From an uncultured Actinomycetes bacterium (GTDB lineage Bacteria > Actinomycetota > Coriobacteriia > Coriobacteriales > Atopobiaceae), in the NCBI GenBank assembly GCA_900314645.1, contig OMWB01000020.1:1-64000 (forward strand): a stretch of 64,000 bases of DNA. Direction: 5' to 3'. Both the position numbers and the translations under genes were made by a program. Numbering within the stretch: position 1 is the first letter of the stretch; every line of letters begins with the position of its first letter. Below the pieces are notes generated by a model. It did not search any database. It was not told the DNA's origin and worked only from the letters and a program-made list of their open reading frames with translations. Positions 1 through 64,000 of this stretch are shown here, in pieces.

Positions 1-196
1 TGCCGCGTGGGACTATATTTCGTTCACGACCGACCCTACCGTCGTGAATGGCATCATGACGAATGAAGGCATTTCCCTTGGCCTGATGGTTGCGGTGGCG
101 ATTGAGGTCGCGTTCGGTTGCGCCGGCCTCTACCTCATCCGTCCGGCGATGCACGACAAGATCGACCGCATCTGGAGTGAGATTTGGGATAGATAG
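1..196 (+). CDS. C-terminal end of an integral membrane protein (partial)
   Basis: The frame is open from base 2 and ends at TAG 194-196, so only the last 64 residues are visible and the start lies outside the window. The visible part has a hydrophobic span of about 20 residues (around GISLGLMVAVAIEVAFGC and the following GLYLI) and then a short charged tail, HDKIDRIWSEIWDR. This fits the last transmembrane helix and cytoplasmic tail of a polytopic membrane protein. I do not recognise the family. A strong inverted repeat 25 bases past the stop probably ends its transcript. Confidence 0.6.
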   Translation, partial: AAWDYISFTTDPTVVNGIMTNEGISLGLMVAVAIEVAFGCAGLYLIRPAMHDKIDRIWSEIWDR

Positions 197-220
197 CCCA
201 AGCAGCTTGTAAGGAACACG

Positions 221-260
221 ATGGCCCGCAACCACAGCCAGTTCTGTGGTTGCGGGCCAT
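221..260. terminator. 17-bp perfect inverted repeat, probable terminator
   Basis: Bases 221-237 and 244-260 are perfect reverse complements with a 6-base loop (CCAGTT). The stem lies just after the partial membrane gene and before the NlpC/P60 gene. No strong T-run follows on the + strand, so termination strength is uncertain. Confidence 0.6.
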
Positions 261-418
261 ATGCTCAGGGGACTTTTGATACAGTCCCCGCCATCTTGTC
301 GCGTGGCGCTTAGCTAGAGTTACCGTGCAGTTTGCCGTCTTAAGCAGACTTTGTGGCAACATTTATACATCTTTGATTCTTCCGCGCCAGTTTGGCGCCT
401 CACATGAAAGGACGACTG

Positions 419-1612
419 ATGTCGCTTGCCAATCGAGCCGTTTGTTGCGGTCTCACGTTTGCGCTTGCCTTCGGTGCCGTCTCCACCTATGCATTCGCGG
501 ACCCGCAGAGTGACCTCGCGGCGGCAGAGGAGCGCCTCGCGTCGCTCGGCAATGATCTTGCCAGCGTGCAGGGCGAGCTCGCCGACCTCACCTCGCAGCT
601 TGAGGCCACCGACAACGAGATGGAACGTACGCAAGACAGCATTGACCAAACCGAGGTCGAGCTTGCCGCGGCACGGGCGGTGCTTTCCCAGCACGTGCGC
701 AGTGGCTACAAGAGCGGTGGCTTTGATGCCCTTGAGTTTATCCTCAGCTCTTCCTCGCTTGAGGACTTCACAAGCCGCTTCCACTACATGGTTAAGGTGA
801 ACGAGAACGAGGTCGCGCAGATCAACCAGGTCAACGAGCTTGAGGCTGACCTGCAGTCACAGCTTGCGGCGCTCACCGAGCAGCGTGACGCGCAGGCTTC
901 GCGTGTGAGCGAAGCTGAGGGCAAGGTTGCCGAGTACCAAGACCTCGTGGCCGAGGCGCGCGCCTACTACGAGGAGCTTGATGCCCAGGTGCAGGCCGAG
1001 CTGGCTGCTGCAGCCGCCGCGGAGGCCGCTGCGCAGGCAGCCGCCGAGGAAGCAGCCGCACAGGCAGAGAATGCCGGTATCGCCGCAGCCGTTGCTGCCA
1101 TCGAGGAGACCTCTGCTACCGAAGAGACCACACAGACCACCGAATCTGAGGAGTCTTACGAGGAAGAGGACACGCAGGAGGATGAGGTCGTCGAGGAGGA
1201 AACCACTGACGATTCATCTTCGTCGAGCAGCTCCAACGATGGCAGCAGCCCCTATCCTGGCGGTGGCGTCGCCTCTGCGTATTCCTGCATCGGGTGGCCG
1301 TACGTGTGGGGCGGCTATGGCCCGTGGTCGGGTGGCTTTGACTGCTCGGGCCTCGTCTCGTACTGCTACGGGGACGGCAGCTGGCGCCGCGGGTGCGAGT
1401 CGCTTGCCTGGGCCATTCAGGACGCTGGCCTCTGGAAGTATGGCATGGAGAACCTCTCGTACGGTGACCTGCTCTTTACCGACTCCGAGTACAACCATGT
1501 GGGTATCTACATCGGCGGTGGCATGATGATTCACTCACCGACTTTCGGCCGCACCGTGTGCGTCGATACCGTGTGGTCCTGCTATGGTGGCGGACCCTTC
1601 GTCATGCCCTAG
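419..1612 (+). CDS. Secreted coiled-coil NlpC/P60 peptidoglycan hydrolase
   Basis: This 397-residue protein is probably a secreted D,L-endopeptidase that cuts peptidoglycan stem peptides, as in the PcsB/RipA type. I chose ATG 419 because AAAGGA lies six bases upstream; ATG 404 and TTG 392 are in frame but have no such site. A signal peptide ends near AFA-DPQ. A long coiled coil of about 180 residues follows, then an Ala-rich stretch and an acidic E/T/S linker. The C-terminal NlpC/P60 domain has the catalytic Cys in FDCSGLV and His residues in NHVGIYIG and MMIHSP. Unlike the other surface proteins here it has no aromatic repeats. A short GCGCCA/TGGCGC hairpin (384-398) sits just before the ribosome-binding site. 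Confidence 0.9.
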   Translation: MSLANRAVCCGLTFALAFGAVSTYAFADPQSDLAAAEERLASLGNDLASVQGELADLTSQLEATDNEMERTQDSIDQTEVELAAARAVLSQHVRSGYKSGGFDALEFILSSSSLEDFTSRFHYMVKVNENEVAQINQVNELEADLQSQLAALTEQRDAQASRVSEAEGKVAEYQDLVAEARAYYEELDAQVQAELAAAAAAEAAAQAAAEEAAAQAENAGIAAAVAAIEETSATEETTQTTESEESYEEEDTQEDEVVEEETTDDSSSSSSSNDGSSPYPGGGVASAYSCIGWPYVWGGYGPWSGGFDCSGLVSYCYGDGSWRRGCESLAWAIQDAGLWKYGMENLSYGDLLFTDSEYNHVGIYIGGGMMIHSPTFGRTVCVDTVWSCYGGGPFVMP

Positions 1613-1650
1613 GTTTAGTACTGTCCTAAAACTCGTTTCTGGAAAGAGCC

Positions 1651-3225
1651 ATGGAAGTCAGCACAAGTCCTATTCCGAGGCGCCTTTCGCGACGCTTCCA
1701 GATGGCCATGGTCGGTGAGGGTATCCTCGTCGGCCTTTTAGCCGGTGGCGTCATCACCCTGTATCGCCTTGCCCTGTCTAACGCCGAGCGTCTGTTGCGG
1801 CAGATCACGAGCCTTGCCGCGCAGAGCTTTTTGGGCCACGTCCTGTGGGCCGTTGCCCTGCTGGGCATCTGTCTGGTGGTCTGCGCTTTAGTGAAGTGGG
1901 AGCCCGCGACGTCTGGCTCGGGCATTCCGCAGGTAGATGCCGAGGTTATGGACCGTGTGGACGCACCGTGGCACCGCGTGTTGGCCGCCAAGTTTGTCGA
2001 GGGAACCCTCTGCGCGTTTGCTGGCCTTTCGCTCGGCCGTGAGGGTCCCAGCGTGCAGCTGGGCGGCATGTCGGGCAAGGCCGTATCCCGTCTGCTCCAT
2101 AAGGAGAGGGGAGAGGAGCGCCTCCTCGTGACATGCGGTGCGGCCGCAGGCATGTCTGCCGCCTTCCACGCGCCGCTTGCAGGCGTGCTTTTTGCCGTGG
2201 AGGAGATTCACCGTGAGTTCACGGCACCGCTCGTGATCTCGGCCATGTGTTCGTCACTTTCCGCCGACTACCTCGTCTCACGCGTGCTTGGTGTGGCGCC
2301 CGTGCTGAGCTTTACCTTTGCGCACGACCTGCCGCACGCGTACTACCCCATGCTCGTGATATTCGGAGCGCTCTGCGGCCTTCTGGGCGCTCTGCACAAC
2401 GCCGGCATGTTTGCCTGCCAGGAGCGCCTCTTTGGCAAGCTCAAGGGCTACCTGCCATTCTCTCGGTACATCATTCCGTTTGTAGTGGCGTGGTTTGCGG
2501 CCTTCTGGTTCCCTGACCTCATGTGCGGCGGTGACGCCATCGTGGAGCACATGCTCTCGCCTGAGGGCCTGACCTTGGGCACCGTCATGATCTTGCTGGT
2601 GGGGAAGTACCTCTACACCACCATCTGCTATGGATCCGGCACCCCGGGAGGCACACTCTTTCCGCTGGTGGTTCTCGGCTCCCTCGCGGGCATGGGCTTT
2701 GGGCTCGCCACGGCACACCTGCCGGGCATTCCCGCAAGCTATGTGAACAACTTCATGGTCTTCGGCATTGCCGGACTCTTTGCGGGTGCGGTGCGTGCGC
2801 CGGTCTCCGCCGTCGTGCTGTGCTTTGAGCTGACAGGGTCTTTGGATGCACTGCTCGCGGTGTCCGTGGTGTCCATCACGTCGTATGTCGTGGCGAATCT
2901 GACGCATGTTGAACCGTTTTACGAAGTCGGTTTGCAAAACCTGCTCGACATCACGCCCGCTGATCCAACCGTCAATGGGGCGGGCGACCGCATGCTGCAC
3001 ACCTACAACGTGGGGGCTGGCAGCATGGTGGAAGGACGCACCATCGCCGAGGTCCCATGGCCGAACGGCGCGCTCGTCGTCAACATCTCACGTGCGGGAA
3101 CCAACATCATCCCGACGGGCAAGGTGGAGCTCATGGCGTTGGACGAGCTGCTCGTCACCATGAATTCCGACACCGACTGGGATACGGACCTCATCATCCA
3201 CAAACTCTGCGAGGGCCGCGTCTAG
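1651..3225 (+). CDS. ClC-family chloride transporter with C-terminal TrkA-C-like domain
   Basis: This 524-residue protein is a ClC-type anion channel or transporter in the cytoplasmic membrane. The selectivity motifs are present: GSGIP, GREGP with the gating Glu, and GGTLFP. The second, proton-pathway Glu of Cl-/H+ exchangers also seems present in GVLFAVEEI, which favours an antiporter over a pure channel. Ten or more hydrophobic segments fill roughly residues 25-430. The last 90 residues look like an RCK/TrkA-C regulatory domain (ending VTMNSDTDWDTDLIIHKL). GGAAAG lies five bases before ATG 1651. The gene follows the NlpC/P60 gene by 38 bases and may share its transcript. Acid resistance or chloride homeostasis is an inference. 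Confidence 0.92.
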   Translation: MEVSTSPIPRRLSRRFQMAMVGEGILVGLLAGGVITLYRLALSNAERLLRQITSLAAQSFLGHVLWAVALLGICLVVCALVKWEPATSGSGIPQVDAEVMDRVDAPWHRVLAAKFVEGTLCAFAGLSLGREGPSVQLGGMSGKAVSRLLHKERGEERLLVTCGAAAGMSAAFHAPLAGVLFAVEEIHREFTAPLVISAMCSSLSADYLVSRVLGVAPVLSFTFAHDLPHAYYPMLVIFGALCGLLGALHNAGMFACQERLFGKLKGYLPFSRYIIPFVVAWFAAFWFPDLMCGGDAIVEHMLSPEGLTLGTVMILLVGKYLYTTICYGSGTPGGTLFPLVVLGSLAGMGFGLATAHLPGIPASYVNNFMVFGIAGLFAGAVRAPVSAVVLCFELTGSLDALLAVSVVSITSYVVANLTHVEPFYEVGLQNLLDITPADPTVNGAGDRMLHTYNVGAGSMVEGRTIAEVPWPNGALVVNISRAGTNIIPTGKVELMALDELLVTMNSDTDWDTDLIIHKLCEGRV

Positions 3226-3301
3226 CGGAGCCTAAAGGGGAGATATGGTTTGTTATCTGGGATTTTCTTACTTTACATAAGATATATTATCACCGTTTTA
3301 T

Positions 3302-3317
3302 ACGGAAACCATTCCGT
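3302..3317. promoter_or_regulatory. Palindrome in the promoter region of the flavoprotein gene
   Basis: ACGGAA-ACCA-TTCCGT is a perfect 6-4-6 palindrome 55 bases before the GTG start at 3373. It lies in an AT-rich island (3260-3300) that holds -35/-10-like hexamers (TTTACA at 3272, TTATAC at 3298). It could be an operator for a dimeric regulator. The regulator is unknown. Confidence 0.4.
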
Positions 3318-3372
3318 GCGACAATAGAACCAACCTCGGTGCGCACCCTCTGATCCTCTGAAAGGACTTCTC

Positions 3373-5052
3373 GTGGCTGAGCGACTCTCCTGTGACGTAC
3401 TTGTCATCGGCTCTGGTTTGGCGGGAATCTCCTGCGCGTTGCGTGCGGCATCCTTGGGCGCCTCCGTCCGCATGGTGACCGATGGCTTCTGTTGCGCAGG
3501 CTCGAGCTTCTCCACGTCCACCTGGGGTCTGGGCATGGTATGCGAATCTGACGCCGTCGACCCACGAGGCCCTGAGAGCCTTTTTAAGGTCCTCTGCGAT
3601 GTGGGCATGGGTATGAATGACCCAAAACTGGCGGAAACCCTCATAGCGCGTGCTCCCGAAGCGCTTGCCTTTCTTGCCACTGCCGGTGCACGCATCATCG
3701 ACCCGCAGAACCCTGGTCAACGCGAGTTCGTCGCCTGCTTTGACCACACCGTCCGGACGTGGCACGGCTTTGTGGGCACAGCCTCACGCACGGGACTTCG
3801 CCGAGCGCTCGACGCCGCGGGAGTCACCATCATTGAGCGCGCTGTCCCGATGTCGCTCCTGAGAGATTCTCGAGGTTTCGTGGCGGGTGCTCTCGTTCTA
3901 GAAGCCGATGGGCCCCTCTCAACTTTACATAAGTCTCTCCATATGCAAGAAATCGCAGCTCAGAGCACTGTTATGGCCACAGGAGGCGTCGCTGGACTCT
4001 ATGGTCACCACCTGTGTTCCTCGCGCTGCAGGGGTCTTGGCCACGCACTTGCCCTCGACGCAGGCGCCTCGCTCGTCAACATGGAATTCCAACAGCTCAT
4101 GCTGGGAAGCGTCTCCCCCATTCCGGGCATCATCTTCAACGAGAAGCTCTACCGCTGGACCTCGTTCAGCACGTTGGACGGCCTCGATGCGTTCCAGGAG
4201 CATGGCATCGCGGAGGATACGGCACGTGAGGTGCTCGAGGCGCATTCGTGGCATGGCCCGTACACCACACGGCTGGCAAGCCACCTCGTAGACGAGACCC
4301 TTGACGCACCGATAAGCGGCTCGCCGTACGTGGCCCATTACGACGAGCGCATCTTTGCAGACGATGCGCCAGAGTTCATCCAGACCTACCTCAAGTGGCT
4401 CCGCGACGAGCGTGCTGTTGATCCGCGCGCACCCATGACCGTAGGCATGTACGCCCACTCGTCGAATGGAGGCATCGTCATCGACGAACAGGCCCATACC
4501 GACGTAGAAGGTCTTTTTGCCTGCGGAGAGTGCGCCGGCGGCGTCCACGGGGCTGACCGCATCGGGGGCTTGGCAAGCGTCACTGCAGCGACCTTTGGCC
4601 TCGTCGCTGGTGAAGCGGCAGCAAAGCGATCTGGACTACGGCCCATCGACTATTCCGACAACCTCACGCCGTACGGCCCGCTTCTCTGCAGCCTTGATTG
4701 TCCAGACGTGTCAGACGTCATCGGGCGAGCACTCGACTCCTCGTGCATGGTCAATCGGGACGAGCGCTCTCTGCAGCATGGATATGACAGTCTCACCGAC
4801 CTTACCGAACGCCTGCGGTCCACTGCGGACCCGCTCACCGTCCCACAGCTATTCACCAGCACAGATGGGCAGCTCCAGGCGCTGTTCGACACGCATCAGG
4901 CGCTCGGACAGCTTCAGACGGCACGAGCGCTTCTTGTCGCCTGTCTCAGCCGCAGCGAGACGCGCGGTCCGCACCACCGCTCTGACTATCCATGCGAAGA
5001 CCCTACGCAGAATGTCCCGCGCAGGGTCTCATCAACTGACCTTTGTGCATAA
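3373..5052 (+). CDS. FAD-dependent oxidoreductase of the fumarate reductase / L-aspartate oxidase family
   Basis: This 559-residue flavoprotein starts at GTG 3373, with AAAGGA six bases upstream. The N-terminal dinucleotide fold is clear (VLVIGSGLAGISCAL), as is the C-terminal FAD-capping part (HTDVEGLFACGECAGGVHGADRIGG), which places it with NadB, SdhA and FrdA. The family segment normally reading EFxQFHPT reads MEFQQLML here, so the usual active-site His-Pro-Thr is missing. The true substrate may therefore differ from aspartate, succinate or fumarate. There are no nadA/nadC or sdh/frd partners nearby and no signal peptide, so the protein should be cytoplasmic. The gene seems to be transcribed alone from an AT-rich promoter region that contains a palindrome. 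Confidence 0.8.
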   Translation: MAERLSCDVLVIGSGLAGISCALRAASLGASVRMVTDGFCCAGSSFSTSTWGLGMVCESDAVDPRGPESLFKVLCDVGMGMNDPKLAETLIARAPEALAFLATAGARIIDPQNPGQREFVACFDHTVRTWHGFVGTASRTGLRRALDAAGVTIIERAVPMSLLRDSRGFVAGALVLEADGPLSTLHKSLHMQEIAAQSTVMATGGVAGLYGHHLCSSRCRGLGHALALDAGASLVNMEFQQLMLGSVSPIPGIIFNEKLYRWTSFSTLDGLDAFQEHGIAEDTAREVLEAHSWHGPYTTRLASHLVDETLDAPISGSPYVAHYDERIFADDAPEFIQTYLKWLRDERAVDPRAPMTVGMYAHSSNGGIVIDEQAHTDVEGLFACGECAGGVHGADRIGGLASVTAATFGLVAGEAAAKRSGLRPIDYSDNLTPYGPLLCSLDCPDVSDVIGRALDSSCMVNRDERSLQHGYDSLTDLTERLRSTADPLTVPQLFTSTDGQLQALFDTHQALGQLQTARALLVACLSRSETRGPHHRSDYPCEDPTQNVPRRVSSTDLCA

Positions 5053-5064
5053 ATCTCAAGGAGC

Positions 5065-5511
5065 CTAGGCGCCGCTCGATCCAAAGCCACCGGCCCCGCG
5101 GTCTGTCTCGTCGAGCTCGTCAACCTCCACTAGGTTGACCACCGGCACCTTTTGGATGACGAGCTGCGCGATGCGCTCGCCTCGCTCGATGTGGATTGGC
5201 TCATGCGCATCCAGATTCACCGCAATGACCTTAAGTTCGCCACGATAGTGGGCATCGATGAGGCCCGGGGTGTTCGCAAGCGACAGACCGCGCTTCAGCG
5301 CCATGCCACTCCTTGGCTGAAGAAATCCCGCGTAGCCCTCGGGAATGGCAATCGCGAGCCCCGTGGAGACAAGCCTGCGCTCATATGGTTGCAACGTCAC
5401 GTCCTCGTTCGCCCGAAGATCCAGACCCGCATCACCGCTGTACGCATAGCTCGGAAGCTCGACACTCGGGCCAAGACGCTTGATAGGCAGCTGGATGACG
5501 TCATCACTCAT
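5065..5511 (-). CDS. dut: Deoxyuridine 5'-triphosphate nucleotidohydrolase (dUTPase)
   Basis: This 148-residue trimeric dUTPase converts dUTP to dUMP and pyrophosphate, keeping uracil out of DNA and supplying thymidylate synthesis. All five family motifs can be seen: AGLDL, PRSGMA, GLIDAHYRGEL, GERIAQLVI and the Gly-rich C-terminal RGAGGFGSSG that closes over the active site. Its ATG overlaps the last eight bases of nrdR, so the two are probably translated from one mRNA. This pairs control of dNTP synthesis with dUTP clean-up. Confidence 0.97.
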   Translation of the reverse strand: MSDDVIQLPIKRLGPSVELPSYAYSGDAGLDLRANEDVTLQPYERRLVSTGLAIAIPEGYAGFLQPRSGMALKRGLSLANTPGLIDAHYRGELKVIAVNLDAHEPIHIERGERIAQLVIQKVPVVNLVEVDELDETDRGAGGFGSSGA

Positions 5512-5956
5512 TGACGAGGCTCCTCAACTCTTCGTTAAACTCATCGACATCCTTGAAGTCGCGATACACCGAAGCGAACCGCACATACGCCACCTTGTCG
5601 AGGTCGACAAGGCGCTTGAGCACCATCATGCCGAGCTCCTGTGCCTCGACCTCAACGATGCCCGTATCGCGCAGCTCGGACTCGATGCTATCGATAAGCT
5701 CATTAAGCCGGTCTACCGGTATGTCACGCTTTACCGTAGCCGTCAGCAAGCCCCGCATAAGCTTCAAGCGATCAAACGTCTCTTTACGGCCATCTCGCTT
5801 GATGACCATAATCGGCATCTCCTCACGCCGCTCATACGTCGTGAAACGATAGCCGCAATTGACGCACTCTCGACGGCGTCGAATCGCGTCGTTGTTCTCT
5901 GATGGACGGGAGTCGACGACCTTTGATTCGTCACAACCACATTTAGGACAGCGCAT
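5504..5956 (-). CDS. nrdR: Transcriptional repressor NrdR
   Basis: This 150-residue NrdR has an N-terminal zinc ribbon (CPKCG and CVNCG) and an ATP-cone domain (from about IMVIKRDGRKETFDRLK), the usual full length. NrdR senses ATP/dATP and represses ribonucleotide reductase genes. I chose ATG 5956, which puts the zinc ribbon at the very N terminus (MRCPKCG); an in-frame start 39 bases upstream would add a tail not found in the family. It lies upstream of dut in a two-gene unit. No nrd gene is in the window. Confidence 0.97.
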   Translation of the reverse strand: MRCPKCGCDESKVVDSRPSENNDAIRRRRECVNCGYRFTTYERREEMPIMVIKRDGRKETFDRLKLMRGLLTATVKRDIPVDRLNELIDSIESELRDTGIVEVEAQELGMMVLKRLVDLDKVAYVRFASVYRDFKDVDEFNEELRSLVNE

Positions 5957-6063
5957 GTCATCTCCCAACGTGAAACTACACAAGGAAGATAGCACACCTC
6001 AATCAACTCAACCAACTACGAAACTCGCATGCTCGTAAGCACACGATAACCGTATCACCAATC

Positions 6064-6531
6064 TTATGACATGGGGACGATAAGCACCTGCCCCACGAAC
6101 AGCGTGGCATTGTTCAGCCCATTTGTATGCTGAATCCACTGCACGACGTCGGTGACACTGCGTCCCTCCACCGGGTGAGCCTCGGCAATCTGCCACAGCG
6201 TATCACCCTCGCGAACCATGACCGACTCAGTGCCGACGCTTTCAAACGAACGCTCGCACGCCTGGGCAATCACAACGTCAGTGATGAGCGATGCTCCGAT
6301 CAGCGTCACGAGAACCAGAACAAACGCGATGAAGCAGCGAACACGAACACCCGCATCAACCTCAGGACGCTCTGCACGACGTGTGGCGTATTGAGCGCTC
6401 CTACGGACGGGACGCTCCGATGCGCCTCCTTCTATGACGGTAAAGACGGGTGCCTCTTCAGGAACGAGCGCGAGGTTTCCCGTGGTGGTGTAGCTCATTG
6501 AATGCGTGGTGCGAATCTGCTTCGTTTGCAT
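6064..6531 (-). CDS. Membrane-anchored LysM protein divergent from lexA (YneA-like)
   Basis: The protein has 155 residues. An N-terminal cytoplasmic part of about 65 residues is followed by one transmembrane helix (FIAFVLVLVTLIGASLI) and an extracellular LysM domain (VREGDTLWQIAEAHP ... VGQVLIVP) that should bind peptidoglycan. Gene order, size and layout match yneA of Bacillus and its actinobacterial counterparts, SOS-induced cell-division suppressors encoded next to lexA. Four LexA-type boxes lie between the two divergent genes, so damage induction is likely. GGGGAG stands five bases before ATG 6531. Division arrest is inferred from this context. The N-terminal half has no clear similarity to Bacillus YneA. 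Confidence 0.8.
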   Translation of the reverse strand: MQTKQIRTTHSMSYTTTGNLALVPEEAPVFTVIEGGASERPVRRSAQYATRRAERPEVDAGVRVRCFIAFVLVLVTLIGASLITDVVIAQACERSFESVGTESVMVREGDTLWQIAEAHPVEGRSVTDVVQWIQHTNGLNNATLFVGQVLIVPMS

Positions 6532-6603
6532 GATGACTCCCCTCGTTGGCGTACGGTACCGTTATATCGGTGCGACCGGACAACAATGGCTTTGTTCTGT
6601 AAA

Positions 6604-6631
6604 CGAACAGTTGTACCCGAACGCCTGTACT
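6604..6631. promoter_or_regulatory. Two abutting LexA (SOS) boxes
   Basis: CGAACAGTTGTACC (6604-6617) and CGAACGCCTGTACT (6618-6631) both start with the exact CGAAC half-site of the Gram-positive SOS box and lie head to tail with no gap. They are 73-100 bases before the LysM start and probably control it. Confidence 0.65.
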
Positions 6632-6641
6632 CCATTATCTA

Positions 6642-6655
6642 CGCACAATCGTTTG
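6642..6655. promoter_or_regulatory. LexA-type box, lexA-proximal copy 1
   Basis: CGCACAATCGTTTG matches CGAAC-N4-GTTCG at eight of ten fixed positions. It lies 79 bases before lexA and fits autorepression. Confidence 0.5.
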
Positions 6656-6671
6656 TGTCAAGAACAAACTC

Positions 6672-6685
6672 GGAACAATTGTTTG
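6672..6685. promoter_or_regulatory. LexA-type box, lexA-proximal copy 2
   Basis: GGAACAATTGTTTG is nearly palindromic and matches CGAAC-N4-GTTCG at eight of ten fixed positions, 49 bases before the lexA start. It is probably the main autoregulatory site. Confidence 0.6.
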
Positions 6686-6733
6686 CGCCACGCATTGCTT
6701 CGTGATAGGATGGAACCACGAAAAGGAGGAGTT

Positions 6734-7375
6734 ATGTCCAGAGACAAGCTAAGCAAGCGCCAGGCAGCAATCTATGACTACATCTGCTCATATACCGCCG
6801 AGCGTGGTTTTCCGCCTTCGGTGCGCGAGATAGGCTCTGCCGTCGGCCTGGCTTCGCCGTCTACGGTTCATATGCACCTCAAGGTGCTTCAGGAGCGCGG
6901 CCTCATTCGCCGTGACTCAAAGAAGCCGCGCACCATCGAGGTAGTGAACGACGACACCACCCAGCACCTTGCCATGGTCACGCAGGATGCCAACAACAAC
7001 GTCATCACGCTGCCCATCGTTGGCAACGTTGCCGCCGGCACGCCCATCCTTGCGGAGCAGAACATTGAGGACTCCATCACCCTGCCCACCAGCATTGTGG
7101 GAGACTCCAGCTCCTTTGTTCTCAAGGTTCGTGGTCAGTCCATGATCAACGCTGGTATCTTTGACGGAGACTACGTCATCGTGCGCGAGCAGCACGATGC
7201 CCATGACGGAGAGATCGTCGTTGCGCTGATTGACGAATCCGCCACGGTCAAGACGTTCTACCGCGAGAAGGACCAGATTCGCCTCCAGCCCGAGAACGAT
7301 GCGATGAATCCCATCTATGTGAAGGACGCATCCATCATCGGTCGTGTCACCGCCCTCATTCGTTCCATCTCGTAA
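6734..7375 (+). CDS. lexA: LexA repressor of the SOS response
   Basis: This 213-residue LexA represses SOS genes and cleaves itself when bound to RecA filaments. The N-terminal winged helix (SKRQAAIYDYICSYTAERG ... SPSTVHMHLKVLQERG) is typical. The cleavage site Ala-Gly is in VAAGTPIL, the catalytic Ser in GQSMINAG and the Lys in ESATVKTF. I chose ATG 6734 because AAGGAGG precedes it directly; the frame stays open upstream to 6506, but that part contains the operators and promoter. The membrane acyltransferase begins five bases after the stop, so both are probably SOS-controlled together. Confidence 0.97.
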   Translation: MSRDKLSKRQAAIYDYICSYTAERGFPPSVREIGSAVGLASPSTVHMHLKVLQERGLIRRDSKKPRTIEVVNDDTTQHLAMVTQDANNNVITLPIVGNVAAGTPILAEQNIEDSITLPTSIVGDSSSFVLKVRGQSMINAGIFDGDYVIVREQHDAHDGEIVVALIDESATVKTFYREKDQIRLQPENDAMNPIYVKDASIIGRVTALIRSIS

Positions 7376-7380
7376 CAGGC

Positions 7381-8160
7381 ATGATGGCCACTCTTCGTAC
7401 TGACGATACGACTTCTGCAAGTCGCTCAACCCGCGTGCACGGCTTTGACGTGCTGCGCGGGTTTTCCGTTGTCTCAATGGTGCTCTTTCACTTTTGCTAT
7501 GACATTCGCTACATCGCGGGGCTTCCACTCCCGTGGTTTCAACCGCCTCTTCAGGACATCTGGCGCTGCAGTATCTCGTGGACCTTCGTCTTCATCGCGG
7601 GATGCATGTTTGCCTGGTCGCGTGATAACCTCAGACGCGCCGGCAAGTACCTCCTTGTTGCAGCCTTGGTCTTTATCGTAACCACGATTGCTGCCGTCGA
7701 CGTACCAATCAACTTTGGCATCATCTACTGCATGGGCAGCTGCACGTTGATCAGCTGGGCATTGGACCGCATCGGCTTCAAGCCGCAAGGCGTCATCGCC
7801 GCCCTCGTCCTCTTTTGCGGCTTCATATGCCTTTTGGACCTTGCGCAGGGCACCATCGGCTTTGGACCGTTTACCGTCGCCGTACCTCGCGCCCTCTACC
7901 AGACACCGTATCTTTCCTGGCTCGGACTGCCGGGGCCGGGGTTCGCCTCAGGCGATTACTACCCCACGCTTCCTTACCTGCTGCTGTATCTCGCTGGAAC
8001 GGCGATGGGCCGCTCTTGGCGCGCCACGCAGATCCCACAGGTACTGAAAGACCTCACCTGCGAGCCACTTGAGTGGATTGGACAGCATGCCCTTCCCATC
8101 TACGTGCTTCATCAGCCCGTACTGCTCGCTATCACCATGGGAATCGTGGCGCTTACTTAG
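7381..8160 (+). CDS. Membrane acyltransferase of the DUF1624 / HGSNAT type
   Basis: This 259-residue polytopic membrane protein has about seven hydrophobic segments. The N-terminal signature R-x-HGFDVLRGFSVVSMVLFHFCYD matches the heparan-alpha-glucosaminide N-acetyltransferase-like family (DUF1624), whose bacterial members are thought to move acyl groups across the membrane onto surface sugars. It begins five bases after lexA, so it is likely co-transcribed with lexA and induced by DNA damage. This suggests a link between SOS and envelope modification. Its stop (TAG 8158-8160) shares bases with the stop of the converging hflX gene. The substrate is unknown. Confidence 0.8.
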   Translation: MMATLRTDDTTSASRSTRVHGFDVLRGFSVVSMVLFHFCYDIRYIAGLPLPWFQPPLQDIWRCSISWTFVFIAGCMFAWSRDNLRRAGKYLLVAALVFIVTTIAAVDVPINFGIIYCMGSCTLISWALDRIGFKPQGVIAALVLFCGFICLLDLAQGTIGFGPFTVAVPRALYQTPYLSWLGLPGPGFASGDYYPTLPYLLLYLAGTAMGRSWRATQIPQVLKDLTCEPLEWIGQHALPIYVLHQPVLLAITMGIVALT

Positions 8161-9458
8161 GCTTCTTGCCTGTCTACGCGGTAAGGCTCCAGCGTCATGG
8201 CCATACGCTCTGAGGCACGTACCGTTGCCATAAGTCCGCCCTCTTCATATCGCTCGCTGATGACCTGGCACCGCTCGTGCACCATGCGCATGAGCATGCC
8301 CTTCTCGTAGGGAATCAGCACGGTGCACGTGATGTCGCCATCGCTCGCCTCTTGTGCGATACGGTACAGCAGCCCCCGCACACCCATGCCAGAGAGCGCA
8401 GAGATCTGCACCGCATCGGGATACGCCGTCATCAACTCGTGCGTCTGTGCTTCGTCGAGCAGGTCCATCTTGTTGAACACCAAGACCGAGCGCTTTTCGG
8501 ACGCGCCAATGTCCTTCAGCACGTGCCGCACGGCGTCTATCTCTTTGGCAGCATTAGGGTCACTCGCGTCGACTACCAGCAAGATGAGGTCCGCAGCAAC
8601 GACCTCGGCAAGCGTGGACTTGAAGGCTTCCACCAGCGTCGTAGGCAGCTTCTGGATGAAGCCCACCGTGTCCGTGATGGTGATCTTTCGTCCCTCTTCG
8701 AGGTCAAGGGCACGCGTCGTAGGGTCAAGCGTCGCAAAGAGCTCGTCCTTCGCGTATACGTCGGAACCCGTCAGATGGTTGAGCAGCGTTGACTTGCCGG
8801 CGTTCGTGTATCCCACCAAGGCTACACGGTAGACGCCTGCGTCCCAACGTGCCTTCGACTGCACCCCACGACGCTTCTCCAGGGTCTCAAGCTCCTTGCG
8901 AAGCCACGCGATGCGATCCCTGATAAGGCGACGGTCCACCTCAAGCTGGCTTTCACCCTGACCAAAGCGACTGCCGATGCCACCACGCGTCTGCTCTCCG
9001 ACAAGGTGGCTCCACATGCCCCGCAGGCGCGGCAGCAGGTACTGGAGCTGTGCGAGCTGCACCTGCAGGCGGCCCTCGCGCGTCTTTGCGTGATTGCCAA
9101 AGATGTCCAGAATAAGCGCGGTGCGGTCGATGACCTTCCGAGGTTCCTTGACGGCCTTCTCGAGGTTTGACTGCTGCGAGGGCGTAAGCTCGTCGTCAAA
9201 GATGACCACATCCGCATCGAGCGCGTCCACAAGCCGTACGAGTTCCTGCGTCTTGCCTGATCCGATGAACGTGCGAGGCACCGGGGCATCGAGGCGCTGC
9301 GTCATCGTGCCAACCACCTCGGCGCCATCCGTCTCCGCCAGTCGCCCAAGCTCCGCGAGCGACTCCTCAAGCGGCCAAGGAGACCTACCAGTGTCGACAC
9401 CCACCAGAATTGCGCGCTCTGGTTGCGGTGCGGTTGAGAAGGGCTTGAACCTACCCAT
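8157..9458 (-). CDS. hflX: Ribosome-associated GTPase HflX
   Basis: This 433-residue GTPase binds the large ribosomal subunit and, in studied species, splits stalled or stressed 70S ribosomes. It has the HflX-specific N-terminal domain with the Gly-rich RGGIGSRFGQGES segment, a linker helix, and a G domain with the P-loop GYTNAGKSTLL (about residue 215), DTVGFI (G3) and NKMD (G4). Its ATG directly abuts the miaA stop (9459-9461), so it is the downstream gene of a miaB-miaA-hflX unit. miaA-hflX linkage is common in bacteria. Confidence 0.96.
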   Translation of the reverse strand: MGRFKPFSTAPQPERAILVGVDTGRSPWPLEESLAELGRLAETDGAEVVGTMTQRLDAPVPRTFIGSGKTQELVRLVDALDADVVIFDDELTPSQQSNLEKAVKEPRKVIDRTALILDIFGNHAKTREGRLQVQLAQLQYLLPRLRGMWSHLVGEQTRGGIGSRFGQGESQLEVDRRLIRDRIAWLRKELETLEKRRGVQSKARWDAGVYRVALVGYTNAGKSTLLNHLTGSDVYAKDELFATLDPTTRALDLEEGRKITITDTVGFIQKLPTTLVEAFKSTLAEVVAADLILLVVDASDPNAAKEIDAVRHVLKDIGASEKRSVLVFNKMDLLDEAQTHELMTAYPDAVQISALSGMGVRGLLYRIAQEASDGDITCTVLIPYEKGMLMRMVHERCQVISERYEEGGLMATVRASERMAMTLEPYRVDRQEA

Positions 9459-10391
9459 CTAGCATCCTCTCTCGACATCTCGCAGAATCGCCAGCACAGC
9501 CTCGTCCTCGCTCGTCGTGTCATAGTCGAGCCACCGCGTGCGCCCGTCGCGTCGCAGCCATGACAACTGCCGCTTCGCATAGCGACGCGTCCGCGCCTTG
9601 ACCAGCTCGCGCGCCTCCTGCATGGTGATGGTGCCGTCCAGCGCATCAAGCACTTCCTTGTAGCCAATGGCCTGACGCGCGGTCACCGAGTCCCTGAGGC
9701 CTCGGTCGACAAGGCGGACGACCTCGTCAACAAGCCCCGCCTCAAACATAACGTCGACCCGCTCGTCGATGCGTCGGTAGAGACGCGCGCGATCCATCGT
9801 GATGCCCCAAATGGCCGTGCGGTAATGCGGTGCACGTACCCTCAGGTTCGCGTTCTGCTCTGCGTATGAAACGCCCTCGTCGTGCATCTCGAGCGCACGA
9901 ACCACGCGGCGAACGTTGCGTGGGTGAATCAGCTCTGCCGACTTGGGGTCACGGGCGGCGAGCAGGGCATGCAGCGCATCGGCACCTTGCTCCTCAGCGA
10001 TGGCCTCGTAGCGGCTCCGAGCCTCTCCACGGGTCTCGCCCGTGGGAAACTCCATCTCATCAATCACCGCATCCAGGTACAACCCCGTACCACCGCAGAG
10101 GACCGCAGGGACGCCTCGAGCCAGCAAGCCATCGACACAGACCCGAGCGTCACGCTGGAAGAGGCTCACCGAATAGTCTTGCGAGATATCGGCAACGTCT
10201 ACCATGAGGAGCTCAACGCCGGGCGTCGTAGGTAGGGACTTTGCCGTCCCGATGTCCATGCCTCGATATACCTGCATGGCGTCAACGGAGACGATTGAGG
10301 TGTGCAGCTCCGCGGCTACGCGCTCAGCAAGGCTGCTTTTGCCCGAAGCGGTAGGGCCAACGATCGCAACGGCCTCGAGAGGCAACCTCAT
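9459..10391 (-). CDS. miaA: tRNA dimethylallyltransferase MiaA
   Basis: This 310-residue enzyme transfers a dimethylallyl group to N6 of A37 in tRNAs that read codons starting with U. The P-loop GPTASGKSS, the DAMQVYRGMDIGTAK segment and GGTGLYLDA are all typical. I chose ATG 10391, which overlaps the miaB stop as ATGA; an in-frame start 36 bases upstream lies inside miaB and adds residues not seen in the family. MiaB then methylthiolates the product, so the two coupled genes form consecutive steps of ms2i6A synthesis. Confidence 0.97.
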   Translation of the reverse strand: MRLPLEAVAIVGPTASGKSSLAERVAAELHTSIVSVDAMQVYRGMDIGTAKSLPTTPGVELLMVDVADISQDYSVSLFQRDARVCVDGLLARGVPAVLCGGTGLYLDAVIDEMEFPTGETRGEARSRYEAIAEEQGADALHALLAARDPKSAELIHPRNVRRVVRALEMHDEGVSYAEQNANLRVRAPHYRTAIWGITMDRARLYRRIDERVDVMFEAGLVDEVVRLVDRGLRDSVTARQAIGYKEVLDALDGTITMQEARELVKARTRRYAKRQLSWLRRDGRTRWLDYDTTSEDEAVLAILRDVERGC

Positions 10392-11758
10392 CGGGGCTCG
10401 CCCACGAGTGTTCCCGCAAGGTACCACGTGCGCGCCTCGTCAACGTGGACGTCGCACATGGAGCCCACCAGCTGACGTGCGTCAATGCCCTCAGGAGCCC
10501 TGAAGTGCACCGTCTGGTTCTTGCGGCTGTGACCAACGAGAACCGCACCATCGCGCTTGGAGGGGCCCTCCACGAGCACCTCGACCGTTGCGCCGAGGTC
10601 GCGCTGATTCGCGTCGTGTGCGAGCTCGGCAACCAAGTTGGCAAGACGGTCGAAGCGCGCCTGAATCACCTCGTGCGGCGTGGGATCCACGACCTTCGCC
10701 GCGGGCGTACCCTCACGCTTGGAGTAGATGAACGTGTAGGCCGAAGAGAAGGCGACCTCACGCGCCAGTGACAGCGTGTCCTCGAAGTCCTCCTCCGTCT
10801 CGCCGGGGAAGCCAACGATGATGTCGGTGGAGAGGGCAATGTCCGGCATGGCGGCGCGGAGGCGCTTTACCAGGTCAAGGTAGCCCTCTCGCGTGTACGA
10901 GCGATTCATCGCCTTCAGCACGCGCGTAGAGCCGCTCTGGACCGCAAGATGCAGCTGAGGCATGACGCCCGGCGTCTCGGCCATTGCCGCGATGGTCTCG
11001 TCAGAGAGGTCCTTGGGGTTGGATGAGGTGAAGCGAATACGCTCGATGCCCGTCTCCCCCACTTTGCGAAGCAGCTCCGCAAAGCGCGGCTCGCCATAGA
11101 GGTCACGCCCATACGAGTTCACGTTCTGGCCAAGCAGGCAGATCTCGCGCACTCCGTCATTCACCAGCTGCTGGCATTCCTCAACCACTCGCTCCATCAC
11201 GCGGCTGCGCTCGCGGCCACGCACATACGGCACGATGCAGTAAGTGCAGAAGTTGTTGCAGCCCGTCATGATGGGAACCCACGCGTGGAAGCTCTGCGCA
11301 CGATGGCTCGGCAGCTCGGTGGAGAAGTCGCGACCCACCTCAATCACGTCAACGAGGGGCGCCTTGCCCGTGGCACGCGACCGTGCCTCAACCAGAAGCT
11401 CGGGCAGGCTCGAGAGCGCGCTCGTGCCAAACACCACGTCGACGTTCGCGATGCGTTCCTTGAGACGCGCGCCGTCGCGCTGAGCGATGCACCCGCCGAT
11501 GGCCAAGATACGACGGCCCGAGGGAGGTGCAACCATGCTCACGAGCGCCGATGCCTGGCCATACAGGCGCGTGTCAGCGTTCTCGCGCACGCAGCAGGTC
11601 ATGAAGACGGCAATATCTGCCTCCTCGAGAGAGGCAACCTCAACACAGCCACAATCGTCAAGCAGACCGGAGACGCGCTCCGAGTCGTGCTGGTTCATCT
11701 GGCAGCCAAAGGTAACGATGTGATAGGTCAGGCCGACCAGTTCGTTTCTGCGGGCCAT
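10388..11758 (-). CDS. miaB: tRNA-2-methylthio-N6-dimethylallyladenosine synthase MiaB
   Basis: This 456-residue radical-SAM methylthiotransferase adds the 2-methylthio group to i6A37 of tRNA. The N-terminal UPF0004 domain holds three cluster Cys (FGCQMNQ, MTCCVREN, GGCIAQ), the radical-SAM motif is CNNFCTYC, and a TRAM RNA-binding domain ends the protein. It overlaps miaA by four bases and starts three bases after the spoVS stop. It is one of three methylthiotransferases in this window, with rimO and mtaB. Confidence 0.97.
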   Translation of the reverse strand: MARRNELVGLTYHIVTFGCQMNQHDSERVSGLLDDCGCVEVASLEEADIAVFMTCCVRENADTRLYGQASALVSMVAPPSGRRILAIGGCIAQRDGARLKERIANVDVVFGTSALSSLPELLVEARSRATGKAPLVDVIEVGRDFSTELPSHRAQSFHAWVPIMTGCNNFCTYCIVPYVRGRERSRVMERVVEECQQLVNDGVREICLLGQNVNSYGRDLYGEPRFAELLRKVGETGIERIRFTSSNPKDLSDETIAAMAETPGVMPQLHLAVQSGSTRVLKAMNRSYTREGYLDLVKRLRAAMPDIALSTDIIVGFPGETEEDFEDTLSLAREVAFSSAYTFIYSKREGTPAAKVVDPTPHEVIQARFDRLANLVAELAHDANQRDLGATVEVLVEGPSKRDGAVLVGHSRKNQTVHFRAPEGIDARQLVGSMCDVHVDEARTWYLAGTLVGEPR

Positions 11759-11761
11759 ACG

Positions 11762-12082
11762 CTACACAAGCTCCACTGCGCTGTCTTCGCTTGCGTGAGG
11801 CTTTGCCGTCTGGGGTGCCAGACGATGCACGTACACGGCAATCCTGATGGCCGTGCGGCTCTCTCCAGCAATATCGATGTCGGCAAACGTCGGGGCGCAG
11901 GAGATGTCAACGCCTGTAGGAATCAAGAAGCCTCGAGCGATTGCGACGGCCTTGATGGCCTGGTTGACCGCACCCGCCCCGACAGACTGTATGTTGACGG
12001 GTACGCCATCCTTCACCATGCCGGCGATAGCACCAGCAACCGATGCGGGTGATGATTTGCTCGAGACCTTAAGGTAATCCAT
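11762..12082 (-). CDS. spoVS: Stage V sporulation protein S (SpoVS) homologue
   Basis: This 106-residue protein has the Alba-like SpoVS core (MDYLKVSSKSSPASVAGAIAGM ... GAGAVNQAIKAVAIARGFL) and a 20-residue tail rich in A, E and S beyond the usual 86 residues. In Bacillus it is needed for spore coat and core maturation, and related Alba folds bind RNA or DNA. No sporulation gene is visible and Coriobacteriia are not known to form spores, so it must serve something else. It lies between the rny region and miaB-miaA-hflX, which points to RNA metabolism. GGAG lies five bases before the ATG. Confidence 0.9.
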   Translation of the reverse strand: MDYLKVSSKSSPASVAGAIAGMVKDGVPVNIQSVGAGAVNQAIKAVAIARGFLIPTGVDISCAPTFADIDIAGESRTAIRIAVYVHRLAPQTAKPHASEDSAVELV

Positions 12083-12175
12083 GTGTGCTCCATGCTGTGT
12101 TTGTTTGCGATTCAGCGTTGTGGCAACTTCGTGTTAGCAGACTAATTCTACAGGTACGGCGCGGTGTTTAGAAGC

Positions 12176-12192
12176 AAAAAAAGCGATTGCTT
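12176..12192 (-). terminator. Weak terminator-like hairpin after the GHKL ATPase
   Basis: On the minus strand AAGC-AATC-GCTT is followed at once by a run of T, and it overlaps the stop codon of the ATPase gene. The 4-bp stem is short, so read-through to spoVS is possible. Confidence 0.35.
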
Positions 12193-13273
12193 AGTCGGGC
12201 TCTGTCACCTCAAACGTCACGGTGACCTTCCCGCGCGAGACACGGACCGTAGGCGACGCAGTAAGCGTCAGATAGTAGCGCTCACCCAAGTACGAGAAGG
12301 CATCCTCCATGACGTTCGCAAAGCCTGCTCGATCCTCCGGCGAGACGTGCAAGGTGCGGCGGTCACGCGCAAGGTCGATGGGCGCCTCCTCGCTTTCGCG
12401 GTCGGGACGCACAAGGCGCGTATAGACGCTGCGCGTCGGACGCACCTCTCCAGCGATGATGCGATGCGCAGTGCGCTCAGAGATCTCCAACCCCACCGAT
12501 GAGGCCGCCTCGGTAAGCTCGCGTGCATCACCTGCAACCACCACGCGCTCGAGCACACCGAACTCCAGCAGGTCATCCGCGAAGAGCGGAAGCGTGCCGT
12601 CTGCCGAGGGACGCACCCTCCGCCGTATGGTGGCCACCATCTCTGCGGCAGACCCCACGTAGACGTCACAGGTATCGTGCTCCTCAAGGGCAAACTCACA
12701 GCAGGTGCGCACCAGGTTGTGCGGACCATTTGCAACGACAGGAGTGCCTCCGTCATCAAAGGTGACCGTGGGCCACGTTGACTGGTCCGCCCGCTCAGGA
12801 AGCTCGCCTGAGTCAAACACCACCTGCAGGGCAGTGCCCAGCCCCTCACCCGAGGCAACCACCCGAGCCGACTGCGCATTCTCGCTGATGGAGAACAGTG
12901 CCATGCCGCGCCCGTGCACTCCCCAACGGTCCATGTGCATGGAGTCAAGCTTTGAGGTCACGCGAGCGTCAAACACACGCTCATGCATCCGCTCTGGGAT
13001 ACCCACCCCGTCGTCCAACACGGTGATGGTACGCAGGTCGCCCGTCCGAGACGTGGCTACGAAGATGCGCTGTGCACCAGCATCACGCGAGTTGCGCAAC
13101 AGCTCGACCACGGCGTCTTCTGCGCAGCGTATGTCGTGCTTTGCCTGGCGACGTTCTGCCTCGGCAACCCGCAGACGCACGAAGCCCGCGCCGAGGTTTT
13201 CCTCGACGCGGAGCTTCCGCTCGCCTCCCATGGAGGCGACAAAGTCCATAAGGTTAGCGGGCGAGTCCCCCAT
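12191..13273 (-). CDS. GHKL-fold ATP-binding protein of unknown role, coupled to rny
   Basis: This 360-residue protein has an N-terminal Bergerat (GHKL) ATPase fold: an N-box with ELLRNSRDAGA (around residues 57-67), a G1 box DDGVGIP (87-93) and a G2 box GVHGRGMALFS (118-128). Hsp90, MutL, gyrase B and histidine kinases share this fold. There is no kinase His box, MutL endonuclease motif or transmembrane segment. The C-terminal two thirds match nothing I know. Its ATG lies three bases after the rny stop, so it should be made with RNase Y. I infer an ATP-dependent partner or chaperone role in RNA turnover; a MutL-like or phage-derived regulator remains possible. Confidence 0.75.
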   Translation of the reverse strand: MGDSPANLMDFVASMGGERKLRVEENLGAGFVRLRVAEAERRQAKHDIRCAEDAVVELLRNSRDAGAQRIFVATSRTGDLRTITVLDDGVGIPERMHERVFDARVTSKLDSMHMDRWGVHGRGMALFSISENAQSARVVASGEGLGTALQVVFDSGELPERADQSTWPTVTFDDGGTPVVANGPHNLVRTCCEFALEEHDTCDVYVGSAAEMVATIRRRVRPSADGTLPLFADDLLEFGVLERVVVAGDARELTEAASSVGLEISERTAHRIIAGEVRPTRSVYTRLVRPDRESEEAPIDLARDRRTLHVSPEDRAGFANVMEDAFSYLGERYYLTLTASPTVRVSRGKVTVTFEVTEPD

Positions 13274-13276
13274 GCG

Positions 13277-14836
13277 CTACTTCGCGATGTCCACGGCGCG
13301 AGACTCGCGGATGACCACGACGCGCACCTGGCCGGGATACTCCATCTCGTCCTCGATCTGCTTGGCGATGTCGTGAGCAAGAACCGTGGCCTGAGCGTCA
13401 GAGATCTTCTCAGGCTGCACCATCACGTGCAGCTCGCGGCCAGCCTGCATCGCGTATGTGCGCTCGACGCCCTCGTGCGCGTTGGAGATCTCCTCCAGCT
13501 TCTCCAAGCGCTTGATATAGGACTCGGCGGACTCACGACGGGCACCCGGGCGTGCCGCGGAGATGGCGTCAGCAGCTTGCACCAGCACGTCAAGCACGGT
13601 ATTGGGCTCGACGTCCGCATGGTGCGCCTCAACGGCATGTACGATCTCGGGGCGCTCGCCATAGCGACGGCACAGGTCCGCGCCGATGACCGCGTGCGGC
13701 CCCTCGACCTCGTGGTCAATGGCCTTGCCAAGGTCATGCAGCAGTCCCGCACGCTTGGCAGGAGCCTCGTTCATCCCAAGCTCCGAGGCCATGATGCCGC
13801 AGAGCGTGGCGACCTGAATGGAGTGCTGGAGCACGTTCTGGCCGAAGGAGGTGCGGTAGCGCAGTGCGCCGAGCGTGCGGATCAACTCCGGATGCAGGTC
13901 ATGGATGCCGCAGTCGTAGGCAGCCTGCTCGCCCGCCTCGCGGACGCGCTCGTTGACCAGCGTCTCGGCCTTCTTGTACATCTCCTCGATGCGCGCGGGG
14001 TGGATGCGCCCGTCCGCGATGAGGTTCTCCAGCGCCACGCGAGCCGTCTCGCGACGGACCGGGTCAAAGCTCGAAAGAACCACGGTCTCCGGCGTGTCAT
14101 CGATAACCAGCGAGACGCCCGACACCTGCTCGAACGTACGGATGTTGCGGCCTTCGCGGCCGATGATGCGGCCCTTCAGGTCGTCAGACGGGATGTGCAC
14201 GGACGTCACGGTAATCTCGCCCGCCTGATCGGCAGCACAGCGCTGAATGGCCGTGGAGACGATCTCACGCGCCGTCTTGTCAGCCTGCGCACGCACACGC
14301 TGCTCGGACTCACGAAGAATCTGGGCCTCGTCACGAATCGTCTCGGCGCGGACGCGGTCGAGAAGCTCGGTCTTGGCCTCGGCCTGGGTGAGCACGGAGA
14401 TGCGCTCGAGCTCGCTCATCTGGCGGTCGTAGATCTGGTCAATCTCGTTCTTGCGCTTATCGAGGGAGCTCTGGAGGCTCGACAGCTGGTGCTCCTTGCG
14501 GTCCAGCGCGTCGTTACGATGCTCGAGGGTCTCCTCACGCTGCATGATGCGGTTCTCGAGGTTCTGGAGCTCGCCCTTACGACGGCGCTCCTCCTGCTCA
14601 GACTCCTTCTTGAGCTGGAGGATCTCCTCACGGGCCTCAACCAGTGCCGCCTTTTTGGCAGCCGCGGCATCTCGCTCGGCGTCGGTTGCGATGCGCTCCG
14701 CGTTGACACGAGCCTCCTCAACCTGGCGGTTCATCTCGATCACACGCGCATTGGATGCGTTGTTGGCGTATAGGTAGGCGCCCAAGGCACCTAGGATGAG
14801 GCATAACGCCCCAACCACCAAGGTGATAATGCTCAT
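13277..14836 (-). CDS. rny: Ribonuclease Y
   Basis: This 519-residue membrane-anchored endoribonuclease starts mRNA decay in many Gram-positives. In order it has an N-terminal transmembrane helix (TLVVGALCLILGALGAYLY), a coiled coil of about 170 residues, a KH domain (GRIIGREGRNIRTFE) and an HD metal-binding domain (LLHDLGKAID). GAGGAG lies five bases upstream of the ATG. The GHKL ATPase follows after three bases. With rnj and pnp nearby, the window holds three core RNA-decay enzymes. Confidence 0.97.
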   Translation of the reverse strand: MSIITLVVGALCLILGALGAYLYANNASNARVIEMNRQVEEARVNAERIATDAERDAAAAKKAALVEAREEILQLKKESEQEERRRKGELQNLENRIMQREETLEHRNDALDRKEHQLSSLQSSLDKRKNEIDQIYDRQMSELERISVLTQAEAKTELLDRVRAETIRDEAQILRESEQRVRAQADKTAREIVSTAIQRCAADQAGEITVTSVHIPSDDLKGRIIGREGRNIRTFEQVSGVSLVIDDTPETVVLSSFDPVRRETARVALENLIADGRIHPARIEEMYKKAETLVNERVREAGEQAAYDCGIHDLHPELIRTLGALRYRTSFGQNVLQHSIQVATLCGIMASELGMNEAPAKRAGLLHDLGKAIDHEVEGPHAVIGADLCRRYGERPEIVHAVEAHHADVEPNTVLDVLVQAADAISAARPGARRESAESYIKRLEKLEEISNAHEGVERTYAMQAGRELHVMVQPEKISDAQATVLAHDIAKQIEDEMEYPGQVRVVVIRESRAVDIAK

Positions 14837-15133
14837 GCTTGCTCCTCAGATACATCGTTCGTAGTAGAAGTGGTTCAGGAGACCGCCATGCGTGCACGAC
14901 GGAACCCGCCATTCGAGGCACCCTCTCCCACCACCATCCAAGAAGCGACGGTGCTATGCATCAGCGAACGTGCAAAATAAGAAGACGTCACCCGGGTAAC
15001 CGACTGACGAGAAATGCTCAAACGGCCCTTTCATCGTATGATGCAAGCCAAGCGATGTCAAATGTCGCAGCGCTGGCCAACTGGGCAAACGCCCCGACTT
15101 CACAAGAAACAAACTGATGTGTGCGAGCAACTC
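14837..15133. other. 297-base intergenic region between recX and rny
   Basis: This is the longest gene-free stretch. It should contain the rny promoter. No conserved open frame, tRNA-like fold, strong hairpin or repeat was seen. CGAAC occurs near 14865 but lacks the second half of a LexA box. Confidence 0.5.
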
Positions 15134-15814
15134 TCATCCTGTCGCTTCGTCGATGACACGGCGTGCGACTCGCATGGCGCAACCCATCGTGAAGCCTCGT
15201 CCGCAGAGGAATCGCACGAGCTTCTCGAAGCCGTTCTTCTCAGCAATGCGGCGCGTTGAGGCAACGGCGTATGCCCGCTCCTCCTCAGAACCCTCTTCCA
15301 CAAACTCCTCGGGCCAGCCTGGAACAGTACGCAGCTCGATGCCCCGCTCCTTCAGCTCTCGCTCGATGCGCATCACACCCCACCCTGATGCAAGCTTGCT
15401 CCTGATGAAGGCCGCTGCGTAGCGGTTGTCGCTCACGAGGCCACAGTCCTGCGCGCGGGCCACCACGGCATCGCGGATGGAGGCGGAGAACCCGTCTTGG
15501 GCGAGCTTGTTGGAAAGCTCTTGAGCTGAGTAGTCACGCTTGTCAACGAGCTTCTCCACCCGCAGGGAGGCACAGCGCGTGCTGAGCTCCCGCACCATGT
15601 AGAGGAGCTCGGCACGCGATCCTGGATGGAGCTCCGAAGCCTCTGTCTTTGCCTTAAGCAACCTGCCCACCGACAGGGGTAGCGACACCTGCTCCTCACC
15701 GCGATCGGGCGTCGACACTGTCAGGATGGCACGCGGCCTGGCGCCGTACCCCAAGCTTTGAGTACGGCGGTCAGGCAGCGTCACATCCCACGACAGGTCT
15801 TCAGACGAAGACAC
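15134..15814 (-). CDS. recX: Regulatory protein RecX
   Basis: This 226-residue RecX-like protein would bind RecA filaments and limit recombination and SOS signalling. The repeats of three-helix units (RDYSAQELSNKLAQDGF, DNRYAAAFIRSKLASGWGV) are typical. The first 70 residues form a less conserved N-terminal extension. It starts with GTG two bases after the recA stop, so it is the second gene of a recA-recX operon controlled by the recA promoter and LexA box. Confidence 0.92.
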   Translation of the reverse strand: MSSSEDLSWDVTLPDRRTQSLGYGARPRAILTVSTPDRGEEQVSLPLSVGRLLKAKTEASELHPGSRAELLYMVRELSTRCASLRVEKLVDKRDYSAQELSNKLAQDGFSASIRDAVVARAQDCGLVSDNRYAAAFIRSKLASGWGVMRIERELKERGIELRTVPGWPEEFVEEGSEEERAYAVASTRRIAEKNGFEKLVRFLCGRGFTMGCAMRVARRVIDEATG

Positions 15815-15816
15815 CT

Positions 15817-16914
15817 TTACTCCGACAGGGAGTCAAGGTCTACGCCAATAGGCTCACCCACGGGCTCGTCGTCAAACGCGAGGCCACACGCAGCGCGGAC
15901 CTTGTTGTCAATCTCGTCACGCAAGTCAGGATTGGAGGCAAGGAAGGCCTTCGCGGCCTCACGGCCCTGGCCAAGGCGCTCTGTCTCGTACGTGAACCAA
16001 GCACCCGACTTGTTGACGATGTCGAGGTCAACCGCCATGTCGAGAATGGAGCCCTCCTTTGAGATGCCCGTACCGTACATGATGTCGAACTCTGCCTGCT
16101 TGAACGGGGCGGCCACCTTGTTCTTGACCACCTTCACCCTCACGCGGCTTCCGATAACCTCGGTCCCCTGCTTGATGGAGTCGATGCGGCGAATGTCCAT
16201 ACGCACCGACGAGAAGAACTTGAGGGCGCGGCCACCAGGCGTGGTCTCGGGGTTGCCGAACATGATGCCGATCTTCTCGCGCAGCTGGTTGATGAAGATG
16301 CAGGTGGTCTTGGACTTGGAAAGGGAACCGGCAAGCTTGCGCAAGGCCTGGCTCATAAGGCGAGCCTGAAGGCCAACCGTGGTGTCTCCGATCTCGCCCT
16401 CAATCTCTGCGCGGGGTACCAGCGCCGCGACGGAGTCGATCACCACGACGTCGATGGCGCCCGAGCGCACCAACATGTCGCAGATCTCCAACGCCTGCTC
16501 ACCCGTGTCGGGCTGAGAGATGAGCACCTCGTCGATGTCAACACCGATGCGTGCTGCATAGCCAGGGTCCAGCGCATGCTCTGCGTCAATAAAGGCGACG
16601 ACACCGCCCATGGCCTGGGCCTCTGCGCAAATCTCAAGCGAGAGCGTGGTCTTGCCGGAGGACTCGGGACCGTAAATCTCAATGATGCGGCCACGAGGGA
16701 CGCCGCCAATGCCGAGGGCGACGTCAAGTGCCAACGCGCCGGTGGGGATTGCTTCCACCTCGAGCTCGGGACCGCCATCGCCGAAGCGCATAATGGCACC
16801 CTTACCAAACTTCTTCTCGATGTCCTTGGTGGTTGCGGCGATCATCTCGTCGCGCTCGGCGCCATATGTCTTCTCGTGAATCTCGCGAGATGGGGCCTTG
16901 CCTCGTGCTGCCAT
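15817..16914 (-). CDS. recA: Recombinase RecA
   Basis: This 365-residue RecA carries out strand exchange and activates LexA cleavage. The Walker A motif is GPESSGKTT, Walker B is [11 protein letters not shown], and the DNA-binding loop with [20 protein letters not shown] is intact. About 20 residues (up to [13 protein letters not shown]) precede the usual start and are basic. AGGGAG precedes ATG 16914. A perfect LexA box lies in the promoter spacer, and a helically phased TGCA array lies further upstream. The order cinA-recA-recX is common in naturally competent Gram-positives. Confidence 0.98.
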
Positions 16915-16949
16915 GCTGAACTCCCTCTTTCGTAGTGAACGTGTTCCAT

Positions 16950-16976
16950 CTTATACGAACAGTCGTTCGTGGTCAA
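16950..16976 (-). promoter_or_regulatory. recA promoter with a perfect LexA box in its spacer
   Basis: On the minus strand TTGACC (16976-16971) and TATAAG (16955-16950) form -35/-10 elements about 15 bases apart. The spacer contains CGAACAGTCGTTCG (16956-16969), a perfect CGAAC-N4-GTTCG SOS box. LexA bound there would block RNA polymerase directly. Confidence 0.8.
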
Positions 16977-17004
16977 TGGAATAGTCCGAGAATACCAAGC
17001 GATG

Positions 17005-17053
17005 CTTGCAGCAATCTTGCACACCCCTGCAGCACGCTTGCACATAGCTGCAC
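17005..17053. promoter_or_regulatory. Helically phased TGCA array upstream of recA
   Basis: TGCA occurs at 17007, 17018, 17028, 17039 and 17049, with steps of 11, 10, 11 and 10 bases, that is, once per helical turn on one DNA face. Most copies have the form CTTGCAC or CTGCAG. The array begins about 30 bases upstream of the recA -35 element, where an activator could touch RNA polymerase. A similar array precedes comEA. The binding protein is unknown. Confidence 0.6.
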
Positions 17054-17127
17054 GGGCATCCACAGCACCCGCCTCTACCAGTTTGTCTCTCCGCATTTAC
17101 TGCCCACGACGCGGTGCGGTGCGAAAC

Positions 17128-17631
17128 CTAGCCCTTTGAGGTTTCCGCAATACCTTCACAGAGGAGCTCGAGCGCCCGCCGCACTGCCTGTTCGCGCACC
17201 TCGTCACGAGAGCCGGCAAAATGCGAACACGAAGAACGCACGCCATGGCCATCCGCAAGGCCAAACCATACCGTGCCAACAGGCTTTCCTGGTTCTGCCC
17301 CACCAGGTCCCGCGATGCCCGTGACCGACACGGCCACATCGCACGAGAGCACCCGCCTTGCACCACAGGCCATCTGCTCGGCGCATGCGCCCGAGACGAC
17401 GCCCACCTCTGGGTCATCAATGATGGAGCGCGAGACGCCCAGAACCTCTACCTTGATGTCGGGGTCATAGCTCACCACGCCGCCCCGCAGCACCTCTGAG
17501 GATCCCGCAACGGCGGTGATAGCCCCACACACCAATCCGCCAGTACATGACTCGGCGGCCCCTACCGTAACACCAGCCGCGCTGCCTGCGGTCACCACAC
17601 GGCGAGCGGCCTCGAATGTCTCAGGACTCAT
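17128..17631 (-). CDS. cinA: CinA C-terminal domain family protein (nicotinamide-nucleotide amidase type)
   Basis: This 167-residue protein consists of the CinA C-terminal (PncC-like) domain only, with GAAESCTGG and TGIAGPGG visible; full CinA proteins are about 410 residues. Such stand-alone domains deamidate nicotinamide mononucleotide and recycle the by-product of NAD-dependent DNA ligase. In pneumococcus, full-length CinA is competence-induced and encoded before recA; here too the gene lies just upstream of recA on the same strand. Its ATG overlaps the pgsA stop as ATGA. Confidence 0.92.
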   Translation of the reverse strand: MSPETFEAARRVVTAGSAAGVTVGAAESCTGGLVCGAITAVAGSSEVLRGGVVSYDPDIKVEVLGVSRSIIDDPEVGVVSGACAEQMACGARRVLSCDVAVSVTGIAGPGGAEPGKPVGTVWFGLADGHGVRSSCSHFAGSRDEVREQAVRRALELLCEGIAETSKG

Positions 17632-18233
17632 TTATCACCAGCGACATACGGCCAGCACTTCACAAAGTAGTCGAGGCCCGACCATGCGGTGAGTGCAAGG
17701 GCGATGAGCATCGACCCAAAGCCGATCCAACGGCAAGCCGTGGTAAACCACCCCGGAAGAAGCGTCACGCCGAGCAGCAAGGCGCAAATGGCAATCATCG
17801 TGGTGGCTGTCTTCCACTTACCCAAATCGCTCGCCGCGACCACGACGCCCTTGGCAGCCACGATCATGCGCAGGCCCGAGATGAGGAACTCGCGTCCTAC
17901 CACCAGAAGCACCGCCCAGCTCGGGCACATGCCAAGCTCGAGCAGGTACAGCAGGGCGCACGTCACGCACAACTTGTCGGCGATGGGGTCTATGAATTTG
18001 CCGAAGTCAGTGACCTCGTTGCGGCTACGCGCGAGGTACCCATCGAGCTTGTCGGTAAGCGCAATGAACGCGTACAGCAGAAACGAGGTCCATGCCAAGA
18101 AAGAGCCCGTGGAGAGTTGCCCCGTCATACGCACGATCTCGGCGATCAAGAGCCAAACCGGCATAAGCGCAATGCGGACGCAGGTCACGATGTTTGCAGG
18201 CGTCCAAATGGACGCAGCCTTCTTCTCTGCCAT
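17628..18233 (-). CDS. pgsA: CDP-diacylglycerol--glycerol-3-phosphate 3-phosphatidyltransferase
   Basis: This 201-residue membrane enzyme makes phosphatidylglycerophosphate, the first committed step to phosphatidylglycerol. The CDP-alcohol phosphotransferase motif D-x2-DG-x2-AR-x8-G-x3-D-x3-D is complete (LTDKLDGYLARS ... FGKFIDPIADK), and five to six hydrophobic segments are visible. It abuts rimO without a gap and overlaps cinA by four bases, forming a rimO-pgsA-cinA unit that is widespread in Gram-positives. Confidence 0.95.
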   Translation of the reverse strand: MAEKKAASIWTPANIVTCVRIALMPVWLLIAEIVRMTGQLSTGSFLAWTSFLLYAFIALTDKLDGYLARSRNEVTDFGKFIDPIADKLCVTCALLYLLELGMCPSWAVLLVVGREFLISGLRMIVAAKGVVVAASDLGKWKTATTMIAICALLLGVTLLPGWFTTACRWIGFGSMLIALALTAWSGLDYFVKCWPYVAGDK

Positions 18234-19559
18234 CTACCTCTCCCCCTCTGTCACCATCTCGCCAATCAGCTCGTAGCAGAAGGCGTCAACGAGGTCCACG
18301 GTCACGATATCGCCCACGGCAGCCTCGCCGTTTGACAGGTGTACCGCGCCATCGCTGTCCGGGGCCTGGAACCAGGTGTGGCCAACGAACTCCACCCCTT
18401 CGTCACCTTCCTCGATTCCGTCAATGATAACCTCGACGCGCTCGCCCACATGCGACGCGGTGGCAGCAAACCCCAACTGTTCGGTGAGGTCTATCAGGCG
18501 CTGTGTGCGCTCGAGCTTGACGTCCTCGTCAACCTGGTTGTCCATGGCTGCGGCCGCCGTGCCTTCCTCCGGCGAATAGGCAAACACCGACGTGTAGTCA
18601 AACTCCTCGGCAGCCAAGAACTCATACAGCTCCTCGGCCTCTTCGTCCGTCTCGCCTGGGAAGCCCGCCATACCCGTCGTACGCAGCACCATGCCAGGAA
18701 TCTCCGCGCGCAGGCGGCTGAACAGTGCGTGCAGCTCTTCCGGAGAGCCAGAGCGACCCATCTCGCGCAGCACGCGGCTCGAACAGTGTTGGATGGGGAT
18801 ATCGATGTACGGCAACACCTCAGGTGTGTCACGGATGGTCGCGATGAGCTCGTCCGTCATGCCTTCCGGCTGCAGGTAGAGCACGCGCACCCAGCCATGA
18901 ACATCGCGCACGAGGGCGGCCACCTCACGAAGCAGCCACGCAAGCGTGCGCGGCTCCTCAAAGTCGCTTCCCCAGATGCCCGTGTCCTGTCCGATGAGCA
19001 CAAACTCGCGCACGCCGCCCTCAGCAAGGGCCGTAACCTCCGCGGCGATCTCCTCGAAGGGACGCGAGAAGTACGGCCCGCGGATATACGGAATGGCGCA
19101 GAACGTGCAGAAGCGATCGCATCCGTCCGAGATCTTGATGTAGGCGCTGGAGCCCTCGACCGTACGCAGCGCGCCATGCCACGGCAGCGTCTCGCCCTCG
19201 ATGCCCAGGACCTCGCGCACCACGGAAACGATGTTGTCCTCTTCGTCGGCGCGGACGAATGCCGCAACCTCGGGCAGCTCGTCACACAGCTCGTCGCCGT
19301 AACGTGACGGCACGCACCCGCACATCACGATGGGGCGCTTGCGCACGCCTTCGGCGACTTCGTCGGCAAGCTCGAGCGTGGCCTCGATAGACTCGCTCGT
19401 GGCTGACGCCAAGAACGAACATGTGTTGACGATGATGACGTCGGCCTCGTCGACCTCGAATGCCTCGCCGAAGCCTTCGCCTGACAAAAGCGCGCGCATG
19501 CGATCGGTGTCGACCTCATTCTTTGCGCAGCCAAGCGTCACATACAGAACTTGGGCCAT
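18234..19559 (-). CDS. rimO: Ribosomal protein S12 methylthiotransferase RimO
   Basis: This 441-residue radical-SAM enzyme methylthiolates an Asp in ribosomal protein S12. The UPF0004 domain Cys are in LGCAKNEVDT, NTCSF and MCGCV, and the radical-SAM motif is CDRFCTFC. A TRAM domain lies at the C terminus. I chose ATG 19559 because GAGAGAGGG stands five bases before it; an in-frame GTG two codons upstream sits on the ribosome-binding site. LGCAKNEVD separates it from the MiaB and MtaB forms in this window. Confidence 0.95.
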   Translation of the reverse strand: MAQVLYVTLGCAKNEVDTDRMRALLSGEGFGEAFEVDEADVIIVNTCSFLASATSESIEATLELADEVAEGVRKRPIVMCGCVPSRYGDELCDELPEVAAFVRADEEDNIVSVVREVLGIEGETLPWHGALRTVEGSSAYIKISDGCDRFCTFCAIPYIRGPYFSRPFEEIAAEVTALAEGGVREFVLIGQDTGIWGSDFEEPRTLAWLLREVAALVRDVHGWVRVLYLQPEGMTDELIATIRDTPEVLPYIDIPIQHCSSRVLREMGRSGSPEELHALFSRLRAEIPGMVLRTTGMAGFPGETDEEAEELYEFLAAEEFDYTSVFAYSPEEGTAAAAMDNQVDEDVKLERTQRLIDLTEQLGFAATASHVGERVEVIIDGIEEGDEGVEFVGHTWFQAPDSDGAVHLSNGEAAVGDIVTVDLVDAFCYELIGEMVTEGER

Positions 19560-19594
19560 GTACACCCTCTCTCGGCCGTCCTTGTATGGCTAAC

Positions 19595-20092
19595 CTAGCG
19601 GTAGTTCACATACTGCAGCGGCTGCCCGTAATCCTTGTCCTTGAGGAAGGCAATCACCTGCTGGAGCACGTCGCGCGACGCGGAGCTCACACGCAGCTTG
19701 TCGCCCTCAACCGTGGGCTTGCACTTCAGCTTGAGGTCGCGGATGTCCTTGGCAATCTTCTTTGCCGTGTCTTGGTCGATGCCCTGCACCACCGTGCCGC
19801 GCTGACGCACCGACATGCCAGCCGCCGGCACAGGGTCAGCCCACTTGACGGCCTTCAGATCAATCCCGCGACGCACGAGCTTCGTGCCCAAGACATCGCG
19901 CACCTGGCTCGCGACGAACTCAGACGGCGCCGCGATGGTAAACGTCGCGTCCTTCTTGGAGAAGTCGATGGTGGCACCCGAGCCCTTCAGGTCATAGCGC
20001 TGCGTCATCTCGCGCGCGGTCTGCTGATAGGCGTTATCAACTTCCTGCAGATCAACCTGCGAGACCACATCGAAGCTTGCTTCTTTAGCCAT
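19595..20092 (-). CDS. YajQ family nucleotide-binding protein
   Basis: This 165-residue protein is a full-length YajQ (begins MAKEASFDVVSQVDLQEVDNA; ends KDYGQPLQYVNYR). It has two ferredoxin-like domains. Family members bind nucleotides, and some act as cyclic-di-GMP effectors; others are described as RNA or tRNA binding. No cyclic-di-GMP enzymes are visible in the window, so the ligand here is open. It lies between rodZ and rimO on the same strand. Confidence 0.92.
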   Translation of the reverse strand: MAKEASFDVVSQVDLQEVDNAYQQTAREMTQRYDLKGSGATIDFSKKDATFTIAAPSEFVASQVRDVLGTKLVRRGIDLKAVKWADPVPAAGMSVRQRGTVVQGIDQDTAKKIAKDIRDLKLKCKPTVEGDKLRVSSASRDVLQQVIAFLKDKDYGQPLQYVNYR

Positions 20093-20113
20093 AGCGTTCC
20101 CTTCGTGCGGAGC

Positions 20114-21700
20114 CTAAATGATCGACCCGTCGGCAGCGTTGTGACGGTTGCCGTCCTCGTCAAAGAAGTAGTACAGGTCGTTCTCCGCGTTGTAGTAGAT
20201 GTCGTAGCCATCGTAGTTGTAGAGGTACTCGTCTTCGCTGTCATCGAAGCCGCTCGACTGCTGGGAGTCCTCGTCCTTATCCTCAGGCTTGGTGGAATCG
20301 GCGTCCTCGTCCTTCTTGGTGGTCTCGTCTTCCTTCGTCTCGGGAAGCGGAGTGCCCTGGATCGTCATGGTGCCGATGCCCGACGACTTCGTATCGAACT
20401 GACGCTGCTTGCCGTTCTCGGTGACCACCACCGCCGCCGGGTCTGCGACCTCGATGGTGATGGACTCGTGGACCTCGTAGGAAGCGCTCCAGGGGCCGGT
20501 CACCGTCGTGGCAATCTTGCTCTCGCCGTCGCAAAGCACCTCGACCCAAGAGACCTGGCCGGCCTCGACCTTCACGTCGACGACGGTCTTCTGAGGCGTG
20601 GTGGTAGCGGTGGCCGTCTTGCCGTCGGCACCCGTCGTGGTGGCAGCGCCCTCTTGTCCCTCGGCAGCAGCGGCTCCACCAGCGGTTGCCGTCGCGTCGT
20701 TGCCCTGTGCCGCAGCGGTGGACTGGGCATTGGGGTCAGCCGCAGCATCGGTGGTGCCCGCAGCGGCATTTGCGGTGCCCGTGGTGTCCGCCGTCTGGCT
20801 TTGGGTCACGGGAACGGTCTTGTCGGTATCGGTGGTGTTCTTCGAGCTGCACGAACGCACGGCGAACACGACGCCCACGAGCAGCGCGAGGGCGACAACG
20901 ACGCCCACCGCCGCGATGAGCCGCTTCGTGTCAGAGAAATACGAGATGACCGAGCCCACCAGGCCACCGCGACGACGCGGCACCGACCGCTGGCCACTGC
21001 GACCGCGGCTCACCTGCGGCTCATAATCGATGACCTGGTCATCATAGGTATCCGCCGCACGCGACGAGGAGGTGACACGACGCGTGGTCACCTTGTCACG
21101 GTCGCTCGACGCCCTTCCGGACGTACGCCGACGCGTGCGACTCGACGCGGTACGCGTGTGCTGGGTGGTGTAGCCCGTCGCCTGAGCGGGACCCGCCGCA
21201 GAAGCGACCCGTGTCTGTTCCACGTAGGGCTGGTCGACGTCGTAGCCATAGGCGCGATCCTGCTCGTCGTGCAGCGACCCCACGTAACGCCTCGTGACGA
21301 GCGGACTCGACTGCTGACGGGAATGCGGCTGCGAGGTAGTCGCAAAGGCGCCGAGGTCTCCCGCGGGGCCACCAGACGTCGGCAGAAGCTTGCGCGGTGC
21401 CAAGTACGTGTCCTGGGAATCGTAGTCCTCGGGCATGGCAGACTGCATGTCCTTCACGTAGTCATTCAGGTCCGCCTGGAACTGATTGACCACCTGACGA
21501 GGGTTCAGCCCCAGGTAGCGAGCGTACGAGGAAAGCATCCCCTGTGCGTAGCCACTCTTGGGAATGTGGTCGAAGTCGCCCTCTTCGAAGGCAATGAGCA
21601 CCTGTTCCTTGAGCCTCAGCACCTGTGAAGCCTGCGAGATCGAGAGGCCCAGCTGCCTTCTTCTGGTGACGAGCATCTCGCTGAAACGCGGCCGCGGCAT
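20114..21700 (-). CDS. RodZ-like helix-turn-helix membrane protein with acidic Tyr-rich tail
   Basis: This 528-residue protein has the RodZ plan: a cytoplasmic HTH (SEMLVTRRRQLGLSISQASQ ... YARYLGLNPRQVV), a long basic and polar linker, one transmembrane helix (LIAAVGVVVALALLVGVVFAV, near residue 260), an A/T-rich stretch and an extracellular beta-rich DUF4115-like domain (VDVKVEAGQVSWVEVLCDG). RodZ links MreB to cell elongation. The last 90 residues are unusual: very acidic, then very rich in Tyr/Phe (YLYNYDGYDIYYNAEN). It starts three bases after the ftsK stop. No mreB is in the window. Confidence 0.8.
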   Translation of the reverse strand: MPRPRFSEMLVTRRRQLGLSISQASQVLRLKEQVLIAFEEGDFDHIPKSGYAQGMLSSYARYLGLNPRQVVNQFQADLNDYVKDMQSAMPEDYDSQDTYLAPRKLLPTSGGPAGDLGAFATTSQPHSRQQSSPLVTRRYVGSLHDEQDRAYGYDVDQPYVEQTRVASAAGPAQATGYTTQHTRTASSRTRRRTSGRASSDRDKVTTRRVTSSSRAADTYDDQVIDYEPQVSRGRSGQRSVPRRRGGLVGSVISYFSDTKRLIAAVGVVVALALLVGVVFAVRSCSSKNTTDTDKTVPVTQSQTADTTGTANAAAGTTDAAADPNAQSTAAAQGNDATATAGGAAAAEGQEGAATTTGADGKTATATTTPQKTVVDVKVEAGQVSWVEVLCDGESKIATTVTGPWSASYEVHESITIEVADPAAVVVTENGKQRQFDTKSSGIGTMTIQGTPLPETKEDETTKKDEDADSTKPEDKDEDSQQSSGFDDSEDEYLYNYDGYDIYYNAENDLYYFFDEDGNRHNAADGSII

Positions 21701-21703
21701 GGG

Positions 21704-24358
<2,655 letters not shown>

Positions 24359-26023
24359 TTAGACCTCCATCACAACGGGGAAAACCATCGGACGCGTATG
24401 AGTACGGCTCCATAGGAAGTTGGAGAGCGAGTTGCGCGCCGTCTTCTGGAGCGACTCGACGCTCGCGCCCTCAAGGACAGCGGCCTTTCCAACGTGCTCG
24501 CGCACGTGGTCCTGTGCCTCCGCGATAAGCTCGTCATCATCGCCGAACGAGATGCCCTTGCCCGAGATGACCACGTCGCCCACCTGCCGATGACGGCCCG
24601 TGATGGTGACCACGCAGGTCACGAGGCCACCGCTCGCCAGACGCTGGCGGTCGCGGAAGACAACCGGGTCGGCATCCGTGACGGACAGGCCGTCAACGTA
24701 CACCACGCCTGACTCGACCGGCTCACCCCACGACACCTTGCCGCCACGCATCTCAAGCGTGTCGCCGTTGTCCGCGAGGAAGATGTTCTTCTTGGGGATG
24801 CCCATCTTGCGCGCGAGCTTTGCGTGGGCGCGCAGGTGCACCGCCTCGCCGTGTACGGGCATGAAGTAGGTGGGCTTGGTCATGGCCAGCATGAGCTTGA
24901 GCTCCTCCTGGCAACCATGGCCCGACACGTGTACCAGCGAGTTTGACTTGTCGTAGATCTCGCACCCAATCTTGGAGAGGGCGTTGACGATACCCGCCAC
25001 GCTCTTCTCGTTGCCCGGGACCGGTGTCGCCGAGATGATGACCGTGTCGTTTGCCGTGATGGAAAGCGACTTGTGCTCGCCGTTTGCCATGCGGGCGAGC
25101 GCCGAGAGCGGCTCGCCCTGGCTGCCCGTGCACAGCACGACCACCTTGTCGTCTGGGATGTCGCTAAGCTCGTAGGCGTCGAGGATGTTCTCCTCATCGA
25201 TGTGCAGATAGCCGAGCTCGCGGGCGATCTTGGTGTTGGAGACCATCGAGCGCCCCGTGACCACGACCTTGCGGCCCACGGCCACACTTGCGTCGCAGAC
25301 CTGCTGCAAACGATGGATGTGGCTCGCGAAGGACGCAACAAAGACACGCCCCGTCGCGTTCTTGATGATGTGGCGCAGCTGGGGGCCGACTGCGGCCTCC
25401 GACGGGGTGAAGCCCGGGTTGGTCGCGTTGGTGGAGTCTGACAGCAACAGGTCGACGCCCAGAGTGGCAAACCGCGAGATGGCCTGATAGTTGGGCGTGA
25501 CGCCGTCGATGGGCGTCTGGTCGAGCTTGAAGTCTCCGGTATGCAGCACCGAGCCCGCGGGTGTGCGCATGTAGACACCGAGGGCCGCGGGGATGGAGTG
25601 TGTCATGGAGAAGAAGTCGATGGAGAACGAGCCCAGGTTGAGGTGCGCGCCGTCCTGAACCTCGCGGAACTTGGGCGCGTTGATGCGGTGCTCGGCAAGC
25701 TTGCCCTCGATGAGTCCGAGCGTCAGCTTGCTGGAGTAGATGGGCACCTTATGGGTCAGGTCCATGAGGAGGTACGGGAGCGAACCCGTGTGGTCCTCAT
25801 GACCGTGCGTGATGATGATGCCGCGCAGCTTCTCCTCGTGCTCCAGGACGTAGGTGTAATCAGGAAGCACGAGGTCAATGCCTGGCTGCTGGTCATCGGG
25901 AAACATGAGACCGGCGTCAATAAGTACCATGTCGTCGCCGTACTCGAAGGCAGTCATGTTCTTGCCGATGCCATCGAGACCGCCCAGAGGGATGATCCTG
26001 AGCGGAGTTTGCTTTTTTGTCAT
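24359..26023 (-). CDS. rnj: Ribonuclease J
   Basis: This 554-residue metallo-beta-lactamase/beta-CASP nuclease has 5' exonuclease and endonuclease activity in mRNA decay and rRNA maturation. The zinc motif THGHEDHTG is near residue 76, and the beta-CASP domain and C-terminal domain are full length. It is the first gene of an rnj-ftsK-rodZ run with gaps of 0 and 3 bases. The pnp terminator lies about 90 bases upstream, so it should have its own promoter. Confidence 0.97.
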   Translation of the reverse strand: MTKKQTPLRIIPLGGLDGIGKNMTAFEYGDDMVLIDAGLMFPDDQQPGIDLVLPDYTYVLEHEEKLRGIIITHGHEDHTGSLPYLLMDLTHKVPIYSSKLTLGLIEGKLAEHRINAPKFREVQDGAHLNLGSFSIDFFSMTHSIPAALGVYMRTPAGSVLHTGDFKLDQTPIDGVTPNYQAISRFATLGVDLLLSDSTNATNPGFTPSEAAVGPQLRHIIKNATGRVFVASFASHIHRLQQVCDASVAVGRKVVVTGRSMVSNTKIARELGYLHIDEENILDAYELSDIPDDKVVVLCTGSQGEPLSALARMANGEHKSLSITANDTVIISATPVPGNEKSVAGIVNALSKIGCEIYDKSNSLVHVSGHGCQEELKLMLAMTKPTYFMPVHGEAVHLRAHAKLARKMGIPKKNIFLADNGDTLEMRGGKVSWGEPVESGVVYVDGLSVTDADPVVFRDRQRLASGGLVTCVVTITGRHRQVGDVVISGKGISFGDDDELIAEAQDHVREHVGKAAVLEGASVESLQKTARNSLSNFLWSRTHTRPMVFPVVMEV

Positions 26024-26115
26024 GCGAAAAGGAATCCTTCCAACTGCTACGTTTCAGGTTCTATCTGGTCTATTGTACCCCAATACCTAAATGGTTGATT
26101 CACCGTGAAGAACGC

Positions 26116-26175
26116 GACACAAAGGGGGTAGCCCCCTGACGTTACGACGAACGCCAGGGGGCTACCCTTCGTGTC
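26116..26175. terminator. Long inverted repeat terminator after pnp
   Basis: GACACAAAGGGGGTAGCCCC and two more bases (26116-26138) pair with the segment ending in CTTCGTGTC at 26175. A G-run bulge of two bases and one A/G mismatch interrupt the stem. The stem is over 18 bp and GC-rich and sits between the pnp stop and the rnj start. Confidence 0.75.
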
Positions 26176-26189
26176 ACCTGTGATGAGGA

Positions 26190-28382
26190 CTAGCCCTCGT
26201 GATGGCGGCGCGGCTGGCGCTTCTGAGCAGGAGCGGTCTTGCCGTTGTCACCGGGACGACGCGTGCGACGCTCGCCCTCCTTGGCGGCAGGCTTTGCAGC
26301 GCCAGCGGGAGCCTCGGGCTTGTCAAGACGGTCAAGGCTGATCTTGCCCTTCTCGTCGACCTCGAGCACCTTGACGCGGACCTCGTCGCCCACGTTGAGC
26401 ACATCCTCAACCTTGTCGACGCGACCCTGCGCGACGCGGCTGATGTGCAGCAGGCCGTCCTTGCCGGGCATCAGCTCGACGAAGGCGCCAAAGGCCTGGA
26501 TGCCCACGACGCGGCCGGTGTACTCCTCGCCCACCTCGGGAACCTTCACGATGGCCTTGATGCGCTCGGCGGCAGCCTCGCCCGCACCGTTGGTGCCGGC
26601 GATGAAGATGGTGCCATCCTCCTGGATGTCGATGGTGGCGCCGGTGTCGTCCTGGATGCCGCGGATGACCTTTCCGCCAGAACCGATGACCTCACGGATC
26701 TTGTCGGTAGGGATGTTGATGGTGATGATCTGCGGCGCGGTTGCCTTGGTGGCCTCGCGCGGCGCCGGGATCTGCTCGAGCATGGCGTCGAGGATGAACA
26801 TGCGACCCTCGTGTGCCTGCATCAGGGCGTTGCGCAGGATCTCGGGCGTGAGGCCAGTGGCCTTGTTGTCCATCTGCATGGCGGTGATGCCCTTGGTGGT
26901 GCCGCAGACCTTGAAGTCCATGTCGCCGAGGAAGTCCTCGAGGCCCTGGATGTCGGCCTCCTGGATGAGGCCCATGGCAACACCCGAGACGGGGCGCTTG
27001 ATGGGCACGCCGGCGTCCATCAGGGCGAGCGTCGAGCCACAGGTCGACGCCATCGAGGACGAGCCGTTCGACTCCATGACCTCAGAGACCACGCGGATGG
27101 TGTAGGGGAACTCCTCCTCGGAGGGGATCACGGGCAGCAGGGCGCGCTCGGCGAGGGCGCCATGACCGAGCTCGCGGCGCTTCGGGCTGCCGATGCGGCC
27201 GGTCTCGCCGGTGCAGAACGGCGGGAAGTTGTAGTGGTGGATGTAGCGCTTGCCATCGACGGGCTCGATGGTGTCAAGGCGCTGCCACTCGTTGAGCATG
27301 CCGAGGGTCGCCACCGAGAGAACCTGGGTCTGGCCACGCTGGAAGAGGCCGGAGCCATGAACCAGCGGCAGGTAGTCAGGCTTGACCATGAGCGGACGGA
27401 CCTCGTCGGCCACACGGCCGTCGACGCGCTCGCCGGTCTCGACGACCATCATGCGCATGGCGTGCTTCTCGAGGGCCTTGAGCTCCACGGCGAGGCCACG
27501 GCTCCACAGGGCCTGCTCCTCCTCGGTGAACTCAGCCTTGATGGAGGCCATGAGCGCCTCCACGTTGGCAATGCGCGAGGCCTTGTTGGCGTCCTTCAGG
27601 GCAGCACTCATCTCGTCGTAGTGCGCGAACACGCGCTCATGCAGCTCGGCGATGGGCTCGTCGAGGACGTACTCACGCTGGGTGATGGCACCATTGGCCT
27701 CGACGTACTTGTCGAAGAACTTCTTCTGCTCGTCGCAGAAGGCGGCGATGGCCTCCTGGCCAAACGCCATGGCCGCGAGCATGTCCTCCTCAGAGATCTC
27801 CTCGGCGCCCGCCTCCAGCATGGAGATGAACGTCGCGGAACCCGCAAGCTCGAGGTCGAGGTCGGAGTTGTCGCGCTCCTCGTAGGTCGGGTTCACGAGG
27901 AACTCGCCGGTGGTGCGATCACGGCCGATGCGCACGCAGGCAAGCGGACCCTCGAAGGGCACGCCACCCACGGTGAGCGCCGCGGAGGCACCCATAACGC
28001 AGATGGTGTCGACCGAGTTGACCTGGTCAGCCACGAGCGAGGTGGCGACGACCTGGACCTCGTTGCGGAAGCCGTCGGGGAACGACGGACGCAGCGGACG
28101 GTCGATCATACGGGCGGTGAGGGTGGCCTTCTCGGAAGGACGGGCCTCACGCTTGAGATAGCCGCCAGGGATGCGGCCCACGGCGTACATCTTCTCGTTG
28201 TAGTCAACGGTTAGGGGGAAGAAGTCGTAATCCTTGCGCTCCTTCGAGACGACCACGGTCATGAGCACCGTGGAATCCCCGCACTTGACCAAGCAGGCGC
28301 CCGTCGCCTGCTTCGCGAGCTCGCCAGACTCCAGGACATAATGCTTGCCGTAGAGATCGAACTCGTGTGTAACCTTTGTCAT
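26190..28382 (-). CDS. pnp: Polyribonucleotide nucleotidyltransferase (PNPase)
   Basis: This 730-residue phosphorolytic 3'-5' exoribonuclease has two RNase PH domains split by an alpha-helical domain, then KH (IREVIGSGGKVIRGIQ) and S1 (GEEYTGRVVGIQAFGAFVEL) RNA-binding domains and a basic K/R-rich tail. I chose ATG 28382, which has AGAGGA upstream; the ATG 15 bases earlier overlaps that site. rpsO lies upstream on the same strand with a terminator hairpin between, the common rpsO-pnp order. Confidence 0.97.
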   Translation of the reverse strand: MTKVTHEFDLYGKHYVLESGELAKQATGACLVKCGDSTVLMTVVVSKERKDYDFFPLTVDYNEKMYAVGRIPGGYLKREARPSEKATLTARMIDRPLRPSFPDGFRNEVQVVATSLVADQVNSVDTICVMGASAALTVGGVPFEGPLACVRIGRDRTTGEFLVNPTYEERDNSDLDLELAGSATFISMLEAGAEEISEEDMLAAMAFGQEAIAAFCDEQKKFFDKYVEANGAITQREYVLDEPIAELHERVFAHYDEMSAALKDANKASRIANVEALMASIKAEFTEEEQALWSRGLAVELKALEKHAMRMMVVETGERVDGRVADEVRPLMVKPDYLPLVHGSGLFQRGQTQVLSVATLGMLNEWQRLDTIEPVDGKRYIHHYNFPPFCTGETGRIGSPKRRELGHGALAERALLPVIPSEEEFPYTIRVVSEVMESNGSSSMASTCGSTLALMDAGVPIKRPVSGVAMGLIQEADIQGLEDFLGDMDFKVCGTTKGITAMQMDNKATGLTPEILRNALMQAHEGRMFILDAMLEQIPAPREATKATAPQIITINIPTDKIREVIGSGGKVIRGIQDDTGATIDIQEDGTIFIAGTNGAGEAAAERIKAIVKVPEVGEEYTGRVVGIQAFGAFVELMPGKDGLLHISRVAQGRVDKVEDVLNVGDEVRVKVLEVDEKGKISLDRLDKPEAPAGAAKPAAKEGERRTRRPGDNGKTAPAQKRQPRRHHEG

Positions 28383-28432
28383 TACTTTTCCTCTCATCTC
28401 CGCCTGCCCCTTTGCAGACGGGCCTCAAAAGA

Positions 28433-28454
28433 GAGGGCGCCCGCAGGCGCCCTC
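28433..28454 (-). terminator. Intrinsic terminator or attenuator between rpsO and pnp
   Basis: GAGGGCGCC and GGCGCCCTC form a 9-bp stem with a 4-base loop, followed on the minus strand by TTTTG. It lies after rpsO and before pnp, so it would set how much transcript continues into pnp. Confidence 0.75.
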
Positions 28455-28473
28455 CCACTTACACGCTTTTGAA

Positions 28474-28752
28474 CTACTGGATGTTGTCGCGGATGCCCAG
28501 GCTCTTGATCAGGGTACGGTAGGCCTCGACGTCGCCCTTCTTGATGTAGGAGAGCAGACGGCGGCGCTTACCAACCAGCATCAGCAGGCCGCGACGGGTG
28601 TGGAAGTCCTTCTTGTGCGACTTCATGTGCTCGGTCAGGCCACGGATCCTCTCGGTGAGGAGAGCAACCTGAACGGCTGCGGAACCGGAGTCGTGCTCGT
28701 CCTTGCCATACTGGGCGATGAGCTCGGCCTTGCGCTCCTTGGAAACTGCCAT
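28474..28752 (-). CDS. rpsO: 30S ribosomal protein S15
   Basis: This 92-residue S15 binds 16S rRNA and helps assemble the platform of the small subunit. The central [20 protein letters not shown] and [18 protein letters not shown] segments are diagnostic. GAAAGGTGG lies shortly before the ATG. S15 often represses its own synthesis through the mRNA leader; the leader here (28753-28860) was not resolved into a known fold. Confidence 0.97.
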
Positions 28753-28862
28753 GATGTACCACCTTTCAACATAGATTCGCCCCGAACTGGGATGGCCGCT
28801 GGCAGTCGCGTGCCTCCAAGTACGGGGTAATTACCGAACGAGTACTTTACCACAACTCCGCG

Positions 28863-28904
28863 CGTGGCCCTCGCCTACACCAAACGCACAGGCAGAGGGC
28901 CACG
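28863..28904. terminator. Inverted repeat after the first cell-wall-binding gene
   Basis: CGTGGCCCTC (28863-28872) pairs with GAGGGCCACG (28895-28904), with an inner GCCT/AGGC helix. It lies between the CHAP gene and rpsO. No T-run follows, so its strength is uncertain. Confidence 0.5.
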
Positions 28905-28919
28905 TAAACTCATCAGTTT

Positions 28920-31301
28920 CTACACAAGATAGGCCTTCACGCCGCAGTAGATGCTGTCGATGTCTCGGGTACGGCTGGCCACCTTGTCGGAGGTGTTGCC
29001 CTCCACGGACTTCACCTTGCGGTCGCTCACGCGCTTCTCCGCGATGCCGATGTGGTCAGGCTCGCCGTCCTCGTCCCAGTCGTACAGGATAAGCTGCCCG
29101 CGCTCGACGTCCTCCGGCGCCACCACGAGCCCCTCACGACGCGCATACTCCGCGATGGTCTCGCAACCTGCGTGCGGGATGCCCGGAGCGCCAACGCCGG
29201 CGTTGTAACACCAGTAGCTCACGGCCATGACGCACCACGCCACGTCATCCGCGCCGTAGTCGATGCCGCCCTTCCAGGGATTGCACATCTCCTGGTACCA
29301 GCGGCCATACACGGAGCCAGTCGCCTTGTCTTCGTTCACGTCGTAGCCAAGGTCAGCCTCGGCGACCTTCACGAGCTCGTCTGCCGTGCCGTCGAGCTCC
29401 TTCAGCAGGTCCCCATCGGTGGAGAACCAATATGCCTTGCCGTCGATGAGACGAGAGCCCGTCACCATGACGCCCTCGGGGTCAAGCCAGTAGCGCTTGT
29501 TCTTGTACGTGATCCAGCCCGTGGTGGGCTTTCCGGTCTCTGCGTCGATGTAGTACCAGTCCCCGCTGTACTTTGACCAGCCCGCCTTCGCGCTTCCCCC
29601 GTACGTGGGCCCCGATGCAGAGATGATGCCGTCGCCGTTGACGTAGGCCCGAGAGCCATCCTTCAGCGTGACATACTCAGAGCGGGCAAGCCCACCCATC
29701 GGGGCATAGAAGAAGTACCGCTTCCCGCTGATCGTGTGTGCCCCCGTGAGGGAGACACCCTTGTTGTTGAAGTAGTACAAGGTGACGCCCGTGCTCCACC
29801 AACCAGTACGCACGGCACACGAGCCGTCGGTGCGGTACCACGAGCCGCCATTCTCTACCCACGCGTTGACCGGGCATGAGCCATCGCGGCGCGCGATGTA
29901 GCGCTTTCCCTCATCCGTGAAGACCTCACCCTGCTTCATCAGGCCCGTCTTGTCGAAGTAGTACCAGATGCCGTTCACCTTGGTCCATCCCGTGGCGAGC
30001 ACCCCGGCGCCGGTGGTGTAGTACCAGCCCCGCGCGGTCTCGTTCCACGAGCCGCCCGCAATCGCCCCAGACTCGCTTGCAAGATAGGCCTTGCCGTTCA
30101 CGGTGAACGACTCGTCCTGCTTCATGACCTTGGTCTTGGGGTCGAAGTAATACGTGGTGCCGTCAAAGACCACCCACCCGGACCTACAGGCACACGTGCG
30201 GTCGGTGAGATACCACTTACCCTTGACCTCAGCCCAGGCGTTAGCGGGGCATACGCCAGAGGCCTCGGCCACGTACGTCTTTCCGGATGCTGAGAACGTC
30301 CTCCCATGGACCATGGCCTTGGTCTTGGCATCGAGGTAGTACCACGCGCCGCCAGACTTTGTCCAGCCTGAGCGGCACGAGCAGCTGGCGTCGGTGAGGT
30401 ACCACTCCCCCGCCGCCTTGACCCACGATCCGGCAGGGCAAGCGCCCGAGGCGTTTGCCACATAGGTCTTCTTTCCTGCCGTAAACGCCTCGTCGGTCTT
30501 CATGGCCTTGGTCTTGGCATCAAGGTAGTACCACGTGCTGCCAGACTTGGTCCACCCAGAGCGGCACGCGCACGAGCTGTCCGTGAGATACCACTTTCCA
30601 GCCGCCTTCACCCAGCGATTTGCTGGGCAGGCGCCGGTCTTGTTGGCAACGTAGGTCTTCCCGCCAGCAGTGAACGCCTCGTCGCACTTCATGGCGCCGG
30701 TCTTGGTGTCGAAGTAGTACCACACGCCGCCGATGCTCTGCCAGCCGTGGGCCGCGTTCTTGCCGTCCTTGCTCCAATACCAGGTGCCGTCAGCGGCCTG
30801 GTTCCAGCCTTTGCGGGTGATTATGCGCGGCGCAGCCGTCGTCTTCGGCGTCGTCGTCTTGCTCACGCCAACGGAGGCCGCCTCGAGGGAAACCTGAGCC
30901 TCCTCGGGCACGGCCTCCTCTGCGGGGACCTCCTCTGGCACTGCGACTTCAACCTCGGGGGCTTGCTCCGCCTCCTCGAGAGCCTCGTCGTCACTCACGA
31001 CCTCGTCAGAGCCGTCGGACTCCTCAACCAGCGTCGAGCCCTCCTCAAGGACGGCTTCGTCCTCCTCGGTCGAACCACCCTCGTCCTCGGCGACGCCGTT
31101 CACGGTGGCGGCATCATCGAGTGGCTCGGAGCTGTCCGTGTCGGCTGGATCCTCGTCACCCTGGGGGACGTCGACCACGGCTTCCTCGGCTGTGACAGCC
31201 TCCACGTCGAGGTTGACCTCCTCGCCAAGCGCGAGGCACGGTGCGCCCATCAGCGCAACGGTCAGCGCCATAGCCGCGGTTATGGTCGTTCTCATGCGCA
31301 T
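28920..31301 (-). CDS. Secreted cell-wall-binding repeat protein with C-terminal CHAP domain
   Basis: This 793-residue protein has a signal peptide (ends near LALGEE), an acidic E/V/A/D-rich low-complexity stretch (about 30-145), aromatic cell-wall-binding repeats (about 160-640) and a C-terminal CHAP amidase/endopeptidase domain with catalytic Cys in DVAWCVMAV (near 685) and His in PDHIGIAE (near 746). It should cut peptidoglycan. Several repeats are 63 residues long and carry CP...C pairs with exactly 18 residues between (C225/C244, C288/C307, C351/C370), plus one extra Cys two residues on. It forms a tandem pair with the next gene, which shares this repeat type. Confidence 0.88.
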   Translation of the reverse strand: MRMRTTITAAMALTVALMGAPCLALGEEVNLDVEAVTAEEAVVDVPQGDEDPADTDSSEPLDDAATVNGVAEDEGGSTEEDEAVLEEGSTLVEESDGSDEVVSDDEALEEAEQAPEVEVAVPEEVPAEEAVPEEAQVSLEAASVGVSKTTTPKTTAAPRIITRKGWNQAADGTWYWSKDGKNAAHGWQSIGGVWYYFDTKTGAMKCDEAFTAGGKTYVANKTGACPANRWVKAAGKWYLTDSSCACRSGWTKSGSTWYYLDAKTKAMKTDEAFTAGKKTYVANASGACPAGSWVKAAGEWYLTDASCSCRSGWTKSGGAWYYLDAKTKAMVHGRTFSASGKTYVAEASGVCPANAWAEVKGKWYLTDRTCACRSGWVVFDGTTYYFDPKTKVMKQDESFTVNGKAYLASESGAIAGGSWNETARGWYYTTGAGVLATGWTKVNGIWYYFDKTGLMKQGEVFTDEGKRYIARRDGSCPVNAWVENGGSWYRTDGSCAVRTGWWSTGVTLYYFNNKGVSLTGAHTISGKRYFFYAPMGGLARSEYVTLKDGSRAYVNGDGIISASGPTYGGSAKAGWSKYSGDWYYIDAETGKPTTGWITYKNKRYWLDPEGVMVTGSRLIDGKAYWFSTDGDLLKELDGTADELVKVAEADLGYDVNEDKATGSVYGRWYQEMCNPWKGGIDYGADDVAWCVMAVSYWCYNAGVGAPGIPHAGCETIAEYARREGLVVAPEDVERGQLILYDWDEDGEPDHIGIAEKRVSDRKVKSVEGNTSDKVASRTRDIDSIYCGVKAYLV
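30069..30635 (-). repeat. Three tandem 189-bp coding repeats (63-residue Cys-pair units)
   Basis: Residues 223-411 of the CHAP protein are three units of 63 residues, each with GxCP, WYLTD, CxCRSGW and FxxxGK landmarks. Similar units recur in the neighbouring gene at 32097-32663. Confidence 0.8.
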
Positions 31302-31337
31302 AGCTCTCCGATCATCGCCGTGGCACGCCTGTGTCCA

Positions 31338-33506
31338 TTAGAAGATGGGGCTGCCGCCTCCCACAAAGCCAGACTGATAGACGCTGCGCTTGGAGACGCC
31401 ATAGCCCGGGAAGGCATCGATCATCTGCGAGTCTCCCACGTACACGCCCACGTGACCGGTATGCCACTTGTCATTGATGGGCGAGAAGAACACCAGGTCA
31501 CCGGCATTGAGGTTGGAGACGTTCGTCGTCCAGTTGCCACGCTTCTCGACCCACCACATCTGGCTGTACTCCTTGTTCTCCTCGTTCCAGTAATAGGAGT
31601 AGTAGCCCTGCTTGCGGGGCACGGTGAAGCCAGCCTCCTTGTAGCACCAGTACGAGAAGCCAGAGCAGTTGAAGGCGACATCCTTCTCGTAGTAGTCGTT
31701 TGCCTCGGTATACGCGGCACCGATTTGCGAGTAGGCGGCGTTGACGATGGCCTTGCGCACCGCATCCGCGTCAATCCACGCGCCGTCGTCCTTGAAGTAC
31801 TGCTTCTTGCCGTCGATGGTGCGCTCGCCCGTCACCATCACGCCGTTCTTGTCAAACCAGTACCAGACGCCCTTGATCTTCTGCCAGCCCGTTGCCGCGT
31901 TGCCGGAGTCATCGATGTAGTACCACTTGCCGCCGTCCTTCAGCCAGCCCGTGACCTTTGACCCATCGGGGTTGTAGTACACGCCGTCCTTGCGGTAGGT
32001 ACCGTCGAGAGCGCCATCCGCATTCGCGAAGCGCTCCGTACCGTCAGGCAGCTTCACGAAGCGGTTTGCCGCCATCGCGCCGCTGGAGGTGAGGAAGTAG
32101 CTCTTGCCGCCGACCTCGATGAGGCCGGTCTTCATCTTGCCCTGCACGCCCGCCTTGTCCTTGGCAGGGCTGAGGTAATACCACGTGGAGTCAACCTGCG
32201 CCCAGCCCGTGCGCGCGGCGCAGGAGCTGTCGGTCAGGTACCAGTACTTCCCCACCTGCACCCAGGCGTTGGCGGGGCAGGCGCCCGAAGCCTTGGCCAC
32301 GTAGGTCTTGCCGCCGACAACAAAGGCAACGTTGCTCTTCATGACGCCCGTCTTGGGATCGAGGTAGTACCACGTGTCACCATCCTGCGCCCAGCCGGTA
32401 CGTGCGGCGCATGACCCGTTAGTGAAGTACCACTTGTTGTTAAGCTGCACCCACGCGTTCTCAGGGCAGGCACCCGAAGCCTTTGCGACGTACATGGTAC
32501 CGTTCACCTTGAAGGTTTCGCCGCTCTTCATGATGCCCGTCTTGGGATCGAGGTAGTACCACGTACCGTCGACCTGCGCCCAACCCGTGCGCGCGGCGCA
32601 CGAGCTGTCCGTGAGATACCAGCCCTTCGCCAGCTTGACCCAGGCGTTGGTCGGGCAGGCGCCCGAGCCAGTCGCGACGTAGCGCACGCCATCGACTACA
32701 AAACTCTCGGCGCACTTCATGGCACCCGTCTTTGCGTCAAGGTAGTACCACGAATCGCCGCTCTTCAGCCAGCCGGTGCGAACCACCGAGTCTTCCAGGT
32801 AGTACCACGTGCCCTTCACGCTCTTCCAACCAGAGCCCGTCACGCGCGCCCCGTCCTCGCCAAAGAGGAAGAGCTTGTCATCCACCGCGTGGGTGGCGGC
32901 ACTCACCATGACGCCGGTCTTGTCGTCCAGGTAGTAGTACGAGCCGTCGATCTTCTGGTAGCCCGTCAGCTTCTCGCCGTCACGGTAGTAGACGGAGCCC
33001 TTCTTGCCGTTCTTCAGGGTCTCGTTCGCCCAACCATCAACCGGCTTGTACTCGGGCTCCTCCGCCGTGGCTTCAAGCTGCACATCCTCGGACTCCGGGG
33101 CCTTTTCCTCGGTGACCGCGGCAGCGGGCTCCTCGTCCACTGTCTCGGCAGCGTCACCCTGGACCACGGGCTCCTCAGCCTCAGGCTGCTGGGCAGGGTC
33201 CTCGTTGGGCTCGTCGACAGGCGTGACCTCGTCCTCGGGCACATCGACCGTACCCATCGGCTCGGCAGGCTCCTCCGTACCAGAATCCTCCGCGACGGGC
33301 ACTTCCGGTGCGGGCGTCTCCGTGGCAGGTGCCTCGCCCGGCTCTTCCGCAACCGTCGACTCATCGTCGTCGGTTACGACAGCCTGAGCGGTCTCCTTGT
33401 TGAGCGCCTCAGGCTCCGCCTCGGCAAGCGCGACGGAAGGCACGGCAAGCGTCGTCATAGCAAGCGCAATCGCGCAAAGCGACGCGCAGACAGTCTTACG
33501 GGTCAT
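31338..33506 (-). CDS. Secreted cell-wall-binding repeat protein with C-terminal NlpC/P60-like domain
   Basis: This 722-residue protein has a signal peptide (ends near ALAEA), an acidic E/P/V-rich stretch to about residue 155, aromatic repeats and a C-terminal NlpC/P60-type Cys peptidase domain (AFNCSGFSYWCYKEAGF near 610, HTGHVGVYVGDSQMIDAF near 680). It is probably a D,L-endopeptidase held at the cell wall. The middle has three 63-residue units with Cys pairs C284/C303, C347/C366 and C410/C429, always 18 residues apart. GGGGAG stands before ATG 33506. Only 36 bases separate it from the CHAP gene, so the two are likely co-transcribed. Confidence 0.88.
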   Translation of the reverse strand: MTRKTVCASLCAIALAMTTLAVPSVALAEAEPEALNKETAQAVVTDDDESTVAEEPGEAPATETPAPEVPVAEDSGTEEPAEPMGTVDVPEDEVTPVDEPNEDPAQQPEAEEPVVQGDAAETVDEEPAAAVTEEKAPESEDVQLEATAEEPEYKPVDGWANETLKNGKKGSVYYRDGEKLTGYQKIDGSYYYLDDKTGVMVSAATHAVDDKLFLFGEDGARVTGSGWKSVKGTWYYLEDSVVRTGWLKSGDSWYYLDAKTGAMKCAESFVVDGVRYVATGSGACPTNAWVKLAKGWYLTDSSCAARTGWAQVDGTWYYLDPKTGIMKSGETFKVNGTMYVAKASGACPENAWVQLNNKWYFTNGSCAARTGWAQDGDTWYYLDPKTGVMKSNVAFVVGGKTYVAKASGACPANAWVQVGKYWYLTDSSCAARTGWAQVDSTWYYLSPAKDKAGVQGKMKTGLIEVGGKSYFLTSSGAMAANRFVKLPDGTERFANADGALDGTYRKDGVYYNPDGSKVTGWLKDGGKWYYIDDSGNAATGWQKIKGVWYWFDKNGVMVTGERTIDGKKQYFKDDGAWIDADAVRKAIVNAAYSQIGAAYTEANDYYEKDVAFNCSGFSYWCYKEAGFTVPRKQGYYSYYWNEENKEYSQMWWVEKRGNWTTNVSNLNAGDLVFFSPINDKWHTGHVGVYVGDSQMIDAFPGYGVSKRSVYQSGFVGGGSPIF
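32097..32663 (-). repeat. Three tandem 189-bp coding repeats, same unit as in the neighbour gene
   Basis: Residues 282-470 of the NlpC/P60 protein form 63-residue units with GACPxNAWV, SCAARTGWA and TWYYL landmarks. Confidence 0.8.
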
Positions 33507-33550
33507 ACGAACTCCCCAACACGATGATTTGGTACAGCACCCATGAATTA

Positions 33551-33593
33551 TCCTCTCTCAGAGGACGCTTCACGAAGAACGCAATTCTTGCGT
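33551..33593. other. Two small hairpins between recO and the NlpC/P60 repeat gene
   Basis: TCCTCT-CTC-AGAGGA (33551-33565) and ACGCAA-TTC-TTGCGT (33579-33593) are perfect 6-3-6 hairpins in the 90-base gap. They may mark the end of the recO transcript or lie in the leader of the repeat gene. Confidence 0.4.
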
Positions 33594-33596
33594 AAC

Positions 33597-34346
33597 CTAC
33601 ACGCTGAGGTAGAACTCCATGGCTCGTAGGCGAGCATCCAGATGCGTGGCCGCCCAGCGATGCGCGAAACCAACGAGCTCAGAGGTGGTGGCCACGTCGC
33701 AGCTCTGGACAAGCAGATCGTCAAAGGTGAGCCGCACGAGCGCCAGAATCCATTGCAAGTAGGAAGGGCTCACCTCGACCGCGTCACCCAAGTCCTTGGC
33801 ACAGCTCGCGCAGACCGAGCCACCCGCAGACACCGAGAGAAACGTCACAGCCGGATCCCCGCAAAGCACGCAGGCCGACACCTGTGGGCGCCATCCTCCG
33901 TGCGCGAGCACCTTGACGACATAGGCCGCCACCACAAGGTCGAGCCGCGCCTGGTCAGGAGCCTCCTCGCAGGCCCGCAATGCTCGGGCACAGACTGGAT
34001 ACAGAAACGGATCCTCGGCGTCGGCAAAGCAGGTGAGCCGCGCGACCTCGCAGATGGCCGAGGCGGCGCTCACACGCTCGATGCTTCCACGGATGCGGCC
34101 ATGGGCATCCACAACCGACGCCTCGGAGACGATGTCGAGCGAGCGGCCATGAGCCAGCAGGAAGTCCGTCTCGCAGAAGAGCTCGGAACGCGCCGCAAGG
34201 CGCCCGCCGGGCTTGCGGCCACCTTTCGCGACGGCTCGCAGCTCGGCACCGCTTTCAGAAAGCAGCGTCAGGATGAGGTCCTGCTCCGCAAGAGGCGTGC
34301 GGTCGAGCACGATGGCCTTGGCACGATACGTCTTTCTGCCCGGCAA
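33597..34346 (-). CDS. recO: DNA repair protein RecO
   Basis: This 249-residue RecO loads RecA at gaps together with RecR. It has an N-terminal OB fold (YRAKAIVLDRTPLAEQDLILTLLSE), a helical domain and a zinc site with CVLCG and CASC. It starts three bases after the era stop, in the widespread phoH-ybeY-dgkA-era-recO order. Confidence 0.95.
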   Translation of the reverse strand: MPGRKTYRAKAIVLDRTPLAEQDLILTLLSESGAELRAVAKGGRKPGGRLAARSELFCETDFLLAHGRSLDIVSEASVVDAHGRIRGSIERVSAASAICEVARLTCFADAEDPFLYPVCARALRACEEAPDQARLDLVVAAYVVKVLAHGGWRPQVSACVLCGDPAVTFLSVSAGGSVCASCAKDLGDAVEVSPSYLQWILALVRLTFDDLLVQSCDVATTSELVGFAHRWAATHLDARLRAMEFYLSV

Positions 34347-34349
34347 CGC

Positions 34350-35264
34350 TTACTCTCCCGCGTCGTAGCCCAGACGGCGGATCTCGTTCTGGTCGCGGCG
34401 CCACTCAGGCTGCACGCGCACCTCAAGGTCAAGGTAGATGTTGGTGCCGAACAGGTACTCGATGTCCTTGCGAGCCTCGATGCCGATCTTCTTGATCATC
34501 TGACCGCCCTTGCCGATGACGATGGCCTTCTGGCCAGGGCGCTCGACCATGATGGTGGCAAGGATGGATCCGTGGCCGTCCTTGGCCCAGGTCACCTCGT
34601 CACAGCGCACCGCGACCGAGTGCGGCACCTCCTGACGGCAGTTGAGCAGCACCTTCTCACGGATGTACTCGCTGATGAGCTCCTCGTCCGTGGCGTCGGT
34701 GGCCATGTCGTCGGGGAACCATTTCGGGCCTTCGGGCAGGTGTGCCGAGACGATATCCACGAAGGCGTCGACGTTGAAGCCCTGGGCCGCGGAGACCACG
34801 AGCTCGTCGTCAAAGCGCATCAGGGCACGCGCGGCCTCAAGCTGCGAGGAGACCTGCTCCGGCGTGGCGATGTCCGCCTTGGTGATGACTAGGAGCTTGA
34901 AGGGTGCGGGAGACGCCTCCACGTGCTTGGCAACCCACTCGTCGCCACGGCCTACGGGACGCGTTGCGTCAATCAGGAAGGCAGCGACATCGACGTCTGC
35001 CAGCTCACCGAGGGCAGCCTTGTTCAGCTCCTTGCCCAAGGCGTCCTTGGGCTTATGCAAGCCCGGGGTGTCCACGATGATGATCTGGGCATTCTCGGTG
35101 TTGACCACCGCACGAAGACGTCGGCGCGTGGTTTGCGCGACGGGGCTTGTGATGGCCACCTTCTCGCCCACGCAGGCGTTGACCAGCGTGGACTTGCCCA
35201 CGCTCGGGCGTCCCACCAAGGCCACAAAGCCGCTCTTAAACGCTTCGCTGGAACTCTCAGACAT
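34350..35264 (-). CDS. era: GTPase Era
   Basis: This 304-residue GTPase assists 30S subunit maturation by binding the 3' end of 16S rRNA. P-loop GRPSVGKSTLV, G3 DTPGLHKP and G4 TKAD precede the C-terminal KH domain (GQKAIVIGKGGQMIKKIG). AAGGA precedes the ATG. It follows dgkA by 19 bases and is followed by recO after three. Confidence 0.97.
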   Translation of the reverse strand: MSESSSEAFKSGFVALVGRPSVGKSTLVNACVGEKVAITSPVAQTTRRRLRAVVNTENAQIIIVDTPGLHKPKDALGKELNKAALGELADVDVAAFLIDATRPVGRGDEWVAKHVEASPAPFKLLVITKADIATPEQVSSQLEAARALMRFDDELVVSAAQGFNVDAFVDIVSAHLPEGPKWFPDDMATDATDEELISEYIREKVLLNCRQEVPHSVAVRCDEVTWAKDGHGSILATIMVERPGQKAIVIGKGGQMIKKIGIEARKDIEYLFGTNIYLDLEVRVQPEWRRDQNEIRRLGYDAGE

Positions 35265-35283
35265 GGATGGGTCCTTTCAGGCA

Positions 35284-35661
35284 CTAGGAGAAGAACAGCG
35301 CGTGCACAAACACGATGAGGCCCACGATGGCCACCTGCACGCACAGCACCCAAACGGCAGCGGCAGCGATGTCCTTTGCCTGTCCGGCCAGCGGGTGGAA
35401 TTCGGGGGAGACGAGGTCGACGACCTTCTCGATGGCGGTGTTGAGGAGCTCCGCGGCGATCACCACACCGCAGCAGACAAAGATGATGGCCCAGCTGAGC
35501 GGGTCGAGACCGATGAGGGCGCCAGCAGTGAGGGCCGCGGCACCTACGGCAAGCATCACCTTGAGGTTACGCTCCTGGCTGAACGCCGTGCGGAAGCCCT
35601 GCACGGCAAACAGGAAGCTTCTCCTGAAGGTGGGGTGATTGGGGCCGCGTCCGGGAATCAT
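35284..35661 (-). CDS. dgkA: Diacylglycerol kinase family protein (undecaprenol kinase type)
   Basis: This 125-residue membrane kinase has three hydrophobic helices and the family core AAELLNTAIEKVVDLVSPEFHPLAGQAKDIAAAAV (shown here only as the DgkA signature region, about residues 69-103). In Gram-positives the enzyme phosphorylates undecaprenol to feed cell-wall lipid carrier synthesis. It lies in the conserved ybeY-dgkA-era run, three bases after the ybeY stop. Confidence 0.93.
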   Translation of the reverse strand: MIPGRGPNHPTFRRSFLFAVQGFRTAFSQERNLKVMLAVGAAALTAGALIGLDPLSWAIIFVCCGVVIAAELLNTAIEKVVDLVSPEFHPLAGQAKDIAAAAVWVLCVQVAIVGLIVFVHALFFS

Positions 35662-35664
35662 GAA

Positions 35665-36168
35665 TTACGCATCCTCACGATGGCGGGTGATCATGACATG
35701 GTCGAGTGTACCATCCGTGGGCACAAGCTTGAGGAGCTCGTCCTCTCGCGCCTCCATCTCTTCCGCCTCGTCATCCTCCAGGTGGTCGTACCCCAGAAGG
35801 TGCAGGAGGCCATGCACAAACAGGAGCCGCGTCTCGTCAGCGGGCGTCGTGCCAAAGCGGGCCGCCTGCCGCGCGATGTAGTCCGGCGCAAGGAGAATGT
35901 CGCCCAGCTCGCAGGGCTCGTCCTCCGCGAGGTCAGGGTCATCTGGCCGCTCGCACTCCAGAGAGATGACGTCGGTGGCCGCATCGACGTCGCGCCACTC
36001 GAGGTTGTTCTCGCGCATCTCGTCGTCATCCACCAAGGTGACCGAGACGTAGCAGGGCCTCGTGACGTTCTCGGCCGCAAGGACGGCCTCACAGATGGCG
36101 AGCAGCTCGTCTTCCGTCAGCGCACCCTCGACGCCCTCGCGCGCGTCAAAGTCAAGGTTAGCCAGCAT
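35665..36168 (-). CDS. ybeY: Endoribonuclease YbeY (rRNA maturation)
   Basis: This 167-residue metallo-endoribonuclease acts in 16S rRNA 3'-end maturation and ribosome quality control. The zinc motif HGLLHLLGYDH is intact. I chose ATG 36168, which overlaps the end of phoH by 11 bases; the frame stays open further upstream, but that part is inside phoH and has no family match. Its acidic surface stretch (DDPDLAEDEPCE) is longer than usual. Confidence 0.95.
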   Translation of the reverse strand: MLANLDFDAREGVEGALTEDELLAICEAVLAAENVTRPCYVSVTLVDDDEMRENNLEWRDVDAATDVISLECERPDDPDLAEDEPCELGDILLAPDYIARQAARFGTTPADETRLLFVHGLLHLLGYDHLEDDEAEEMEAREDELLKLVPTDGTLDHVMITRHREDA

Positions 36169-37132
36169 GATGGGCCCCTCCCCTCTTGGTTGCCTCGTCA
36201 CGCGCATAGGCGTCCACGATGCGCGCCACCAGCGAATGGCGCACGATGTCGTTGCGGTCGAGGTCAACAAACGCGACGTCGTCCACACCCTGAAGCACGC
36301 GGCGTGCGGACTCAAGGCCGTTCTCACCCATCAGGTCACGCTGGGTGATGTCGCCCGTGACCACAAACTTTGCGCCGAATCCCAGACGCGTGAGGAACAT
36401 CTTCATCTGGTCTGGCGTGGTGTTCTGCGCCTCGTCCAGGATAACGAAGGCGTTGTTGAGCGTGCGGCCGCGCATGAACGCGAGCGGCGCGATCTCGATG
36501 GTGCCCTGCCCGATGAGATTCGTGGCGCGCTCCACGTCGAACATGTCAAAGAGCGCGTCGTAGAGCGGACGGATGTACGGGTCGAGCTTCTCCTCGAGGG
36601 TGCCTGGCAGAAAGCCCAGGGACTCCCCCGCCTCCACCACGGGACGGGCCAGGACGATGCGGGCCACGTCGTGGCGCTTGAGCGCTGCCACCGCCATGGC
36701 CATGGCAAGGTAGGTCTTACCCGTGCCGGCGGGGCCGATGCCAAAGGTGATGGTGTTTCGCCTGATGGCCTCCACGTAGCGCTTCTGGCCCTCGGTCTTG
36801 GGTCGGATGACCTTGCCGCGATGGGTGGTGACGATGTCCTCCTCCACGGAGAGCGGACCGGCCGCACCGTGGCTCACCTGGCCGATGATGAGGTCGACGT
36901 CTTCCGTGGTGGGAGCCTCGCCTGCCGAGATGATGGAGATCAGCCGCGAGAAGACCGAGACCACCTGGTCGACCTCGGAGGCGTCGCCCACCACCGAGAT
37001 GACGTTTCCGCGCACCGTGACCATGGCGTCAAAGGCATCCTCCACGCGCCTGAGCAGCGCGTCAGCGGCGCCCATGAGCAGCGTTGGGTCGATGTTGTCA
37101 GGTATGGTCAGGCGAATCTGGGTGGGCTCCAA
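36158..37132 (-). CDS. phoH: PhoH family ATPase
   Basis: This 324-residue protein is a PhoH-like P-loop ATPase. Walker A GPAGTGKTY, the FMRGRTLNNAFVILDEAQN Walker B region and GDITQRDL are typical. An N-terminal KH-like part (about 1-110) suggests RNA binding. It is nearly always encoded with ybeY and era and is thought to work in RNA metabolism, although its reaction is unsettled. The gene overlaps ybeY by 11 bases. Confidence 0.95.
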   Translation of the reverse strand: MEPTQIRLTIPDNIDPTLLMGAADALLRRVEDAFDAMVTVRGNVISVVGDASEVDQVVSVFSRLISIISAGEAPTTEDVDLIIGQVSHGAAGPLSVEEDIVTTHRGKVIRPKTEGQKRYVEAIRRNTITFGIGPAGTGKTYLAMAMAVAALKRHDVARIVLARPVVEAGESLGFLPGTLEEKLDPYIRPLYDALFDMFDVERATNLIGQGTIEIAPLAFMRGRTLNNAFVILDEAQNTTPDQMKMFLTRLGFGAKFVVTGDITQRDLMGENGLESARRVLQGVDDVAFVDLDRNDIVRHSLVARIVDAYARDEATKRGGAHHAG

Positions 37133-37211
37133 GGTTGCGTTCCTCCGGAAATCTCTCTCACGGTCAAGACAGATGATAGACCAACTTGCGGTGAGTCCCC
37201 GTTCGGGCCTC

Positions 37212-38480
37212 TCACTGAGGGGGAATCACACACGTCAAGGTCGCAGTTTCGTCTACGGATGCGATCCGCACGGGCACGAGCGAGTCAACGGGAATCGTCT
37301 CGTCGAGGCACGCGTCGAAGAGGCCGCCTGTGATGCCGGCACCGGGCGCCTGCACCACCACGAGGTCTTCCGAACCCACAAGCGCCCGTGCCTCGGCAAG
37401 CCGCATGTTCTTCGAGAGCTCCTGCGCCTGCGCGGAGCGCCGAGCCGCCACAAGAGCGTCTACCTGCCCTTCCATGGTCGCGGCCGGCGTACCGGGGCGC
37501 TTGGAGTAGCGGAACACGTGCATATGCGAGAAGCGCGCCCGCTCGCAGAACGCGAGGCTTTGCGCAAACTCCCGCTCGGTCTCCCCAGGGAACCCCACGA
37601 TGAGGTCCGTCCCAAACGAGGCGTGCTCCACCCGCTCACGCACGAGCAACATGCGCCGCGCAAACAGGTCCGTATCGTACACGCGGCCCATGCGACGCAG
37701 TGTCTCGTCGCAGCCAGACTGCAGGCACATGTGCAAGAACGGGGCGACGCGACCCTCGGATGCAGCCATCACATCGGCCAGGCGCTCGTCCACGTCCTGA
37801 GGCTCGATGGATCCCAGTCGCACGCGGCCCACGTCGGTCTGGTCAAGAATGGTCTCGAGCAGCTCAGGCAGCCACACGCGACGCCCGTCAACCTCGTCAC
37901 GATATCGGCCCAGGTTGATGCCGGTCAGCACCACCTCGCGCGCACTCTGCGCGCAGGCCTCGCGAACCTGACGGACAACCTCGGGCACCGCCACCGAGCG
38001 CGAGCGGCCGCGGGCCTTCCACACGATGCAGTACGTACAACGCAGGTCACAGCCGTCTTGCACCTTGATGCCGGGACGCGTACGCCCCGTAGCCGTCACG
38101 GTACCGAACTCGGTCGAGCCCTCGGGGGTCTGCCCCTCGATCTGCAGCTCGTCGAGCACGCGCCGCGCCACGGCACCCTTGTCAACCTCCACGAGCACGT
38201 TCGGCGCAAGCGCCTCTAGCTCGCCGGAGAACAGCGTGGCCACGCAGCCCGTGGCAATGACGAGAGGGCGCTGCGGCAGACCGGCAGCGTGACGGATGGC
38301 CTTGCGCGTCTTGGCCTCGGCCTCTCCCGTCACGGCACAGGTGTTGATGACGATCACGTCGGCCTCGCGCTCGCGCACCAGCTCCATGCCGGCACGACGC
38401 AGCTCGCTCACGATGACGTCCGTCTCGACGCGGTTCACCCGACAGCCGAGGCTCACAAAGGCGACGCCAGCCACGCTCAC
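37212..38480 (-). CDS. mtaB: tRNA t6A37 methylthiotransferase MtaB
   Basis: This 422-residue radical-SAM enzyme converts t6A37 to ms2t6A in tRNAs for ANN codons. Cys of the UPF0004 domain are in [16 protein letters not shown] and GCVA; the radical-SAM motif is CDLRCTYC. I chose GTG 38480, which overlaps the dnaJ stop as GTGA and has AGGAAG upstream; an in-frame ATG at 38510 would overlap dnaJ by 34 bases. LGCRVNR fits MtaB/YqeV rather than MiaB. Confidence 0.9.
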
Positions 38481-39640
38481 CGCTTGTTCTTCCTGCCGCG
38501 GAAGTGCCACGCCTTGCCGCTCGCGCGCTTCTCGTCGTCAGTAGCGGCCGTAGCGGGAGCATCTTCGCCCAAGAGGTCGCGCAGCGCCTGCTTGCGCTCG
38601 TCGGACAGGTCTGTGGGAGTGAGCACCTCCACTACCGCGATGAGGTTTCCGCGCGCTTCCATGCCCAACCTCGGCATGCCGTAGCCCTCAACCGTCACCT
38701 GCTGACCGTACTGGCAACCAGCGGGAATGTTCACCACCACGCGCTCGTCCGCCATGATGCCGTCCAGCTCGACCACGGTGCCGAGCATGGCACCGAACGA
38801 GTCGACCTGCACCTGGCAGAACAGGTCGTCGCCCTGACGCTGGTAGGTATCGTGCGGCGTGATCTCGATCCGCACCACGAGGTCTCCCCCGCGGTCTCCA
38901 CGAATGCCGGCCTCGCCCTTGCCCTCGACGGCAAGCGACTGTCCGGAGTGCACGCCTGCGGGAATCTGGACCTCAACGGTCTCGCGCGAGGGCGTACGTC
39001 CCTGGCCACCGCAGGTCTCGCAGGGATGGTCGATGACCTTACCCGTACCGCCGCATTCGGGGCAGGTTGACTGCGTCTGCATGGAGCCAAAGATGGTGCG
39101 CTGCACCTCCACCACGCGGCCCGTACCTCCGCAGCGCGAGCAGGTCTCCTCGTGGCCACCGTCAGCCGCACCAGTGCCGCCGCAGTCATCGCAGGGCGCA
39201 AGGCGGTCGTAGGCGACCGTCTTGGTGCAGCCCGCCGCGGCCTCCTCGAGCGTGATGCGCAGCGTGATGCCCATGTCGCGGCCGCGCGTACGCGCCGCAC
39301 GTCCGCCACCGGACGAGGCAGCACCACCAAAGAACGAGTCGAAGATGTCCGAGAACCCAAAGCCCGAGCCACCAAAGATGTCGGACATGTCCACGTAGTC
39401 AGAGCCAAAGCCGCCAGGACCATCGGGCGTGCCATAACGGTCGTAGTTCGCGCGCTTGCGCGAGTCAGAGAGCACGGAATAGGCCTCGTTGACCTCCTTG
39501 AAGCGCTCCTCGGCCCCCAGCTCCTTGTTGACGTCTGGGTGCAGCGTGCGCGCCTTCTTCAGGAACGCACGCTTGATGGTCTTGTCGTCTGCGTCATGGT
39601 CGACGCCCAGAATCTCGTAGTAGTCTCGCTTTTGATCCAC
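38477..39640 (-). CDS. dnaJ: Chaperone protein DnaJ (canonical)
   Basis: This 387-residue type I DnaJ has a J domain with HPD (LHPDVN), a short Gly/Phe region, four CxxCxGxG zinc motifs ([32 protein letters not shown]) and both C-terminal beta domains. It stimulates DnaK and delivers substrates. No dnaK, grpE or hrcA is adjacent, and no CIRCE or HAIR element is visible upstream. It is coupled to mtaB by GTGA and follows the second dnaJ-like gene. Confidence 0.96.
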
Positions 39641-39689
39641 GCCTAACCAGCCCTAACTCAGTATCTCGAACAGTCACGGTATGAGAGCT

Positions 39690-40811
39690 TTACCCACGTC
39701 CCCAGACCGCGTTATTGCACATGGTCATCATGAAGAGGAACAACGCTATCAGCAAACCTGACTGGAAACCAGCCAGGTATGACGAGAGGGCGTTGCTCCA
39801 CCAGCGCTTGTTGTGGCCAAGGATCGACCCGCCCTGCGCCATCATGAAGGTGCCGAACAGAAGCAGGATCAACCACCAGGTCGACGTCGACATGATCGAC
39901 CCATACAACAGTCCCAGGAGCATGATGGGCGTGGCAAACCCATAGCAGTGGAAGCCACGAGCATGCATCACGTTGACGTGCTCTGAGGGAACCTCGACGC
40001 GGCAGACGAAGTCGCCGGAAGCCTTCCCGTTGGTACCCGCGTTGCCCATGCCCGCAATCCGCACCACGTCACCATCATGGCTGCCTGCGGGGATGTCCAT
40101 GACCACCTCGGACGCCGTTAGCACGCGCCCCGAACCGCCACATACCTCACACGGATTGGCGATCACCCTGCCAGAACCCTCGCACTCCGGGCACTGGATA
40201 TCCATGACGCCGAAGCCAAAGAGGCTCGCAAGGTCAACGGTGATATGGCCCGTACCGCCGCAGGTGGGGCACGTCTCGGCGTGCGTCGACTCCACGGAGC
40301 CCTTGCCGTGGCAATGCTCGCACGTCTCGTAACGCTGATACGTCACCCCACGACGGGCGCCGTGCTCTGCGGTATCGTCGTCGATCTGCACCTCGTAGGT
40401 GATGTCGGCGCCGGCCTTGGGCCGATACGCCCGCGAACGCGTAGCCGTGCGGCGCGACGTGGTGCCAAAGGGAAAGCCCCAGCCAAACGGGGTTCCTGCA
40501 AACGGATCTCCCTGAGAGCCACCATAGGGCGAGCCACCGTATGAGGGCCCACCGTATGCCGAGCCGCCATAGCTGCCACCAAATGGCGCCCCAGAGCGCA
40601 TCGCGTCATAGCGACGACGCTTATCCTCGTCAGAGAGCACCGCATAGGCTTCGGAGACTTCCTTGAAGCGCTCCTCGGCACCTGGCTCCTTGTTCACGTC
40701 TGGGTGGAGCTTGCGCGCCAACTGCTGAAACGTCTTGCGAATCTCGTCTGTGGAAGCAGACTCAGAGACACCCAGAATGGCGTAGTAGTCCTTCTCGTTC
40801 ATCGAGGCCAT
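39690..40811 (-). CDS. Membrane-anchored DnaJ variant (J domain, zinc finger, C-terminal transmembrane helices)
   Basis: This 373-residue protein begins like a type I DnaJ: J domain with HPD at 36-38, a Gly/Ser/Tyr/Pro-rich linker (73-115) and four zinc motifs (C164/C167, C181/C184, C207/C210, C221/C224). The first beta domain starts (ASEVVMDIPAGSHDGDVVRIAG) but breaks off near residue 280. Instead of the rest and the dimerisation domain there are about three hydrophobic helices (291-328 and 342-362) and a short end. It should recruit DnaK to the membrane. The gene is intact and no frameshift is needed. ATG 40811 has GGAG ten bases upstream; ATG 40802 is the alternative. Confidence 0.85.
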   Translation of the reverse strand: MASMNEKDYYAILGVSESASTDEIRKTFQQLARKLHPDVNKEPGAEERFKEVSEAYAVLSDEDKRRRYDAMRSGAPFGGSYGGSAYGGPSYGGSPYGGSQGDPFAGTPFGWGFPFGTTSRRTATRSRAYRPKAGADITYEVQIDDDTAEHGARRGVTYQRYETCEHCHGKGSVESTHAETCPTCGGTGHITVDLASLFGFGVMDIQCPECEGSGRVIANPCEVCGGSGRVLTASEVVMDIPAGSHDGDVVRIAGMGNAGTNGKASGDFVCRVEVPSEHVNVMHARGFHCYGFATPIMLLGLLYGSIMSTSTWWLILLLFGTFMMAQGGSILGHNKRWWSNALSSYLAGFQSGLLIALFLFMMTMCNNAVWGRG

Positions 40812-40904
40812 TGAAGTTGCACTCCGCTTCGTACCATCTGACCAACGTTCATACGGCGGTGATTATACCCACCAGTACGCCTCGTCTGTCATTTTGCTTA
40901 AAAA

Positions 40905-40929
40905 GCGTGGCACCTCGAGGGTGCCACGC
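40905..40929 (-). terminator. Intrinsic terminator after the C39-like repeat gene
   Basis: GCGTGGCACC and GGTGCCACGC form a perfect 10-bp stem with a 5-base loop. On the minus strand the stem is followed by TTTTTAAGC. It lies just after the stop at 40936. Confidence 0.85.
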
Positions 40930-40935
40930 CCATTT

Positions 40936-42372
40936 CTAACGAACTCGTGCCGAGCCGTCCCACTTACCATCAGCAAGGATCCGATACCCGTCCGGCGTCA
41001 CCGTGTTGGTGAGCATCGTCCCGTCCGGCCCTACGTAATAGTTGCCGACCCAGCGCCCGCTCGCCATTGCGCCAGACGTATCAAGCCAGTACCACCGCCC
41101 GTTGACCTTCTGCCAGCCCGTGGCCATGGCGCCTGACGCGTTGAACCAGTACCAGGAATTGCCGACCTTCTGCCAGCCTGTGGCCATGGCGCCGGAATCA
41201 CGCATGAGGTACCAGGTGCCGTTGACCTTCTGCCAGCCCGTGGTCATGGCGCCGGAGCTACGCATGTAGTACCAGGTACCCTGGTCGTCGACCCACCCGG
41301 TTGCCATGGCGCCCGAACCCTTGAAGAAGTACCACGTGCCGTTGACCTTCTGCCAGCCCGTGACCATGGCGCCCGACGGGGCCAGCCAGTACCAGTCACC
41401 GTTGTCAAGCCAGCCCGTGACCATCGCGCCCGAGGACGCGAAGTGGTACCACGTGCCGTTCACGTCCTTCCAACCCGTGGCCATGGCGCCTGATTCAGGG
41501 TCGAGCCAGTACCACGTGCCGCCGAGCTGCGCCCAACCAGTCCGAATCGCGCCCGAGGAAGCACTGTAATACCACTGGCCTCCCTCGCGCCACCAGCCCG
41601 TGACGAGCCAGCCCTCGCCATCAAAGTGATACTTCTCTCCATTGAAGCTCAGTGTCTCGTTGTGTGCATACGTGCCATCGCTCCAGCGGTACCACCAACG
41701 AGACCCCGAATCCATCCACTGCCCCGTTATCTCGACGGCAGGACCGACACCCTCATGCGGATCCTCGCCGTCCCCGTCCTCAGGTGGAGCGACATACGAG
41801 GTGATGTACCAATACTGCTGGATGTTGTCAGCGTTTACGCCGCGAGACGACTCGTCCAGCGGCCTGCGGTCACCGAAGGCTGGGTCCGCGCAGTACAGGA
41901 CACCGTCCGTGTAGTCGGTGAGCAAGACTGCGTGGGCCCAGTTGTAGATGACCACGCCTTCGGGATGCTCCTCAAGGAGCCCGATGAGCACGTCCTCGTT
42001 TGACCAAGACAAATCTGCCTCGGCAACGCTCATGCCCGCGCACGTGAAGTACCAACGGAGGCCGACACTGCTGTCCCAGGCCGCGCTTTCGACGCTCTGC
42101 TCGGTGATGTCTTCCCAAGAAGAGCTTCCGTTCAGGATTGCCGCACGCCTGAGCATCATCGCCGTGGAGGCAAGGGTGCACTTGCCGCTGACTGATTGTT
42201 CGAGCCAAATCTCGTCGTTCAGCAGGTCTGCGTTGGTGGCGCTCGCATACAGCTCGACTTCCTCGCCGCGGGCGTTCACCGGCAAAGACCCCCATAGACA
42301 GGAGAGGCACAGCACAAAAGCAGCGGCAACAAGCACCGTGCGCCTCACGACGCCGTTCTTAGGCATAGGCAT
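40936..42372 (-). CDS. Secreted cell-wall-binding repeat protein with N-terminal C39-like cysteine peptidase domain
   Basis: This 478-residue protein has a signal peptide (ends near VNARG) and an N-terminal domain (about 40-195) resembling C39-like papain-fold peptidases: Cys65 in SGKCTLASTAMML, His147 in NWAHAVLLTDY and Asp163 in CADPAFGD. The rest is an aromatic-repeat array with 20-residue units (TGWQKVNGTWYxxxxSGAMA). The wall-binding region is C-terminal, the reverse of the CHAP and NlpC proteins. The target of the peptidase is unknown. It is the downstream member of a tandem pair and ends at an intrinsic terminator. Confidence 0.83.
   Translation of the reverse strand: MPMPKNGVVRRTVLVAAAFVLCLSCLWGSLPVNARGEEVELYASATNADLLNDEIWLEQSVSGKCTLASTAMMLRRAAILNGSSSWEDITEQSVESAAWDSSVGLRWYFTCAGMSVAEADLSWSNEDVLIGLLEEHPEGVVIYNWAHAVLLTDYTDGVLYCADPAFGDRRPLDESSRGVNADNIQQYWYITSYVAPPEDGDGEDPHEGVGPAVEITGQWMDSGSRWWYRWSDGTYAHNETLSFNGEKYHFDGEGWLVTGWWREGGQWYYSASSGAIRTGWAQLGGTWYWLDPESGAMATGWKDVNGTWYHFASSGAMVTGWLDNGDWYWLAPSGAMVTGWQKVNGTWYFFKGSGAMATGWVDDQGTWYYMRSSGAMTTGWQKVNGTWYLMRDSGAMATGWQKVGNSWYWFNASGAMATGWQKVNGRWYWLDTSGAMASGRWVGNYYVGPDGTMLTNTVTPDGYRILADGKWDGSARVR
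41066..41545 (-). repeat. Tandem 60-bp coding repeats (20-residue aromatic units)
   Basis: About eight near-identical units encode TGW...WYxx...GAM repeats. DNA identity is high between copies (shared segment CTTCTGCCAGCCCGTGG), so slippage or recombination could change copy number. Confidence 0.8.
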
Positions 42373-42400
42373 GATCCGTTCTTACGTTACCTGCGTTGTC

Positions 42401-44479
42401 TTAGTTGCTGGACTGGACCTTCACGGGGTCCTTGCCGTCCCACTTGCCGTCCTTGCCAACGTAGTAGCCGTCCGGCGTGTAGCGGTCGGTGTACATGTAG
42501 CCGTTGACGCCAACGTAGTACAGGCCCTCGATCCAGCGCGACGTTGCCATGGCACCAGACTGCTCGTCGAACCAGTACCAACGGTCAGAGATCTTCGTCC
42601 AGCCGGTGACCATGGCGCCCGAGGAGGGATCGAGGTAGTAGCGCACGTTGTTCAGGGTCTTCCAGCCCGTTGCCATGCGGCCGTTCTCGCTGCCGTAGTA
42701 CCACTTGTTGCCGACCTTGTACCAACCGCTGCTGGCGACGCCGTTCTCGTCGAAGTGATACCAGTAGCTATTGATCTGCGTCCAACCCGTGACCATGGCA
42801 CCGTTGGCGCCGAAATAGTACACCTTGCCGCCGATCTTCTTCAGGCCAGTGCCCATCTCGCCAGAGGCGTTGAACCAGTACCACTTATCGCTAATCTTCT
42901 TCCAGCCCGTGACCATCTGGCCCTCGTCGTTGAGCCAGTAACGCTTGTCACCAAGGGTGAGCCAGCCGGTCTTCATGGCGCCGGAGCTGGGGTCAAAGTA
43001 GTACCACTGTCCACCGAGCTTCGCCCAGCCGGTCTCCATCCAGCCCTCGCTGTCAAAGTAGTACGTGACGTTTTTGATGGTGAGGAACTCGGACTTGGCA
43101 TAGCTGCCGTCAGCCCAGCGCCACCACCACAGGCCGTTCGACTTCCTCCACTCGCCCGACTTGGCACCAATGGTGAAGGTGGTCGTCCTGGTGCCGCTGT
43201 AGTTGCCCTTGCCCGTGATGGTCACCGTGGCCTTGGCATTCGGCTGCACGTTGTTCTTGTAGCTCAGGGTGTAGTCGCGATCCTTAACCAGGGTGAGGCT
43301 GCCGTACTTGATCGTGGGGTTAGGCGTCTTGGCGCTGCCATTCCACGTCTGCGTAGCGATGGAGCCAATCGTCGCCTTCGACAGAGACACGCGCTTGATG
43401 GTAAAGGTGCCCTTCGCGGTGCCCGTGTAGTTGCCCTTGCCCTTAATCGTGATGGTGGCGGTTCCCGCATTCAGGTTTGCCGAATAGGTGACCGTGTAAT
43501 CCGTACCCTTCTTCAGGGTCTTGGTTCCCAGCTTGACCGTCGGCGCGGGCGTGAGCTTCTTGCCCGAGTACGTCTGCGAGGAGGCAGTCACCTTCGCCTT
43601 GGCGAGGCTCGCGGCCTTGATGGCGAACGTCTTGGTGATGGTACCGGTGAAGTTGCCCTTGCCCTTGATGGTCACGGTGGCAGTACCGGCATTGGTGTTG
43701 TTCTTGTAGGCGACGGTGTAGTCCGTGCCCGCGGTCAGAGTCTTGGTCGCGCCGTTCAACGTGGTCTTGACCGTCGGCTTCGGCTTGAGCGCAGAGCCCG
43801 TGTAGGTCTGGGCGGTAAGGCCGCTAACCCCCGCCTTGGCGATGCTGTGCGGCTCAATTGTGAACGTAGCCTCGTTGGAACCGTAGTAACCTGCATCCTC
43901 AATACCCGTGATGGTTACCGTGGCGGTGCCGGCCTTGGTGTTGTCCGTATACTCCACCGTATACTCGGCATCCTCAAAGAGGAGTATGCCATTCAGTGTC
44001 ACCGTCAGCTCGGGGCGCACCTCCTTGCCGGTATACGCCTGGTCGGCGATGGGCTCGATCGTCGCATCCGCCAGATCATTTGACGAGGCGTCAACGATTT
44101 CGACAGAGGTGGCGCCAAGCTCGACAGGCTCCTCGGCCTTCTCGGCCGGCTCCTCAGTTGCCTCGGCGGCCGCCACTGCAGGCTCTTCCTCACCGGCCCG
44201 CTCCTCGGCCTTGGTTACCTCCGGAACCTGCTCATCAGAGGCCTGCTCGTCAGAGACCGTTTCCTCGTCATTGACGACTTCCTCGTCGACGCCTTCGGCC
44301 TCAGACTCGCCCTCGACAAGCACGGTCTCTTCGGCCTCGATCACCTCTGGATCAGTCACGTCTTCCTCGGCACGCACCGCCAAGGGGCACACCGAAAGCG
44401 CAAGCAGCGCCGAGAGCAGGACGCGCGAAGCCCTTTGGGCGACGCTCGACGTATGGGAACCGTTGTCATGTGTACGCAT
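42401..44479 (-). CDS. Secreted cell-wall-binding repeat protein with tandem Ig-like YTG domains
   Basis: This 692-residue protein has a signal peptide (ends near AVRAEE), an acidic stretch (about 38-130) and then four tandem beta-rich units of about 80 residues. The units carry the landmarks QxYTGxxxxPxPTV, GTDYTVxYxxNxNAGTATVTIKGKGNFTGT (shown as consensus only) and TFTI, an Ig-like fold type common in surface proteins of gut bacteria. The last 240 residues are aromatic wall-binding repeats. No enzyme domain is visible, so an adhesin or spacer role is likely. It precedes the C39-like gene by 28 bases; GGAG lies upstream of ATG 44479 and an ACTATAAA -10-like box near 44495. Confidence 0.85.
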   Translation of the reverse strand: MRTHDNGSHTSSVAQRASRVLLSALLALSVCPLAVRAEEDVTDPEVIEAEETVLVEGESEAEGVDEEVVNDEETVSDEQASDEQVPEVTKAEERAGEEEPAVAAAEATEEPAEKAEEPVELGATSVEIVDASSNDLADATIEPIADQAYTGKEVRPELTVTLNGILLFEDAEYTVEYTDNTKAGTATVTITGIEDAGYYGSNEATFTIEPHSIAKAGVSGLTAQTYTGSALKPKPTVKTTLNGATKTLTAGTDYTVAYKNNTNAGTATVTIKGKGNFTGTITKTFAIKAASLAKAKVTASSQTYSGKKLTPAPTVKLGTKTLKKGTDYTVTYSANLNAGTATITIKGKGNYTGTAKGTFTIKRVSLSKATIGSIATQTWNGSAKTPNPTIKYGSLTLVKDRDYTLSYKNNVQPNAKATVTITGKGNYSGTRTTTFTIGAKSGEWRKSNGLWWWRWADGSYAKSEFLTIKNVTYYFDSEGWMETGWAKLGGQWYYFDPSSGAMKTGWLTLGDKRYWLNDEGQMVTGWKKISDKWYWFNASGEMGTGLKKIGGKVYYFGANGAMVTGWTQINSYWYHFDENGVASSGWYKVGNKWYYGSENGRMATGWKTLNNVRYYLDPSSGAMVTGWTKISDRWYWFDEQSGAMATSRWIEGLYYVGVNGYMYTDRYTPDGYYVGKDGKWDGKDPVKVQSSN
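43140..44075 (-). repeat. Four tandem Ig-like coding repeats of about 240 bp
   Basis: The four units share a Tyr-Thr-Gly entry strand, a TDYTV/DYTLSY middle strand and a GKGNYTGT/GNFTGT exit strand. They are more diverged at DNA level than the aromatic repeats. Confidence 0.7.
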
Positions 44480-44586
44480 AAGACCCCATCTCCGTTTATA
44501 GTGTGACGATACTTCGACATGCCATGTTCGTGCCGTAGCTCAGAATTGTAACGCACAAGCAGGCCATTCACGGCTTCCACTTGTAG

Positions 44587-45900
44587 CTAAGATGTTTCGA
44601 TCGTGATGGGGGTTCCCTCGGCCAAGTCCCAGAGGGCACCATAGAGCTCGTTGCCCATGAGCCATCCCTCATGCGTAGGCACCAGCCGTCCGTCTTCCCA
44701 GTGCGCGAGGCCTCGCGCTTGGCACCAGCAAACGGCATCGTCAAGCGTCTCTTCCCCAAGCAGCTGCCGTGCGTGCTGCAGAAGGCCCGGATCTGCGCCT
44801 CTGGCCATCCGCATGCTCAGCATGAGGTCTTCAGCCGCTGCTTGGTTTGCCGTGAGAAGCTCGACCTCAGCATCAAGCGAGGCTAGCGAATGATTGCAGG
44901 CAAGGGCGTCACGAGGACTTGTCACCGTAAGGCGCACCCGAGCCGCATCTTCCCGACGCTTCGGAAGCCGTGGCCACGGGCCCCGCAGCGCTTCGTACGC
45001 CTCGGCCGTGAGCATGGACGAGGCACCCGTGCCCAACCCAAGGTACGGGCGTCCGCTCCAGTAGGCCTGGTTGTGAGCGCATGCCTTGCCCGGCAAGGCA
45101 TAGCTCGCCACCTCGTAGCGCGCATAGCCCTTCCCAGTGAGCAGCTCCTCGGCAAGCTCCATGCGATGCGCCTGTACCTCGGAATCGTTCCAATCGGGAT
45201 CGGCATCACCCACCTCACGGCCGAGCGCGGTGCCCTCCTCGATCTGCAAGGGATAGACGCTCACGTGACCCACGCCGAGCGCACACGCCCTTCGCAGCGT
45301 GTCGAGCCAGCGCTCGTCCGTCTGCAGCGGCGTGGCGCACATGAGGTCAACCGACACGTCCAAGCCGCATGCCACGGCCGCGGCAACGCGCTCCTCTGCC
45401 TGTCGTGCGTCGTGCAGCCGGCCCAGAGCCACAAGCTCGTCGTCCTGCAGGCTCTGCACCCCGATGGAGACCCTCGTCACCCCGGACTTCACCAGCGTCC
45501 GCAGCACCTCGTCCGTGAGCGAGTCCGGGTTGGCCTCGCACGTCAGCTCGCGCAGGTGTGGGGCCGCCGCGCGCATCGTTCTGACAAGGCGCCCAAGGTC
45601 AGACGGGGCAAGCATCGAAGGCGTACCACCGCCCACATACGCCGTCCAGCACTGGGTTAGCAGGCCCGCATCACAGGCATCCCCCAGATGCGCGCAGAGC
45701 GCGTCGAGATAGCGCTCCATGAGCGCATCATCACGCGGAGTTGCCCACGAGGAGAAGTCACAGTAGGCACATTTGCGCACGCAGAAAGGCACATGTACGT
45801 AGAGCGCCTCTACCGACGTGCCATGCAGGCGCTCGGGCCACGACGCCTCGTGGCCGTCACAGCGTATGGGCACATCGGCGCTGCTGGGCATACCGCTCAC
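44587..45900 (-). CDS. hemW: Radical-SAM heme chaperone HemW
   Basis: This protein of about 437 residues has the radical-SAM motif CVRKCAYCDF, GGGTPS and the HemN/HemW C-terminal domain. HemW moves heme to target proteins rather than oxidising coproporphyrinogen. I chose GTG 45900, which overlaps the nagZ-like stop as GTGA like other joints in this operon; GTG 45906 and ATG 45891 are alternatives. In many Gram-positives lepA-hemW is followed by hrcA-dnaJ. Here two repeat-protein genes occupy that place. Confidence 0.9.
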   Translation of the reverse strand: MSGMPSSADVPIRCDGHEASWPERLHGTSVEALYVHVPFCVRKCAYCDFSSWATPRDDALMERYLDALCAHLGDACDAGLLTQCWTAYVGGGTPSMLAPSDLGRLVRTMRAAAPHLRELTCEANPDSLTDEVLRTLVKSGVTRVSIGVQSLQDDELVALGRLHDARQAEERVAAAVACGLDVSVDLMCATPLQTDERWLDTLRRACALGVGHVSVYPLQIEEGTALGREVGDADPDWNDSEVQAHRMELAEELLTGKGYARYEVASYALPGKACAHNQAYWSGRPYLGLGTGASSMLTAEAYEALRGPWPRLPKRREDAARVRLTVTSPRDALACNHSLASLDAEVELLTANQAAAEDLMLSMRMARGADPGLLQHARQLLGEETLDDAVCWCQARGLAHWEDGRLVPTHEGWLMGNELYGALWDLAEGTPITIETS

Positions 45901-47105
45901 AGCCACAGCTTCATGTTGACGATGCGCTCCACGGACTCGTCGATGCGCCGCTCGCTCAGCCGGCCCGTTTCCACCGCATTCATGATTCCATCGAACACCG
46001 CGCGCCAGTCCGCGGGACAGAGCAAGAGGTCACAGCCTGCCTCAAGGGCGAGCACCCCCATCTCCTCCTGCGAGTAAAGCTCGTTCACCGCGGCCATACC
46101 CAGCGAGTCCGTTATGACGACGCCGTCAAAGCCTAGCTCGCCGCGCAGGACGTCGTTCACCACGACGGGGCTGAGCGAGGCGGGATGCTCAGAATCGAGG
46201 TCCGTGCAGGTCATATGGCTCACCATGACCATGCGACACCCGGCTTCGATGGCGGCGGCAAAGGGAACCAACTCGTGCTCACGGAGCTCATCCAGCGACT
46301 TTCCGAGGTAGATGCTCTCGATATGCGAGTCTCCCTCGGCGTCGCCGATGCCAGGGAAGTGCTTGGGTGTGCAGAGTGCCCCCGCCTTCTCAAAGCCGCG
46401 CACCATCGCGGCCACCATATCGGCCACGAGGCCAGCATCGCCCCCAAACGAGCGCCAATACACAAAGCTGTCCTCGTCATCCGTGATGTCGGCATCGGGC
46501 GCAAAGTCGACGTTGACACCAAGACCACGCAGGTACGCGCCCACGCGACGGGCCTCAGATTCGGCAAAGGCCGCATCGCCCCTATTGCCCACCGAGCGCA
46601 TGTTTCCTGGGTCCGCAACGCCAAAGGCGGGCTTGTCGGAGACCCTGACCACCGTGCCGCCCTCCTCGTCAACCGCGATGAGCATGGGGAGGCCACAGGC
46701 GTCCTCGGAGCACTGCTGCAGGCCCGCGGTGAGGCCGCGAACTTGGTCGGGGTCAATGAAGTTGGCATCCTTCAGCATCACGCCACCGATGGGGCGCTCC
46801 TGGTAGAGCGATCGGAACTCGTCCGTAACCTCGAGGCAGGTACCGTACCCCAGCACCGCCTCGGGCTTGGTCACGAACAGCTGGCCCACCTTCTGCTCCA
46901 GCGTCATCGAGCGCAGGAGCTCGGGTCGTGCGAGCCAGGCGGCCGCGTCGCTCACCGTCCGCTCGATGCCCGAGAGCGTTTCGGACGAGAACGGTCCCTG
47001 CGGTGCGGAGAGCGCGCGTGCTCGTCTCCCCGCCGCCATGACCCCGGCCGTAGCGGCCAGTATCACCCCGCGCCGCGTAAACAGGCGCGCACGATCATTC
47101 GTCAT
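45897..47105 (-). CDS. Secreted glycoside hydrolase family 3 protein (beta-N-acetylhexosaminidase type)
   Basis: This 402-residue GH3 enzyme has the NagZ motifs KHFPGIGD, the Asp-x-His general acid/base dyad (GDSHIES) and the nucleophile region ITDSLGM. It should release N-acetylglucosamine from peptidoglycan fragments. The N terminus has a Tat-like signal (RLFTRRGVILAATAGVMAAG), which suggests export of a folded enzyme; Gram-negative NagZ is cytoplasmic. It overlaps dus by four bases (ATGA). Confidence 0.9.
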   Translation of the reverse strand: MTNDRARLFTRRGVILAATAGVMAAGRRARALSAPQGPFSSETLSGIERTVSDAAAWLARPELLRSMTLEQKVGQLFVTKPEAVLGYGTCLEVTDEFRSLYQERPIGGVMLKDANFIDPDQVRGLTAGLQQCSEDACGLPMLIAVDEEGGTVVRVSDKPAFGVADPGNMRSVGNRGDAAFAESEARRVGAYLRGLGVNVDFAPDADITDDEDSFVYWRSFGGDAGLVADMVAAMVRGFEKAGALCTPKHFPGIGDAEGDSHIESIYLGKSLDELREHELVPFAAAIEAGCRMVMVSHMTCTDLDSEHPASLSPVVVNDVLRGELGFDGVVITDSLGMAAVNELYSQEEMGVLALEAGCDLLLCPADWRAVFDGIMNAVETGRLSERRIDESVERIVNMKLWL

Positions 47106-48229
47106 ACTGCCGCTCCCACCTGAGCCATCAGCTCGTCAGCCAAAGCCAGATACTCGGCAACCGTCTTGCAATGCATCGCGCGGTCGCGTAGCGCCGCGGC
47201 GTTGGGCATTCCCTTGAAGTACCACGCCGCGAGGCTGCGTGCCCTCGCCATGTGGGCATGCGTGGCGTCGAGCAGCCGCACATGGCAGGCAAAGGCCGCA
47301 AGGCGCTCGTCAAGCCCGTGGGAAGCCGCCCCGCCGCCCGCCCGCAGGCGCTGCGCGTCCGTAAAGACCCACGGGTTTCCATAGGTACCCCGCGCCACCA
47401 TGACGGCCTGCGCGCCCGTCTCCGCGAGCATGCGAGCAGCCTCTACAGGGCCGCGTACGTCACCAGAACCGATGACGGGAACGCTCACCGCACGTGCCAC
47501 GCGCTCCACACAGCCCCAATCCGCCTCGCCGCGGTACAGTTGGCTTGCCGTGCGCCCATGGACAGCCACCGCAGAGGCGCCGGCAGCCTCCATCGCGCGG
47601 GCAAACTCCGGCGCGACCTCAGGGTCACCGGTGCGCCGCGCGGCACGGATCTTCACAGTCACGGGGACGTCCGCGCCCGCGTCCGCCAGGCCGGCGAGGC
47701 ACGCCTGCACCAGGCTTGCGGCGGTGGCCGGGTCATCAAGCAGGGCCGACCCCTCGCCCTTGCGCGTCACCTTGGGAACGGGGCAGGCCATGTTGATGTC
47801 CAAGAGGGCCAGCTGACCCCCGAGGCGCTCCGCCACGAGACACGCCGCCTCGCGGAACTGCTCAGGCTTGGAGCCAAAGAGCTGCACGGCAATGTCAGGC
47901 TCGAGTACGCACGGCACCACCAGGTCCCATGTCTTCTCGCCGCCATAGTGCAGGCCCGCGACGGAGACCATCTCCGTGTAGGCCAGCGCGGCTCCCCCGG
48001 CTCGCGCCATACTGCGATATGCCTGGTCCGAGACGCCCGCCATGGGCGCCATGAGGAACGGGTTGGCCGCAAAGCGCTCGGCGAGACTCCCCTCACGCGC
48101 AAACGGCCTGATCTGGTCCGTCAGGCCAGCAGCAGCCGCTCCGCTTGAGAGGATCTCGACGGGATCTTGCGTGGAGTCGTATGCCACATCCGGCTTGCGC
48201 TCGTGGTGCCCCCAGTGACCGCCCGTCAC
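47102..48229 (-). CDS. dus: tRNA-dihydrouridine synthase
   Basis: This 375-residue FMN enzyme reduces uridine to dihydrouridine in tRNA D-loops. APMAGVSD opens the TIM barrel, the catalytic Cys is in [10 protein letters not shown], and the FMN phosphate site is near GSGDVRGP and [12 protein letters not shown]. About 55 residues precede the usual start. The start is GTG 48229, overlapping the lepA stop as GTGA. If a later start is used, this tail may not be made. Confidence 0.93.
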
Positions 48230-50037
48230 TCGTCTCCCACCTTCAGAACGGCAAGGAACGCCTCCTGCGGCACGTCGACGGTGCCGATGGACTTCATGCG
48301 CTTCTTGCCTTCCTTCTGCTTCTCGAGCAGTTTGCGCTTACGAGAGATGTCGCCGCCATAGCACTTCGCGAGCACGTCCTTGCGCACCGCCTTGACCGTG
48401 GAGCGGCTGATGATCTTGTTTCCGATGGCGCCTTGGATGGGGACCTCGAACTGCTGGCGCGGGATGATCTCCTTCAGCTTGTCGCAGAGGCCGCGGGCCA
48501 AGGTATAGGCCTTGTCCTTGTGCACGATGAAGCTGAGCGCGTCAACTTCCTCGCCGGCAAGCAGGATGTCGAGCTTCACGAGGTCAGAGGCACGATAGTC
48601 AGCGAACTCGTAGTCGAGCGAGGCGTAGCCCTTGGTGCGGCTCTTGAGCTGGTCAAAGAAGTCCAAGATGAGCTCAGCGAGCGGGATGTAGAAGGTGACC
48701 TCCACCGAGTTCTCGGAGAGGTAGACCATGTTGTCCTGAATGCCGCGATGCTCGATGACCAGCTGGATTACGGCACCCATATACTCAGGCGGCACGATGA
48801 CGCTCGCCTTGAGGTAGGGCTCCTCGATGCGGTCGATCTGCTCGGGACGCGGCAGGTCCTGCGGACTCTTGATGTCGAGCATCTCGCCCGACGTGGTGTA
48901 GACGTGATAGTCCACCGAGGGGCTCGTGCCGATAAGGTCGAGGTCGAACTCGCGCTCAAGGCGCTCCTTGACGACCTCCATATGCAGCAGGCCAAGGAAC
49001 CCCACGCGGAATCCAAAGCCCAGCGCCACCGACGTCTCGGGCGACCACGTGAGCGACGGGTCGTTCACGCGGAGCTTCTCGAGCGCGTCGCGCAGGTTCT
49101 CGTACTCCTTGTTGTCTATGGGGAAGAGGCCCGTGAAGACCATGGGCTTGGCCTCGCGGTAGCCCGGCAACGGCTCGTCCGTGCGGTTGGCGTCGTAGGT
49201 GAGGGTGTCGCCCACATGCACCGCACCCGGGTCCTTCAGGCCAGTGACCACATAGCCCACCTCGCCCACGCCCAGCTCAGGGAGCGGCGTCTCAAGCGGA
49301 CGCTTCACACCCACGTCGTCCACCAGGAAGGACGATCCCGCCTGCATCATGTACAGCGTCTCGCCTGGGCGGATGCGCCCGTCAAAGACGCGCACGGTGG
49401 CCACCACGCCGCGATACGCGTCAAAGTACGAGTCGAGGATGAGGGCCTTGAGCGGCGCGTCGCCGTCGCCCTGCGGAGCCCTCACCAGAAAGACGATGCT
49501 CTCCAAGAGGTCATGGATGCCCTCGCCCGTCTTGCCCGAGACGCACACGGCGTCCTCGGCCGGAATGGCAAGGGCCTCCTCGATCTCCTCGCGGACGCGC
49601 TCGGGCTCGGCGCTCGGCAGGTCAATCTTGTTGATGGCCGGGACGATGTCCAGGTTGGCGTTCATGGCCAGAAGGGCGTTGGAGACCGTCTGGGCCTCCA
49701 CGCCCTGGGTAGCATCAACCACCAACACGGCACCCTCGCACGCGGCAAGCGAGCGCGAGACCTCGTAGGTGAAGTCGACGTGGCCCGGGGTATCGATCAG
49801 GTTGAACTGGTAGGTCTCGCCATCGTCGGCATCGTAGGCAACGCGCACGGCATTGCTCTTGATGGTGATGCCACGCTCGCGCTCGATGTCCATCGTGTCG
49901 AGCAGCTGCGACTCCATATCGCGCTCCTCAACCGTGTGGGTGAGCTCGAGAATGCGGTCCGAGATGGTCGACTTACCGTGGTCGATGTGCGCAACGATCG
50001 AAAAGTTGCGAATATGTGAGGTATCGTATGTAGACAT
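48226..50037 (-). CDS. lepA: Elongation factor 4 (LepA)
   Basis: This 603-residue ribosome-bound GTPase has P-loop [17 protein letters not shown] and NKIDLP, and the LepA-specific C-terminal domain. I chose ATG 50037 ([13 protein letters not shown]), which gives the normal family length; the frame stays open upstream through the rpsT promoter. No Shine-Dalgarno sequence is visible before this ATG, and a TATCAT hexamer ends about seven bases upstream, so the mRNA may be leaderless. It heads the lepA-dus-nagZ-hemW operon. Confidence 0.95.
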
Positions 50038-50069
50038 AGGGAGAATGATAGCCCAATTTGCACGCGCCG

Positions 50070-50078
50070 TGCTATACT
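50070..50078 (+). promoter_or_regulatory. rpsT extended -10 promoter
   Basis: TGC-TATACT is a strong extended -10 element 68 bases before the rpsT start. No good -35 is present at 17 bases, as expected for extended -10 promoters. It lies between the divergent lepA and rpsT genes. Confidence 0.6.
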
Positions 50079-50145
50079 TCCCGAGTTGACCTCGCCGTGT
50101 CTCAGCGTTAGAGGCCTCAGAATACATGACCGAAAGGGTAAGCAC

Positions 50146-50409
50146 GTGGCTAACATCAAGTCTCAGAAGAAGCGCATCATCACCGCCGAGAAGGCCCGCC
50201 AGCGCAACAAGGCGGTCCGTTCCGAGCTCAAGACCTACGTCAAGAAGGTCCGCGCGGCCGTCGAGGCCGGCGACGCCGAGGCAGCTCAGACCGCTGCCAA
50301 CGCGGCTTGCCGCAAGCTCGACGTGGCTGCCTCCAAGGGCATCATCCACAAGAACCAGGCCGCCAAGCGCAAGAGTGGCGTCCAGAAGCTCGTCAACGGC
50401 ATCAAGTAG
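50146..50409 (+). CDS. rpsT: 30S ribosomal protein S20
   Basis: This 87-residue S20 binds 16S rRNA. It begins [18 protein letters not shown] at GTG 50146, with GAAAGGG seven bases upstream; the frame remains open 60 bases further, but that part is the leader. A GTG/TTG start for S20 is known in other bacteria and can take part in autogenous control. A strong terminator follows the stop. Confidence 0.96.
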
Positions 50410-50432
50410 CTTCTGAGCTTCATCAAATCTGC

Positions 50433-50470
50433 AAAGGGGACCCGGGGTGCTGCCCGGGTCCCCTTTCTTT
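50433..50470 (+). terminator. Intrinsic terminator of rpsT
   Basis: AAAGGGGACCCGGG (50433-50446) pairs perfectly with CCCGGGTCCCCTTT (50453-50466), with a 6-base loop followed by CTTTTAT. It is a classic rho-independent terminator. Confidence 0.92.
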
Positions 50471-50587
50471 TATGTGAAGATTGCGATGTCGAGGCCGCGC
50501 GATGGGACGGTTGGGCCCGGTTCGTTTGCATCGCGTGCGGGCCGCTCATGCTTGGCGTATAGTCAAAGCCCTACAAGGAGGAGACTC

Positions 50588-51550
50588 ATGCCACAGACCA
50601 CCAGCGGGCTTCTTCCCGCCTACCTCATCGTCGGCGCCGACGACCTCAAGCGCCGTCAGGCAACAACCCGTCTCAAGGGTCGCCTGGACCAGAGCTTCTC
50701 GGCGTTCAACCTTGACGAGCACGTCGCTGCGTCCGACCTCGAGGCGCAAGACATCATCTCTTCCCTCAACACGCTGCCATTGGGAGACGCCTTCCGCCTT
50801 GTCATGATCGAGCGCGCCGACAAGCTTCCCAAGCCCGTCAGTGAGGCCATCATCGTCTACCTCAAAGACCCCAACCCTGCCTGCGTGCTGTGCCTCGTGG
50901 CCGAGAGCCTGCCCAAGAACACGCGAATCTACAAGGCCGTCGCCAAGGTGGGAAACAAGGCAATCGTTGATTGCACGCCTAAGAAGCGGTGGGAGCTTCC
51001 GCCACTCGTGGTGCGGATGGCCCGCGCCTACGGCGTGACCATGGACCAGAACGCCGCGACCGAGCTTGTGAGCAGGGTCGGCGAGTCAACCACCATGTTG
51101 GACACGCAGCTGAAGGTGCTGAGCGAGTATTGCCGCGACGCCGGCGTCATCACCGTCGCGGACGTTGAGCGCCACGTGGTGCGCACGGCCGAGGTCAAGC
51201 CGTGGGACTTCCTCGACGCCGTAAGCCAGCGCGATGCCGCCAAGGCCCTCACGCTCTATCGCCTCATGCAGAACCCCTCGCAGGTGGCGCTCTGTTCGCT
51301 GCTGACGGGTCGCCTGCGCGAGCTCATCTGCGCGAAGGCGCTCGATGCGCGCGGCCAGGGCTCGGCGCTTGCCTCGGAGCTGGGCAAACAGGCGTGGCAG
51401 GTCAAGAACCACCTTGGGTGGTCACGTCGATTTGCTGCCGGCGCCCTTGAGCGCGGACTCATTGCCTGTGCCCAGTGCGAGCGTGCGCTCAAGAGCGGCT
51501 CTGATCCCGACGTGACCTTCACCGAGCTCGTGGTCACCGTCTGTTCGTAG
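50588..51550 (+). CDS. holA: DNA polymerase III subunit delta
   Basis: This 320-residue clamp-loader subunit opens the beta ring. It matches the HolA pattern: an N-terminal AAA+-like domain without a P-loop (LLPAYLIVGADDLKRRQA), KNTRIYKAVAKVG and a C-terminal helical collar (WQVKNHLGWSRRFAAGALERG). I chose ATG 50588, directly after AAGGAGGAG. Its last 17 bases overlap the end of the converging comEC gene. comEC-holA-rpsT proximity is common in Gram-positives. Confidence 0.93.
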   Translation: MPQTTSGLLPAYLIVGADDLKRRQATTRLKGRLDQSFSAFNLDEHVAASDLEAQDIISSLNTLPLGDAFRLVMIERADKLPKPVSEAIIVYLKDPNPACVLCLVAESLPKNTRIYKAVAKVGNKAIVDCTPKKRWELPPLVVRMARAYGVTMDQNAATELVSRVGESTTMLDTQLKVLSEYCRDAGVITVADVERHVVRTAEVKPWDFLDAVSQRDAAKALTLYRLMQNPSQVALCSLLTGRLRELICAKALDARGQGSALASELGKQAWQVKNHLGWSRRFAAGALERGLIACAQCERALKSGSDPDVTFTELVVTVCS

Positions 51551-53885
51551 CCGAACGCACCATCACGCTATCTCTTCCTGGGCGAAGCTCCACGTCGCCC
51601 ACGTCCTTGGTGCAGAGGAACCGTGCCCCCGCGCTGAGTAATGCCTCCACGCATTCCTTGCGAGGATGCCCGTAGGCATTGCCCTCCCCCGCGCTCGCCA
51701 CGGCCACTTCTGGTGCCAACGCCTCCGCCTGCTCTGATGTGAGGGAGACCTCCGAACCATGGTGGCCCACCTTGAGGAAGTCAATGTCTCCCACGTCTCC
51801 TGCGGCGATGACCGCCCCCGTCTCGTCCTGCTCCGCATCGCCCGTGAGGAGCCCACGCAGCTCTCGGCCCCGCCCCGCATAGGCAATCGTCAGCTCCAGC
51901 GAGTCTGGGTTGTCGAGGCCGTCCACGTCTGTGCGTGGCCACACCACTGACAGCGTAAAGCCTCCTACCTGCAGTTGGTTGTGATAGGAGATCTCTTCGC
52001 AGGACGAGCCCGTCAGCTCGTGGACAGCCTCGTCGAGCTCCTCGGGCAGGTTGTCCTCCGCCCCCGCGGCTACAATGACCTCGCCGACCCCCACATGACC
52101 CTCGAGGTCCATCAGGCCGCCGTAATGATCGTCGTGAAGGTGCGTCAGCACCACGGCATCCAGATGCAGCACGTGGTTGCGCGCGAGTGCCTTGGGCAGC
52201 GACCCGTCTGGCGGACCGGCATCCACCAGGATCGCCGACGGGCCGTCCTGTATGAGAATGGCATCTCCTTGCCCGACGTCGAGCACGCACACGCGCGCTG
52301 GCGCCAGAAAGCGCCAATGGGCAACGACGACCACCACCGCAAGCGTGATGCACACGGCAATCCGCTGCACGCTGGCCCGTGATGGCTGGGGCCACCACAC
52401 GAGCACGCCTAGGCCACCCACTATGACGAACGCCCAGAGCGTCGGCGCCCCCGCACTCACGGGTACGGATGCATATGGCACGCGCGCCAGCCCGCGCAAG
52501 ACCACGAGCACCACATTCAGCAGCATGTCACACAGCGCAAATCCCGCATGGCGCACCACTGCAAGCGGACCAACAAGCACGCTCACGAGACCCAGGGCGA
52601 GCGCTGCGGAGAGCGGGGCGCCCACAAGAAGCATGCTGAGCGGCCCTACCAGAGATACACAGGCAAACACGGGACCAACCAACGGAAGGGTTGCCGCCTG
52701 GGCCACGGCCGAGGCGCCGAGCGAGCTCACGCACGCCCGACGTGCTCCGCCCAGACGGATCCGCGTCTCCGCACGAACACCTCGCGGAAGGTACACGGGC
52801 GGCACAAGGGTGTCCGTCAACGCCGACGCATACGAGCCATAGAGGCACAGGGCGATAACGCACACGACGGAGAGCAAAAACCCGAGCTGCCCAGAGAGCC
52901 CCGGATTGACCAGCGTCATCGCCAGCGCTACGAGGCATACCGACGAGGTTCCATCCAGCCTGCGGCCTGCCAGAGTACCTGCGGATGCCACCGCCGACAT
53001 CGCCCACGCCCGTACGGCGGAGGCTGGTGCACCGCACACCGCGACAAAGGCAAGCGTTACCACAAGCTGCGCTGTCATTCGCTGTGCGGGACGCAAGCCG
53101 CTCTGCTGCAACACGTGCGCCAGCAGGGCAGCCACCACAGCGATGTGGCTTCCTGAGACGGCAACCAGGTGCGCCACGCCGCAGGTCGCGAACAACTCGT
53201 CAAGCCCGCGCTCGCGCATCTCGCTACGGTCACCCAGAACGATGCCGGCAAGCACCGCGCGCTCGTCTGAGGACGTGGGACAGATGAGGCGCCTTGCCCC
53301 TTCACGCACCGCCAAGGGCAAAGCCGTCAAGCCTTGGCGCCTTCCCGTGCGTTGCGTTCGCACGATGATGACGCTACCCCAGATCCCTTGCTGACGATTG
53401 GACCTCCCGTAGTCGTCGTCCCCGTTTGCGCGATACCGACCCACGCCGCAGATCATGTCCCCGCGCCGCAATGCCTCTTGCGTGGTGAGCCACACGTCCC
53501 CCGACGAGCAGCCTTTTTGGTATGCCCGAGCGCGGGATCGGTAGCCTGAGGTGGATGGGGAGGCATCCGACAGCGCCTCGAACGTCCACGTGGAGATGGA
53601 GGACGAGCTCAGCTCTGCGGCAAAGCCATGCCCCACCCACAGCGCACAGGCGCTTACCATGAGGGCGGCCACTCCGGCACATACGGCGCAGACCACCGAG
53701 CCCCAAGCTTCCGCCTCATTACGCCGCCATCTCGCCCACACGAGCACGAGCCCCGATACTACGGCCGCAAGGCCCATGAGCGCCACAGAGACGTTGTCAC
53801 GCCCCAGTGCCCACCGCTCGACAAGCAATGCCGAGACCAACGCGTAGAGCGAGACGGGAATGGCTGGCCGCTCCGGAAAGCGCAC
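51534..53885 (-). CDS. comEC: Competence protein ComEC/Rec2, DNA-import channel
   Basis: This protein of about 783 residues forms the inner-membrane channel for DNA uptake. It has N-terminal transmembrane segments, an OB-like extracellular part, the competence domain (EMRERGLDELFATCGVAHLVAVSGSH region, about residues 220-245) and a C-terminal metallo-beta-lactamase-like domain (VLTHLHDDHYGG). The beginning is uncertain. GTG 53885, four bases after the comEA stop, is the best choice; TTG 53900 is an alternative, and the ATG at 53990 lies inside comEA. It is probably translated with comEA. Confidence 0.93.
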   Translation of the reverse strand: MRFPERPAIPVSLYALVSALLVERWALGRDNVSVALMGLAAVVSGLVLVWARWRRNEAEAWGSVVCAVCAGVAALMVSACALWVGHGFAAELSSSSISTWTFEALSDASPSTSGYRSRARAYQKGCSSGDVWLTTQEALRRGDMICGVGRYRANGDDDYGRSNRQQGIWGSVIIVRTQRTGRRQGLTALPLAVREGARRLICPTSSDERAVLAGIVLGDRSEMRERGLDELFATCGVAHLVAVSGSHIAVVAALLAHVLQQSGLRPAQRMTAQLVVTLAFVAVCGAPASAVRAWAMSAVASAGTLAGRRLDGTSSVCLVALAMTLVNPGLSGQLGFLLSVVCVIALCLYGSYASALTDTLVPPVYLPRGVRAETRIRLGGARRACVSSLGASAVAQAATLPLVGPVFACVSLVGPLSMLLVGAPLSAALALGLVSVLVGPLAVVRHAGFALCDMLLNVVLVVLRGLARVPYASVPVSAGAPTLWAFVIVGGLGVLVWWPQPSRASVQRIAVCITLAVVVVVAHWRFLAPARVCVLDVGQGDAILIQDGPSAILVDAGPPDGSLPKALARNHVLHLDAVVLTHLHDDHYGGLMDLEGHVGVGEVIVAAGAEDNLPEELDEAVHELTGSSCEEISYHNQLQVGGFTLSVVWPRTDVDGLDNPDSLELTIAYAGRGRELRGLLTGDAEQDETGAVIAAGDVGDIDFLKVGHHGSEVSLTSEQAEALAPEVAVASAGEGNAYGHPRKECVEALLSAGARFLCTKDVGDVELRPGRDSVMVRSATNRR

Positions 53886-53889
53886 CTCG

Positions 53890-54567
53890 CTAGACGCCAA
53901 TGTACGCCCGCATCCGCTCGTACTTCTTTTCGCCGATGCCCGACACACGCATGATGTCCTCGGGCGCGGTAAACGGCCCTCCCGCCTCACGCTCCTCGAT
54001 GATGGCGGCGGCGGTCGCGGTCCCCACCCCCGGAAGCTCCTCGAGCTCCTCGGCCGTCGCGGTGTTGATGTTGATCACCGCAGATCCATCCACATTCGCC
54101 GACCCGCCAGCACTTGCCGGGACGGCCTCCTCCCCCGCCGCCGGCACATACACCTTCTGGCCGTCGGACAGAGGTGCCGCGAGGTTCACGGTAGTGGTGT
54201 CGGCGTCCTCCGTCAGGCCACCCGCAAGCTCCACGGCCTCGCCCACGCGCGGAGACACGCCGCGCAGCACATACACGCCTGGGTGCTCAACCGCGCCGTC
54301 CACGTGCACGTACACCTCCGTGAGGGCTTCTTCCTCACGTTCGGCGCCCTGCGTCTCGCCTGCGTTTCCGTGTGGCTCTTCTGCCACCTCGGTCTCGGGC
54401 ACGCCCTGCCGAATCACCTCAAACCCACGTTGTGACGCCATACGCGCACCCACGGCAACGCCTGTCAGCGCGAGCGTTCCTACCACCAGCCCGGCCACGG
54501 CTGCCCTGGCCGGGCGTAAGCCCATACGTCGCGCGAACAGCCGCGCTTTCATGGTCAACTGTGCCAT
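53890..54567 (-). CDS. comEA: Competence protein ComEA, DNA receptor
   Basis: This 225-residue protein has one N-terminal transmembrane helix (AAVAGLVVGTLALTGVAVG), a SLBB-like domain (VYVHVDGAVEHPGVYVL) and a C-terminal double helix-hairpin-helix (ININTATAEELEELPGVG ... ERMRAYIGV) that binds DNA outside the membrane and passes it to ComEC. I chose ATG 54567 because GGGAGG is eight bases upstream; earlier in-frame ATGs lie in the leader. That ribosome-binding site is in the 3' arm of a hairpin (54574-54604), and a phased TGCA array lies upstream. Both suggest tight control. Confidence 0.95.
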   Translation of the reverse strand: MAQLTMKARLFARRMGLRPARAAVAGLVVGTLALTGVAVGARMASQRGFEVIRQGVPETEVAEEPHGNAGETQGAEREEEALTEVYVHVDGAVEHPGVYVLRGVSPRVGEAVELAGGLTEDADTTTVNLAAPLSDGQKVYVPAAGEEAVPASAGGSANVDGSAVININTATAEELEELPGVGTATAAAIIEEREAGGPFTAPEDIMRVSGIGEKKYERMRAYIGV

Positions 54568-54573
54568 ACAAAT

Positions 54574-54604
54574 CGCCTCCCACTCCATCGTGGAGCAGGA
54601 GGCG
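54574..54604 (-). promoter_or_regulatory. Hairpin hiding the comEA ribosome-binding site
   Basis: On the minus strand CGCCTCC-TG-CTCC-ACGAT-GGAG-TG-GGAGGCG folds into a 7-bp and a 4-bp helix with a 5-base loop and a 2x2 internal loop. The Shine-Dalgarno GGGAGG is inside the 3' arm, seven bases before the ATG. The stem would block translation until it is opened. Confidence 0.65.
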
Positions 54605-54632
54605 AGAGCGTTGCTTGGAAATCTCAATTCGA

Positions 54633-54670
54633 CTTGCAGCAACCTGCGGGTAGCTGGCAGCAAACTGCAA
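54633..54670. promoter_or_regulatory. Helically phased TGCA-like array upstream of comEA
   Basis: CTTGCAG, CCTGCGG, GCTGGCAG and ACTGCAA have TG at 54635, 54645, 54655 and 54666, steps of 10, 10 and 11 bases. The gene-proximal end is the same 10-mer (CTTGCAGCAA) as in the recA array, in the same orientation to the gene. Confidence 0.55.
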
Positions 54671-54679
54671 AACCGCGTA

Positions 54680-55942
54680 TCACTCGGAATCGTTTTCAGG
54701 CACCTCAGGCGTCAGGGCCGGCCCGAGCTCCCGGTGGTGCCGGCGCCAGCGCTTAGGCGCACGGTACGAGGGGCACTGATCATAGTCGAGGTACTCGACG
54801 TGCTCGACCAAGTCATCAATCATCGCGTCATGGTCAAACGAGTCCCACGCAGCATGCACCGCCTCAAGACGCGCGTGCGTCTCGGGACGCCTCGGCATGA
54901 AGAGCGTACAACAGTCCTCAACCGCCTGGCTGCTCAAGTCGTACGTGCCGATCTGCTCGGCCCGACGCATGATCTCCTGCTTGTCGGAGCCAATCAGCGG
55001 ACGCAGCACCGGCAGCGAGACCACCTCGTTCACCGCTGCGATGTTGTCGAGCGTCTGCGAAGCGACCTGCCCCAGAGACTCGCCCGTCACCAGCGCCTTG
55101 GCACCCTCGATGCGTGCGATGCGCTCGGAAACCGCAAACATGACACGACGGTAGGTGATGATGCGCAGCGACTGAGGAACCGCAAGCGAGATCTCGCGCT
55201 GGCGCTCGCCAAACGGGACCACGTACAGGCGCCCGACCGTCCCCGACGGAGCCAAGGCATCGCAGATGTCCCGACAGAGCCACTCGCTCATGTCAGAGGT
55301 CATCGGGCGTCCCGAGAAGTGAACCGGCACGCAGGTGGCACCGCGACGTCCCACCATCCAGGTGGCGACCGGCGAGTCGAAGCCGCTTGAGAGCAGCGTG
55401 ACCACCTTGCCCGCCGTCCCCACCGGCAGGCCGCCCACGCCTACGCGGGAAGCCGCGTACACATAGACGCTCCCCTGAACCACGTGCACGTTAACCGTGG
55501 CATCGGGGTTGTGCATCTCGACCTTCTTGTCGGGGAAGGCATCGCACAGAACCTCTCCCACAAGCTGGTTGATCTCGAGCGTATGGAGTGGGTACGCCGT
55601 CGCGGATCGACGCGCGTGCACCTTGAATGACGTGAAGTCCCCAAACTCGCGGAGCGCCTTCACCGCGGCAGAGCAGTACTCCTGCTCGTCAAGTCCGCAG
55701 AGATACGCCATGGAGACGCGCGCCACACCCGGAACCTGAGAAACAGCTCCGGCCATCTCCTCGCTCACGCGGCCGTTTGCCGCCGTGACAAGGATATGGC
55801 CGGAGACACGCTTGATCTCTCCCAGGTCGAAGGGGCGCAGCGCCCGGTGCAAGTTGGTCACCAGCTGGTTCTCAAAGGTGGAGCGATTCTTGCCCTTGAG
55901 TCCAATCTCGTGATAGTGGACCAGGCAGACCCTATTCGGCAT
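54680..55942 (-). CDS. thiI: tRNA 4-thiouridine synthase ThiI
   Basis: This 420-residue protein adds sulfur to U8 of tRNA and may support thiazole synthesis. It has the ferredoxin-like and THUMP domains, the PP-loop LLSSGFDSPVAT (first residue of the motif Ser-Ser instead of Ser-Gly-Gly) and no rhodanese domain, as in many Gram-positives. It starts two bases after the rpoZ stop, at the end of mihF-gmk-rpoZ-thiI. Confidence 0.95.
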   Translation of the reverse strand: MPNRVCLVHYHEIGLKGKNRSTFENQLVTNLHRALRPFDLGEIKRVSGHILVTAANGRVSEEMAGAVSQVPGVARVSMAYLCGLDEQEYCSAAVKALREFGDFTSFKVHARRSATAYPLHTLEINQLVGEVLCDAFPDKKVEMHNPDATVNVHVVQGSVYVYAASRVGVGGLPVGTAGKVVTLLSSGFDSPVATWMVGRRGATCVPVHFSGRPMTSDMSEWLCRDICDALAPSGTVGRLYVVPFGERQREISLAVPQSLRIITYRRVMFAVSERIARIEGAKALVTGESLGQVASQTLDNIAAVNEVVSLPVLRPLIGSDKQEIMRRAEQIGTYDLSSQAVEDCCTLFMPRRPETHARLEAVHAAWDSFDHDAMIDDLVEHVEYLDYDQCPSYRAPKRWRRHHRELGPALTPEVPENDSE

Positions 55943-55944
55943 GG

Positions 55945-56238
55945 CTACAGGTTCTGCAGGACCTCGGCGTTGGAGCCCTTGATCTCTTCGTCAAAGGCGT
56001 CGCGCACGAAGCTCAGGGTGCCGTCGTAGATCTCGTCCATGGCAATGGAGACGGGATCCTGACCAGAGGCAACCGTCGTGATGTCGTCAAAGTCCTGGAT
56101 GGCCGTCACGCGCAGGTGCTGGCCGCGGACCATGTTGTTGATATCGCAGGCACGCTTGGAAGCGATGCTGCAGAGCAGGAACGGGTTGTTCTCCGTCCGC
56201 TCAAGAAGGGAGTCAATCTCAGGCCTCGTCACGGACAT
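55945..56238 (-). CDS. rpoZ: DNA-directed RNA polymerase subunit omega
   Basis: This 97-residue omega subunit helps assemble RNA polymerase. The segment CSIASKRACDINNMV contains the conserved RAxxI-like core that contacts beta prime. It begins two bases after the gmk stop, in the widespread gmk-rpoZ pair. Confidence 0.92.
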   Translation of the reverse strand: MSVTRPEIDSLLERTENNPFLLCSIASKRACDINNMVRGQHLRVTAIQDFDDITTVASGQDPVSIAMDEIYDGTLSFVRDAFDEEIKGSNAEVLQNL

Positions 56239-56240
56239 GT

Positions 56241-56816
56241 TCAGTTCCTTTCGTCCGTCTCGTAGCGTTCAATCAGGGTCACGAGCTCGTCAGTTGCCAC
56301 ATTGCGATCGGCATTTACCACGATCTCGTCGTACTGTGGCGCCAACTCGAGCTCTTCCAAGGCACGCGCCATACGCTTTGCGACCTGCTCGTCACTTTCC
56401 GTGCCGCGATGCCTCAGCCGTGCCTCAAGCTCCTCAACCGACGGCGGCATGATGAAGATGAGTACCGCATCGGGAAACGCCTTGCGCACGTTGAAGCCGC
56501 CTTGGACGTCAATCTCAAGAATCACCGAGCGCCCCGTCTCGAGGTACGGGTTGACCTCGCTCCACAGGGTTCCGTAGTGGTTGCCGTAGTTACCGGCCCA
56601 CTCAAGGAACGCATCCTCGTTGACGAGCTTGTCAAACTCGTCCTCGTTGAGGTAGTGGTAAGAGACGTCCGGTATCTCACCCTCGCGTGGGTCCCTCGTA
56701 GTTACCGAAACCGTCAGACCCAGGTCCGGTCGCCGGTCACGCAGCAGCGTGACAAGCGTTCCCTTTCCTACGCCTGACGGTCCGGAGATTACGAAGAGAC
56801 GTGCAGACCGAGACAC
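56241..56816 (-). CDS. gmk: Guanylate kinase
   Basis: This 191-residue enzyme phosphorylates GMP to GDP. P-loop SGPSGVGKGT, SVTTRDPREGE and YHYLNEDEF are typical. It starts with GTG, and its first base is the last base of the mihF stop (TAGTG), so translation is probably coupled to mihF. Confidence 0.97.
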   Translation of the reverse strand: MSRSARLFVISGPSGVGKGTLVTLLRDRRPDLGLTVSVTTRDPREGEIPDVSYHYLNEDEFDKLVNEDAFLEWAGNYGNHYGTLWSEVNPYLETGRSVILEIDVQGGFNVRKAFPDAVLIFIMPPSVEELEARLRHRGTESDEQVAKRMARALEELELAPQYDEIVVNADRNVATDELVTLIERYETDERN

Positions 56817-57124
56817 TACTTGGAGAGCGCCTCAAGGAGCTGCTCGCGCTGACGAGCGCCGAGGCCCTTGACGCGACGGGTAGCGGAAATGCCCAGCTCG
56901 TCCATGATCTTGGCAGCCTTGGCCTTGCCATAGCCAGGCAGCGACTCGATGAGAGCGGAGACCTTCATGCGGGAAGCGATGGGATCCTCAGAATCCAGAA
57001 CCTCCTCGAGGGTGACCTCACCCTTCTTGATCTTCTCGCGAAGCTCAGCACGCTCGTGACGGGCCGCGGCGGCCTTCTCGAGGGCGGCCTTGCGCTGCTC
57101 GTCGGTAAGCTGAGGTAGTGGCAT
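56816..57124 (-). CDS. mihF: Integration host factor, actinobacterial type (mIHF)
   Basis: This 102-residue nucleoid protein has the actinobacterial IHF pattern: a basic N-terminal helix (QRKAALEKAAAARHERAELREK) and a helix-two turns-helix DNA-binding end (LPGYGKAKAAKIMDELGIS). It bends DNA and supported phage integration in mycobacteria. I chose ATG 57124, four bases after GGAGG; the ATG at 57139 overlaps that site. The mihF-gmk-rpoZ order is a marker for Actinomycetota. Confidence 0.95.
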   Translation of the reverse strand: MPLPQLTDEQRKAALEKAAAARHERAELREKIKKGEVTLEEVLDSEDPIASRMKVSALIESLPGYGKAKAAKIMDELGISATRRVKGLGARQREQLLEALSK

Positions 57125-57365
57125 GGTTCCTCCAAACATAGTTAAAACGTTTCAAGCGCACGTGCACTTGCAAAATGGCAGGTTAAAGTACGTGCAGAGA
57201 GATAGTTTGCCCATACGGTGAGGTTTTTGCAAGTGTTCTGCGCCTATCTTTGTCCATCCGAACACTCTACGCACACATTTTGCGGCAAACGGTGGCATTA
57301 AGCTGCCGATTTATGTCAAATATGTATGCAAAGAGCGCGATAGCTGCAGGTACGAGACCTCGGCC

Positions 57366-58091
57366 CTAGCCCTGAACGAGCTCCTCCACAATCGCGTCGA
57401 AGGCGGCAACCGGGTCGTCCGCCGCCGTGATGGGGCGCCCAATGACGAGCTTTGAGGCGCCAGCCGCGATGGCGGCCGCAGGTGTGGAGACGCGCTTCTG
57501 GTCACCAACCTCGGCACCAGCGGGACGAACGCCCGGGGTCACGATGAGGGCATCTGGGCCGAGCAGCGCACGCATCTGGGCGGCCTCCTGCGGAGAGCAC
57601 ACGATGCCATCAGATCCCGCGCCAACCGCCAGCGAGGCAAGCCTCGCGACCTCTTCCTCGACAGGCGACTCAACGCCGATGGAGTGCAGCGCCTCAGCGT
57701 CCATGCTCGTGAGGACCGAGATGGCAACCAGACGGGTGCGGTCTCCCCCGCGCCCGGCTGCAGCCTCCTCCACGCCCTTGCGCCCCTCAGAGATCATCGC
57801 GGCGCCGCCCAGGCCGTGGATGGACAGGATGTCCGCGCCGGTCAGCGACGCAGAGAACGCCGCGCCGTGAATCTGGAACGGGATGTCGTGCAGCTTCAGG
57901 TCAAGGAAGACGCGAAGGCCACGGGCGCGCATGTCGTCCACGATCGAGGGCCCATAGCGATAGAAAAGCGTCATGCCCACTTTGACCCACACAGCCTTAC
58001 CGGAGAGCTTGTCGGCAAGCTGAAGGGCGGTCTCGCGGTCGCAGTCGAGCGCGATGATGATGGCATCACGCGCCTGGTCTTGGGTTAGCAT
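57366..58091 (-). CDS. pyrF: Orotidine 5'-phosphate decarboxylase
   Basis: This 241-residue enzyme makes UMP from OMP, the last step of de novo UMP synthesis. The active-site motif FLDLKLHDIPFQI and the phosphate site GVRPAGAEVGDQKR are intact. I chose ATG 58091, which overlaps the end of pyrD by seven bases and has GGAG seven bases upstream. It is the third gene of pyrK-pyrD-pyrF. Confidence 0.97.
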   Translation of the reverse strand: MLTQDQARDAIIIALDCDRETALQLADKLSGKAVWVKVGMTLFYRYGPSIVDDMRARGLRVFLDLKLHDIPFQIHGAAFSASLTGADILSIHGLGGAAMISEGRKGVEEAAAGRGGDRTRLVAISVLTSMDAEALHSIGVESPVEEEVARLASLAVGAGSDGIVCSPQEAAQMRALLGPDALIVTPGVRPAGAEVGDQKRVSTPAAAIAAGASKLVIGRPITAADDPVAAFDAIVEELVQG

Positions 58092-59011
58092 TCGAAGGCT
58101 CCAATCAACTCGTTGATGTCTGAAACTCCTTGGCTCTCGGCCCACGCCTCGAGCTCGGCGAGGATGCGTGGCGCACAGGCGGGGTCATAGAGGTTGGCCG
58201 TACCTATGGCGACGGCCGTTGCACCAGCAAGAATCATCTCGGCCGCGTCGGCACCACTCGCCACGCCGCCAATGCCGCAGAGCGGAATCTTAACGGCCTG
58301 CGCGCATTCCCACACCATACGCACGGCGATGGCGTGGATGGCCGGGCCCGAGACCCCCGCCGTGGGACGGCACACGCGACTCTTGCGCGTGTTGATGTCG
58401 ATGGCCATGCCCGGGATGGTGTTGATGAGGCTCAGCGCATCGGCGCCTGCCGCCTCGAGGGCGCGTCCGATCTCGGCCACGTCATGCGGTGCCATCTTCA
58501 CGACGACCGGACGGCTCGTCAGCGGGCGCACCGCCGCCATGACCTCCGCGGCCGCCTGGGGCGTGGCGCCCATGGCCGCACCGCCTGCCGCGATGTTGGG
58601 GCATGAGATGTTCACCTCGAAGCCTGACGCGAAGGGGGCAAGCTCCTCGTAGAGCTCCGTCGCGCAGCGATACTCGTCAAGCGAGTGCCCGGCGATCTGG
58701 CAGATAACCTGGCAGCCACGCTCACGAAGGCCGGTGAGGTAGGCGCCGTAGCGCTCGACAAAGCCGTGGACGCCCGGGTTCTGCAGGCCCACGGAGTTCA
58801 TCATCGCCGATGGGAGCTCCGTGAGGCGCGGCGCGGGGTTGCCGTTCCACGGCTCGGCCGCGACGCCCTTGCACGTGATGGCGCCAAGCGTGGCGCCCAC
58901 GTCGTAGAAACCCTCGAACTGCACGCCGTTGCCGTAGGTGCCCGACGCCGTGTTGAGGGGGTTTCTCATCTGGATGCCGCCCAGATTGACGGCCATGTTC
59001 ACCGTACTCAC
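58085..59011 (-). CDS. pyrD: Dihydroorotate dehydrogenase B, catalytic subunit
   Basis: This 308-residue FMN enzyme oxidises dihydroorotate to orotate. NPLNTASGTYG, the catalytic Cys in EVNISCPN and FMN-binding GGVASGADA are typical of class 1B, which needs the PyrK subunit encoded just before it. It starts with GTG 59011, overlapping the pyrK stop as GTGA. Confidence 0.97.
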   Translation of the reverse strand: MSTVNMAVNLGGIQMRNPLNTASGTYGNGVQFEGFYDVGATLGAITCKGVAAEPWNGNPAPRLTELPSAMMNSVGLQNPGVHGFVERYGAYLTGLRERGCQVICQIAGHSLDEYRCATELYEELAPFASGFEVNISCPNIAAGGAAMGATPQAAAEVMAAVRPLTSRPVVVKMAPHDVAEIGRALEAAGADALSLINTIPGMAIDINTRKSRVCRPTAGVSGPAIHAIAVRMVWECAQAVKIPLCGIGGVASGADAAEMILAGATAVAIGTANLYDPACAPRILAELEAWAESQGVSDINELIGAFEC

Positions 59012-59823
59012 CAGGCCACCTCCTCCGCGTCAAACACGGGACCGTCCTGGCAGCAAAGGGCGTAGCCGCCCGCCACCAAGGCCACGTTGCAGCAGCTGCA
59101 GGCTCCAAAGCCGCAGCCCATCATGCGCTCCATAGAAGCCTGGCAGGCAATGCCGTGCTCGCGCGCGAGCTTGGAGATGCCAGCCATCATGACGGTGGGT
59201 CCGCAGGTATAGACCTGCGCATAGGAGCGCTCGGCCAGAAGGGACGCCATGCCGTCGGTGGTGAAGCCATCCAGGCCCAACGTGCCGTCGTCAGTGCAGA
59301 CCACCACGCGACGCTCGCAGTCGCACACCTCGCCCGCGCTCAGGGAACGCAGCTCATCAATCTCTTGCATCAGGTGCCGTTCAGCCGTGTGGTTACCCAC
59401 CACCACGTCAAAGCCGACGCCCGCCTCGGCAAGCTGTCGTGCAGCGGCAAAGATGGGCGGGAGCCCGATGCCGCCCGCCACGAGGAGCGCACGCCCCTCG
59501 GCCTTGGGAAGCCACCAACCGCGCCCACAGGGGCCAACCAGCGTCGAGGTGTCACCAGCACGCATCTTCGCGAGACGCTCGGTGCCCTCGCCCACCACGG
59601 CATACAAGAGCTCGACGGTCTCGGCCTTGGCGTCCGCACGCTTGAATGAAAGTGGAATGCGCAAGATGTGTGCGCCATCGCCGGGAACACGAAGGTTCAT
59701 GAACTGCCCGGGCTCGATCGTGCGGGCCACCTCGCTCGTGATGACGAGGCGCCAGATGCCTTGGGCCACAGGCTCGTTGCGCATGACCGTGAAGTCATAC
59801 TGCGTTACGGGACCAGTCTCCAT
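59008..59823 (-). CDS. pyrK: Dihydroorotate dehydrogenase B, electron-transfer subunit
   Basis: This 271-residue FAD/2Fe-2S protein passes electrons from PyrD to NAD+. The FAD/NAD fold shows AGGIGLPPI and TCGPTVMM, and the cluster Cys lie in GCGFGACSCC and ALCCQDGP. I chose ATG 59823 because GGGAGG stands four bases upstream; the frame is open 72 bases further but with poor support. It opens the pyrKDF unit. Confidence 0.96.
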   Translation of the reverse strand: METGPVTQYDFTVMRNEPVAQGIWRLVITSEVARTIEPGQFMNLRVPGDGAHILRIPLSFKRADAKAETVELLYAVVGEGTERLAKMRAGDTSTLVGPCGRGWWLPKAEGRALLVAGGIGLPPIFAAARQLAEAGVGFDVVVGNHTAERHLMQEIDELRSLSAGEVCDCERRVVVCTDDGTLGLDGFTTDGMASLLAERSYAQVYTCGPTVMMAGISKLAREHGIACQASMERMMGCGFGACSCCNVALVAGGYALCCQDGPVFDAEEVAW

Positions 59824-59964
59824 CAGGCCTCCCTTCTTCAATGTCGTATAGATGGTAACAAAGCTTGCGGCCTGCCCGTTTCTGGCAAGCTGCACGTGTC
59901 AAATGTCCATGTGAGTCGGCCTTTGACTGCGCCGGACAACGTAGTGTCACCTTTGGTCACAGAC

Positions 59965-60002
59965 GAGCGGTGGCGGCATCTTTGAGAATGCCGCCACCGC
60001 TC
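59965..60002. terminator. 15-bp inverted repeat after the YTG/EVW-domain gene
   Basis: GAGCGGTGGCGGCAT (59965-59979) and ATGCCGCCACCGCTC (59988-60002) pair perfectly with an 8-base loop. It separates the third repeat-protein pair from pyrK. Confidence 0.7.
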
Positions 60003-60028
60003 CTACCTAGGTTGGATCGCCCTTGCCA

Positions 60029-61594
60029 CTAGTACACGACGAGTTTATCCACGATGTTCTTCTCGACGTACTGCCTCGCGTAGTCCCAGGAGGTGCTGCT
60101 CGCCTCCTTGTACTTCCCGCCCGTTAGCGCCTTAATCAGCGACTTTGCCTCAGCCTGCGTTTTCGCGTCCGTGTATTGGACGTAGTCTTCCCACGGCCAC
60201 GCCGTCATCCACACCTCGACGGTGTAGGTCGCGCCCTTCTTCGTCGCAATGCGGAAGCTTCCGCCGCCAAGCTTCTCATCCTTGTACGCCGAGTTCTTGA
60301 TGTAGCGGAAATGGACCACGCTTCCACTCGTGGCCCCCGAAAGGTTCACGCCGGAATACTGCCAGCTTCCGCTTGTCCACGTGTCCGTGCTCACCTTTCC
60401 CAGCCAGTAGCTTGGGAACGCCACAGAGAACGCCTTTGTCTTGACCTTCGTGGGAACCTTGCCCTTACCGTCCCAGCATCCGTTGGCGAGCACGCGGTAG
60501 CCGTCGGGCGTCACCGTGTTGGTGAGCATCGCACCAGTCTTGCCCAGGTAGTAGTTGCCCACCCAGCGGTTCTTCACCATGGCGCCGCTCGACTCGAAGT
60601 AGTACCACTTCTTGCTAATCTTCTGCCAACCGGTGCGCATGGCGCCGTTCGAGCCGAAGTAGTACGTCTTGCCACTGATTGTCTTGGTGCCGGTGGCCAT
60701 CCTGCCGTACTTGGCGAACCAGTACCAGGACCCGCTGATGCGGTACCATCCCGTGCGACGGGCGCCGTCGGAGCCGAAGTAATACCAGGAGGTCTTGCCG
60801 CTGACCGTGAGCTTCTTCCAACCCGTCAGCATGATGCCGTACTTGTCGAAGCGGTACGACTTGCCGTCGATCGTGAGGAACTGGCTCTTGGGGTACTGGC
60901 CCGGGGCCCACACGTAGCGCCAACCGTCAGCGTACTTCTTCCAGGTGCCGATCTTCTTGATGGCGAAGGTAACCGTCTTGGTCCCGACGAAGGAGCCCGT
61001 GCCCTTGATGACGATGGTAGCGGTGCCAGGCTTCACGTTGTTCTTGTACGAGAGCGTGTAGTCGCGGTTGAGCACGAGGGCCTTACCGTCGTAGGTCACC
61101 TTGGGCTTCGGCATGACGGCCTTGGACGTCCAGCGCTGGGTGCCAATGCTTGCCACCTCAGCCAGCGTGAGCCGGTAGGTCCTCTCAGCCTGGGACGTGA
61201 GCTCGGGTTCCTCGACTGCCTCCGCAGGCTCTTCTGGGGCGATGTCCGCGTCAGGCACGGCCTCCTCTTCGGGGGCCAGGACTTCGTCCTCACTCACCAG
61301 CACCTCGACAACTGCCTGCTCGCCCTCGGCCGCATCGGCGGGCAGGTCGGCAGCGTCCTCGGAGACGGAGGCCTCGCCCTCGTCCACAGGCTCGTCCACC
61401 ACGGCCTCGACGGGCGCCTCCTCGTCGTCGGCAACCTCATCCGCGGCGAGCACCACGACCTCCTCGAGGCCCTCATCGCCCGTCTCGTCCGCGGCCTCTG
61501 CCAGCGCCTGCGCTGGCAGCGAGCCCATCACCATCGCAAGGGCCAACGCCAACCCAAGCGCCCTCTGCCACCAGTTCAAACGGCTTGCCTTCAT
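60029..61594 (-). CDS. Secreted cell-wall-binding repeat protein with one Ig-like unit and an unassigned C-terminal domain
   Basis: This 521-residue protein has a signal peptide (ends near ALAEAA), an acidic stretch (to about 135), one YTG-type Ig-like unit (GKALVLNRDYTLSYKNN), a few aromatic repeats, and a C-terminal domain of about 140 residues. That domain (from KTKAFSVAFPSYWLGKV, with TYTVEVWMTAWPW near its middle) has no catalytic motif that I recognise. GGAGG lies five bases before ATG 61594. It follows the CAP gene by 43 bases. Its Ig-like unit resembles those in the gene at 42401, so pieces appear to be shuffled between family members. Confidence 0.83.
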   Translation of the reverse strand: MKASRLNWWQRALGLALALAMVMGSLPAQALAEAADETGDEGLEEVVVLAADEVADDEEAPVEAVVDEPVDEGEASVSEDAADLPADAAEGEQAVVEVLVSEDEVLAPEEEAVPDADIAPEEPAEAVEEPELTSQAERTYRLTLAEVASIGTQRWTSKAVMPKPKVTYDGKALVLNRDYTLSYKNNVKPGTATIVIKGTGSFVGTKTVTFAIKKIGTWKKYADGWRYVWAPGQYPKSQFLTIDGKSYRFDKYGIMLTGWKKLTVSGKTSWYYFGSDGARRTGWYRISGSWYWFAKYGRMATGTKTISGKTYYFGSNGAMRTGWQKISKKWYYFESSGAMVKNRWVGNYYLGKTGAMLTNTVTPDGYRVLANGCWDGKGKVPTKVKTKAFSVAFPSYWLGKVSTDTWTSGSWQYSGVNLSGATSGSVVHFRYIKNSAYKDEKLGGGSFRIATKKGATYTVEVWMTAWPWEDYVQYTDAKTQAEAKSLIKALTGGKYKEASSTSWDYARQYVEKNIVDKLVVY

Positions 61595-61637
61595 GTACGC
61601 CTCCGATCCACACGCATCAGCCGACCGGGCCGACACC

Positions 61638-63314
61638 TTACTTGCTCTTGTCCCACACGCCGTTCTCGTTCACGTGGTCCTTACCGATCCACGTGTTCTT
61701 AGACATCGCGCCCGACGTGCCAAAGTAGTACCACGAGCCCGCAATCTTCTTCCAACCAGTGGCCATGACGCCCGAAGAGCTGAACCAGTAGCGCTTGTTG
61801 GAAATGTCCTTCCAACCCGTGACCATTCTGCCCTTGGAATCGAGCCAATACCAGCTACCAGAGGCCTTCTGCCACCCCTTAGTCATGGCGCCAGAGCTGT
61901 TGAACAGATACCAGAAGCCGTCAATCTTCTTCCAGCCTGTTGCCATGACGCCAGAAGAGTTGAGGTAGTACCAGGTGCTTCCCTGCTTGGACCACCCGGT
62001 CGCCATCTTGCCGTCAGAGCCCATGAAGTACCAGGAACCGCCAGACTTCAACCAACCGGTCGCCATCTTGCCGCTCGAGGCGAAGTAGTACCACGAGCCC
62101 GAGACCTTCTTCCAGCCCGTCACCATCCAGCCGGAGCCATCGAAGTAGTACGTCGCCCCGCCAATCTTTGCAAACTGCGACTTGGGATAGGTCCCGTCAG
62201 CATTCTGGTACCACCAGCGACTGCCGCTCTGCTTCCACCCAGCCTTCACCGTGCCGCTTCCAGAGCCAGACGAAGATGAGCCTTTCACGCGCTTGCCGTC
62301 AGCGCCCACCTTGACGCCGTCGGGCGTCGTCGTGTTGACGAGCATGGCGCCGTCAGAGCCGACGTAGCAATCATCCACCCACTTGTTCTTGGCCATGGCG
62401 CCCGAAGACTCAAAGTAATACCACTTACCGTCGACCTTGACCCAGCCCGTCTTCATGTAGCCGTTGCCGTCAAAGCAATAGTCTTTGCCCTCGATGCGAG
62501 CGATGCCGCCCTTTGGGTAGCTCCCGTCGATCTTGCGATACCACCAGCCGTTCGCATCGTGCACCCAGTTACCGACGGGCATTCCCTGCTCGTCCACCAT
62601 CTTGTTGATGTACGTCACCAACAAATCGAGGTAGTCGTCGACGGAGTAGGTCACGGTGGAGCTGTAGGAGAACGACTGCTCGCCGATGGTGTTGTTCGTG
62701 TTGTACGCGAAGCCCGAGATGATGTAGCTGGGATCGATGATGTTCAGGTAATGCCCCACCTGGCTGAAGTCTGTCGTCCCTGCGTCATAGAGCTTCTTCT
62801 CGGCGACATACCAGCCGTCGAAGGGATCCGAGTAGCCCATCGAGATGTTCTCGGCCACCATGTATGCCTGGCAATGCATGAGCATGCCCGTGTTCGCGAA
62901 GGTCACCGCCGTTTCGTTGCACTGCAGGATGGAGATGGCCATCATCTGGCAGTTCGTCCCCAAGGCCGCAGCCCCATGCTTCGCGCGCAGCGTGTTTGAG
63001 TACTCGATCGCATTTGCGGCCGCATACATGTTGAGCAACGAGGACGCGCCGCTTCGGTCCTTGAGGTCCGTGTGGTTCTGGATGCCGCCCACGTTGGAGC
63101 CAGTGCCGTTCTTGAGCAGGTCAAGGGCCGCATTGGCATCTTGGACGACCGCCTCGTCGGAGCTCTCCTGGGCAACCCACCTGAAGAAGCCTGCGGCAGA
63201 CCAGTCTTCCTTCCACGTCGTTGCACGCGCGGGCACTGCCACGGCAAAGGCCATCATGACTACGAGACACGCCATGGCGAGGCGCAAGACGGTTCGTTTG
63301 AGCTGCGATTGCAT
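61638..63314 (-). CDS. Secreted CAP-domain protein with C-terminal cell-wall-binding repeats
   Basis: This 558-residue protein has a signal peptide (ends near VPARA), an N-terminal CAP/SCP-like domain (about 50-235, with AENISMGYSDPFDGWYVAE and VGHYLNIIDP) and two blocks of aromatic repeats joined by an SSSSGSGSG linker. CAP domains are widespread secreted modules of mostly unknown activity. I chose ATG 63314, preceded by GGAAGGTGG; the frame continues upstream through the promoter. It leads a pair with the gene at 60029. Confidence 0.86.
   Translation of the reverse strand: MQSQLKRTVLRLAMACLVVMMAFAVAVPARATTWKEDWSAAGFFRWVAQESSDEAVVQDANAALDLLKNGTGSNVGGIQNHTDLKDRSGASSLLNMYAAANAIEYSNTLRAKHGAAALGTNCQMMAISILQCNETAVTFANTGMLMHCQAYMVAENISMGYSDPFDGWYVAEKKLYDAGTTDFSQVGHYLNIIDPSYIISGFAYNTNNTIGEQSFSYSSTVTYSVDDYLDLLVTYINKMVDEQGMPVGNWVHDANGWWYRKIDGSYPKGGIARIEGKDYCFDGNGYMKTGWVKVDGKWYYFESSGAMAKNKWVDDCYVGSDGAMLVNTTTPDGVKVGADGKRVKGSSSSGSGSGTVKAGWKQSGSRWWYQNADGTYPKSQFAKIGGATYYFDGSGWMVTGWKKVSGSWYYFASSGKMATGWLKSGGSWYFMGSDGKMATGWSKQGSTWYYLNSSGVMATGWKKIDGFWYLFNSSGAMTKGWQKASGSWYWLDSKGRMVTGWKDISNKRYWFSSSGVMATGWKKIAGSWYYFGTSGAMSKNTWIGKDHVNENGVWDKSK
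61700..62140 (-). repeat. Tandem coding repeats of about 60 bp in the CAP protein
   Basis: About seven units of 20 residues (TGWxKxxGSWYxxxSSGxMA) form the wall-binding end. Confidence 0.75.
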
Positions 63315-63367
63315 AGGGCCACCTTCCCAAGGAATAATGCCTGCATAAGACGTCATATGCGTATGCA

Positions 63368-63397
63368 CTATAACACAGGCAAAGGCTCCCCATGCAA
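63368..63397 (-). promoter_or_regulatory. Probable promoter of the CAP gene overlapping a terminator arm
   Basis: On the minus strand TTGCAT (63397-63392) and TTATAG (63373-63368) are 18 bases apart, 53 bases before the ATG. The -35 element is the last part of the pyrC terminator stem. Confidence 0.45.
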
Positions 63398-63451
63398 AGG
63401 GGTACGCCCCTTCCGACCGAAGCGGATCGGAAGGGGCGTACCCCTTTGCAT
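63392..63451. terminator. 25-bp perfect inverted repeat between pyrC and the CAP gene
   Basis: Bases 63392-63416 and 63427-63451 are exact reverse complements with a 10-base loop. It lies just after the pyrC stop and should end that transcript. Confidence 0.8.
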
Positions 63452-63472
63452 CGTTTGGGAGTGAGTTCGCGG

Positions 63473-64000
63473 CTATGCGACCACGCCGTCGATGAGCGTG
63501 TGCTTGCCGGCCATCAGGACATCGCAGGCAGCGCCGGTGAGGTGCGCGCCCAAGAATGCCGAGTTCTTGGACTTGCCCTGGAAGTAGCTCTCGGTCACGT
63601 CAATCTCACGCTTCGGGTCAATGAGCGTCAGGTCGGCCTGGGAGCCGGCCTCAAGCTTCACCGGGTTGCAGCGGAGCAGGCGGCGCGGGTTGATGGCCAT
63701 GACCTCCACGAGGCGGTTCCAGCTCATCTTGCCGGGCAGGACCAGGTTGGTCAGCATCAGCGGCAGGGACGTCTCGAGGCCGATGGTGCCAAAGAAGGCG
63801 ATCTCCCACTCGCAGTCCTTCTCGTGCTTGGCATGCGGGGCATGGTCAGTTACCACGCAGTCGATGGAGCCGTCGAGGATGCCCTGGACCATGGCCTCCA
63901 TGTCAGAGGCCTTGCGCAGCGGCGGGTTCATCTTCAGGTTGGTGTTGTAGGTATCGGTGATGTCCTCGTCGTTGAGGAAGAGGTGGTGCGGGGTCACCTC
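63473..64000 (-). CDS. pyrC: Dihydroorotase, C-terminal part (partial)
   Basis: The last 175 residues are visible and the start lies beyond the window. VTPHHLFL, the metal and active-site segment CVVTDHAPHAKHEK and the end with KREIDVTESYFQGKSKNSAF mark a class I dihydroorotase, which closes carbamoyl-aspartate to dihydroorotate. pyrC is normally next to pyrK-pyrD-pyrF; here two secreted repeat-protein genes and terminators stand between them. Confidence 0.95.
   Translation of the reverse strand, partial: EVTPHHLFLNDEDITDTYNTNLKMNPPLRKASDMEAMVQGILDGSIDCVVTDHAPHAKHEKDCEWEIAFFGTIGLETSLPLMLTNLVLPGKMSWNRLVEVMAINPRRLLRCNPVKLEAGSQADLTLIDPKREIDVTESYFQGKSKNSAFLGAHLTGAACDVLMAGKHTLIDGVVA

Follow-up and report, generated by a model that had tools for sequence, protein, structure and literature searches.

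A phased heptamer array upstream of comEA and recA as a candidate operator for DNA uptake in an uncultured Atopobiaceae bacterium

Described competence systems and SARP operators

In Bacillota, competence regulons controlled by ComK or by ComX/SigX switch comEA-comEC, dprA, ssb, recA and pilus genes together. The regulon that we predict here for an uncultured Atopobiaceae bacterium has the same gene set, although the types of regulator and operator differ, and a Tad/Flp pilus takes the place of the ComG pilus. Micrococcus luteus belongs to the same phylum (Actinomycetota) and also has a comEA-comEC operon. Transformation in this species is reported to depend on a Flp pilus (PMC4322843), and according to a 2026 study neither its upstream signals nor its regulatory cascade have yet been identified (PMC12849477).

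The operators of SARP activators, with direct repeats 11 or 22 bp apart, offer a second point of comparison. The afs box bound by AfsR extends from -40 to -19 and consists of two 11-bp repeats, and the -10 element of afsS is CACTGT (PMC10936776). Like such operators, the array that we describe has direct repeats 11 bp (a helical turn) apart, of which the last lies 17 bp before a weak -10 without a good -35 (PMC10936776), and a protein resembling AfsR and EmbR is present in the same genome. By contrast, the array is associated with DNA uptake and not with antibiotics, it has four to five units and its steps alternate between 10 and 11 bp. In a search that reached few subscription papers, we found none that deals with Coriobacteriia competence or with control of competence by a SARP. 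New relative to the first-pass annotation are the KTGCRAS unit in gene orientation, its fixed 17-bp spacing to the -10 in most promoters, arrays in other families and a candidate regulator.

Phased arrays upstream of comEA and recA

The window, i.e., the whole stretch of 64,000 nucleotides that was analysed, contains both comEA and recA. The first-pass annotation had reported phased TG(C)CA-like sites before comEA and a 10-mer common to this region and a similar one at recA, in like orientation to the gene. We observed an array at the positions given for comEA, and likewise at recA (Table 1). In gene orientation, the unit of both is KTGCRAS, repeated four times at comEA and five times at recA in steps of 10-11 bp. 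The shared 10-mer, CTTGCAGCAA, is the reverse complement of the array end TTGCTGCAAG. In the window it is found exactly twice (17005 and 54633); in both cases it forms the gene-proximal end of an array, and both genes are on the minus strand. On its own, the 10-mer carries little weight and is not significant: the 3.0-Mb genome has 7 copies, versus 5 of a reversed control.

Table 1. Positions of the array units and of neighbouring genes and elements in the window
Feature	Position	Strand	Remarks
comEA (SLBB and helix-hairpin-helix)	53890..54567	-	start codon at 54567
comEC	51534..53990	-	downstream of comEA
Hairpin enclosing the comEA Shine-Dalgarno	54573..54605	-	directly before the start codon; -27.9 kcal/mol
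AATTGAGAT element	54621..54629	-	just 3' of the comEA array; also in tad promoters
comEA array (putative operator), four heptamer units	54632..54670	-	steps 10-11-10; present at comEA in most congeners too
comEA heptamers, gene direction	54670-54632	-	TTGCAGTTTG-CTGCCAGCTAC-CCGCAGGTTG-CTGCAAGT
recA	15817..16914	-	
recA array (putative operator), five units	17004..17053	-	steps 10-11-10-11
recA heptamers, gene direction	17053-17004	-	GTGCAGCTAT-GTGCAAGCGTG-CTGCAGGGGT-GTGCAAGATTG-CTGCAAGC
TATTCT, predicted -10 of array-driven recA promoter	16989..16994	-	17 bp after last heptamer start
Second recA promoter, TTGACC-17-TAAGAT	16948..16976	-	downstream of array promoter
LexA-type box CGAACGACTGTTCG	16956-16969	-	perfect; in spacer of second recA promoter

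The training set of a scoring matrix was restricted to recA and comEA from other genomes, with the genome under study excluded, and the matrix was applied to 220 bp upstream of 45 window genes and to 9000 shuffled upstream regions as a control. The recA array ranked first of the 45 with a score of 34.7, which no shuffle reached, and the comEA array ranked second with 17.3, which was reached by 8 of the 9000. The next best window gene scored 12.4 and the median was 2.4, in agreement with the earlier claim that only two upstream regions of the window have the pattern. Taken singly, the comEA array is modest and only moderately unusual, and it is therefore conservation, together with the regulon, that carries the case.

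Over the genus, the phasing is far above chance. In the upstream regions of congeners, a TGC-to-TGC distance of 11 was observed 19 times at comEA (1.5 expected) and 14 times at recA (2.2 expected), and a distance of 21 was observed 9 and 12 times, respectively (1.4 and 1.8 expected). The arrays of three genomes are weak or different in form, and the unit in these resembles the 11-mer form GCGACCTACC. A strict pattern, KTGCRASN{3,4}KTGCRASN{3,4}KTGC, gave few matches in 19 genomes and none in the genome under study; it was overly strict and was set aside. A GCAGGTARA-like element recurs near the arrays in congeners, and is located upstream of them at recA and comEA and downstream at tad.

Outside the family, we observed 11-bp arrays with a changed heptamer, TTTGGAA or TCTGTAA, in two other families of the order. 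The comEA array of genome G021 reads TTTGGAttctg-TTTGGAAttcc-TTTGGAAccca-TTTGGAA, and the recA upstream region of the same genome matches this heptamer array at 23 of 28 positions (0 of 400 shuffles). In G020, units of the TCTGTAA type precede recA, and a match to this recA-type array (23/28; 0 of 400 shuffles) lies roughly 50 bp before yraN in the yraN-comM-dprA operon. When the dprA and tad stretches of G018, G021, G024, G025 and G029 were scanned for heptamers, nothing convincing emerged. Across families, the architecture of the array is kept while its letters have changed and its genes have not.

The hairpin directly before comEA has counterparts of -21 to -34 kcal/mol, with stems of differing sequence, both in G027 and in the congeners that were read. 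These energies come from individual folds, and a MAFFT alignment of the hairpin was poor. The hairpin could prevent expression of comEA from transcripts that read through from thiI, or it could be a terminator or a translational switch.

Array-associated genes and promoter geometry

The first-pass annotation had proposed a shared operator of recA and competence genes, to be checked by a search for the motif before other late competence genes. This search supports the proposal. In the same genome, arrays precede the yraN-comM-dprA operon (held-out score 26.6) and rpsF-ssb (30.6), and neither score was reached by any of 9000 shuffles. The array of the dprA operon is also found in five further genomes. 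In six congeners, an array is located about 90 bp before cpaB, the first gene of the Tad (Flp) pilus operon cpaB-tadZ-tadA, and two more genomes have a weaker array just upstream of cpaB. The tad site of the genome under study is degenerate: three of its units are good, but the fourth is poor. Its score of 7.8 is not significant alone, as 748 of 9000 shuffles reach it. The tadA gene of this genome (positions 9249-10241 of locus L257, contig C11) matches only residues 1-331 of 443, beyond which the frame meets stop codons; it looks truncated in the assembly. A T2SSE locus on contig C9 was rejected as the tad locus, having only a weak TadZ match and no array. Thus, apart from the weak tad site in its own genome, the shared array precedes genes for uptake (pilus, comEA-comEC) as well as genes for processing of DNA (dprA, ssb, recA). 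The cinA (pncC) gene itself has no array; that of recA sits between cinA and recA.

Some array-associated genes are less well characterized. One encodes a 218-aa protein of unknown family (held-out score 19.9), whose array is clear in the genome under study and in three others and partial in a fourth. Another is AbiEi-like, with a held-out score of 24.3, and an AbiEi-like gene of a second genome also has an array. A gene for a SpaA-domain surface protein in a further genome and two additional unknown families (L187; L191 and L181) are also preceded by arrays. The uncharacterised proteins include one of 353 aa and a family of 473 aa or more. Matches at two loci (L007 and L212) were dropped as coding or weak. 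The search for regulon members was based on patterns and on selected stretches, and hence it is sure to have missed some; comF, for one, was not located.

The arrays have a fixed position relative to a potential -10 element. For each gene, we took the closest strong heptamer upstream, with comEA and tad left out. In 25 of 32 arrays, a YANNNT hexamer starts exactly 17 bp after the start of this heptamer, where 0.94 are expected per offset. The stricter TANNNT occurs at this offset 15 times, and no other offset reaches 3. For the afs box, a downstream repeat that starts at -29 and a -10 hexamer near -12 likewise give 17 bp by our arithmetic, and the arrays thus share the spacing known from AfsR and similar SARP activators.

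The comEA promoters do not follow this rule (YANNNT at offset 17 in 0 of 12), and by eye the tad promoters also lack the hexamer there. Instead, comEA and tad promoters share AATTGARA at offsets of roughly 10-17 after the array. They form a second promoter class, for which we have no explanation.

Candidate activator and significance

The best explanation, in our judgement, is that the array serves as operator for a regulon of competence (DNA uptake). One activator would bind as several adjacent protomers to the KTGCRAS heptamers, one helical turn apart and on one face of the DNA. The last protomer would overlap the -35 region, and RNA polymerase would be recruited to the weak -10. The regulon would comprise the Tad/Flp pilus, ComEA-ComEC, ComM-DprA, SSB, RecA and a few lineage-specific genes, and recA would keep a separate LexA-type promoter. 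The activator would most likely be a large SARP of the STAND-BTAD type whose gene adjoins secA. As a whole, this explanation is likely, with binding, expression and transformation unproven. It starts from what the sequences show: the arrays and their phasing, the genes that belong to the regulon, the distance to the -10, the conservation in several families, and the presence and fold of the SARP. That the array activates transcription is an inference made without expression data, and one that we hold to be highly probable.

Because of the spacing of the array, we looked at SARP and OmpR-type proteins as regulators. The genome under study encodes 11 OmpR-type DNA-binding domains: eight in ordinary OmpR-type proteins, two in proteins that join a receiver to a SARP-like part and one in a full SARP. 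The gene for this full SARP lies directly upstream of secA. The protein has 1021 aa, with an N-terminal STAND/AAA_16-like part (weak matches) and with the DNA-binding domain and BTAD at the C terminus (residues about 774-996). BTAD is matched at 2.2e-12 and Trans_reg_C only weakly (0.0053, under its cut-off). The SARP profile matches EmbR and AfsR in the PDB, and the C-terminal 246 residues, as modelled (pLDDT 92), have a fold that matches both, with a TM score of about 0.72-0.78. In AfsR the SARP domain is N-terminal, and the candidate does not meet this placement, since its SARP domain follows the STAND-like part. We regard the domain order as a variant that is not decisive.

Relatives of the large SARP were observed in 16 of 17 congeners, and within the genus they are syntenic with secA. 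All but three of 30 genomes have a full-length match to the profile (G011, G018 and G026 lack it), with partial cases in G020 and G028; nearly every genome thus has one full SARP, and the protein is conserved over the order. Arrays are present in G011, but a large SARP was not found there. In the genome under study the gene adjoins an rRNA operon (a 5S-like sequence), where contigs often end, and an assembly gap in G011 is therefore possible. The recognition-helix region of the SARP differs between genomes with GTGCAAG-type operators and those with GTGCGAC-type operators, a correlation that is here inseparable from phylogeny. The SARP gene has a reverse-oriented array 75 bp before it (positions 193-232 of locus L225, contig C21; score 20.7), which recurs weakly in two congeners. 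Autoregulation is possible, although the signal is too weak for such a claim. In the absence of binding data, the large SARP beside secA is the best candidate activator, and its assignment as such is an inference that we favour with reasonable, if not strong, assurance.

The same regulon and operator could instead be served by an OmpR-type response regulator that answers a sensor kinase. OmpR-type regulators also use 11-bp direct repeats, and the two receiver and SARP-like proteins of the genome under study (at C9:92649 and C24:123708) would be examples; G011, in which the large SARP was not found, has one. However, such proteins were not found in five further genomes of the set or in other families, several of which have arrays, and we consider this alternative unlikely.

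A second alternative is a DNA-damage regulon. A PafBC-like (WYL) activator might control recA and repair genes and include com genes by happenstance. The products of recA, ssb and comM-dprA do act on DNA, and mycobacterial PafBC promoters also place their site next to a TANNNT -10. However, comEA-comEC and the Tad pilus serve uptake and not repair, and the site is a repeated 11-bp array of another sequence rather than the single PafBC motif. Moreover, recA already has its own LexA-type promoter for damage, a layout also found in congeners. The LexA box CGAAC-N4-GTTCG is present at recA and was not seen in the sequence upstream of comEA; therefore, SOS does not appear to explain the shared array. 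We judge a damage regulon very improbable. Given its second promoter, recA would answer both competence and SOS. Chance repeats or an effect of base composition could account for a comEA array that is weak alone and for a 10-mer that is not over-represented in the genome, but can hardly be reconciled with the conservation of the arrays, their specificity for competence operons, the exact 17-bp spacing and the family-specific heptamers common to two promoters of one genome.

For the competence operator with a SARP as its activator, the analysis gives a named operator, a predicted regulon that includes the pilus, and a single candidate activator whose sensor part is NTPase-like, all in uncultured gut bacteria. 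Coriobacteriales are not known to be transformable, and our results suggest that gut bacteria of the Atopobiaceae take up DNA; they perhaps also offer a route to transforming cultured relatives in the laboratory. That the programme yields transformable cells is inferred without transformation data and seems fairly likely. With somewhat more hesitation, we lean towards the view that natural competence in Coriobacteriales is under a STAND-NTPase SARP as master activator, where the operator heptamer drifts by family and the phased architecture stays. If this is true, this branch of Actinomycetota has a competence regulator that can be named and put to the test.
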